Source: Clostridia bacterium
GTDB taxonomy: Bacteria; Bacillota; Clostridia; UBA1381; UBA9506
NCBI GenBank assembly: GCA_017546245.1
Contig: JAFYXI010000019.1
Coordinates: forward strand, 1 to 39,619
Direction of reading: 5' to 3'
Length of the DNA: 39,619 bases
In this document: piece after piece, positions 1-39,619 of the stretch
Numbering within the stretch: position 1 is the first letter of the stretch
Layout of the letters: the number at the start of each line of letters is the position of its first letter
Notes under the pieces: generated by a model
Databases searched by the model: none
The model's input: only the letters and a program-made list of their open reading frames with translations
Told to the model about the DNA's origin: nothing
Position numbers and translations under genes: made by a program

Positions 1-1796
1 AGGAATTGACAGCAGATACATTTAAGATTGAAACAGATTATACAGAAGGTTCATTCTTAAAGCAGGCTTATGGCGATCAGAACACTGCAGCAGCAGTAAT
101 CATTGGCGATAATTACAAATATGGTTGGGCTAAAGAAGGTGCAGAAGATACTGCATACTTAGCTTCATTCCCATTTGGTGGCAGTGTACCGACAGAGCCT
201 CCGGCAACTGAAGCTCCTGCAACTGAAGCACCTGCAACTGAAGCTCCTGCAACTGAAGCTCCTGCAACTGAAGCTCCTGCAACTGAAGCACCTGCTACAG
301 AAGCACCTGCAACTGAAGCACCTGCAACTGAAGCTCCTGCAACTGAAGCTCCTGCTACAGAAGCACCTGCAACTGAAGCTCCTGCAACTGATGCTCCTGC
401 TACAGAAGCACCTGCTACAGAAGCACCTGCAACTGAAGCTCCTGCAACTGAAGCACCTGCAACCGAAGCTCCTGCTACAGAAGCACCTGCAACTGAAGCT
501 CCTGCAACTGATGCTCCTGCTACAGAAGCACCTGCTACAGAAGCACCTGCAACTGATGCTCCTGAAGTAACAGAGCCTCCGGCAGAAGTAGATGTTGAAT
601 TAAAAACAACTGTTGACGGTATCGCAGTAAATGCTTCAGCAGCCGGCGCTACTAAATTTATCATTACTATTACTGCTACTATCAATGATGAATTAGTAAC
701 TGAAACAATTGAAGTTGAAGCTGACGAAAACGGCGCAGCAACATATACATTTGAAGACCTCGTAACAGGTGCAGAATACAGCGTTTCTGTAACCGCAGCT
801 AACGATTTCGGTAGCAGCGCACCTGTAGTAGACGAAGCAACTCCTGATTATGTAGAACAGGAAGAAAACACAACTCCGTCACGCAGCGGCAGCAGCAGCG
901 GCGCATCTTCTTACACAGTTAAATTTAATGCAAACGGCGGCAGCGCTGTAAACAGCATTAAAGTTAAGAAAGGCGAAGCAGTAGCAGCTCCGGTTGAACC
1001 TACTAAAGATGGTTACACCTTTGATGGTTGGTACGCAGATGCAGCATTAACAACACCGTATGATTTTGCAGCAGCTGTAACCAAGGGCATCACATTGTAT
1101 GCTAAATGGGCAGAAGTTCCTGCAACTGATGATCCGGCAACAGATGCACCTGCAACTGACGAACCTGCTGCAGATTCAGCTCTGTTCTCTGACGTTGCTC
1201 CGACAGATTGGTTCTATGCAAACGTTCAGTACGTTGTTGAAAACAAATTGTTCAACGGCACAAGTGCTACAACATTTGATCCGAATGGAGCAGTAACACG
1301 TGCTATGATCGTAACAGTTCTTTACCGTGCAGCTGGCGAACCAGCTGTAGAAGCTACCTCAAGCTTTGCAGATGTAGCAGCAGATGCTTACTACTACAAT
1401 GCAGTTCTTTGGGCACAGGCTAACGGTATCGTTAAGGGTTATGATGATACAACATTCGGTCCTAACGACAGCATTACCCGTGAACAGTTAGCAGCAATCC
1501 TCTGGCGTTATGCCGGCAGTCCTTCTGCTACACTTACCTTAGATGGCTTTGCTGATGCTGGCGATGTTAGCGAGTATGCAGTAGAAGCTTTGGCATGGGC
1601 AGTAGAAAACGGCATTATGAGTGGTGTAGACGCTACTACAATCGCTCCTAAAGCAGTAGCTACTCGTGCACAGGTTGCTAAAATGCTTAACGTATATTTA
1701 GAATCTGTTAAGGCAGCAGCAGTTGAAGAAACTGTTGAAGAAGTTGTAGAAGAAGCAGCAGCTGAAGAAGCTGTTGAAGAAATTGCAGCTGAATAA
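1..1796 (+). CDS. S-layer-type surface protein with ATEAP repeats and three SLH domains (5' partial)
   Basis: The frame is open at the left edge, so the N terminus and signal peptide lie outside the window; the TTG at position 6 is probably internal. Numbering from that TTG: about 66 unrecognised residues, then 24 five-residue units of ATEAP or ATDAP (67-186), a fibronectin-III-like domain (about 194-280), a Ser-rich linker, an InlB B-repeat/Listeria-Bacteroides repeat (about 303-369, ending LYAKWAE), a short ATD-rich linker, three SLH domains (starting near 394, 454 and 513) and an acidic VEE-rich tail. SLH domains bind secondary cell wall polymers, so the protein is most likely held non-covalently on the outer wall. 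The TEAP tract resembles flexible, possibly glycosylated Pro/Thr stalks; that role is inferred. What the N-terminal part does is unknown. Confidence 0.85.
   Translation, partial: ELTADTFKIETDYTEGSFLKQAYGDQNTAAAVIIGDNYKYGWAKEGAEDTAYLASFPFGGSVPTEPPATEAPATEAPATEAPATEAPATEAPATEAPATEAPATEAPATEAPATEAPATEAPATEAPATDAPATEAPATEAPATEAPATEAPATEAPATEAPATEAPATDAPATEAPATEAPATDAPEVTEPPAEVDVELKTTVDGIAVNASAAGATKFIITITATINDELVTETIEVEADENGAATYTFEDLVTGAEYSVSVTAANDFGSSAPVVDEATPDYVEQEENTTPSRSGSSSGASSYTVKFNANGGSAVNSIKVKKGEAVAAPVEPTKDGYTFDGWYADAALTTPYDFAAAVTKGITLYAKWAEVPATDDPATDAPATDEPAADSALFSDVAPTDWFYANVQYVVENKLFNGTSATTFDPNGAVTRAMIVTVLYRAAGEPAVEATSSFADVAADAYYYNAVLWAQANGIVKGYDDTTFGPNDSITREQLAAILWRYAGSPSATLTLDGFADAGDVSEYAVEALAWAVENGIMSGVDATTIAPKAVATRAQVAKMLNVYLESVKAAAVEETVEEVVEEAAAEEAVEEIAAE
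204..563 (+). repeat. 15-nt tandem coding repeat, 24 units (ATEAP/ATDAP)
   Basis: There are exactly 24 in-frame 15-base units: 21 encode ATEAP and 3 encode ATDAP (units 13, 21 and 24). Synonymous variation (gct/gca, act/aca, one acc) marks individual units. Positions 345-436 and 465-556 are identical over 92 bases at an offset of 120 bases, meaning eight units were copied as a block. Such an array can change length by slippage or recombination. Confidence 0.95.
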
Positions 1797-1832
1797 TAAC
1801 TGATAAAATTAATTGTCCAGTGCAATAAACAG

Positions 1833-1865
1833 CAGGCGGTCGCATTTGCGACCGCCTGTTTTGCT
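1833..1865 (+). terminator. Intrinsic terminator of the SLH surface protein gene
   Basis: A GC-rich 12-bp perfect stem (CAGGCGGTCGCA and its complement) with a very tight loop is followed by a T-rich stretch, about 35 bases after the stop codon. Confidence 0.85.
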
Positions 1866-1944
1866 TTATAATAGTTTAGATTTTATAAGTATAGTTAGAA
1901 CATACAAAAAGTATTTTAAAACGTTATAATATAATTTTTAGCGT

Positions 1945-1984
1945 AAAAAAGCAGACTGTAAATCGTAATTAACAGTCTGCTTTT
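1945..1984 (-). terminator. Terminator after the OadG-like gene, probably bidirectional
   Basis: A 13-bp stem (aaaaGCAGACTGT paired with ACAGTCTGCtttt) has A-runs on one side and T-runs on the other, so it can work on both strands. It lies downstream of the minus-strand oadB/OadG-like pair and about 80 bases beyond the first terminator. The stretch between the SLH gene and the OadG-like gene holds these two hairpins and otherwise only AT-rich sequence. Confidence 0.75.
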
Positions 1985-2045
1985 AGTGTTCTATTCATTT
2001 GAGATAATACTTATATAATATATTAAAACTTATGTTTACAGAGTT

Positions 2046-2171
2046 TTATTTAAATGCCTTGTTCATTATTTTTATCACTATAAATATTATTAATATGACT
2101 GTAAAGATGCCTGTCATTCCTGTAACTGCCATAGGCAGAGTTTCTAAAAAAGCATCAAAATTTATATTCAT
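2046..2171 (-). CDS. OadG-related small subunit of a sodium-pump decarboxylase
   Basis: This 41-codon frame begins MNINFDAFLETLP and ends NKAFK, preceded by the ribosome binding site AAAGGTGAT. It has one hydrophobic segment (about residues 14-34, rich in Ile, Val and Phe) followed by a short basic end. That shape, MxxTGMxGIF before a run of aliphatic residues, fits the small gamma (OadG/MmdD-like) subunits that anchor and stabilise Na+-translocating decarboxylases. It starts about 30 bases after oadB on the same strand and is followed by a terminator, so the two are very likely co-transcribed. Family assignment rests on topology, size and context, since so short a protein carries few diagnostic residues. 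Confidence 0.75.
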   Translation of the reverse strand: MNINFDAFLETLPMAVTGMTGIFTVILIIFIVIKIMNKAFK

Positions 2172-2202
2172 AATTTAAATCACCTTTCTAAATTGTTTGA
2201 CA

Positions 2203-3324
2203 TTAACCGATTAAAGCAATAATTAATCCACCGGCAATAACAGAAGCAATCTGACCGGAAACGTTTGCACCGGCTGCGTGCATCAGCAAAAAGTTACTTG
2301 GGTCTTCTGCAAGTCCCATTTTATGAACAACACGGGAGGACATCGGAAAAGCCGAGATTCCCGCAGCACCAATCATAGGATTAACCTTCTTTTTAGCAAA
2401 AAGATTTATAATTTTAGCAAAGCATACGCCGCCGACGGTATCGAATATAAAAGCTACAAGTCCTAATGCCAAAATCATAAGTGTTTCGGTGGTTAAAAAC
2501 ATATCTGCGCGCATTTTTGAAGCAACCGAAATTCCAAGCAGGATAGTTATAAGGTTTGCAAGCTCTTTTTGAGCTGTCTGCGACAACATATTTAAAACAC
2601 CGCATTCGCGAATAAGATTTCCGAACATTAAAAATCCGATTAATGCAACCGAACGGGGTGCAACTATTCCGGCAGCAATTGTAACAATAATCGGGAACAT
2701 AATTTTTGTCAGCTTTGAAACTGAGTTTTGTTTATATTCCATGCGGATTTTTCGTTCTTTTTGTGTTGTAATAAGCTTAATAACAGGCGGCTGAATAATC
2801 GGAACAAGTGCCATATATGAATATGCGGCAACGATTATTGCACCTACATATTTTGAGTTGAAATAGTTTGCTACAAAAATTGATGTAGGACCATCAGCTG
2901 CGCCGATTATAGCAATAGACGCTGCATCTTTTAAGTCAAAGCCGAGTAATGCTGCAAGACTTAAAGTAAAGAAAATTCCAAATTGTGCAAATACTCCGAA
3001 AAACATAAGCTTTGGATTGGTAAGCAACGGTTCAAAATCAATCATAGCACCAATGCCTATAAACAGCAAAAGCGGAAACAGTTCGTTTGCTATTCCGGCA
3101 TTAAATAAAATATCAATTGCGCCGACCTCTTCAACACCGTTGTGAATTTGAGTAATCGCACCGGATAACGGCAAGTTTACTAAGATTGCTCCGAAGCCTA
3201 ACGGTAAAAGCAGAGTAGGCTCCATATCTTTTTTTATGGCGAGATAAATTAAAACTCCGCCAATTGCCCACATTATAATTTGCGGGATAGTAATGTTTTG
3301 AAAGTTTTCAAAAATTTCTAACAT
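2203..3324 (-). CDS. oadB: Sodium ion-translocating decarboxylase subunit beta (OadB/GcdB/MmdB family)
   Basis: The 373-residue, very hydrophobic protein has about ten membrane segments and the family's hallmark motifs: AADGPT (Asp144, equivalent to the essential membrane Asp) and near the end NPMIGAAGISAFPMSSRV. Beta subunits couple decarboxylation of carboxybiotin to Na+ export across the membrane, making a sodium gradient in fermenters. A small OadG-like gene follows, but no alpha/carboxyltransferase or biotin carrier gene lies nearby, so the substrate (oxaloacetate, methylmalonyl-CoA or glutaconyl-CoA) cannot be told from here. The start ATG follows a GAAAGGA ribosome binding site and a consensus-like promoter. 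Family sure; symbol is for the family. Confidence 0.93.
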   Translation of the reverse strand: MLEIFENFQNITIPQIIMWAIGGVLIYLAIKKDMEPTLLLPLGFGAILVNLPLSGAITQIHNGVEEVGAIDILFNAGIANELFPLLLFIGIGAMIDFEPLLTNPKLMFFGVFAQFGIFFTLSLAALLGFDLKDAASIAIIGAADGPTSIFVANYFNSKYVGAIIVAAYSYMALVPIIQPPVIKLITTQKERKIRMEYKQNSVSKLTKIMFPIIVTIAAGIVAPRSVALIGFLMFGNLIRECGVLNMLSQTAQKELANLITILLGISVASKMRADMFLTTETLMILALGLVAFIFDTVGGVCFAKIINLFAKKKVNPMIGAAGISAFPMSSRVVHKMGLAEDPSNFLLMHAAGANVSGQIASVIAGGLIIALIG

Positions 3325-3361
3325 TTTACATTTCCTTTCTTATTAAATTTTTAACAGATAA

Positions 3362-3390
3362 ATTATACCATATTAACATTTTTTTTGCAA
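3362..3390 (-). promoter_or_regulatory. Sigma-A promoter of oadB
   Basis: Read on the minus strand: TTGCAA (3385-3390), a 17-base spacer, and a perfect TATAAT (3362-3367), about 40 bases before the oadB start codon. Confidence 0.75.
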
Positions 3391-3450
3391 CCATAAAACA
3401 CCATATAAAGTATATTTTGCAAGTTATATACAAAAAATATCCCATTTGTA

Positions 3451-3479
3451 TTGAACAAAAATATATATTGTGGTATAAT
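3451..3479 (+). promoter_or_regulatory. Sigma-A promoter of the PfkB-kinase gene
   Basis: TTGAAC (3451-3456), 17-base spacer, perfect TATAAT (3474-3479), about 55 bases before the kinase ATG. It diverges from the oadB promoter; the two -35 boxes are about 60 bases apart. Confidence 0.8.
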
Positions 3480-3533
3480 ATAAATGTTATTAGCCAAATT
3501 ATTACAAAACATTATTTATTGGAGGAATAAAAA

Positions 3534-4619
3534 ATGAAATATTCAGAACAATTTGCGGCAAAGAAAGAATTAATTGCAAAAAAAACAGTTTGCGTTGGTT
3601 TTGACGGATTTGTAGATTTAATTATTCGTCCCGTAAAAACCCGTGCTGATGAAAAAACTTGTACATATTTTGATACAATCGACCAGTTTGGCGAAAAAAT
3701 TACAAGTCTGGCAGGTCGTAGCGGTAACGTTGAATTGGTTGTTCAAAATACCGATTTTGGCGGTTGCGGTCCACACTATGCAAACGGTCTTGCTAATATG
3801 GGGGTCGGTGTTACCTGTATAGGCGCAATGGGCTATCCGACTGTTAATCCTGTGTTCGACCTTAATCATAACTGTAAACTTGTAACTGTCAGCGAACCAG
3901 GATACTCATATGTATTTGAGTTTGGCGATGGAAAGGTTATTATGAGTGATGTTGAAAAAATCAGTCAGCTAAAATGGAACGATTTAATTGAACGTATAAG
4001 CGTTGATGAAATGGTTGAATATTTTGATGGCGCAGATATTATAACTTTGGTTAACTGGAGTTATTTGGTTCATTTTCATGAAATTTATGAAAAGTTTTTG
4101 GAAATTGTTATGCCCAGATTATCTAAAAAAGACAGAAAAATATATATAGATATTGCAGACTGTGCTAAACGCCAGCCCGATGAAATTAAAGCTGCACTTA
4201 AAATGTTTGGCAAATACAGCCAATATGCACCTACTTATTTAGGTCTTAATAAAAGCGAAGCTATGGTAATGCATTCAATCTTGTGCGAAGGTGATTACAA
4301 TGGTTCTTTAGCGATTGCAAAGGCTATTAAAGATTATTCGGGTATAGGTACAGTTGTTATCCATCCGGTAGACAGCGCTGCTGCTGTATTTGACGGCGGC
4401 GAAATAGAGGTTAATGGTATTCTTTGTGAAAATCCCAAAAAGACAACCGGTGGCGGAGATAACTTTAATTCAGGTTTTTGTGCAGGACTTTTGGCAGAGC
4501 TTGATATTAAAAGCTGCTTAATCAGCGGAATGACAACATCATATTTATATGTTAAAAACGGAAAATGCAACAGCTTTGATGATATTGCTGAAGCAATGAA
4601 AATGTATGATGGCAGATAA
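3534..4619 (+). CDS. PfkB/ribokinase-family carbohydrate kinase, substrate unknown
   Basis: A 361-residue cytosolic protein starting after an ideal GGAGG site. The C-terminal PfkB signature TTGGGDNFNSG contains the catalytic-base Asp309 and the anion hole. The N-terminal half has a glycine-rich sugar-site segment (DFGGCGPHYANGLANMG, about residues 74-90). The family phosphorylates sugars or nucleosides with ATP. It is longer than typical ribokinases (about 300), with an insertion in the middle (about 140-210) of unclear role. It differs clearly from the KDG kinase at 9160 in this window. Neighbouring genes encode a lipoprotein and transporters and do not reveal the substrate. Confidence 0.85.
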   Translation: MKYSEQFAAKKELIAKKTVCVGFDGFVDLIIRPVKTRADEKTCTYFDTIDQFGEKITSLAGRSGNVELVVQNTDFGGCGPHYANGLANMGVGVTCIGAMGYPTVNPVFDLNHNCKLVTVSEPGYSYVFEFGDGKVIMSDVEKISQLKWNDLIERISVDEMVEYFDGADIITLVNWSYLVHFHEIYEKFLEIVMPRLSKKDRKIYIDIADCAKRQPDEIKAALKMFGKYSQYAPTYLGLNKSEAMVMHSILCEGDYNGSLAIAKAIKDYSGIGTVVIHPVDSAAAVFDGGEIEVNGILCENPKKTTGGGDNFNSGFCAGLLAELDIKSCLISGMTTSYLYVKNGKCNSFDDIAEAMKMYDGR

Positions 4620-4651
4620 TTAATTATTATAACATGCAAGGGGCGATATTA

Positions 4652-5902
4652 ATGAAAACGTTTAAAACTATATCTTTGGTTTTAATTATGCTCTTAGTTG
4701 GTTCAATATTATCGGGTTGTATAGCAAATGTTAGCGAATTGAAAATTAACAGCGACGGTAGCGGCTCGTGTATGCTTTATGCCGGAATGTCAGAAAAAGC
4801 ATATTCATTATATGAAGAACTTGCTGCAGAAGAAGTCGTGGAAGTGAATTACGATGGAATGATGCAGTTTACGTATGAAGGTAAAAAATACGTCGGTCAT
4901 ACCACGCCATTTAATTTTGATAATATCGAAGAACTTAACGAAACTCTTTCGCAACACGGAAACGCTACAAATGTGGATATGGGTCAGATAAGTTTTTCAA
5001 AATCTGAAGACGGAAAGCTAACATTTACATTATCTACCAATGCAGACACCGGCAACACTCAATCTTTAGAGGAAGAAAGTCAATCATATACTGCTGATTT
5101 AGATGAAGAAACGCAAAAAGAAGTAGAAGAAATGCTTAAATCGATAGTAATGATTTTAGATATAGAGTTTCCTGAAAAAGTTGAACAGATTGCAGGCGTT
5201 AAACCGGACGGTATAACGATAAAGGATAAAAAATTAGTCATAGACTTTTTAAAGCTTGCAATGTCGTTAGACGGAAAGAGTGAAACCTTTGCCTTTGTAA
5301 GTTCAATTCCAAACATGATCGACAAAAGTGTAAAGCAAATTACGTTTACAGATGTTGAAGAAAAAGATTGGTACTACAATCAAATTATGGATATGGCAAA
5401 TAAAGGTCTTTTAAACGGAAAGGGTAATAATCTGTTTTGCCCCGATGACACAATGACAAAAGCTGAGTTTGTAACAGTAGCAGCTAAAATTTTATATGAT
5501 GATAAAATTACATTAAATCTTTTAAATGGTGATGTAAATATATGGTGGGATAAGTATTACAGAGCTTGTATTAACAATGCTGTTTTTTCTGAAGAAAAGT
5601 TAAAATATGATACAATGTCAGAAGGAATGCAAAGACAAGAAATGGCTTTGGTTGCTTATGGACTTTTGAAAGATTCGGGAAGCATCGACGAAATAAATAC
5701 TTATGAAATAAGTAAAAAAATTCCTGATTTTGAAATGGTTAACGAACAATTTAAAGAAGCGGTTGCTTGCTGCTATAATTTAGGTATACTTTGCGGCACA
5801 GATGAAAAAGGCTCCTTTAATCCTGACGGCACATTAACCAGGGCGGCAGCATCGACTGTTATTTACAGAATTATGAACCCTGATACTAGAATTATAAAGT
5901 GA
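4652..5902 (+). CDS. SLH-domain lipoprotein
   Basis: The start is set at the ATG after the AAGGGG site; an in-frame ATG 18 bases upstream has no such site. Of 416 residues, the first about 23 form a lipoprotein signal peptide with lipobox LSGC, so the mature protein should be lipid-anchored on the outer face of the membrane. An Asp/Glu/Ser-rich middle (about 25-220) includes a segment on linear folding (residues near ELKINSDGSGSC) typical of LppM-like/DUF lipoproteins of Clostridia, which I cannot name firmly. The C-terminal half carries SLH-like repeats: TFTDVEEKDWYYNQI onward, a weak middle one, and a last one ending FNPDGTLTRAAASTVIYRIM. It could link membrane and wall polymer. It sits 32 bases after the kinase. 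Confidence 0.8.
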   Translation: MKTFKTISLVLIMLLVGSILSGCIANVSELKINSDGSGSCMLYAGMSEKAYSLYEELAAEEVVEVNYDGMMQFTYEGKKYVGHTTPFNFDNIEELNETLSQHGNATNVDMGQISFSKSEDGKLTFTLSTNADTGNTQSLEEESQSYTADLDEETQKEVEEMLKSIVMILDIEFPEKVEQIAGVKPDGITIKDKKLVIDFLKLAMSLDGKSETFAFVSSIPNMIDKSVKQITFTDVEEKDWYYNQIMDMANKGLLNGKGNNLFCPDDTMTKAEFVTVAAKILYDDKITLNLLNGDVNIWWDKYYRACINNAVFSEEKLKYDTMSEGMQRQEMALVAYGLLKDSGSIDEINTYEISKKIPDFEMVNEQFKEAVACCYNLGILCGTDEKGSFNPDGTLTRAAASTVIYRIMNPDTRIIK

Positions 5903-5949
5903 TATATTTAACTTTAAAAGGCAAATTTATCAAGAAAGGGCATTTATAA

Positions 5950-7350
5950 ATGGAAAATTTTATATCGGACATCAATAATATGCTATACGGATATATTTTA
6001 ATTATTCTACTTATAGCAGGTGGGTTATATTTTACATTCAGAACAAAATTCGCGCAATTCAGATTATTGAAAGCGCAATTTAAAGCAGTTAGCGAAAAGC
6101 CGTCTGATGAAAAAAGTATATCATCGTTTCAGGCTCTTATGGTATCTACCGCATCACGTGTCGGCACGGGTAACATTATAGGTGTTTCTACGGCATTGTG
6201 CTTAGGTGGATTTGGTTCTGTTTTCTGGATGTGGATTATTGCAATAGTTGGCGGCGCGTCGGCACTTATAGAAAGCACACTTGCGCAGATATATAAAAGA
6301 AAAGGCGCAAACGGCAGCTTTTACGGCGGTCCGGCATATTATATTGAATCCGGTTTAAAAAGCAAAGGTTTAGCAATTATATTTTCTGTATTTTTAATTT
6401 TAACTTATGGTTTCGGATTTAATATGCTGGCTTCATATAACTTACAATCTACATTTTCGGGATATAGTTTTTACAATGAAAATTATACTCCGTGGATAAT
6501 CGGTTTGGTTATTGCCGTTATTGTTTTATATTGTCTTTTGGGTGGCGGCAAAAGAATCGTAAAAGTAACAGGATTTTTAGTGCCGGTAATGGGCGTTATT
6601 TATGTGGCGGTTGCGCTTTTTATAATTTTAAAAAACTTTAATATGCTTCCGGGAGTATTTAGCAGAATCTTTACAGATGCATTCGATTTGAAAGCTATTT
6701 TCGGCGGTTTTAGCGGTTCGTGTGTGATGTACGGTATAAAACGCGGATTATTCAGTAATGAGGCCGGTGTTGGTTCTGCCCCTAATGCTTCTGCAACTGC
6801 TGAAGTAAATCATCCGATTACACAAGGCTTGGTGCAGATTTTATCCGTATTTATTGACACTTTATTAATGTGCTCGGCTACTGCATTTATGTGTTTGTGT
6901 TCGGGTGTCGAGCCGGCTGCCGAACTTTCGGGCGCACCATATGTTCAGGCGGCGTTAGGAAATGTATTAGGTGCATTTGGTCCTGTGTTTATAACCGTTG
7001 CCATGATTCTTTTTGCATTTACTACATTGTTGGGTAACCTTTTCTATGTTGAACAGTGCATATTCTATCTTACAAAAAAAGTACCGGGTAAAATGTTTAA
7101 AAGAATATATTATGTTATTGCATCAATGGTAATTTTTCTCGGGTCGGGTCTTAGTGCGGACTTGTTATGGAATATTGCTGATGTTACAATGGGTGCAATG
7201 ACAATAATAAATATGCCTGCTATAATTATTTTAAGCAGATATGCATTAAGAGCTCTTAAAGATTTTGAAAATAAGTATCGGGCAGGAAAACCTTTAGAAT
7301 TTCGTGCGTCTGATATTGATTTACCCCATGAGGTAGATTGTTGGAAATAA
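5950..7350 (+). CDS. Alanine/glycine:cation symporter family protein (AgcS)
   Basis: A 466-residue polytopic membrane protein with the signature SSFQALMVSTASRVGTGNI (about residues 58-76), the substrate- and Na+-site region of the sodium:alanine symporter family (PF01235), and the later conserved stretch GLFSNEAGVGSAPNASATA. Members import alanine or glycine, sometimes other small amino acids, with Na+ or H+. It begins 47 bases after the lipoprotein gene without an obvious terminator between, so it may share that transcript. Family assignment is firm; the exact amino acid is not visible. Confidence 0.93.
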   Translation: MENFISDINNMLYGYILIILLIAGGLYFTFRTKFAQFRLLKAQFKAVSEKPSDEKSISSFQALMVSTASRVGTGNIIGVSTALCLGGFGSVFWMWIIAIVGGASALIESTLAQIYKRKGANGSFYGGPAYYIESGLKSKGLAIIFSVFLILTYGFGFNMLASYNLQSTFSGYSFYNENYTPWIIGLVIAVIVLYCLLGGGKRIVKVTGFLVPVMGVIYVAVALFIILKNFNMLPGVFSRIFTDAFDLKAIFGGFSGSCVMYGIKRGLFSNEAGVGSAPNASATAEVNHPITQGLVQILSVFIDTLLMCSATAFMCLCSGVEPAAELSGAPYVQAALGNVLGAFGPVFITVAMILFAFTTLLGNLFYVEQCIFYLTKKVPGKMFKRIYYVIASMVIFLGSGLSADLLWNIADVTMGAMTIINMPAIIILSRYALRALKDFENKYRAGKPLEFRASDIDLPHEVDCWK

Positions 7351-7376
7351 GTTTTTGTATATACTAGGAGATAAAA

Positions 7377-8312
7377 ATGGAAACTAAAAAGAATAAATTT
7401 TTAACAAATCGTTTTTTTGTGGCAATTTCTGCGTTGATTTGCTGTGCGCTCTGGGGGAGTGCGACACCTTTTATAAAAGTCGGATATGAATTGATTTTAC
7501 CTGAGCAGACAACTGCCTCTACAATACTTTTTGCAGGCATAAGATTTGCGATTGCAGGTATCGTTACTGTTTTAATTTACAGCATTGCAAGAAGGACTTT
7601 TCTTTATCCTAAAAAAGAAAATTGGGGAAGAATAGCTGTTGTAAGCTGTAGTCAAACCATAATTCAGTATATGTTGTTTTTTATAGGTCTTGCTAATACA
7701 AGCGGAGTAAAGGGTACAATAATAAGCGGCTCAAATGCATTTTTTGCAATGCTTGTCGCTTGTCTGATTTTCAGGCAGGAAAAAATTACATTTAAAAAGG
7801 TTATAGCTTGTATTATAGGTTTTGCCGGAATAGTTGTTGTTAATCTTAACGGTCTTGATTTTAATATGACACTTACCGGAGAAGGGTTTGTATTGTTTTC
7901 ATCAATTTCTTATGCATTTTCATCGGCGTTTATGAAAAAGTATTCATCGTATGAAGACCCGGTTGTAATAAGCGGTTATCAGTTTATTTTAGGTGGGGCG
8001 GTTATGATGATAATAGGTGTTGTTTCAGGTGGAAAAGTTATTTTCGAAACAACTCAGGCGGTAGCGGTACTTATTTATTTGGCATTTGTTTCGGCAATTT
8101 CATATTCTCTGTGGGGGGTACTTTTAAAATACAATTCGGTTTCTAAGGTAACAATTTATACGTTTACAACACCGGTTTTTGGTGTTCTTTTATCTGCCGT
8201 TATGCTTACTGAACAAAGCAATGTAACGCCGATAAATCTTTTGATTACACTCATTTTGGTTTGTACAGGTATATTGATTTTAAACTATAAAAAAGACGAC
8301 TTAATAAAGTAA
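7377..8312 (+). CDS. EamA-family (drug/metabolite transporter superfamily) permease
   Basis: The 311-residue protein has about ten hydrophobic segments arranged as two EamA repeats; the first begins ALICCALWGSATPFIKVGYE and the second near GFVLFSSISYAFSSAFMKKY. EamA proteins usually export amino acids or other small metabolites. The gene starts 26 bases after the AgcS gene with an AGGAG site, so the symporter and exporter are probably co-expressed. The substrate cannot be read from the sequence. Confidence 0.88.
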   Translation: METKKNKFLTNRFFVAISALICCALWGSATPFIKVGYELILPEQTTASTILFAGIRFAIAGIVTVLIYSIARRTFLYPKKENWGRIAVVSCSQTIIQYMLFFIGLANTSGVKGTIISGSNAFFAMLVACLIFRQEKITFKKVIACIIGFAGIVVVNLNGLDFNMTLTGEGFVLFSSISYAFSSAFMKKYSSYEDPVVISGYQFILGGAVMMIIGVVSGGKVIFETTQAVAVLIYLAFVSAISYSLWGVLLKYNSVSKVTIYTFTTPVFGVLLSAVMLTEQSNVTPINLLITLILVCTGILILNYKKDDLIK

Positions 8313-8389
8313 TATACTTTAAATATAAAACTTGGTCATACTTACCAAAAATATTGGCGAATATATTAAAAAAATATGTAATACACTTC

Positions 8390-8418
8390 TTGACCGAATG
8401 CCTATATTGTGATAAAAT
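8390..8418 (+). promoter_or_regulatory. Sigma-A promoter of the KDPG aldolase / KDG kinase operon
   Basis: TTGACC (8390-8395), 17-base spacer, TAAAAT (8413-8418), 60 bases before the aldolase start codon. The preceding intergenic stretch (from 8313) also has a loose inverted repeat TTGGT...ACCAA at 8332-8348. Confidence 0.75.
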
Positions 8419-8430
8419 ATTTAGTAGGTT

Positions 8431-8447
8431 ATTTGTATACTACAAAT
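8431..8447 (+). promoter_or_regulatory. Candidate operator overlapping the transcription start of the eda-kdgK operon
   Basis: A perfect 7-bp inverted repeat with 3-base centre (ATTTGTA-tac-TACAAAT) begins 12 bases after the -10 box. A repressor bound here would block transcription. The TTGTA...TACAA core resembles sites of GntR-family sugar-acid regulators; which regulator binds is inference. Confidence 0.55.
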
Positions 8448-8477
8448 TGTATTTAATATTTTGGGAGGGAATATATA

Positions 8478-9122
8478 ATGGATAAGGAAAAAGTAATTAC
8501 CCGAATTTGCGATGCAGGTATAGTAGCTGTTGTACGTGCAGAAAATGCAGATGAGGCAATGCGTATTACTGATGCGTGTATGGAAGGTGGCGTGGCAGCA
8601 ATTGAATTAACCTTCACCGTACCAGGTGCGCACAGAGTTATTGAGGAGCTTGCTAAAAAATATTCAAGCGACGAGATTATTTTAGGTGCAGGTACTGTTA
8701 TGGACCCGGAAACAGCAAGAACAGCTATTTTATCAGGTGCTGAATATATCGTAAGTCCGTATTTCAGCAAAGAAACAGTAAGACTTTGTAACCGTTATCG
8801 TGTACCGTGCATGCCCGGTGCAATGACAATTAAAGAAGTTGTTGAAGCTATGGAGGCAGGTGCAGATATTATAAAAATCTTCCCCGGCGAAGCGTTTGGT
8901 CCTAAGATTATAAAAGCAATTAAAGGTCCTATTCCTTATGCTAAAATGATGCCGACAGGTGGCGTAAGTGTCGATAACGTTGGCGAATGGATTAAAGCCG
9001 GAGCGGTTGCTGTTGGAGCAGGTGGCGCTCTTACTGCTGGTGCTAAAACAGGCGATTATGCTTCAATTACCAGAATCGGTAAAGAATTTGTACAGAAAAT
9101 TAAAGAAGCAAGAGGTCTTTAA
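8478..9122 (+). CDS. eda: 2-dehydro-3-deoxyphosphogluconate aldolase (KDPG/KHG aldolase)
   Basis: The enzyme cleaves 2-keto-3-deoxy-6-phosphogluconate to pyruvate and glyceraldehyde-3-phosphate in the Entner-Doudoroff and uronate pathways; many members also cleave 4-hydroxy-2-oxoglutarate. The 214-residue length is typical of the class I family. Visible key residues are the Schiff-base Lys133 in ADIIKIFPGE, the catalytic Glu43 in AIELTFT, and the phosphate-site glycines in MPTGGVS. It has a GGGAGG site and a dedicated promoter with an operator candidate, and the KDG kinase gene follows 37 bases later. Together they form the last two steps of pectin/uronate breakdown. Confidence 0.95.
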   Translation: MDKEKVITRICDAGIVAVVRAENADEAMRITDACMEGGVAAIELTFTVPGAHRVIEELAKKYSSDEIILGAGTVMDPETARTAILSGAEYIVSPYFSKETVRLCNRYRVPCMPGAMTIKEVVEAMEAGADIIKIFPGEAFGPKIIKAIKGPIPYAKMMPTGGVSVDNVGEWIKAGAVAVGAGGALTAGAKTGDYASITRIGKEFVQKIKEARGL

Positions 9123-9159
9123 TTCTTGCATTTAAATTACATATTGGAGGTATTTTAAA

Positions 9160-10182
9160 ATGGCTAAAGTAGTTACTTTTGGTGAAATTATGCTCAGATT
9201 GCAGACTCCTGATTATCAGAGATATATCCAGGCAAAAAGTTTTGATGCTGTTTATGGTGGCGGTGAGGCTAACGTTGCAGTATCTTTGGCAAACTATGGT
9301 CACGATGCCTATTTCGTAACCAAGCTTCCTAAGAATCCTATCGGCGATGCTTGTGCATCAGAGCTTCGCAAATATGGTGTTAAAACAGATTACATTGCAC
9401 GCGGCGGTGAACGTTTAGGTATATACTTCGTAGAAAAGGGTGCATCTCAAAGAGCATCTAACGTTGTTTATGACCGTGCACATTCTTCAATTTCTACTGC
9501 ACAGTCAGAAGATTTTGATTGGGATGCAATTTTTGAAGGTGCTGAGTGGTTTCATTTTACCGGAATTACTCCTGCTGTATCTGATGATGCAGCTAAGCTT
9601 TGTAAAGAAGCTTGTATCGCTGCTAAAAAACATAACGTTCAGGTTAGCTGTGACTTAAACTTCCGTAAAAAATTATGGACAAGCGAAAAAGCTAACAAAG
9701 TTATGTCTGAACTTATGGAATATGTTGATGTTGCTATCGCAAACGAAGAAGATGCAGAAAAAGTATTCGGCATTAAAGCTTCTGCAACCGACATCACAAC
9801 AGGAAAACTCAGCGATGAAGGTTATCACGAAGTATGTAAAAAATTAGTTGAAAAGTTTGGATTCAGCAAGGTTGCAATTACTCTTCGTGAAAGTATTTCT
9901 GCATCAATTAATAACTGGTCTGCGCTTTTATATGACGGAAAAGATTTTTATAAATCTAAAAAATATAATATTAATATCGTTGACCGTGTTGGCGGCGGAG
10001 ACTCCTTCGGCGGTGGTTTAATTTACGCAATTTTAGAGAACTACAGCATGCAGGATACAATTGAATATGCGGTTGCTGCATCTTGCTTAAAGCATACCAT
10101 TGAAGGTGACTTTAACTTAGTAAGTGTTGATGAAGTTAAAAACCTTATGGGTGGCGACGGCTCAGGTCGTGTACAGAGATAG
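9160..10182 (+). CDS. kdgK: 2-keto-3-deoxygluconate kinase (PfkB family)
   Basis: A 340-residue PfkB-family sugar kinase whose N terminus (TFGEIMLRLQTPDYQRYIQA) and ATP-site motif DRVGGGDSFGGGLIYA (catalytic Asp in GGGDSF) fit KDG kinases. It would phosphorylate 2-keto-3-deoxygluconate to KDPG, the substrate of the aldolase encoded just upstream; that operon is the best argument for the substrate. It starts after a TTGGAGG site. Codon use and base composition match the aldolase. Another sugar-acid substrate is possible but less likely. Confidence 0.9.
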   Translation: MAKVVTFGEIMLRLQTPDYQRYIQAKSFDAVYGGGEANVAVSLANYGHDAYFVTKLPKNPIGDACASELRKYGVKTDYIARGGERLGIYFVEKGASQRASNVVYDRAHSSISTAQSEDFDWDAIFEGAEWFHFTGITPAVSDDAAKLCKEACIAAKKHNVQVSCDLNFRKKLWTSEKANKVMSELMEYVDVAIANEEDAEKVFGIKASATDITTGKLSDEGYHEVCKKLVEKFGFSKVAITLRESISASINNWSALLYDGKDFYKSKKYNINIVDRVGGGDSFGGGLIYAILENYSMQDTIEYAVAASCLKHTIEGDFNLVSVDEVKNLMGGDGSGRVQR

Positions 10183-10194
10183 TTTTAATAATCT

Positions 10195-10227
10195 GATTAA
10201 GCGGTTGACGTTGTCAACCGCTTAATC
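10195..10227 (+). terminator. Hairpin after kdgK, terminator with poor T-tract
   Basis: A perfect 15-bp stem with 3-base loop lies 12 bases after the kdgK stop, but only CCTTTG follows rather than a T-run. It may stop most transcripts, or act as a processing/stability hairpin and let some transcription into purF. Confidence 0.6.
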
Positions 10228-10279
10228 CCTTTGATGTACAAGTTGAAAAATGTAGATTTTATACTTTGGGAGTGATACA

Positions 10280-11695
10280 GTGAGTACTGAGTTTGTATAT
10301 GATGGTCAGATGGACAAGCTGAATGAAGAATGTGGAGTTTTCGGCTTTTATGATAATGACGGGTTTGATGTGGCAAGACTGACTTATTATGGTTTATATG
10401 CGCTTCAGCACAGAGGTCAGGATAGTGCAGGAATTGCAGTAAACGACGATGGTGTTTTTACGTGCCATAAAGATTTAGGTTTAGTTCCTGAGGTTTTTGA
10501 CGACCGCACAATTAATAAATTAAAAGGAACAATGGCAGTTGGTCACGTTCGTGCATCAACAAAAGCTGAAAATTTCAGAGAAAATGCTCAGCCTCTTGTA
10601 ACAAAATATGTTAAAGGAACACTTGCTTTAGCACATAATGGTCAATTGCTTAACGGTGCAGAGTTGCGTCATAAATTTGAAAAGAACGGTGCGATTTTTC
10701 ATACGACTATCGACAGTGAAGTAATAATGTATCAATTAGCTCAAGAGAGAATAAGGGCACATTCAATCGAGCAGGCTATGCTAAATGCAATGGATTCATT
10801 AAAGGGTGCATATTCAATTGTGCTTATGAGTCCGAGAAAGCTGATTGGTGCACGTGACTTACACGGCTTCAGACCTCTTTGCATAGGAAAAATGAATAAT
10901 TCGTATATCATTTGCTCAGAAACCTGTGCTTTAGAAAACCTTGGTGCAGAATTTATACGCGAAGTTGAACCGGGTGAGGTTGTTGTTATTGATAAGGATG
11001 GTCTTCGTTCTTTAAAACATAAAAATGCACCTGAAAAAGCAGAAATCTGTATTTTTGAACATGTTTATTTTGCTCGTCCTGATAGTGAAATTCAAGGAAT
11101 GAGTGTTCACGAAATGCGTAAAATGATGGGAAGATATTTAGCAAAAGATTTTCCTGTAGATGCTGATTTAGTTTTTGGTGTGCCAGATTCCGGTTTGTGT
11201 GCAGCTTTAGGTTATGCTGAAGAATCTGGAATAATGTATGGCGATGGATTTGTTAAAAATCGTTATATTGGCAGAACATTTATTCAACCGACTCAGTCCC
11301 AACGCGAACAGTCTGTTAACATTAAACTTAATGTTGTTAAAAATGCTGTTCGAGGAAAAAGAGTAGTAATGGTAGATGACTCTATAGTAAGAGGAACAAC
11401 TTGCGCAAATATAATCCGAGCTTTAAAAGATGCCGGTGCATTAGAAGTACACGTAAGAGTAAGTTCACCTCCGTTTTTGTGGCCATGTTATTTTGGCACA
11501 GATGTTCCTTCTCGCGATTCTTTGATTGCAGTTAAATATACAATTGAAGAAATCAGAGAAATGGTAGGAGCGGATTCTTTAGGATTTTTAACTATAGATG
11601 CATTAAAAGAAATTGCATCTTATATGAATTGCAATTACTGTCAGGGGTGCTTTACAGGAAGGTATCCAATTGAAGCGCCTAAAGCAGATAAATAA
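10280..11695 (+). CDS. purF: Amidophosphoribosyltransferase
   Basis: First committed step of purine synthesis: PRPP plus glutamine gives 5-phosphoribosylamine. The GTG start follows GGGAG and leaves a 17-residue leader before Cys18 (ECGVFG), the N-terminal nucleophile, so the leader would be cleaved as in Bacillus-type PurF. The PRPP-binding motif VVMVDDSIVRGTT is intact near residue 360. Cysteines in AEICIFEH, WPCYFG and NYCQGCFTGRYP fit the [4Fe-4S] cluster of the oxygen-sensitive Bacillus-type enzyme. The gene leads a purF-M-N-H-D cluster; purE, purC, purB, purL and purQ are not in the window. Confidence 0.97.
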   Translation: MSTEFVYDGQMDKLNEECGVFGFYDNDGFDVARLTYYGLYALQHRGQDSAGIAVNDDGVFTCHKDLGLVPEVFDDRTINKLKGTMAVGHVRASTKAENFRENAQPLVTKYVKGTLALAHNGQLLNGAELRHKFEKNGAIFHTTIDSEVIMYQLAQERIRAHSIEQAMLNAMDSLKGAYSIVLMSPRKLIGARDLHGFRPLCIGKMNNSYIICSETCALENLGAEFIREVEPGEVVVIDKDGLRSLKHKNAPEKAEICIFEHVYFARPDSEIQGMSVHEMRKMMGRYLAKDFPVDADLVFGVPDSGLCAALGYAEESGIMYGDGFVKNRYIGRTFIQPTQSQREQSVNIKLNVVKNAVRGKRVVMVDDSIVRGTTCANIIRALKDAGALEVHVRVSSPPFLWPCYFGTDVPSRDSLIAVKYTIEEIREMVGADSLGFLTIDALKEIASYMNCNYCQGCFTGRYPIEAPKADK

Positions 11696-11725
11696 TGACA
11701 TTATTAAAATAAAAGGAGAATTACA

Positions 11726-12757
11726 ATGAGTGAAGCGTATAAAGCTGCCGGAGTAGATGTAGAGGCAGGTTACAAATCAGTCAGCTTAATGAAAGAACAT
11801 GTTAAAAAGACCTTTACAGATGGTGTTCTTTCGAATATTGGTGGTTTTGGTGGTTTGTTTCAGATCGGAACAGATATGAAAGAACCTGTTTTAGTATCAG
11901 GTACGGATGGTGTTGGAACAAAGCTCAGAGTAGCGTTTTTAATGGATAAACACGATACTGTTGGTCAGGATTGTGTTGCAATGTGTGTTAATGATATTGC
12001 TTGTTCGGGTGCAAAACCCTTGTTTTTCTTAGATTATCTTGCTGTAGGTAAAAATGTACCTGAAAAAATTGCAGATATCGTTTCAGGTGTTGCTAATGGT
12101 TGTGTAAAGGCAGGCGCTGCGTTAATCGGTGGCGAAACTGCTGAAATGCCCGGTTTTTATGAAATAGATGAATACGATATGGCCGGATTTGCCGTAGGTA
12201 TCGTAGATAAAGATAAAATTATAGATGGTTCTAAAACCAAAGAAGGAGATTTGCTTGTCGGTATTGCATCATCAGGAATCCACTCAAATGGCTATTCTTT
12301 AGTGCGTAAAGTATTTAACCTTGATGCAGAAGATGCAAAAGAAACATTAGCACAGACTATTCCGGAACTAGGTTTACCGTTGGGCGAAGAGTTACTTAAG
12401 CCGACAAAAATATATGTTCGTCCGCTTTTAGGCGCAATTGAAAAGTTTGATATTCATGCAGTTTCGCATATTACTGGAGGCGGTTTTATCGAAAATATTC
12501 CGAGAATGTTGCCTGAAGGTCTTTCGGCAAAAATTAACAAGGGTACATGGGATATTCCGGCAATATTTTTTCTTATGCAGGAAAAGGCAGGTCTTTCAGA
12601 ACGCGATATGTATAATACCTTTAATATGGGAATCGGTCTTGTATTAGCGGTATCTGCAAGCGAAGCTAAAGATATAGTTGATTACTTTAACTCTGTCGGA
12701 GAAAAAGCATACATAATTGGTGAAGTTGCAAGCGGTAACGATGGGGTGATTTTATGA
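11726..12757 (+). CDS. purM: Phosphoribosylformylglycinamidine cyclo-ligase (AIR synthetase)
   Basis: It closes the imidazole ring of FGAM to give AIR, using ATP. The 343-residue length is standard for the PurM family. Motifs include [15 protein letters not shown] near the N terminus, the ATP-site segment [20 protein letters not shown] and the loop [12 protein letters not shown]. It begins 30 bases after purF with an AAAGGAG site and its stop overlaps the purN start by 4 bases (ATGA), so translation is probably coupled. Confidence 0.97.
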
Positions 12758-13380
12758 AAAAAATAGCTGTTTTAGTTTCGGGTGGCGGAACAAATTTACA
12801 GGCTATTTTAGATGCTCAAACCTCGGGCGTAATTAAAAGCGGAAAGGTTTGTTGTGTTATTTCATCATCACCGAATGCGTTTGCGTTAGAACGTGCAAAA
12901 AATGCAGGTGTTCCTGGTGAATGTGTAAGGCGAAAAGATTATGAAAGTGTACAGGCTTTTGACGAGGCACTTTTAGAAACCTTGAAAAAATACAACGCAG
13001 ATATAATTGTTTTAGCAGGATTTTTATGTATTTTAGGTGAAAGTATAATTCGTGCCTATACAAATAAAATTATAAATGTACATCCGTCATTAATTCCGTC
13101 TTTCTGCGGTGATGGTTTTTATGGTCTTACCGTTCACAAAAAAGCACTTGAATATGGTGTTAAGGTTACAGGCGCAACAGTACATTTTGTTAATGAAATA
13201 ACCGATGGTGGTGCAATTATTCTTCAAAAAGCAGTTGATATTCTGCCGGAAGATGATGCAGAATCATTGCAAAAAAAAGTTATGAAAGAAGCAGAACACA
13301 TTATTCTGCCTCAGGCAGTTGAATTGCTTTGTGCTGATAAGATAAAAATAGATGGCAGAAAAGTTGAAATTATGAAATAA
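12754..13380 (+). CDS. purN: Phosphoribosylglycinamide formyltransferase (GAR transformylase)
   Basis: Transfers the formyl group of 10-formyl-THF to GAR. The 208-residue protein has the N-terminal [15 protein letters not shown] phosphate site, the catalytic Asn and His in [11 protein letters not shown] and the catalytic Asp in EITDGGAI, all in canonical order. The GAR loop usually reads SFPG; here it is SFCGDGFYG, an ordinary Clostridia variant. The 4-base overlap with purM and 28-base gap to purH place it mid-operon. Confidence 0.96.
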
Positions 13381-13408
13381 AATTTCATATTACAAGGAGT
13401 TGTTACAA

Positions 13409-14953
13409 GTGGCAAAAAGAGCTTTAATCAGTGTATCAGATAAAAGTGGAGTAGTTGAGTTTGCAAAAGGATTGGTAGAATTAGGATTTGAAATAATTTC
13501 TACCGGTGGAACAGCAAAAGCTTTAACAGAAGCTGGTCTTAATGTTATTGCGGTATCAGATATTACCGGTTTTCCTGAGTGTTTAGACGGCAGAGTTAAA
13601 ACCTTGCATCCTAAAATACATGCAGGTATTTTAGCAATGCGCTCGAATGAAGAGCATATGGAGCAGATTAAAGAGTTAGGTGTAGATACAATTGACGTTG
13701 TTGCAATTAACTTATATCCGTTTAAAGAAACAATTATGAAAGACGGTGTCACATTAGCTGAAGCTATCGAAAATATTGACATTGGTGGACCTACAATGAT
13801 TCGTGCGGCTGCTAAAAACTATCAGGATGTTGCAGTAGTTGTTGATCCTGCTGATTATCAGAAAGTAATTGATGAATATAAAGCAAATGGCGAAGTTTCT
13901 AAAGATACAAAATTCGAACTTGCATATAAAGTTTTTGAACATACAGCAAGCTATGACACCTTAATTTCTACATATTTAAGAAAACAGATTGGTAAAGAAT
14001 TATTTCCTAAAAATCTTTCTCTTACGTACGAGAAGGTTCAGGACATGCGTTATGGAGAAAATCCGCATCAGTTAGGTGTATTTTATAAAGAAGCAGGCAA
14101 GGTAGAAGGAACATTAGCTGCTGCTAAACAGTTGCACGGAAAAGAACTTTCATATAATAACATTAACGATGCAAACGGTGCGTTAGAACTTGTTAAAGAG
14201 TTTGACGAACCTACCGTTGTAGCATCAAAGCATGCTAATCCTTGTGGTGTAGGCTCTGGTGAGGATATTTATCAGGCTTATATGCGTGCTTATGAAGGAG
14301 ACCCGGTTTCTATCTTTGGTGGAATTATTGCAGCAAATCGTGAGATTGATGCAAAAACAGCTGAAGAAATGAGCAAAATATTCTTAGAAATTATTATTGC
14401 TCCTTCGTTTAGCAACGAAGCTTTAGAAATTTTAACTCGTAAAAAGAATATCAGATTACTCGAACTTCCGACGATTTCTAAAAAAATGAGTGTAAACGAC
14501 TTCGATATGAAGAGAGTAATGGGTGGTCTTTTGGTTCAGCAGAGAGATGTTGAGCTTTATGACGAAGAAAACTGGAAAGTAGTTACTGATAAAGCTCCTA
14601 CCGCACAGGAAATTGAAGACATGAAATTTGCCTGGAAAGTAGTTAAGCATACCAAATCTAATGGTATTGCTGTTGCTAAAGATAATATGTCATTGGGTCA
14701 GGGACCCGGACAGACAAATCGTGTTATGGCGGCAAGAATTGCTCTTGATTATGCAGGCGAACGCGCTAAAGGTGCAGTTTTGGCATCAGATGCCTTCTTC
14801 CCGTTCCCTGATTGCGTAGAAGAAGCTGCAAAAGCAGGAATTACCGCAATTATTCAGCCGGGCGGTTCGGTTAATGACCAGCTTTCTATAGATGCGTGCA
14901 ACAAACACGGCATAGCTATGGTGTTTGTTGGAATGAGACATTTTAAACATTAA
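13409..14953 (+). CDS. purH: Bifunctional AICAR transformylase / IMP cyclohydrolase
   Basis: Catalyses the last two steps of de novo IMP synthesis. The start is the GTG nine bases after AAGGAG, giving 514 residues beginning with [13 protein letters not shown]; an in-frame TTG nine bases upstream would overlap the ribosome site. The N-terminal IMP cyclohydrolase domain (MGS-like, about 1-195) shows STGGTAKAL and [16 protein letters not shown]; the C-terminal AICARFT domain has the catalytic Lys-His motif [11 protein letters not shown] and the end motif [17 protein letters not shown]. It is followed by a hairpin and then purD. Confidence 0.96.
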
Positions 14954-14971
14954 TTAAAAAATTATATTATG

Positions 14972-14994
14972 AAATCCGCCTTTTTGGCGGATTT
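14972..14994 (+). terminator. Hairpin between purH and purD, weak terminator or attenuating structure
   Basis: A 9-bp stem (AAATCCGCC / GGCGGATTT) with a five-T loop; the following bases (CTGTCT) are only mildly T-rich. Because purD follows on the same strand within 40 bases, partial termination that lowers purD expression is plausible. Confidence 0.5.
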
Positions 14995-15031
14995 CTGTCT
15001 GGTAATATATAATAAGAAAGGATGACCAAAT

Positions 15032-16291
15032 ATGAAGATATTGGTAGTTGGCGGCGGTGGAAGAGAGCATACTATTATTCACAGCCTTGCTAAAAGCCCT
15101 GAAAAACCTGAATTATATTGCGCTCCCGGTAATGGTGGAATAAGCAAACTCGCAAAATGTGTAGATATAAAAGCAACAGATATTGATGGTATGATTACTT
15201 TTGCCAAAGAAAATAAAATTGACTTAACTGTTGTTGCACCTGATGACCCACTTGTTTTAGGTATGGTTGACAGATTTGAAGAAGAGGGTTTGCGTGCGTT
15301 TGGTCCTCGTGCAAATGCAGCTATTATTGAAGGCAGCAAGGTCTTTTCAAAAGAGCTTATGAAAAAATACAACATTCCTACTGCAAAATATGAAGTTTTT
15401 TCTGATTGCGAAAAGGCTTTAGAATTTGTAAGAAATACTACATATCCAACTGTTGTAAAGGCAGAGGGTTTAGCACTTGGAAAAGGCGTTATTATAGCAA
15501 ATAACCGTGAAGAAGCAGAAAATGCGGTTCGCGAAATAATGGAAGATAAAGCTTTTGGTGATGCGGGAAACAGAATCGTTGTAGAAGAGTTCTTAACAGG
15601 TCAGGAAGTATCTGTTTTAGCCTTTACAGATGGTAAAACTTTAGTTCCTATGGTTTCTGCACAAGATCATAAACGTGCTTTAGATGGTGATAAAGGTCTT
15701 AACACGGGCGGGATGGGAACATTTTCACCAAGCAGACTCTATACAAATGAAATTCACGATGAATGTATGAAAAATATCTTTATGCCCACTATGGATGCGA
15801 TGAATAAAGAGGGCAGAACGTTCTGCGGTGTACTGTATTTCGGTCTTATTATGACTGCAAACGGTGTAAAGGTAATTGAATATAACGCCCGATTCGGAGA
15901 CCCTGAAACACAGGTAGTTCTCCCCAGATTAAAGACAGATTTGCTTACTATTTTTAATGCAATCATTGATGGAAAATTATCTGAAATTAATATCGAATGG
16001 GCTGATAATGCAGCTGTTTGTGTTGTTTTAGCATCCGGCGGATATCCCAAGAGCTATCAGAAAGGATATGAAATAAGCGGTATAGAGAATGCTGAAGCAT
16101 TAGGAGATATTACAGTATTCCACGCCGGAACTGCTGTAAAGGATGGTACATTCACAACAAATGGTGGGCGTGTTTTAGGTGTTACTGCAGTTGGTGATGA
16201 TTTAGATGCAGCTATACGTCATGCTTATGAGGGAGTTTCTAAAATCTCATTTAAAGATATGCATTACCGCAAGGATATAGGTATAAAATAG
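15032..16291 (+). CDS. purD: Phosphoribosylamine--glycine ligase (GAR synthetase)
   Basis: ATP-grasp enzyme that joins phosphoribosylamine (the PurF product) to glycine. At 419 residues it has the usual length. Motifs: N-terminal LVVGGGGREHTIIHSL, ATP-grasp lysine and glycine loop VVKAEGLALGKGV, HKRALDGDKGLNTGGMGTF (a family landmark), and metal-binding EYNARFGDPETQVVLPRLK. It starts after GAAAGGATG and is last of the recognisable pur genes; a TTG-started amidohydrolase gene follows 18 bases later. Confidence 0.97.
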   Translation: MKILVVGGGGREHTIIHSLAKSPEKPELYCAPGNGGISKLAKCVDIKATDIDGMITFAKENKIDLTVVAPDDPLVLGMVDRFEEEGLRAFGPRANAAIIEGSKVFSKELMKKYNIPTAKYEVFSDCEKALEFVRNTTYPTVVKAEGLALGKGVIIANNREEAENAVREIMEDKAFGDAGNRIVVEEFLTGQEVSVLAFTDGKTLVPMVSAQDHKRALDGDKGLNTGGMGTFSPSRLYTNEIHDECMKNIFMPTMDAMNKEGRTFCGVLYFGLIMTANGVKVIEYNARFGDPETQVVLPRLKTDLLTIFNAIIDGKLSEINIEWADNAAVCVVLASGGYPKSYQKGYEISGIENAEALGDITVFHAGTAVKDGTFTTNGGRVLGVTAVGDDLDAAIRHAYEGVSKISFKDMHYRKDIGIK

Positions 16292-16309
16292 GAAAGAGGC
16301 ATTATAGTT

Positions 16310-17104
16310 TTGAGTCGCAAAATAGTAGATTTTCACGCACATGCTTTTCATGATAAAATTGCAGAAAAAGCAGCAAATAATTTGAATGATTATTATAACA
16401 TACCGCTTGCAGCTGATGGACATTTTGAGTATGTTTTAAACAGTATGAAAGAAAATGAAATAACTAAAATGGTTATTCATGCAACTGCTACAACAGCAAA
16501 GCAGGTTGAAATGACCAATGATTATGTTGCGTCGCTGATTAATAAAGATATAATAGGTTTTGGCAGTATACATCCTGATTATACCAATGTAGAAAAAGAG
16601 TTAGACCGAATAGAAAGCTTAGGTCTTAAAGGGTTAAAGTTGCATCCTATATTTCAGGGCTTTGTAATGGACGATGAAAAAATGTTTCCTATCTACGAGC
16701 AAATTGCAGGAAGGTATCCTATTTTGATGCATGCCGGCGATAAAAATTCTGATGCGACAACACCGAAAAGGATAGCACATTTACTCGATAAATTTCCGAA
16801 TTTAACGATTATAGCAGCTCATTTAGGCGGATATTCTGAATGGGAAGAGGCTCAAAAATATATTTTGGGCAGAAATTTGTATATAGATACATCTAGCGCT
16901 ATCAGATTTTTAACACCGGAACGCTCTAAAGAATTAATACAGGCACATGGTGCTGATAAGGTTTTATTTGGCACAGATTATCCGTTGTCGCTGCATAAAG
17001 AGGAACTCGACGTATTTGATAAAATTGATTTAAGTGATGAAGAACGCGAGCGGATTTTGTGGAAAAATGCATATAAGCTGTTAAAAATATCTGATGACAA
17101 ATAA
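16310..17104 (+). CDS. Amidohydrolase-family (Amidohydro_2) metal-dependent hydrolase
   Basis: The start is TTG, ten bases after GAAAGAGG, and gives 264 residues beginning with the metal motif IVDFHAHAFHD. Further metal or catalytic residues of the TIM-barrel amidohydrolase superfamily are visible in order: GLKLHPIFQG, PILMHAGDK, IIAAHLGGYSEWEEA and FGTDYPLSLHKEE. Related proteins hydrolyse or decarboxylate cyclic or aromatic substrates, and the substrate here is unknown. It lies 18 bases behind purD, so it may ride on the purine transcript, yet nothing in it points to a purine step. Confidence 0.85.
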   Translation: MSRKIVDFHAHAFHDKIAEKAANNLNDYYNIPLAADGHFEYVLNSMKENEITKMVIHATATTAKQVEMTNDYVASLINKDIIGFGSIHPDYTNVEKELDRIESLGLKGLKLHPIFQGFVMDDEKMFPIYEQIAGRYPILMHAGDKNSDATTPKRIAHLLDKFPNLTIIAAHLGGYSEWEEAQKYILGRNLYIDTSSAIRFLTPERSKELIQAHGADKVLFGTDYPLSLHKEELDVFDKIDLSDEERERILWKNAYKLLKISDDK

Positions 17105-17116
17105 GAAGGTTTTTAA

Positions 17117-17518
17117 ATGAAAAAAATAATATCGGTTATATTATGCTTAATAGTTTTAATTGCTTTTTCGGCTTGCAATGTAAAACCGGCTAAAGATAAT
17201 CCCGTTTTTGCTACTGTTAAAATAACGGATGCAAATAATAATGTAATTTTAAACGAAGAGTGCAGACTGCCGTCTGGATCATCGGCAGCTGATGCACTTG
17301 AGGTTGCTTGTCGTGCAAAAAAAATTACCTATCAAAACAAAAACGGACTATATGATGGTTTTAATGGTATAACTTCTGAAAAAGAAAATGGATGGTTGTT
17401 CTATTATAACGGAAATTTAGCGGAGCAGGGACTCAAGCATACAAAGTTAGAGCGTGATAGTAAAAATGTAGTTGAAATGCGCTATGTTAATTTTGATGAG
17501 GCATTTAAAGACCGGTAA
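17117..17518 (+). CDS. DUF4430-domain lipoprotein
   Basis: A 133-residue secreted protein with a 19-residue signal peptide ending in a lipobox-like FSAC, so it is probably lipid-anchored. The remainder matches the shape of DUF4430/transcobalamin-C-like domains: VTVKI-type first strand, a segment on SAADALEVAC, and the typical GWLFYYNGNLAEQGL near residue 94. Such domains recur in clostridial surface proteins and in proteins that bind cobalamin-like ligands, but function here is unknown. It starts 12 bases after the amidohydrolase stop. Confidence 0.75.
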   Translation: MKKIISVILCLIVLIAFSACNVKPAKDNPVFATVKITDANNNVILNEECRLPSGSSAADALEVACRAKKITYQNKNGLYDGFNGITSEKENGWLFYYNGNLAEQGLKHTKLERDSKNVVEMRYVNFDEAFKDR

Positions 17519-17541
17519 TTTATGGTTACGGAGGCGTTTTT

Positions 17542-18219
17542 ATGGCACAAATAGATAAAAATACAGTTGCTGCAGATAATCAGCTTGAAGAAAGCAAAAG
17601 AATATCCTTTGAAGAAGACGGAAACGGAATCAGAGTATTGTTTGTTGGCAATTCAATAACCAGACATGCACCAAAAGAATCTATCGGCTGGCTTTATGAC
17701 TGGGGAATGGCTGCGTCTGAAAAAGAAAATGATTATGTTCACGTAGCTAAAAAAGAAATTTTAAACATAACACCAAATGCAGCTTTTTGTGTATGTCAGG
17801 CGGCAGACTGGGAAAAAAATTACAGAAACGGCGAAAACGAGCTGGAACAATTTGTAAAAGCAAGGGATTTTAACGCTGATATAATTGTAATGCGTCTGCT
17901 TGAAAATTGCGAACAAAAAGAGTTTGATGCTGAGATATTTGAAGAAGAGTATGGTAAATTAATTAACTTTTTCAACAAAAAGCAAACCGCTAAAGTAATA
18001 ATAAGCTCAAGCTTTTGGAAACGTGTTGGTGACGATACGTTAGAAAGCATCGCGCAAAGGAATAATATGGACTTTGTGTATTTAGGCGATTTAGGCGAAG
18101 ATGCAAATATGCGCGCTGATGGCTTGTTTGAACATGAAGGTGTTGCAGCACATCCCGGTGATGTTGGAATGTATACAATAGCGATGCGCTTATTTGAAAA
18201 AATTAAAAAGTATTTATAG
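17542..18219 (+). CDS. SGNH/GDSL-type hydrolase
   Basis: The 225-residue protein has no signal peptide and is probably cytosolic. It contains the block I motif LFVGNSITRHAP (candidate nucleophile Ser38) and a C-terminal HPGDVGM (candidate catalytic His204), both typical of SGNH hydrolases; the usual DxxH acid residue three positions before the His is replaced by V, so the acid is not obvious. Such enzymes are esterases or deacetylases of sugars, lipids or cell-wall material. It starts after GGAGG, 23 bases behind the DUF4430 gene, and a terminator follows. Confidence 0.75.
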   Translation: MAQIDKNTVAADNQLEESKRISFEEDGNGIRVLFVGNSITRHAPKESIGWLYDWGMAASEKENDYVHVAKKEILNITPNAAFCVCQAADWEKNYRNGENELEQFVKARDFNADIIVMRLLENCEQKEFDAEIFEEEYGKLINFFNKKQTAKVIISSSFWKRVGDDTLESIAQRNNMDFVYLGDLGEDANMRADGLFEHEGVAAHPGDVGMYTIAMRLFEKIKKYL

Positions 18220-18224
18220 CTTTT

Positions 18225-18262
18225 AAAGCTATCTTGGTGTTTGCGCCCGGATAGCTTTTATT
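18225..18262 (+). terminator. Terminator after the SGNH hydrolase gene
   Basis: A 9-bp stem AAAGCTATC / GATAGCTTT with a 16-base loop, followed by TATTTTAT, directly behind the stop codon. It ends the purF-to-SGNH unit. Confidence 0.7.
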
Positions 18263-18293
18263 TTATATAAATAGCAGAGAATAGAGAAAATGC

Positions 18294-18322
18294 TTGACAA
18301 TGTAGTTATTATATGTTAGAAT
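18294..18322 (+). promoter_or_regulatory. Strong sigma-A promoter of the tyrosine recombinase gene
   Basis: Consensus TTGACA (18294-18299), 17-base spacer and TAGAAT (18317-18322). The recombinase therefore has its own transcription unit. Confidence 0.85.
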
Positions 18323-18334
18323 AAAAATATATAC

Positions 18335-18364
18335 AATTATACAAAATAAGAATTTTGTATAATT
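18335..18364 (+). promoter_or_regulatory. 13-bp inverted repeat in the recombinase leader (operator or hairpin next to the ribosome site)
   Basis: A perfect AT-rich inverted repeat (AATTATACAAAAT and its complement, 4-base centre) begins 12 bases after the -10 and ends 1-2 bases before the GGGGAGGG ribosome site. It could be a repressor operator or an RNA hairpin that limits translation. Confidence 0.65.
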
Positions 18365-18380
18365 GAGGGGAGGGAAAATT

Positions 18381-19373
18381 ATGAAAAATTTATATAATGA
18401 AGCCCCGAGCTACGTAAAAGACTTTATTACATATACCGAGGCTATTAAGGGCAAATCTAAGAATACAGCAAAGGAATACTTTTTTGACATACGTTCCTTT
18501 CTGCGCTTTATGAAAATTAATCGTGGCTTAGCAAGTTTTGATGAAATGGAAACCTTACCAATTAATGATGTCCCGATTGATTTTATCAAAACTATTACAT
18601 TACATGATTTATATGAATACTTAGCATACACATCACGTGAGCGTTTAAACAATGCAAACTCTCGTGCACGTAAGGTTGCGTCGCTGCGTTCGTTTTTTAA
18701 GTATTTAAGTTCTAAAGCAAAACTTATTGATACAAATCCTGCAAACGAACTTGATTCGCCTAAAATACCTAAATCATTACCTAAATATTTAAGTCTTAAT
18801 GAAAGTAAGCAATTGCTGGAAAATATAGATGGCAGCAATAAAATACGTGATTATGCCATAATTACTCTGTTTTTAAACTGTGGAATGCGTCTATCTGAAC
18901 TCGCCGGCATCAACTTGCGTGATGTAAAGGGAGATACCTTGACGGTTATTGGTAAAGGTAATAAAGAACGAACAATTTACTTGAATCAAGCTTGTTTGGA
19001 GGCTATAGACAATTATATTAAAAATGTGCGTCCGACCGCAGGTATAAAGCCACCTGACCAAAATGCCTTGTTTATAAGCAGAAATATGCGCCGTATAAGC
19101 GTTAAGACTATTCAACATATAGTAAAAATGCATTTAAAAGCTGCGGGACTTGACGAAACTAAGTATTCTGTGCATAAATTGCGCCATACTGCAGCAACCT
19201 TAATGTATAAACACGGTCATGTTGATGTGCGTATTTTACAGGAAATTTTAGGACACACTAACCTATCTACTACCCAGATTTATACGCACTTAGATGATGA
19301 ACAGCTGCGAAATGCAGCTAAAAGCAATCCGCTTGCCGATTTGGTGTTGGATGATAATGAAAAAAATGATTAA
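18381..19373 (+). CDS. Tyrosine-type site-specific recombinase (XerC/XerD-like)
   Basis: The start is the ATG after GGGGAGGG, giving 330 residues (an upstream in-frame TTG is less likely). An N-terminal SAM-like core-binding domain (about 10-115) precedes a complete catalytic domain with all family residues: Arg170 (CGMRLSEL), Lys192 (IGKGNKER), His265 and Arg268 (HKLRHTAATL), His292 (LGHTNL) and the nucleophile Tyr301 (QIYTH). It resembles chromosomal XerC/XerD more than phage integrases in size and domain layout. No excisionase, att sites or phage genes adjoin it. A role in chromosome dimer resolution or another inversion/integration event is open. Confidence 0.88.
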   Translation: MKNLYNEAPSYVKDFITYTEAIKGKSKNTAKEYFFDIRSFLRFMKINRGLASFDEMETLPINDVPIDFIKTITLHDLYEYLAYTSRERLNNANSRARKVASLRSFFKYLSSKAKLIDTNPANELDSPKIPKSLPKYLSLNESKQLLENIDGSNKIRDYAIITLFLNCGMRLSELAGINLRDVKGDTLTVIGKGNKERTIYLNQACLEAIDNYIKNVRPTAGIKPPDQNALFISRNMRRISVKTIQHIVKMHLKAAGLDETKYSVHKLRHTAATLMYKHGHVDVRILQEILGHTNLSTTQIYTHLDDEQLRNAAKSNPLADLVLDDNEKND

Positions 19374-19488
19374 TACACAAAATATCAGCGTATTTTATAG
19401 TTAAATACAATATAATGTATAATTTACACAAAAAAATACTCGATAATTTATCAAAAATGACAAAATACAATAAAATAACAAATTTTTC

Positions 19489-19517
19489 TTGCATTTTATA
19501 TAGTAATCTTATAAAAT
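19489..19517 (+). promoter_or_regulatory. Probable promoter of the purine permease operon
   Basis: TTGCAT (19489-19494), 17-base spacer, TAAAAT (19512-19517). It lies in the 187-base AT-rich gap after the recombinase gene. No purine riboswitch (the conserved GGGTTTCTAC-type core) is visible in this leader. Confidence 0.5.
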
Positions 19518-19560
19518 TATCTTGTAGGTTTATGAAAAATTAATAAAAAGGAGTGTTTGT

Positions 19561-20931
19561 ATGGAAACTTTGGAAAGACTTTTTAAAATCAAAGAACGTG
19601 GAAGCAATGTAAAAACCGAGATTATCGCTGGTATTACAACATTTTTGGCAATGTCGTATATCTTAGCGGTAAATCCAAGCTATCTTGGAAACATTCCGGG
19701 TGCAACCCCAGCAGGAATTTTTATGGCAACAGCAATTTCTGCGGCAATTGCTACATTATGTATGGCATTCTTTGCTAACTACCCTGTAGCTTTAGCATCT
19801 GGTATGGGTCTTAATGCTTTCTTTGCTTTTACAGTTTGCGGTGCTATGGGCTACTCTTATGAGGTTGCTCTTACTTCAATATTAATTGAAGGTATTATAT
19901 TTATGATTCTTTCAATTTTTAAGTTCAGAGAAGCACTCGTAAATAAAATTCCTAAAAATTTGAAATTTGGTATTACTGCAGGTATTGGTTTATTCATTAC
20001 AATTATTGCTCTTATAAATGCTAAAATAGTTATTGCAGACCCTGCTACAACTGTTGCACTGGGCGATATTTCATCAGCAGGTGTTGTTTTAGCATTAGTT
20101 GGTCTTTTGGTTATAGGTGTTCTTCAGCATTTTAAAGTTCCGGGCGGAATTTTGCTTGGTATCATTATTACATGGGTTTTAGGTATATGCGCAGAGCTTA
20201 TAGGCTGGTATGTTCCAAATGCTGATGCAGGTGTATTTTCTGTAATTCCTAACCTTTCGTGGGATGCTATAAAAGCTAACTTTGCAGCACCTGCTATGTT
20301 TAAATTTGACTTTGCATTTATAGCAAAAGATATTGTAGGTTTTCTTATTGTAGTATTTACTTTCCTTTACACAGATATTTTTGATACAGTAGGAACTCTT
20401 ATCGGTGTTGCTCAGAAAGGTAATCTCCTTAACGAAAAAGGTGAGCTTCCTAAAGCCGGTGGTGCTTTAATGGCTGATGCTGTTGGTACAGTTGTTGGTG
20501 CATGTCTTGGTACATCTACTGTTACAAGCTACGTTGAGTCAAGCGCGGGTGTAGCAGCAGGTGGTAAGACGGGTCTTACAGCTGTTACAACTGCAGTTAT
20601 GTTCATAATTGCAATTATATTTGCACCTATCTTCCTTGCAATTCCCGGATTTGCTACAACACCAGCTATGCTTTATGTTGGCTTGTTAATGCTTTCGGCA
20701 ATTAAAAATGTTGATTTTGACGGCGACGCAGCTGATACAATAGGTGCATTTCTTGCTATCGTTATGATGCCCCTTACCTACTCTATTGCAAATGGTATTA
20801 TGTTCGGAATACTTGCCTGGGTTATCTTAAAGCTCGTTATTGGTAAAGCAAAAGATATAAGTGCTGTTATGTGGATTTCGGTTGCGCTTTTCGTACTTTA
20901 CATTGCACTTAAAGTTGCAGGCTTAGCATAA
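19561..20931 (+). CDS. NCS2-family purine permease (AzgA/PbuG-like, hypoxanthine/guanine)
   Basis: A 456-residue polytopic protein of the AzgA-like branch of nucleobase:cation symporters. It begins like PbuG (LERLFKIKERGSNVKTEI, AGITTFLAMSYILAVNPSYL) and holds the branch's later motifs TDIFDTVGTLIGVA and STVTSYVESSAGVAAGGKTG. It should import hypoxanthine, guanine or adenine with protons. The next gene, 19 bases away, is a phosphoribosyltransferase, so uptake and salvage are co-expressed. It starts after AAAAAGGAG. Confidence 0.92.
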   Translation: METLERLFKIKERGSNVKTEIIAGITTFLAMSYILAVNPSYLGNIPGATPAGIFMATAISAAIATLCMAFFANYPVALASGMGLNAFFAFTVCGAMGYSYEVALTSILIEGIIFMILSIFKFREALVNKIPKNLKFGITAGIGLFITIIALINAKIVIADPATTVALGDISSAGVVLALVGLLVIGVLQHFKVPGGILLGIIITWVLGICAELIGWYVPNADAGVFSVIPNLSWDAIKANFAAPAMFKFDFAFIAKDIVGFLIVVFTFLYTDIFDTVGTLIGVAQKGNLLNEKGELPKAGGALMADAVGTVVGACLGTSTVTSYVESSAGVAAGGKTGLTAVTTAVMFIIAIIFAPIFLAIPGFATTPAMLYVGLLMLSAIKNVDFDGDAADTIGAFLAIVMMPLTYSIANGIMFGILAWVILKLVIGKAKDISAVMWISVALFVLYIALKVAGLA

Positions 20932-20950
20932 TATTAAGGAGAAAAAATCA

Positions 20951-21511
20951 ATGAGTAAAGCATATTCAATGGAAATTGCCGGCTTAAAACGCGATTTACC
21001 TCTTTGTAAAATTGGTGATGATTTATATATTGCAGGATTTATAATGTTCAGTGATGTGGAAATTACAAAAGCGTGTGCCGAAGAGTTACTTAAAAAAGCA
21101 CCTGATTTTGATATATTAATTACCGCTGAATCAAAAGGTATACCGCTTGTATATGAAATGGCTCGTCAGGTTGGTCATAACGATTACATTGTTGCAAGAA
21201 AAGAGCCTAAGCTTTATATGCAAAATGTTGTTTCTACCGATTCAAATTCTATTACTACAGCACATGAGCAAAGATTGTGTATAGGTCAAAAAGAAATTGA
21301 CTTATTAAAAGGCAGAAAAGTTTTAATAGTAGATGACGTTATAAGCACCGGTGGTTCGCTTGCGGCGATCGAGAGCTTAGTCACTCAGGTAGGCGGAAAT
21401 ATAGTCGGCAAAATGGCAGTTTTGGCCGAAGGTGATGCAATTGGACGTGAAGATATAATATACCTCGCTCCCCTGCCACTTTTCCATGAAGATGGCACAA
21501 TAGTTGAATAA
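20951..21511 (+). CDS. Purine phosphoribosyltransferase-like protein (Apt/Xpt type)
   Basis: A 186-residue type I phosphoribosyltransferase; the PRPP-binding loop VLIVDDVISTGGSL is intact near residue 120, and YIVARKEPKLYMQN fits the region of the hypoxanthine/adenine/xanthine enzymes that contacts the base. It would convert a free purine base and PRPP to a nucleotide. It pairs with the upstream permease, which supports purine salvage; which base it prefers cannot be seen. It starts after TAAGGAG and ends at a strong terminator. Confidence 0.85.
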   Translation: MSKAYSMEIAGLKRDLPLCKIGDDLYIAGFIMFSDVEITKACAEELLKKAPDFDILITAESKGIPLVYEMARQVGHNDYIVARKEPKLYMQNVVSTDSNSITTAHEQRLCIGQKEIDLLKGRKVLIVDDVISTGGSLAAIESLVTQVGGNIVGKMAVLAEGDAIGREDIIYLAPLPLFHEDGTIVE

Positions 21512-21518
21512 AAGTATC

Positions 21519-21548
21519 AGAGGCTGCATAAATGCAGCCTCTTTTTTA
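21519..21548 (+). terminator. Terminator of the purine salvage operon
   Basis: An 11-bp stem (AGAGGCTGCAT / ATGCAGCCTCT) followed by six T, between the convergent phosphoribosyltransferase and fbp genes; the fbp stop codon directly abuts it. Confidence 0.9.
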
Positions 21549-23510
21549 TCATTTATTTTTTGAATGTTCTGCTAACGTACCGGTTCTGTATGCTTCGAGC
21601 AACATTTCAAGGTCGGCAATTTGTTCTTTTAATTCAACTCCTATATCTGTATCGGCAACTTTAATTCTGTTGAGTGTTTTTTCCACTACCTCGGTAGTAG
21701 AATGTATATCTTGTTCCTTTTCTATTGCCTGCAAACGTGTAGAAAAAGGCTGGTGCGAGGTTATTAACATTCCATAGGAGTTAAATATTAATGTGTATCC
21801 GGCTATTCCTGTTTTTGACTGATATGCTTTTGATAAACCACCATCAATTACAAAAAGCTTTCCTGCAGCTTTAATAGGTTTTTCGCCTTTTTTTCGCGCA
21901 ACAGGTACATGTCCGTTAATAATATGCGCAGATTGGGGATTTAATCCAAATTCCTTTAAAATTTTATCTGCAAGCTCTTCATTATCAATATTTTCATAGT
22001 ATGGATTTTTAGGTTCATGTATTGCTTTTTTGTCATCGATAAAATACCTTTCAAAGGTTGTCATTTTATCTTTCCCGAACAATGGTGATATACTGCCGCA
22101 CCATAGATACCACATAAAATCAAGATATTTTTGTTTATTCGGATTGTTCTCAGGAAGAAAATATCCTTGTCGCATAATTTTATCAGAATAATCCAGCAAT
22201 TCTTTTCCGCATAAATTTTTACCGTCAATACCAAACGATAAAAATTCGCATTTATCATTCATAGGTATACAGCCATGATACAACAGATTGTTATTGAATA
22301 TTGTATACATTCCACCTTTTGAATATAAAAATTTAATATGCTTTTGGAGTCGTTCGCTGTGCAAGAAATTAATTTTAAGTCTTTCGATAAGTTCTGTTTC
22401 TTCTTTACTTAAGCTGTACGGCTCTTTTTTTGATATTGTAGGAAAATTACAGTCTTTAAGCTTGTATCTAACACCTTCAATACATACAGTTTTATTTTCA
22501 AAGTCAATTGTATCAATAATAAGTCTATTTTCCATTTTAAACTCAGGATTTCTTAAGATACACTGTCCTTCTAATTTAAATGCTATAATAGCTATAGCCT
22601 TATGGATTTTTGCAACTAATTCTACATCTTTATCAGCCTCATCGGTGTCATTTTGAGCAGGAATAAAGCAACTGCAATCATCGTTAGCATATTTATTGAG
22701 CGCAAAGGTTGCAAGAGGTCTTAAGCTTATACCATATGCTTCTTCAATCGTGTTTAAGTTATTATATTTTGCAGCAATGCGCAAAATAGTAGCAATACAA
22801 GCGGTATTACCCGCAGCAGCACCCATCCATACCGCATCATGATTACCCCATTGAATATCTACTGAGTGATAATTAATAAGAGTATCCATAATAATATCAG
22901 CTCCCGGACCTCTGTCAAAAATATCACCAATTATATGTAACCGATCGACAGCAAGGTGCTGAATTAAATAACATAGCTTTACTATAAATGCATCAGCGCG
23001 TTTAGTTCGAATTATAGTTTCAATTATACCTTCGTAATATTGTTGCTTATTATTAAAATCGTTATGTTCGTGCAGAAGCTCTTCCATAATGTATTCAAAA
23101 TCCTTAGGTAATGCCTTTCTTACTTTAGAACGAGTATATTTAGATGCCACTACTCTACAAATATCTACGAGCCGATATAACGTTATTTTATACCAATCAT
23201 CAATGCTGTCATTATTTTCTTTTATTATATTGAGTTTTTCTTCGGGATAGTAAATTAAGGTAGCCAAACTCCTGCGTTCGGCAGAGGTGAGGCTGGTTGC
23301 AAATTGTTCATCTATTTTCTTTTTTATAACTCCTGATGCATTGCGCATAATGTGTTCAAAAGCTTCGTGTTCACCGTGCAAATCGCTTAAAAAATGCTCT
23401 GTGCCTTTTGGCAAATTTAAAATAGCATTCAGATTAATGATTTCTGAGCTTGCGGTTTGTACATTTGGGTATTGCTTTGATAAAAGTTTTAAAAACTTTT
23501 CTTGCTGCAT
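21549..23510 (-). CDS. fbp: Fructose-1,6-bisphosphatase class III
   Basis: A 653-residue enzyme of the Bacillus-type class III family, which hydrolyses fructose-1,6-bisphosphate to fructose-6-phosphate in gluconeogenesis. Metallophosphoesterase landmarks are present: LSDLHGEHEAFEHI near residue 42, HIIGDIFDRGPGAD near 193, WGNHDAVWMGAAAGN, and INGHVPVARKKGEKP near 555. It starts from an ATG about 12 bases after GGGAGG. It has its own unit between the pgsA terminator and the convergent salvage operon. Confidence 0.97.
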   Translation of the reverse strand: MQQEKFLKLLSKQYPNVQTASSEIINLNAILNLPKGTEHFLSDLHGEHEAFEHIMRNASGVIKKKIDEQFATSLTSAERRSLATLIYYPEEKLNIIKENNDSIDDWYKITLYRLVDICRVVASKYTRSKVRKALPKDFEYIMEELLHEHNDFNNKQQYYEGIIETIIRTKRADAFIVKLCYLIQHLAVDRLHIIGDIFDRGPGADIIMDTLINYHSVDIQWGNHDAVWMGAAAGNTACIATILRIAAKYNNLNTIEEAYGISLRPLATFALNKYANDDCSCFIPAQNDTDEADKDVELVAKIHKAIAIIAFKLEGQCILRNPEFKMENRLIIDTIDFENKTVCIEGVRYKLKDCNFPTISKKEPYSLSKEETELIERLKINFLHSERLQKHIKFLYSKGGMYTIFNNNLLYHGCIPMNDKCEFLSFGIDGKNLCGKELLDYSDKIMRQGYFLPENNPNKQKYLDFMWYLWCGSISPLFGKDKMTTFERYFIDDKKAIHEPKNPYYENIDNEELADKILKEFGLNPQSAHIINGHVPVARKKGEKPIKAAGKLFVIDGGLSKAYQSKTGIAGYTLIFNSYGMLITSHQPFSTRLQAIEKEQDIHSTTEVVEKTLNRIKVADTDIGVELKEQIADLEMLLEAYRTGTLAEHSKNK

Positions 23511-23559
23511 TATGTATTAGCCTCCCTATAAAAATATTTGCTTATGTCATAAATTTAAC

Positions 23560-23584
23560 AAAAGCAGCCGAACCGACTGCTTTT
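23560..23584 (-). terminator. Terminator after pgsA
   Basis: On the minus strand an 8-bp stem (AAAAGCAG / CTGCTTTT, with a short CGG-rich inner part) followed by TGTTAAATTT. It ends the mnmG-to-pgsA cluster before fbp. Confidence 0.7.
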
Positions 23585-23592
23585 GTTACTTG

Positions 23593-24120
23593 TTATTTCA
23601 TTGATAAATGTTTTGCGTTTTTTATTATGTAATCTGCTCCTGAAATTATGGTCAGCACCGCTGCTATCCAAACAACAATGTCTACAATTAAAACAGGTTT
23701 AAAGATTAATAACGCAATTGACAGCGCTATAAATTGCCAAATGGTTTTAACTTTACCCCAAATGCTTGCAGCTATGACCTTTCCTTCGGCAGCAGCTGCT
23801 ATCCTTATGCCTGAAACGATAAATTCTCGAGCTAAGATTATAACAGTAACCCACGAAGATACAATTCCTTTTTCGGTAAGGCACACCAAAGCAGCAGTTA
23901 CTAAAAGCTTATCTGCAAGGGGATCCATTATTTTTCCGAAATCGGTAACTTCGTTATTTTTTCGTGCCAAATGACCATCCAGCATATCGGTAAAGAATGC
24001 TATAATAAAAATAGCAAGAGCTATAAGCCACGAAAACGGTACGATGTTATACATTGCAAACAACATGAAAAAAGGAATTAGTACAACACGTAAAATTGTT
24101 AATTTATTAGGAGTATTCAA
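23593..24120 (-). CDS. pgsA: CDP-diacylglycerol--glycerol-3-phosphate 3-phosphatidyltransferase
   Basis: Makes phosphatidylglycerol phosphate, the committed step to acidic phospholipids. The 175-residue membrane protein carries the CDP-alcohol phosphotransferase motif DG..AR........G...D...D (DGHLARKNNEVTDFGKIM then DPLAD) in its first third and has about four to six hydrophobic segments. The TTG start overlaps the rimO stop by four bases (TTGA), with AGGAA just upstream, so translation is probably coupled to rimO. Confidence 0.95.
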   Translation of the reverse strand: MNTPNKLTILRVVLIPFFMLFAMYNIVPFSWLIALAIFIIAFFTDMLDGHLARKNNEVTDFGKIMDPLADKLLVTAALVCLTEKGIVSSWVTVIILAREFIVSGIRIAAAAEGKVIAASIWGKVKTIWQFIALSIALLIFKPVLIVDIVVWIAAVLTIISGADYIIKNAKHLSMK

Positions 24121-25466
24121 TTAGATTCCTCACTTTCATTTAAAACTAACTTGCCGGTAAGGTCATAATCATCGGCATCTAAAATTTCTACAGTTACAAA
24201 GGAACCGGATATTACCTCATCTTCTGCTGCAAAATATACAGTTGTATCAATGTCAATTGAGTCGGCATAGCTTCGGCCAAAATACATTAAATTATCCATA
24301 TCATAGCCTTCGACAAGTACTTCAAGCTGTTTTCCGAGTAACGAATGTTGATGATTTTTGGAAATTTCAGACTGAATCTCTAAAATTTGAGCAGCTCGGT
24401 CATCTTTTACATCTTGTTTTATTTGTTCGGGTAATTTAGCGGCAGGAGTATCTTCTTCCTGCGAGTAAGCAAATGCACCTAAACGTTCAAATTTCATATC
24501 CTTAACAAACTGTAAAAGTTCACCAAACTGTTCTTCGGTTTCACCGGGGAAACCTGCAATAACAGTAGTTCTTATTACGAGTCCCGGAATTTCTTTTCTT
24601 AGTTTATTTATAAGGCTGTAAAGCTGCTCTTTATTACCATGGCGACCCATACGCTTTAGTACTTCATCATTACAATGCTGAATGGGAATATCCATATATT
24701 TTACAATTTTATCTTCGTTTTTAAATACGGAAATTAATTCATCAGTAATAACTTCAGGATATAAATAATGAACGCGAATCCAATGTATACCTTCGATTTT
24801 ACACAGTTTCTGTAAAAGTTCAGGCAAAAGGTATTCGCCATATAAATCCATGCCGTACCGAGTGGTATCCTGCGCTATAACTATAAGTTCACGGATACCG
24901 TCTTTCGCTAACGACTCTGCTTCTGAAACAATGTCTTCAATATGTCTGCTGCGATATTTACCTCTAAGCTTGGGAATTATACAATAGGTACAACGATTAT
25001 CACAGCCGTCGGCTATTTTAAGATATGCGCTTGAGTTTCCTGTGCTAACCACCCTGGGCTGCCCTTCCGGTTCCGGCATATTCATATTGCCGTATAAAAC
25101 CGGTTTTTCGCCTTTTAATGCACTTTTAATTACCTCGGCGATTTTAATGTAATCGCCCGTGCCAACAACGGCATCTACTTCAGGTAATTCTTCTAAAATA
25201 TCATCATGATAGCGTTCAGCTAAGCAACCGCTGGCGATTAAAAGCTTACACTTGTTGTTTTTATATTGAGCCATTTCTAAAATCGTTTCGATAGATTCCG
25301 TTTTTGCCGCATCTATAAAACCACAGGTATTTACAACAATAACATCAGCATCCTCCGGATTAGACACAAGCTCATATCCGTTATTGCCTAAAATACCAAG
25401 CATAACCTCGGTATCCACAAGATTTTTAGGGCAACCTAAAGAAACGAAGCCTATTTTAATATCCAA
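24117..25466 (-). CDS. rimO: Ribosomal protein uS12 methylthiotransferase
   Basis: Radical-SAM enzyme that adds a methylthio group to an Asp of ribosomal protein S12. Of 449 residues, the N-terminal UPF0004 domain has the cluster-binding Cys12, Cys48 and Cys81; the radical-SAM motif is C155xxxC159xxC162 in GCDNRCTYCIIPKLRG; a TRAM domain closes the protein. The start FVSLGCPKNLVDTE identifies RimO rather than MiaB. The TTG start lies only a few bases after AGGTGA. Confidence 0.97.
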   Translation of the reverse strand: MDIKIGFVSLGCPKNLVDTEVMLGILGNNGYELVSNPEDADVIVVNTCGFIDAAKTESIETILEMAQYKNNKCKLLIASGCLAERYHDDILEELPEVDAVVGTGDYIKIAEVIKSALKGEKPVLYGNMNMPEPEGQPRVVSTGNSSAYLKIADGCDNRCTYCIIPKLRGKYRSRHIEDIVSEAESLAKDGIRELIVIAQDTTRYGMDLYGEYLLPELLQKLCKIEGIHWIRVHYLYPEVITDELISVFKNEDKIVKYMDIPIQHCNDEVLKRMGRHGNKEQLYSLINKLRKEIPGLVIRTTVIAGFPGETEEQFGELLQFVKDMKFERLGAFAYSQEEDTPAAKLPEQIKQDVKDDRAAQILEIQSEISKNHQHSLLGKQLEVLVEGYDMDNLMYFGRSYADSIDIDTTVYFAAEDEVISGSFVTVEILDADDYDLTGKLVLNESEESN

Positions 25467-25474
25467 AATATCAC

Positions 25475-25726
25475 CTACTCTTCGGTGCTAATTTCAGCCT
25501 CGTCAGCTTCAACAGTTTCGTTATTGTCCGAATTTATAATTTCTATTTCACCGGCAGCGATTTCTTTTACTGCTTCTGTAATGCTGCGAGCGCCATCCAT
25601 GCCTACTTCTGTTTCGGCAAAGGTTTCTTCAGAAATTTGACGTGCGCGCTTGGCAGCTGCGATAACTAAGCTGTAACGACTGCCTGCCTTTTCCATTAAA
25701 TCGATAATTGAAGGATATAACATCAT
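25475..25726 (-). CDS. rpoZ: DNA-directed RNA polymerase omega subunit
   Basis: A small subunit that helps assembly of RNA polymerase. A longer frame is open upstream, but AGAGAGGA lies ten bases before this ATG, so the 83-residue form starting MMLYPSIIDLMEK is preferred. The omega core is clear: SRYSLVIAAAKRARQI and the SITEAVKEIAAGEI helix. The acidic tail is typical. It lies between gmk and rimO, its usual clostridial neighbourhood. Confidence 0.93.
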   Translation of the reverse strand: MMLYPSIIDLMEKAGSRYSLVIAAAKRARQISEETFAETEVGMDGARSITEAVKEIAAGEIEIINSDNNETVEADEAEISTEE

Positions 25727-25748
25727 AATAAAACATTCCTCTCTATTT

Positions 25749-26357
25749 TTAATTTTTAACAAAAGTTTCTATTAATTTGCCATTTCTTGCTGTTCGCATT
25801 TTTTCAGATAAAATAATGCTTTCGAGTTTACTAACTGCGCATTCTAAATCGTCATTTATTAATACGTAGTTATATTTAACTGCGTTTGAAAGCTCCCATT
25901 TAGCGGTTTCTAATCTTTTAGCAATGACTTCTTCTGTTTCTGTTCCACGACCGATTAACCGTTGTTTTAAAATAGCTAAAGACGGTGGAATTACAAAAAC
26001 AAAAACAGCTTCAGGATATTCACTTTTAACCTGCATTGCTCCCTGAACTTCAATTTCTAAAATTACATCTTTACCATCGTTGAGCATTTTTTCAACAACA
26101 TCTTTAGGCGTTCCGTAATAGTTGCCGCAAAAACATGCCCACTCAATAAAACCATCGTTATCTATCTTATCTTTAAATTCTTCTTCTGTCAAGAAAAAGT
26201 AGTTTTTTCCATCAACTTCACCATCACGAGGTGCTCTTGTTGTCGCAGAAATTGAAAGAAAAATGTCGGAATTGCGTGATAAAAGCTCAGAACATACAGT
26301 ACCTTTACCTGCGCCAGACGGACCTGATACAACCAATAACAACCCTCTATTTGTCAT
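25749..26357 (-). CDS. gmk: Guanylate kinase
   Basis: Phosphorylates GMP to GDP. The start is the ATG after GGAGGAG, giving 202 residues; an upstream in-frame ATG would add 19 residues lying wholly inside remA. The P-loop [11 protein letters not shown] (residues 11-21), the GMP-site [19 protein letters not shown] and the lid with TAKWELS fit the family. It overlaps the end of remA by 11 bases, so translation is probably coupled. Confidence 0.97.
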
Positions 26358-26625
26358 CTTCAGGCTCCTCCTCATCAACTTCCAACAGTTCAGAATCATC
26401 CAAACGGTGAGCAACAGTAACAGGTTGAACGGCAGAAAGAATTATATGGTCACTATCCATTATTATAACCGCACGGGTTCTTCTGCCATATGTTGCATCG
26501 ACAAGCATGCCTCTGTCACGTGCGTCCTGAATAATTCTCTTAATTGGTGCAGACTCAGGACTTACTATTGCAACCAGACGGCTCGCGGAAACAATGTTAC
26601 CAAATCCGATATTTATAAGCTTCAT
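26347..26625 (-). CDS. remA: RemA-family DNA-binding regulator (DUF370)
   Basis: A 92-residue protein of the DUF370/RemA family: [20 protein letters not shown] at the start and [19 protein letters not shown] in the middle are family features. In Bacillus subtilis RemA activates matrix and osmoprotection genes as a ring-shaped DNA-binding multimer; in Clostridia the targets are mostly unknown. The C-terminal tail is strongly acidic (last about 15 residues), longer than in many homologues. It is placed between yicC and gmk, as usual. Confidence 0.95.
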
Positions 26626-26640
26626 AATAAGTGCCTCCTA

Positions 26641-27519
26641 CTACTCTACGTTTTGAATCTGCTCACGCAGTTTTTCTATTTCAGATTTAATTTCAACCAC
26701 TAGCTTAGTGATGTCCTTGTCATTAGCTTTAGAACCTATTGTATTTGTTTCGCGATTTAATTCCTGAACTAAAAAGTCGAGCTTTCTGCCTACAGGCTCG
26801 TCTTGCGCAAGTATGTCATCGAGTTCAACAAAATGGCTTTTTAATCTTACTAATTCTTCGTTGATGCACACTCTGTCTGCCATTATACCTACTTCGGTTA
26901 AAATTCTGCCCTCGTCAGCTTTAAATTCGCCTAAAAGCTCTTTCATACGTTCTTCAAGCTTGTGAGCATATTCTGCCACAACTTTAGGAGAAATTTCTTC
27001 AATTTTTGCTGTTAGTTCCTGAATTTTTCCTGCTTTTTCTTTTAAATCGTTAAATAAACGCTCGCCCTCGCGTTTGCGCATTGATAAAAAGTCTTCCATA
27101 GCCGGTTTTAGACAGGATAAAAACATCTGCCATACTTCTTCTTTATCCTCTTCTTGTTGCTTTGTAACGAAAATATCAGAAAAACGTGTCATATCTGAAA
27201 CGGCAATTTCTTGCTTTATACCGCATTTTTCTTTTATCTGATTGAGCAATGAGTAATAATTCATACAAAGCGATTCGTCTAAAATAACAGCTTTGTCATC
27301 GCTTGTATAATTTTCGATGTATATAAATACATCGACTTTTCCTCGTGATATATTTTCTAAAACATATTCACGAATTTTATCTTCTAAATATCCATAAGCT
27401 CTTGGTAATTTTACGGTTACATCGCTATAACGATGATTTACAGAGCGAATATCAATTACGATTTTCTTAGTTTCGTCAATTTGTTCATAGCGCCCATAAC
27501 CGGTCATACTGTTTAGCAT
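26641..27519 (-). CDS. YicC/YloC-family endoribonuclease
   Basis: A 292-residue protein that begins with the family signature SMTGYGRYE and ends with the DUF1732 domain (GSKANDKDITKLVVEIKSEIEKLREQIQNVE, of which GSKAND is the conserved part). E. coli YicC is an endoribonuclease involved in RNA turnover. The ribosome site GGAGGAG is embedded in the end of mnmG, four bases before the ATG, which couples the two genes. Confidence 0.94.
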   Translation of the reverse strand: MLNSMTGYGRYEQIDETKKIVIDIRSVNHRYSDVTVKLPRAYGYLEDKIREYVLENISRGKVDVFIYIENYTSDDKAVILDESLCMNYYSLLNQIKEKCGIKQEIAVSDMTRFSDIFVTKQQEEDKEEVWQMFLSCLKPAMEDFLSMRKREGERLFNDLKEKAGKIQELTAKIEEISPKVVAEYAHKLEERMKELLGEFKADEGRILTEVGIMADRVCINEELVRLKSHFVELDDILAQDEPVGRKLDFLVQELNRETNTIGSKANDKDITKLVVEIKSEIEKLREQIQNVE

Positions 27520-27523
27520 TGCT

Positions 27524-29452
27524 CTACTCCTCCTGATTTCTCTTCATTTTTTGCTGCTCTAAATAAATCAGCAAAACTGAAATATCTGCCGGACTAACAC
27601 CTGATATTCTGGCTGCCTGCCCTAAAGACAATGGCTTTATTGCACTAAGTTTTTGTCTTGCTTCAAGTCTTAATCCGTCAATTGCAGAATAATCTATGTC
27701 TTCTGCCAGTTTTTTATCTTCAAGCTTTTTAAATTGCTCGACCTGCTTCATCTGGCGTGAAATATATCCGTCGTATTTAATACGAACTTCAACTAATTCA
27801 ATTTCAAACCGGTTAAGCATTGGTCTGTCTTTGTCTAATACACTTAAAAGCTTATAGTCAAGCTCCGGTCTGCGCAATAAGTCTGCTAGCTTTATTCCGG
27901 TTTTTATAGGTGTTGAATTGTGCTCTTCTAAAAATTTATTTACACTGTTATCCGGTGGAATGGTAGTTTTTTCGAGACGTTCCTGCTCTGCTCTGACACG
28001 TGCCATTTTATTACAAAACGCTTCATACCGTTTTTTAGATATTAATCCTACTCTATATCCTTCCGGTGTCAGACGTTCATCAGCATTATCCTGTCTTAAA
28101 AGCAGTCTGTACTCAGAACGTGATGTCATCATTCTGTATGGCTCTTTTGTTCCTTTGGTAACCAAATCATCAATAAGAGTTCCTATGTAGCTTCCTGAAC
28201 GGTCTAATGTCATCGGTGACATATTTTTAAGCTTTAAAGCTGCATTAATACCGGCAACCAAGCCTTGAGCTGCTGCTTCTTCATAACCCGAGCTGCCGTT
28301 AAACTGTCCTGCGCCGTAAAGACCGGGAATTTCTTTAAATTCCAGTGTGGGATAAAGCTGAGTCGGATCAATACAATCATATTCAATTGCATATGCGGTA
28401 CGCATCATCTGCACATTTTCAAGACCGGCAATTGATCGCAGCATTTTTATCTGAACATCTTCCGGAAGGCTTGAAGACATTCCCTGAACGTACATTTCAT
28501 CAGTATTTGCACCCATAGGTTCTATAAAGAGCTGATGTCTTTCTTTATCTGCAAATCGAACGACCTTGTCTTCAATAGAAGGACAATATCTTGGACCTAC
28601 TCCTTCAATTTTACCGCTGTAAAGAGGAGAACGATGCAGGTTTTCTTTTATAATTCGATGCGTTTCTGCATTGGTATATGTTAAATAGCAAGAAACCTGA
28701 TTTTCGCCAATATTATCATTTTCAAATGAAAATGGTGTTATTTCATCATCACCGCATTGTTCTTCCATCTTAGAAAAATCGACGCTTGAACGATTAATTC
28801 GTGCCGGTGTTCCGGTTTTAAAGCGCATTAATTTTGCGCCTAATTTTACAAGAGATTCAGACAAACTGTTTGCAGGGAACATACCATCAGGACCGCTGCT
28901 GTATGCCACATCGCCAATGATGATTCTGCCCATAAGATATGTGCCGGTACAAATTATAACCGCTTTAGTGCGGTAATATGCACCAATGTGAGTAACTACA
29001 CCGCTTATTGCACCATTATCGCTTGTAATATCAATTATTTCGGCCTGTTTAAGTTCCAATCCTTTGGTCTGCTCAATGGTATGCTTCATTACAGCCTGAT
29101 ATGCTCTTCTGTCAGACTGAACACGAAGAGAATGAACAGCAGGACCTTTGCCGCGGTTGAGCATTCTTGACTGTAAAAATGTTTTGTCGGCAGCTTTTCC
29201 CATTTCACCGCCCAAAGCATCAATTTCTCTTACCAAATGTCCTTTAGCAGTTCCGCCGATAGATGGATTGCATGGCATATTTGCAACGGCATCTAAATTA
29301 ATTGAAAACAAAGCTGTGTAAAGACCTAAACGAGCACAAGCAAGTGCCGCTTCGCATCCTGCGTGTCCTGCACCAACTACAACTACATCATAGTCACCTG
29401 CATAATATGATGCAGTTTCGGGTAGCTTTATTTCGACATTTTCATTAATCAT
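27524..29452 (-). CDS. mnmG: tRNA uridine-5-carboxymethylaminomethyl(34) synthesis enzyme MnmG
   Basis: The FAD-dependent partner of MnmE modifies U34 of certain tRNAs. At 642 residues it is of the usual length, with the FAD Rossmann motif [20 protein letters not shown], the GidA signature [22 protein letters not shown] and the second one [20 protein letters not shown]. It starts after AAAGGAG (about 11 bases) and has its own promoter. MnmE, usually next to it, is not in the window. Confidence 0.97.
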
Positions 29453-29511
29453 ATCTAAGGTTACTCCTTTAAAAACATAAACCGAAATTTTACTTTATCT
29501 CATATTCTTTT

Positions 29512-29540
29512 ATTGTATCATTTTTCTGCGTGGTTGGCAA
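29512..29540 (-). promoter_or_regulatory. Sigma-A promoter of the mnmG-yicC-remA-gmk-rpoZ-rimO-pgsA cluster
   Basis: On the minus strand TTGCCA (29535-29540), 17-base spacer and TACAAT (29512-29517), about 60 bases before the mnmG start. Confidence 0.75.
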
Positions 29541-29573
29541 TAAAAAAATCAAAAAAATATTGATTTTTCAAGA

Positions 29574-29613
29574 TAAAAACACCTCTTTAACACAAAAAGT
29601 CAAAGAGGTGTTT
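29574..29613 (-). terminator. Terminator after rpoD
   Basis: A 12-bp stem (AAACACCTCTTT / AAAGAGGTGTTT) and 13-base loop, followed on the minus strand by TTATCTT, just after the rpoD stop. Confidence 0.85.
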
Positions 29614-29618
29614 GATTT

Positions 29619-30737
29619 TTATTCTAAATAATCCTTCAATTTTTTACTTCTGCTAGGGTGACGAAGTTTTCTTAAAGCTTTTGCTTCAATCTGTCTTATG
29701 CGTTCACGGGTTACATTAAACTCTTTACCAACTTCTTCCAAGGTGCGTGCTCTGCCGTCTTCTAAACCAAAACGAAGCTTTAAAACCATAGATTCGCGAG
29801 GTGTAAGAGTATCTAAAACATCGCCAAGCTGCTCTTTTAAAAGCATAAATGATGCAGCTTCAGACGGCGCAGGAGCATCGTCATCCGGAATAAAGTCACC
29901 TAAATGGCTGTCTTCTTCTTCACCTATAGGTGTTTCAAGAGAAACCGGCTCCTGTGCTATTTTCATAATTTCGCGAACTTTGTCAACTGACATATTAAGC
30001 TCTTTTGCAATTTCGTTCGGGTGCGGATCACGTCCCAACTCCTGAACTAACTGACGCGAAACACGAATAAGCTTATTTATAGTTTCAACCATATGAACAG
30101 GTATTCGTATTGTACGAGCCTGGTCGGCTATTGCACGGGTAATTGCCTGACGAATCCACCAGGTTGCGTAAGTACTGAACTTATATCCTTTTGTATAGTC
30201 AAATTTTTCAACTGCTTTAATTAAACCTAGGTTTCCTTCTTGAATAAGATCTAAGAATAACATACCTCGGCCTACATAACGTTTAGCTATTGATACAACC
30301 AGTCGAAGATTTGCCTCAGCTAATCGTCTGCGCGCTATGGCATTACCCTCGCCCATCTGTTTTGCAAGTTCAAGCTCTTCATCAGCGTCTAAAAGTGGTA
30401 CTTTACCTATTTCTTTTAAGTACATTTTAACATGGTCATCAATGGATACACCCTCAACGCTTGAGATTTCCATTACTTCTTCGCTTAAGTCTGTGTTTTC
30501 GTTAGGTTTTAAATCTTCGATTTCCTCTTCGATTTTTTCGAGTTCCTTGTCCATATCGGCAACGACCTCGACACCTTCTTTTTCAAGTTTTTCATATAAT
30601 AACTCGATTTGTTCGGCTTCCATTTCTACTTCTGAAAGGGAATCCATAATTTCCTTAAATGTTAAAATTCCATTTTGCTTTCCTTTTGCTACAAGATCCT
30701 CAATTATAGCAAGTTTCTGCTTTTCTAATTCTTCCAT
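29619..30737 (-). CDS. rpoD: RNA polymerase primary sigma factor SigA/RpoD
   Basis: The housekeeping sigma factor, 372 residues, about the size of Bacillus SigA. An N-terminal region 1.1-like acidic part precedes region 1.2 ([17 protein letters not shown]), the -10 recognition region 2 ([19 protein letters not shown] and [16 protein letters not shown]), region 3 and the -35 recognition region 4 ([19 protein letters not shown]). It starts at an ATG that overlaps the dnaG stop by one base (TAATG), behind GGAGGGG. The gene order dgt-dnaG-rpoD is common in Clostridia. Confidence 0.98.
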
Positions 30738-32512
30738 TACAGTCCCCTCCTTACAGTAAATTTCCGGATTAAAGCATTGACCTCTTCTACCTTGCCCTCT
30801 TTTGCAAGCTGTTTTATCTTGCTGTTCATTAACTCACCTTTCATTTTTTTTATCATATCTTTTGCTGCCTGAACGCTATCGCATTCATACTCGCGATAAA
30901 GTATGGCAGCCGCCTTTTCTTTTAAAGACGGATCTATATATGAAAGGAAACCCGAAGCTTGTGCTTCTGCAGTTTCACTTTTATAAGACAACATTGCCTC
31001 AAAAAGTTTTTTATTATCTTCACCGGAAAATAATTCCGGACTTAATTCTTCTTTTGCCAGCTCAAATGCTTTTCTTTGAAAAAAGATAATGTTTAAAAGC
31101 ATTCGCTCTGCTTTATATGTTGCTGTACTTTGCGCTTTATCTGCCTGAGCTTTAATATCTGCCGCTGTTTCATTTTGCTGCACATATTTTTCATTTCGGG
31201 CTTGTTTTTGACTTGTGCGATAAATTATTTTGTTTACTTCTGTCAAAATAGCTGCATCAGAAATATCTGTTTCGTTAGCAATGCGTTTTATGTACGCATC
31301 GCGTTCGATTTGATTTTCAATAGTTGCAAGAATTTCGGCAGTTTTTGTTACAAAAGCAACCTTACCATCTATATCTGTTAAGTCAAAATCTGACCTGAGT
31401 CTCATTATTTTATATTCAACTGCACCTAATGCCTGTGATAAGCATTTTCTGAAGCTTTCTGCACCTTTTTTTTGTAAAAATTCATCTGGATCTTTAGCAC
31501 CGCTAAATTGAACAACTTTTATTTTGTTGCCGGCAGATGAAAGAATATCTACCGACTTTAATGCGGCATTCTGACCGGCGCTGTCGCTATCGTAGCAAAC
31601 ATAAATCATACTTGCATATCTTTTTAAAAGCGCAGCCTGCTCATCGGTAAACGCTGTTCCTAAACCTGCAATTACATTTGGTATTCCGTATTGATTAAGC
31701 GAGGCTACATCCATATAACCTTCAACTAATATAAGACCATCTTTTTGACCGTATTGTTTAGCATGATTTAAATTATAAACATTACGGCCCTTATGAAACA
31801 CCGGGGTTTCGGGAGAATTCATATATTTAGCCGGATCATCACCTAAAGCACGTCCGCCAAAAGCAATTACACTTCCCCTGACATTTATAATCGGAAACAT
31901 CAGTCGGTTACGAAACTTGTCGTACACTCTTCCTTTTTCATTTTTTACGGCAAGACCTGCGCTTACAATTTCGTCCTCAGTATAACCTTTTTCTTTTAAA
32001 AAGTCACAAAGGTCGCTCCATTCATCTTTTGCATAACCTAAACCAAATTTTATTACCGTATCGCGGGAAAGCATACGTTTTTTGACATATTCATGAGCTG
32101 TTTTAGCATTTTTATCAAGCAGATTGTCAACAAAATGCCTTGCTGCAACGACATTCATTTCGTATATTCGTTGTTTTAAATTTACTTCTGCTTCGTTTTG
32201 AGTGTATCCGCCTTTTTCTTCTTCTAAAGTAACACCGGCGCGTTGTGCCAAAAATTTTAAACTGTCGACAAAATCCAGATTTTCCATTTTCATTACAAAA
32301 TCAAAGATGTTACCGCCTGCGCCGCAACCGAAGCAATAATAAAGCTGCTTGTCCTCGCTGACGTGAAATGACGGAGTTTTTTCTTTATGAAAAGGACAGA
32401 GACCGGTATAGCTGTTGCCGTTTCGTTTAAGTTTAACGTACGAAGATACCACATCGACAATATTATTTCTGTGCGATACTTCACTTATTGAGTTTTGTGA
32501 ATATCTTGGCAA
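30737..32512 (-). CDS. dnaG: DNA primase
   Basis: Makes RNA primers at the replication fork. The TTG start six bases after AAGGAGAG gives 591 residues; a GTG 45 bases upstream also opens the frame but would put the ribosome site inside the gene. The zinc-binding motif has Cys39, His42, Cys60 and Cys63 ([14 protein letters not shown] and [10 protein letters not shown]). The TOPRIM domain shows [13 protein letters not shown] and [13 protein letters not shown]. The C-terminal helicase-binding part is diverged, as expected. Confidence 0.97.
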
Positions 32513-32615
32513 TCTTCTCTCTCCTTTTAATATTGTGATACTTAAAATAAAAGCCACAATTTACTTTTTCGACATAATTATTTAAAATCCTTTTTTTAAT
32601 TTTAAAAATTTTATC

Positions 32616-32643
32616 TTATTACATCTTATCCAATTATTGACAA
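32616..32643 (-). promoter_or_regulatory. Possible promoter of dnaG-rpoD
   Basis: On the minus strand TTGTCA (32638-32643), 16-base spacer, TAATAA (32616-32621), in the AT-rich gap between dgt and dnaG. It overlaps no gene, but it is a weak match; transcription may instead come through from dgt. Confidence 0.3.
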
Positions 32644-32651
32644 ATTATGCA

Positions 32652-33653
32652 TCAGCGCAAACTCCACGACTTTGGAATAAAAAGTTCATCGAATTTATAA
32701 ATAGCATAATTGTCTGTCATACCGGCAATATAGTCGACCACAACACGTTCTGTTCCCATAGTATCAATGTTAGCCCTGTCATCGTCAGGCAAGCGCTCGG
32801 GTTCTTTCATAAAAGTTTCAAAAAGCATTTGTAATATGTTTTTAGCTTTTGCTTCTTCTTTTTTTGCGATATTACTTGTGTAAACATTAGCAAACATATA
32901 TTCCCTTAAAGTCATCATTGCTTTATGTACAGTATCTGACATTGCAATTTTATCAGAATCTGTACTGTTTGCCACTACATCGAGTATCAAAGTGTTTATA
33001 CGTTTTCCGTGAGATTTTCCTAAGTGCTCAATACATTCTTTCGGAATATCGTATTCCTCTATTATTCCACCGCGGATAGCATCATCTATATCGTGATTTA
33101 TATACGCGATGCGGTCTGCAAGTTTTATTATCTGTCCTTCTAAAGTTGATGCTTCATTAGAACCTGCGTGGTTTAATATTCCGTCACGCACTTCATATGT
33201 AAGATTTAATCCCTTTCCATTTTCTAAAAGCTCAACTACTCTAAGGCTTTGCTTATAGTGTCTGAATCCGAATGAAGAAATTTCATCTAAGATTGCTTCG
33301 CCTGAATGACCAAATGGTGTATGACCTAAATCGTGACCTAAAGCTATAGCTTCTGCCAAATCTTCATTAAGTCGCAGTGCACGTGCTATTGTTCGAGCGA
33401 TTTGAGAAACCTCAAGTGTGTGCGTAAGTCTTGTACGATAGTGATCGCCCTCGGGAGCTAAAAACACCTGAGTTTTATGCTTTAAGCGTCTGAAAGACTT
33501 AGCGTGAATAATTCTGTCACGATCACGTTGAAACTCAGTTCTTACAGGACATAACGGCATAGGTGTTTGTCTGCCCATGGTATTTGATGATTTTTGTGCA
33601 TACTTTGATAAAGTCATATCTTCAAGCTGTTCGCTCATTTCTCTGATTAACAT
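32652..33653 (-). CDS. dgt: Deoxyguanosinetriphosphate triphosphohydrolase-like HD protein
   Basis: HD-superfamily dNTP triphosphohydrolase that removes the triphosphate from dGTP or other dNTPs. The start is the ATG behind AAGGCGGTGA (near-ideal ribosome site), giving 333 residues; a longer frame runs upstream with no such site. Motifs: IIHAKSFRRLKHKTQVF, THTLEVSQIARTIARAL, and the HD pair LGHDLGHTPFGHSGE, with the later Asp in IAYINHDIDDAIRGG. It precedes dnaG and rpoD, its usual clostridial place. Confidence 0.93.
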   Translation of the reverse strand: MLIREMSEQLEDMTLSKYAQKSSNTMGRQTPMPLCPVRTEFQRDRDRIIHAKSFRRLKHKTQVFLAPEGDHYRTRLTHTLEVSQIARTIARALRLNEDLAEAIALGHDLGHTPFGHSGEAILDEISSFGFRHYKQSLRVVELLENGKGLNLTYEVRDGILNHAGSNEASTLEGQIIKLADRIAYINHDIDDAIRGGIIEEYDIPKECIEHLGKSHGKRINTLILDVVANSTDSDKIAMSDTVHKAMMTLREYMFANVYTSNIAKKEEAKAKNILQMLFETFMKEPERLPDDDRANIDTMGTERVVVDYIAGMTDNYAIYKFDELFIPKSWSLR

Positions 33654-33743
33654 TAAATTCACCGCCTTATATAATGTCACATATTTTATACCCAAAAATC
33701 TACATTTTAAAACAACATTTTGCAATTTTTTCACAAAAATCTG

Positions 33744-33798
33744 CAAAATAAAGGATCGCGCCGCAAATATTTTGATAAAACGCTCGGAGCGATCCTTT
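33744..33798 (-). terminator. Terminator after the NfnB/GltA-like gene
   Basis: A 10-bp stem (AAAGGATCGC / GCGATCCTTT) with a 29-base loop that itself can pair in part, followed on the minus strand by TATTTTGC. It separates nfnAB from dgt. Confidence 0.7.
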
Positions 33799-33814
33799 TA
33801 AATTCATTTTTTTA

Positions 33815-35203
33815 TTATTTGCTTTTGATATATTCATCAATAGCTTTTGCAGCAGTTTTACCTGCGCCCATTGCCAAAATAACAGTTGCAGCACCTGTTA
33901 CGGCATCACCGCCGGCATAAACACCTTCGCGGCTTGTAGCACCGTTATCATCAGTAATTATTCCGCCCCAAGAATGTGTATCAAGCCCTTTAGTGGTGCT
34001 TCTGATAAGCGGATTAGGCGACTGACCGATAGCAATAACAACGGTTTCTACATCTATAATATGCTCAGAATCTTTTATAGCAACAGGTCTGCGTCTGCCG
34101 CTGGCATCAGCTTCTCCAAGTTCCATAGAGATTACTTCCATACCGGTAACATATCCTTCATCGTTTCCTAAAATTTTATTAGGATTGGTAAGCATAAGAA
34201 ACTCTATACCTTCTTCTTTTGCGTGATGTACCTCTTCAAGTCTTGCCGGCATTTCTTCTTCTGAACGGCGATAAACTATGTAAACATTTTCAGCACCAAG
34301 TCGTTTTGCACAGCGAGCTGCGTCCATCGCTACGTTTCCGCCCCCTACTACAGCAACTGATTTACCAACTGCGATAGGTGTATCTGTATTCGGAAAATCG
34401 TAAGCGCGCATAAGATTTATACGTGTTAAAAATTCATTTGCAGAATATACACCGTTTAAGTTTTCACCTTCAATTTTCATAAAGCTTGGTAAACCTGCAC
34501 CTGTTCCGATATATACTGCTTCATATCCGTTTTCGAAAAGCTCGTCAACAGAGAAGATTTTTCCTACTACCATATTTGTTTCTATTTTTACACCAAGACC
34601 TTTTAAGGTTTCGATTTCTTTTTGCACGATAGCTTTAGGAAGTCTGAATTCAGGTATTCCGTACATCAAAACGCCGCCTGCTGTATGAAAAGCTTCTAAA
34701 ACAGTAACATCATATCCTAACTTAGCTAAATCGCCTGCGCAGGTAAGGCTTGACGGACCTGAACCTACGACCGCAACCTTATGACCGTTAGGCGTAATAT
34801 CAAAGCTTTCTTTCTTTCCGTTTTTCATATACCAGTCAGCAACAAAACGCTCTATTCTGCCTATTCCTACACTATCGCCTTTTATGGCACGTACACAGTG
34901 TTTTTCACACTGATTTTCCTGCGGACATACACGACCGCAAACTGCAGGCAATGCGTTTGTTTCTTTTATTTTGTTATAAGCACTTTCAAAATCGCCTTCA
35001 GCAACAAAATGAATAAATTCAGGGATTTTAACATTAACCGGGCAACCCTGCATACAAGGCTTGTGCTTACAGTTAAGACATCTTTGAGCTTCTTCTATAG
35101 CCATTTCTTCTGTATATCCTAAGGCAACCTCTGAAAAATTGCAGTTTCTTACATTGGGCTCTTGTACAGGCATTTCTACCTTATTTAAAGACATATTAGG
35201 CAT
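33815..35203 (-). CDS. nfnB: NADPH-dependent glutamate synthase small-subunit-like protein; probable NfnB
   Basis: A 462-residue flavoprotein with an N-terminal domain holding two cluster sites (Cys42, 45, 50, 54, then Cys89, 93, 99, 103 in AVCGRVCPQENQCEKHC) and two dinucleotide-binding Rossmann segments (VVGSGPSSLTCAGDLAKLGY and VVGGGNVAMDAARCAKRLGA). Databases often call it GltA. It directly follows, with an 8-base overlap, a NfnA-type FAD/2Fe-2S gene, and there is no large glutamate synthase gene. The pair therefore fits NfnAB, the electron-bifurcating NADH-dependent ferredoxin:NADP+ oxidoreductase, which balances NADH, NADPH and ferredoxin in anaerobes. Pair assignment is inference from context. 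Confidence 0.9.
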   Translation of the reverse strand: MPNMSLNKVEMPVQEPNVRNCNFSEVALGYTEEMAIEEAQRCLNCKHKPCMQGCPVNVKIPEFIHFVAEGDFESAYNKIKETNALPAVCGRVCPQENQCEKHCVRAIKGDSVGIGRIERFVADWYMKNGKKESFDITPNGHKVAVVGSGPSSLTCAGDLAKLGYDVTVLEAFHTAGGVLMYGIPEFRLPKAIVQKEIETLKGLGVKIETNMVVGKIFSVDELFENGYEAVYIGTGAGLPSFMKIEGENLNGVYSANEFLTRINLMRAYDFPNTDTPIAVGKSVAVVGGGNVAMDAARCAKRLGAENVYIVYRRSEEEMPARLEEVHHAKEEGIEFLMLTNPNKILGNDEGYVTGMEVISMELGEADASGRRRPVAIKDSEHIIDVETVVIAIGQSPNPLIRSTTKGLDTHSWGGIITDDNGATSREGVYAGGDAVTGAATVILAMGAGKTAAKAIDEYIKSK

Positions 35204-36032
35204 TTTCTAAACCTCCAAACATACGGCAATCTGATTCTCTTTCATGTTTTTTGTACATCTGCTGACGGCGCATTGCTAAATCAAAATCAACAAGGTGACC
35301 GTCAAAATCAGGGCCGTCAACACATGCAAACTTAGTTTCACCGCCTACTTCAACACGGCAACCGCCACACATTCCCGTTCCATCTATCATGACAGGATTC
35401 ATACTTACAATTGTTTTAATACCATACGGGCGTGTTAATTCGCATATCATTTTCATCATAATTAACGGACCGATAGCAATTACCAAATCATAATTTTCGC
35501 CTGAATCTATAAGTTCTTTAAGTGCATTGGTAACAAAGCCTTTGTTTCCGTTTGAACCATCGTCTGTCATAACTACAGTTTTATCACTTACGGCATTTAC
35601 TTTATCTTCTAAAATAACTAAGTCTTTGTTTCTGAAGCCGATTATTGAATGTACTTCTGCACCTAAACGGCTTAATTCTTTAGCTTGCGGATATGCTATA
35701 GCAGTTCCTAAGCCTCCACCGATAACCGCAACTTTTTTGTAACCTTCTAAATGAGATGCTGTCCCTAAAGGGCCAACAAAATCTAAAATAAAATCACCTT
35801 CGTTTAAGGTATCAAGTTCTTTTGTGGTTTTACCAACTTTCTGGAAAATGATAGTTACTGTGCCCTTTTCTCTGTCATAATCAGCTATAGTAAGCGGAAT
35901 ACGTTCGCCGCCATCTTTAATTCTAAAGATTATAAACTGACCCGGTTGTGCTTTTTTCGCAACTAAGGGAGCCTCTATTTCCATTAATGTAACCTGTTCG
36001 TTAAGTCTTTCTTTTTTTGCTATTTTAAACAT
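35196..36032 (-). CDS. nfnA: FAD/NAD-binding 2Fe-2S subunit; probable NfnA
   Basis: A 278-residue ferredoxin-NADP reductase-like protein, also labelled sulfide/dihydroorotate dehydrogenase-like. The FAD domain (about 1-95, with ERIPLTIADY) is followed by the NAD domain (VAVIGGGLGTAIAYPQAKEL). The C-terminal cluster site has Cys222, Cys225 and Cys237 with Asp217 in DGTGMCGGC; in Nfn, an Asp is a known ligand of this 2Fe-2S cluster, and the three Cys plus one Asp pattern is visible here. It precedes the NfnB-like gene and follows typA by 34 bases; it starts after AAGGAGG. Confidence 0.9.
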   Translation of the reverse strand: MFKIAKKERLNEQVTLMEIEAPLVAKKAQPGQFIIFRIKDGGERIPLTIADYDREKGTVTIIFQKVGKTTKELDTLNEGDFILDFVGPLGTASHLEGYKKVAVIGGGLGTAIAYPQAKELSRLGAEVHSIIGFRNKDLVILEDKVNAVSDKTVVMTDDGSNGNKGFVTNALKELIDSGENYDLVIAIGPLIMMKMICELTRPYGIKTIVSMNPVMIDGTGMCGGCRVEVGGETKFACVDGPDFDGHLVDFDLAMRRQQMYKKHERESDCRMFGGLENA

Positions 36033-36066
36033 GATAAACCTCCTTGACTAATAACATGGTTTATAA

Positions 36067-37890
36067 TTACTGTTGTTTTTTCATTCTTCCGGCTAACTTG
36101 TCACGGTCGCTTTTTGATAATATTTTTTTGCGCAATCTTATGGACTCGGGAGTAATTTCAACAAGCTCATCATCTGATATAAATTCAAGACATTGCTCCA
36201 GACTTAATATAAGCGGCGGCGTGAGTTTTACAGTATCGTCGCTGCCTGCTGCGCGCATATTGGTTACATGCTTTTTCTTACACACATTAACTGTTAAATC
36301 CTCGTTTTTAGCATTTTCGCCAACTATCATTCCCTCGTATACGTGTACGCCGGGTCCTACAAATAATCTTCCTCGCGTTTCGGCATTTACAAGTCCGTAA
36401 GTAACGGTATCGCCGGTTTCCCAAGCAATCAATGAGCCACGGTCACGCATTTCAATTTCACCGCGATATTCACTGAATCCGTCTAAAACAGAATTCATAA
36501 CACCATTACCTTTAGTGTCGGTTAAAAACTCGCTGCGATAGCCAATTAAACCTCTTGACGGAATTTTAAATTCCAATCTCATATATCCACCATCGGTTGG
36601 GTGCATATTAGTCATTTCAGCTTTTCTTGAGCCGAGCTTTTCTATTACGTTACCGGCAAATTCTTCAGGAACATCAATAACTAATTCTTCGATAGGTTCA
36701 AGAATTTTTCCGTTCTTTTCTTTAAAAATAACCTGCGGACGTGATACCTGAAATTCGTATCCTTGTCTTCGCATTGTTTCTATCAAAATTGATAAGTGAA
36801 GCTCTCCGCGACCCGATACCTTAAAGCAATCCGCGCTGTCGGTTTCTTCAACTTTAAGGCTAACGTTTGTTTCAAGTTCTCTGAAAAGACGTTCTCTTAA
36901 GTGTCGGCTTGTTACAAAGTCACCTTCCTGACCGGCAAACGGACTGTTATTAACTAAAAAGTTCATCGATATTGTCGGTTCATCAACCTCTATAACAGGA
37001 AGAGGGTCGATGTGCGATGAATCACATAAGGTTTCGCCTATATTAACATCACCAAGACCGGCTATGCTGCATATATCACCTGCAGTAACCATTTCTGTTT
37101 CCTGACGCTTCAGACCGTCAAAGGTATAAAGTCTTCCTACTTTAACATTTGCAGTTGCGCCGTCGGCGCGGCAAATAGATATGTTTTCACCATATTTAAT
37201 AGAACCGCGTGCAACTTTTCCTACAGCTATTCTTCCTATATATTCATCATAGTCTATGTTAGATACAAGCATTTGAAGCGGCGCACTTTCATCACCTGTA
37301 GGTGCGGGAACATACTTTAATATAGTATCAAAAAGAGCAAGCATATTATCTTCCTGTTCGTATGTTTCGTATCCGCTTGTTCCCTGTTTGGCCGAAGTAT
37401 ATATAATAGGAAAATCAGCCTGCTCGTCACTTGCCCCAAGCTCTATAAACAAGTCAAGCACTTCATCAATAACTTCTGACGGTCGAGCCTGCGGACGGTC
37501 AATTTTATTAACAACCACAATAGGTTTTAAATCAAGCTCTAAAGCTTTTTTTAATACAAAACGTGTCTGAGGCATTGCACCTTCAAACGCATCCACTACT
37601 AACAAGACGCCTTCAACCATACCTAAAACACGTTCAACTTCTCCACCAAAATCGGCATGCCCCGGGGTGTCCACAATGTTTATTTTAACTCCGTTGTAAT
37701 GAACAGAAGTATTTTTGGATAAAATAGTTATTCCGCGTTCGCGCTCTAAGTCGTTAGAGTCCATTACGCGTTCTTCAACCTGTTCGTTATCGCGATAAAT
37801 ACCGCTGTTTTTTAAAAGCACATCAACCAAAGTGGTTTTTCCGTGGTCAACGTGTGCAATGATTGCTACATTGCGAATGTTTTCTGCCAT
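36067..37890 (-). CDS. typA: Translational GTPase TypA/BipA
   Basis: Ribosome-binding GTPase of the EF-G-like family, involved in ribosome assembly and stress adaptation. The start is the ATG behind GGAGG, giving 607 residues; the frame extends 39 codons upstream without a ribosome site and over the lysA promoter. G-domain motifs: [10 protein letters not shown] (G1), [15 protein letters not shown] (G3), NKIDRPQAR (G4), with domains II, III and V and the C-terminal TypA domain ([19 protein letters not shown]) following. Confidence 0.97.
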
Positions 37891-37924
37891 TTTTAAGCCT
37901 CCAAGAAAAATAGTACAACTATTT

Positions 37925-37952
37925 ATTTTATCACAAAATCCACAAAAGTCAA
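37925..37952 (-). promoter_or_regulatory. Probable promoter of typA
   Basis: On the minus strand TTGACT (37947-37952), 16-base spacer, TAAAAT (37925-37930). It is divergent from the lysA promoter, with -35 boxes 8 bases apart. Confidence 0.6.
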
Positions 37953-37960
37953 ATATAAAA

Positions 37961-37989
37961 TTGACAACTTGCTGTTTTTTTGTTAAAAT
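37961..37989 (+). promoter_or_regulatory. Sigma-A promoter of lysA
   Basis: Consensus TTGACA (37961-37966), 17-base spacer and TAAAAT (37984-37989), about 35 bases before the lysA start; this leaves no room for a lysine riboswitch. Confidence 0.8.
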
Positions 37990-38023
37990 ATATAACATAT
38001 TGCGCAAAAAAGGAGAAAAAGGT

Positions 38024-39325
38024 ATGTTTATATCAAAAAATCTGGCTGTTAATGAAAAAAATCATTTAACAGTTGGCGGAATTGATGCCGTAGAACTTGC
38101 CCAAAAATACGGTACACCATTATATGTTATGGATGAAAATTTAATAAGAGAAAACTGCCGACTGTATAAATCTTCAATAGATAAATATTACAACTCAAAC
38201 GGTCTTGCTCTTTATGCAAGCAAGGCTTTTAGTTCGCTTGCGATATATAAAATTGTAAATGAAGAAGGTATGGGAATTGATGTTGTATCCGGCGGCGAAC
38301 TTTATACAGCGTTAAAAGCAGAGTTCCCTGCTGAAAAAATATATTTTCACGGCAACAACAAAACAAAGGATGAGCTTAAAATGGCTTTAGACAGCGGTGT
38401 AGGTCGCATTGTTGTTGATAATTTAACCGAGCTTTCTGTTCTTAACGAGCTTGCACTTTCAGAAAATAAAACTGCTGACATTTTGTTCAGAATTAAGCCC
38501 GGAATAGATGCCCATACCCATAGCTTTGTAATGACCGGTCAGATTGATTCTAAATTCGGTGTTGCACTAGAGACCGGAGAGGCTTTTGAAATCATAAAAA
38601 CTGCAAGCGAAATGCAGGGTGTGAACGTAGTTGGTATTCATTGTCATATTGGCTCTCAGATTTTTGATTTAAAGCCGTTTGAGCAAGCTGCAGATGTTAT
38701 GATGACATTTATGGCAAAAATTAAAAACGAGCTTAAAATTGAGCTTTCTGAGCTAAATTTAGGCGGCGGATTTGGAATAAGATATGTTGAATCAGATACT
38801 CCTATTGAATATGATAAGTATATGGAAGCAGTAAGCAAAGTTGTAAAAGCTTCTGCTGTAAAATATGATTTGAAGCTACCTAAAATTATAATGGAGCCGG
38901 GTCGTTCTATTGTTGCGTCAGCCGGCACAACGCTCTACACTATCGGTTCGGTAAAAGAGATTCCAAATATACGCAAATATGTTGCAGTTGATGGCGGAAT
39001 GGCTGATAATCCGCGATACATTCTATATCAATCTGAATATGATTTTGTCGTTGCCAACAAAGCAGGCAATGACAAAACCGAAACTGTGACAATAGCAGGA
39101 AGATGTTGTGAATCTGGTGACCTTTTAGGTGAAAATGTTAAGCTTCAGAATGCCGAGGTGGGAGATATTCTTGCTGTACTTGCTACCGGTGCTTATAACT
39201 ATTCAATGTCAAGTCACTATAATCGATTGCCTAATCCTGCTGTTATAATGATTAAAAACGGAAAAGAACGAGTTATAATCAAACGCGAATCTTACGAAGA
39301 TTTGGTTAAAAACGACTTGTTTTAG
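38024..39325 (+). CDS. lysA: Diaminopimelate decarboxylase
   Basis: The last step of lysine synthesis: meso-diaminopimelate to lysine plus CO2, PLP-dependent. The start is the ATG after AAAGGAG, giving 433 residues; the frame is open further upstream but without a ribosome site. The PLP Schiff-base Lys67 sits in LYASKAFSS; HCHIGSQI, the glycine loop LNLGGGFGIRY, EPGRSIVASAG and the CESGDLLG active-site Cys motif are intact. It diverges from typA and is followed by a palindrome and a structured element. Confidence 0.96.
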   Translation: MFISKNLAVNEKNHLTVGGIDAVELAQKYGTPLYVMDENLIRENCRLYKSSIDKYYNSNGLALYASKAFSSLAIYKIVNEEGMGIDVVSGGELYTALKAEFPAEKIYFHGNNKTKDELKMALDSGVGRIVVDNLTELSVLNELALSENKTADILFRIKPGIDAHTHSFVMTGQIDSKFGVALETGEAFEIIKTASEMQGVNVVGIHCHIGSQIFDLKPFEQAADVMMTFMAKIKNELKIELSELNLGGGFGIRYVESDTPIEYDKYMEAVSKVVKASAVKYDLKLPKIIMEPGRSIVASAGTTLYTIGSVKEIPNIRKYVAVDGGMADNPRYILYQSEYDFVVANKAGNDKTETVTIAGRCCESGDLLGENVKLQNAEVGDILAVLATGAYNYSMSSHYNRLPNPAVIMIKNGKERVIIKRESYEDLVKNDLF

Positions 39326-39336
39326 ACAATTAAAAT

Positions 39337-39381
39337 AAAGGAGCTGTAGCAAAATGAAATTCATTTTGCTACAGCTCCTTT
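39337..39381 (-). terminator. Long palindrome, terminator-like on the minus strand
   Basis: The perfect 22-bp arms are followed on the minus strand by TATTTTAATTG, as in an intrinsic terminator; on the plus strand the stem is followed by GGGCTGG and so is a poor terminator for lysA. Confidence 0.5.
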
Positions 39382-39581
39382 GGGCTGGAAGGAAAATAGC
39401 GCAGTACTCTTTCGAGTATCATCGGGCACTAAGAGCAAAGCATCGTTACACTCGCTTTGTCAAAGTGCCCAGTGTTACTGGACAAACTGAACCCGTAGGG
39501 GTCACCCGAAGGCGTACGTGGGTACGTCGAGAGGTGAAGTTTGTTCAAAACACAAGGCATTATAAAAAAGGAATTCGTTAA
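39354..39581 (+). CDS. Doubtful 75-residue basic reading frame inside the structured element
   Basis: The frame has an ATG about ten bases after AAGGAG, so it could be translated, but both site and start lie inside the palindrome's first arm. The product has 19 Lys/Arg and only 3 Glu, no Asp, no recognisable domain, and a segment of three consecutive Arg near residue 53. The many hairpins across the frame suggest the nucleic acid structure is what matters and the frame may be fortuitous. I list it because it would otherwise be annotated as a hypothetical gene. Confidence 0.2.
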   Translation: MKFILLQLLWAGRKIAQYSFEYHRALRAKHRYTRFVKVPSVTGQTEPVGVTRRRTWVRREVKFVQNTRHYKKGIR

Positions 39582-39593
39582 ATAACGAATTCC
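39570..39593 (-). terminator. Perfect 11-bp hairpin with minus-strand T-run
   Basis: GGAATTCGTTA / TAACGAATTCC with a two-base centre; on the minus strand TTTTTTATA follows. It may end a gene lying to the right of the window, or form the right edge of the structured element. Confidence 0.6.
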
Positions 39594-39619
39594 CACATTA
39601 AGTTTTGAGTTATTTTAAC

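Follow-up and report, generated by a model that had tools for sequence, protein, structure and literature searches.

A family of folded, non-coding and probably non-autonomous mobile elements sited at terminator hairpins in Clostridia

The stretch of DNA analysed here, referred to below as the window, comprises 39,619 nucleotides of the Clostridia contig JAFYXI010000019.1 and ends at the contig end. Close to this end lies a lysA-like gene for a PLP-dependent decarboxylase (37832-39325, + strand), the stop codon of which is 11 nt away from a palindromic hairpin at 39337-39381. The 45-base perfect palindrome described in the first-pass annotation was confirmed, with 22-nt arms and 1 nt between them. 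No other perfect inverted repeat with a short loop in the window is as long, the next best having arms of 14-15 nt. With its A-tract and T-tract, the palindrome is of the bidirectional intrinsic-terminator type. Directly 3' of it, a mobile element on the + strand begins at 39382 and is interrupted by the contig end at 39619; these boundaries were set by copies with different flanks and by empty sites.

The 5' end of the element, GGGCTGGAAGGAAAATAGCGCA (39382-39403), forms the 5' strand of the closing helices P1/P2, and pairs with a 3' end ...TGCGCATTTTGCTACAGCCC that is missing from the window. It is followed by a lineage-specific insertion at 39405-39479, with two extra hairpins and a net length of ~72 nt, which is shared by four copies of the own genome and one of the sister species G002. 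BLAST block boundaries show that this segment is absent from most copies, which makes it an optional extra module; it was observed at L028, L029, L030 and L009, in only some copies. To judge from its presence in some copies, the junction appears to tolerate added helices. Next comes the conserved three-way-junction core (39480-39546), which is supported by covariation on 21 and 82 copies and by a covariance-model match at 39454-39566 (96.2 bits). Within the core we find P4 (GGACAAACT/AGTTTGTTC) with tandem G.A and an R-Y pair, the variable hairpin P5 (39491-39503), a CCC/GG.G pairing, and P7 (GGCGTAC/GTACGTC). The 5' strand of helix P3, ACACAAGGC, is located at 39550-39558 and has its partner GCCTTGTGT in the missing part, while P8 (39570-39593, 11 bp) is an internal hairpin whose sequence varies in other copies. 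All of these parts are on the + strand.

Compared with complete copies (e.g. L033:1467-1697), the copy in the window is ca 70-75 nt short of its 3' end. In L033 and L034, which are both complete, a further 70-75 nt follow, ending in ...GCCTTGTGTGGTGTGCGCATTTTGCTACAGCCC. Because the window ends at the contig end and this part is missing, the first-pass annotation saw an incomplete element lying between a host-type terminator hairpin and an internal helix. The unit that it proposed, bounded by the palindrome and a closing 11-bp hairpin, has to be redrawn, since the element starts at 39382 and extends beyond 39619. The 11-bp hairpin is real, but it is the variable helix P8 and closes nothing; the true ends of the element are a closing stem of the GGGCTG...CAGCCC type, the 3' strand of which is missing here. 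The palindrome is not a boundary of the element either. Other copies have unrelated hairpins at its place, and the same hairpin type also occurs alone, the 33-nt core of the palindrome being present at 7 genomic places, of which 2 are without the element. It is not a part of the element, as two empty sites retain their hairpin. On this evidence, we assign 39337-39381 as a predicted terminator and docking hairpin outside the element.

The GC content of 39382-39566 was measured to be 48.6%, somewhat below the earlier hand count of ~51% over ~185 bases, and the tract is indeed richer than the whole window (37.2%). The hairpin-dense character of the region was also borne out. The + strand of 39337-39619 folds at -115.6 kcal/mol with z = -10.99, and none of 200 shuffles was as stable; for the - strand, z = -9.84.

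We now consider the fold in the family as a whole. Complete copies measure 205-263 nt, and nearly all of them have complementary ends although the letters differ from copy to copy, the end pairs being for example GGGCTG/CAGCCC, GTGCTG/CAGCAC, GGGGAT/ATCCCC and AGAGTGC/GCACTCT. The core reads GGACAAACTGAR-(hairpin)-ACCCGAAGNCGTAC-NNNN-GTACGNCGAGNGGYGAAGTTTGTTC and folds into a three-way junction that contains tandem G.A pairs. Over 21 copies, 97.0% of the cells of the core were found to be paired, as compared to 31-45% in slid controls, and compensatory changes are present, with 8 of the 22 pairs changed on both sides. For the column pairs of P2 and P3 in 82 copies, mostly 94-100% were paired versus 45-83% expected from column composition, and one outer P3 pair was 80% paired versus 45% expected. 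These alignments indicate that the closed + strand fold, consisting of the P1/P2 ends, the three-way junction and the P3 arm, is kept by compensatory changes. G.U was counted 233 times against 18 for A.C, and the + strand was the more stable one in all 63 copies compared; the + strand is therefore the folded one, either as RNA or as single-stranded DNA.

Some variants of the fold were also observed. A subfamily (L023, L026, L083 and L096) has lost hairpin P5 (GATAAACTGAATCCC...), and at L190/L229 (G002:C255) the apical loop of P7 in one copy holds a foreign segment of ~190 nt. At L166 (G170:C2, genus g74), there are degenerate tandem arrays of short elements without the P3 arm, which suggests that the three-way-junction domain may be the minimal unit.

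The sequence is not single-copy. With 39337-39619 as query, BLAST matched the own genome 49 times, over the full length or block by block, and 37 of 61 relatives likewise had matches. The core covariance model matched the own genome 25 times; in the class Clostridia, it had matches in 46 of 291 sampled genomes, which belong to many families. In the phylum sample, where the filters were stricter and few candidates were scored per genome, only the own genome matched. An exact-pattern scan of GTDB genomes returned 58 loci. Almost all of these belong to MAGs of Clostridia/Oscillospiraceae from herbivore guts, one carrier being a Eubacteriales MAG from another source, and no copies were found in the phages, plasmids and viral contigs searched. 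Some copies are arranged in tandem at intervals of about 242 bp, and the next copy then begins after the 3' end of the previous one. Three copies in G029:C56 (at 22637, 41305 and 59924) are 18.6-18.7 kb apart, perhaps as a segmental repeat.

The earlier statement that the region fits no recognised riboswitch, tRNA or ribozyme family agrees with Rfam release 15, in which no family reaches its gathering threshold over the element; the sub-threshold matches, mostly to the palindrome, were taken as chance. The core sequence strings were not found in the literature searched, and neither the structured-RNA surveys nor the repeat literature searched contain a description of the element. As a separate observation, L104:899-1082 has an Rfam Gut-1 RNA match (71.2 bits) in a region downstream of an apparent transposase coding sequence; a further match of lower score lies on the opposite strand.

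We next turn to mobility, for which the concatenated flanks of the own-genome copies were searched against the genus. In the sister species G002, three orthologous sites are empty. At the L034 site, G002 has CTACTGTTTTTATTTG, whereas the filled site reads CTACTGTTTTTA, then the element (GGGCTAG...CTATAGCCC), then TTTATTTG. The L035 site is filled in both genomes, and at the gene orthologous to that of L033 the G002 copy (L190/L229) is in the opposite orientation. The window's own site differs as well, in that other terminators, but no element, stand after lysA in G002 and G001. In G111, near-identical copies sit in different flanks. Taken together, the sister species with empty sites, lysA included, show that the element is mobile. 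As to a simple target-site duplication, the sites disagree: TTTA is found on both sides at the L034 site and may be one, but not at L042, and the T-tracts obscure the junction. Compared with G002, the left and right flanks of some copies (L032, L033) are on different contigs or in different contexts; rearrangements may take place at copies of the element, which may also be a cause of contig breaks.

Of 103 copies, 54 have a strong hairpin that ends at most 14 nt upstream, compared to 0-3 at four control offsets. By this strict test about half of the copies are without a strong adjacent hairpin; others stand behind an imperfect hairpin or behind the 3' end of a preceding copy. The neighbouring genes were called with a simple ORF finder. 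The downstream gene was found to converge on the element in 65 of 72 copies (~90%), and in 56 of 72 (78%) no more than 15 nt separate its stop codon from the 3' end of the element. Where both flanking genes run the same way, 21 copies are placed between the stop codon and the terminator, and 6 follow the terminator. An abutting stop codon on the opposite strand is thus a more constant feature of the sites than a position after the terminator. Because the downstream gene converges on the element, the folded strand is antisense to the adjoining gene, and for 21 of 72 copies the genes on both sides are antisense to the + strand. This speaks against the folded strand being transcribed in the ordinary way at many sites.

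Within the same genomes, the 3' end of a copy is more similar to the right arm of its own hairpin than to those of other copies (9.05 versus 7.90, with 0 of 5000 permutations as high). Either the 5' end, being complementary to both, would help to choose targets, or the hairpin would have been converted later. Later conversion is suggested by the hairpins at lysA, L028- and L033, which differ between species. At L034 and L042, the hairpin is unlike the element's 3' end and is common to filled and empty sites, which does not help the choice of targets by the 5' end, and the two sites indicate that insertion can use a pre-existing hairpin. At L033, the alternative pairing, of the hairpin's left arm with the element's 3' end, is strong and amounts to -28.3, versus -33.8 for the hairpin itself.

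Several explanations of these observations have to be weighed. Chance hairpins in an AT-rich intergenic region, in genomes where terminator hairpins are common, have practically no probability left, as they are refuted by the homologues and the covariation; the sequence is multi-copy and conserved across many families, with a z-score of about -11. A lesser but real possibility is that the element is MITE- or REP-like and that a RAYT-type or IS200/IS605-type Y1 (HUH) transposase recognises its hairpin ends and moves it in the form of single-stranded DNA. The imperfect terminal inverted repeats, the hairpins, the strand asymmetry and the insertion beside a hairpin without clear duplication are all consistent with this, and the own genome has two RAYT-like genes. 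However, the own RAYT gene is not flanked by the element, contains a GTAG-type palindrome of its own and matches NCBIfam REP_Tyr_transpos below the cut-off, no Y1/RAYT match was obtained in carriers G007, G028 and G033, and the conserved unpaired core and the G.U bias resemble RNA. RAYT/Y1 was rejected as a common mobiliser because it is absent from some carriers and the own RAYT comes with its own palindrome. The reading frame of the RAYT-like transposase gene at L159:1459-1944 (G000:C19) contains GTAGGGGAGGGTCTCTGCGCCCTCCCG-type palindromes; the same type of palindrome precedes element copies in L037, L041 and L044.

A retroelement resembling a group IIC intron, with an RNA copy entering after terminators by reverse splicing and reverse transcription and with the 5' end as guide, is considered very unlikely. 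Group IIC introns do insert right after rho-independent terminators (PMC8919778), the 5' end of the element is complementary to a terminator arm, and its 3' end matches the arm of its own hairpin. Yet there is no match to a group II intron family, neither a GTGYG start nor a domain V was seen, and a search for reverse transcriptase (PF00078) found none in G007, G009, G013 and G033, which are element-rich and near-complete, nor in other carriers, so that it was discarded as a common mobiliser. Both reverse transcriptase and Y1/RAYT are absent from G007 and G033, each absence being uncertain in fragmented genomes, and no mobiliser of these two kinds is common to all carriers. Among about 120 copies there was no long autonomous one with a transposase between the same ends, which does not prove its absence; for copies whose end was not called automatically, inspection likewise placed it near 200-290 nt. 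Another option is a functional RNA or 3'-UTR module acting in processing, stability or termination and kept by selection rather than selfishly, which would fit the conserved core, the position between stop codon and terminator, and a closing stem with a T-run behind it, which might act as a terminator in its own right. We judge it to be unlikely, in view of the presence or absence at orthologous sites, the varied neighbours, the tandem arrays, the opposite-orientation copy in G002 and the stable strand being antisense to the adjoining gene.

The window thus probably contains a truncated copy of a non-autonomous, non-coding mobile family of ~205-263 nt, sited at terminators in Clostridia. The first-pass suggestion of a self-contained mobile, REP/MITE-like or structured unit was right as to class, in view of the homologues, the covariation, the empty sites and the position outside Rfam, but not as to boundaries. 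As regards the mechanism and any RNA function, we infer that a candidate enzyme acting in trans would recognise the folded single strand, RNA or single-stranded DNA, which would then be inserted into the terminator T-tract. For the 5' end there would be two alternative pairing partners, the 3' end of the element itself and the hairpin's right arm, and it may in this way guide the choice of target. Insertion at a terminator would do little harm, and copies would accumulate for that reason. A plain MITE would not usually have a conserved core that resembles RNA, and this core could point to a role in the host. It is also conceivable, though quite unlikely, that the element is protein-less and RNA-based, its 5' end acting as a guide that frees the 3' end, pairs with the right arm of the terminator and directs insertion; if true, such an element would represent a new guide-directed class distinct from introns, and its folded core would be new as well.

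The trans-mobilised dispersed repeat that we favour can be compared to known systems. The bcr1-bcr18 repeats of the Bacillus cereus group are dispersed non-coding repeats of 100-400 bp, present in many copies and mobile without a known enzyme, with a T-rich motif (TTTAT) at the ends (PMC6542083). The element shares these traits, including T-rich ends, but belongs to another taxon, and nothing in the results points to a relation between the two, the comparison being one of descriptions; docking at stop codons and terminators and a three-way-junction core are not described for bcr in PMC6542083. Group IIC introns insert immediately after intrinsic terminators and are present in many copies in Firmicutes (PMC8919778), and the element likewise lies just 3' of a terminator hairpin, strictly in 54 of 103 copies and in more when imperfect hairpins or a preceding copy are counted. 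Unlike these introns, it has neither ribozyme domains nor an encoded protein, and it has paired ends and a length of 205-263 nt. With REP/REPIN plus RAYT systems and MITEs it has in common that they are short, non-autonomous, palindromic, intergenic and trans-mobilised repeats, and with MITEs also the terminal inverted repeats. It is longer than these, with a closed multi-helix fold and a conserved core, and in contrast to REP/REPIN it has no GTAG tag as a defining tail and does not track the presence of RAYT. Similarly to Rfam IS605-orfB-I and Gut-1, it is structured, bacterial and sometimes linked with mobile DNA, but no Rfam family covers it at gathering score. The element lacks traits that define group II introns and RAYT-linked REPs, and by analogy it would work as a trans-mobilised dispersed repeat, comparable in placement to group IIC introns (PMC8919778) and in style to the bcr repeats (PMC6542083).

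This is apparently an undescribed structured, non-autonomous mobile element of about 240 bases, new to Rfam and to the literature searched. The family is abundant in uncultured gut Clostridia and is probably behind many contig breaks in such MAGs. Its docking between terminators and stop codons is very precise, and its strongly conserved fold has no known enzyme or function, which makes the question of what moves it directly testable. It would be a new example of selfish or RNA-like DNA settling where harm is least.
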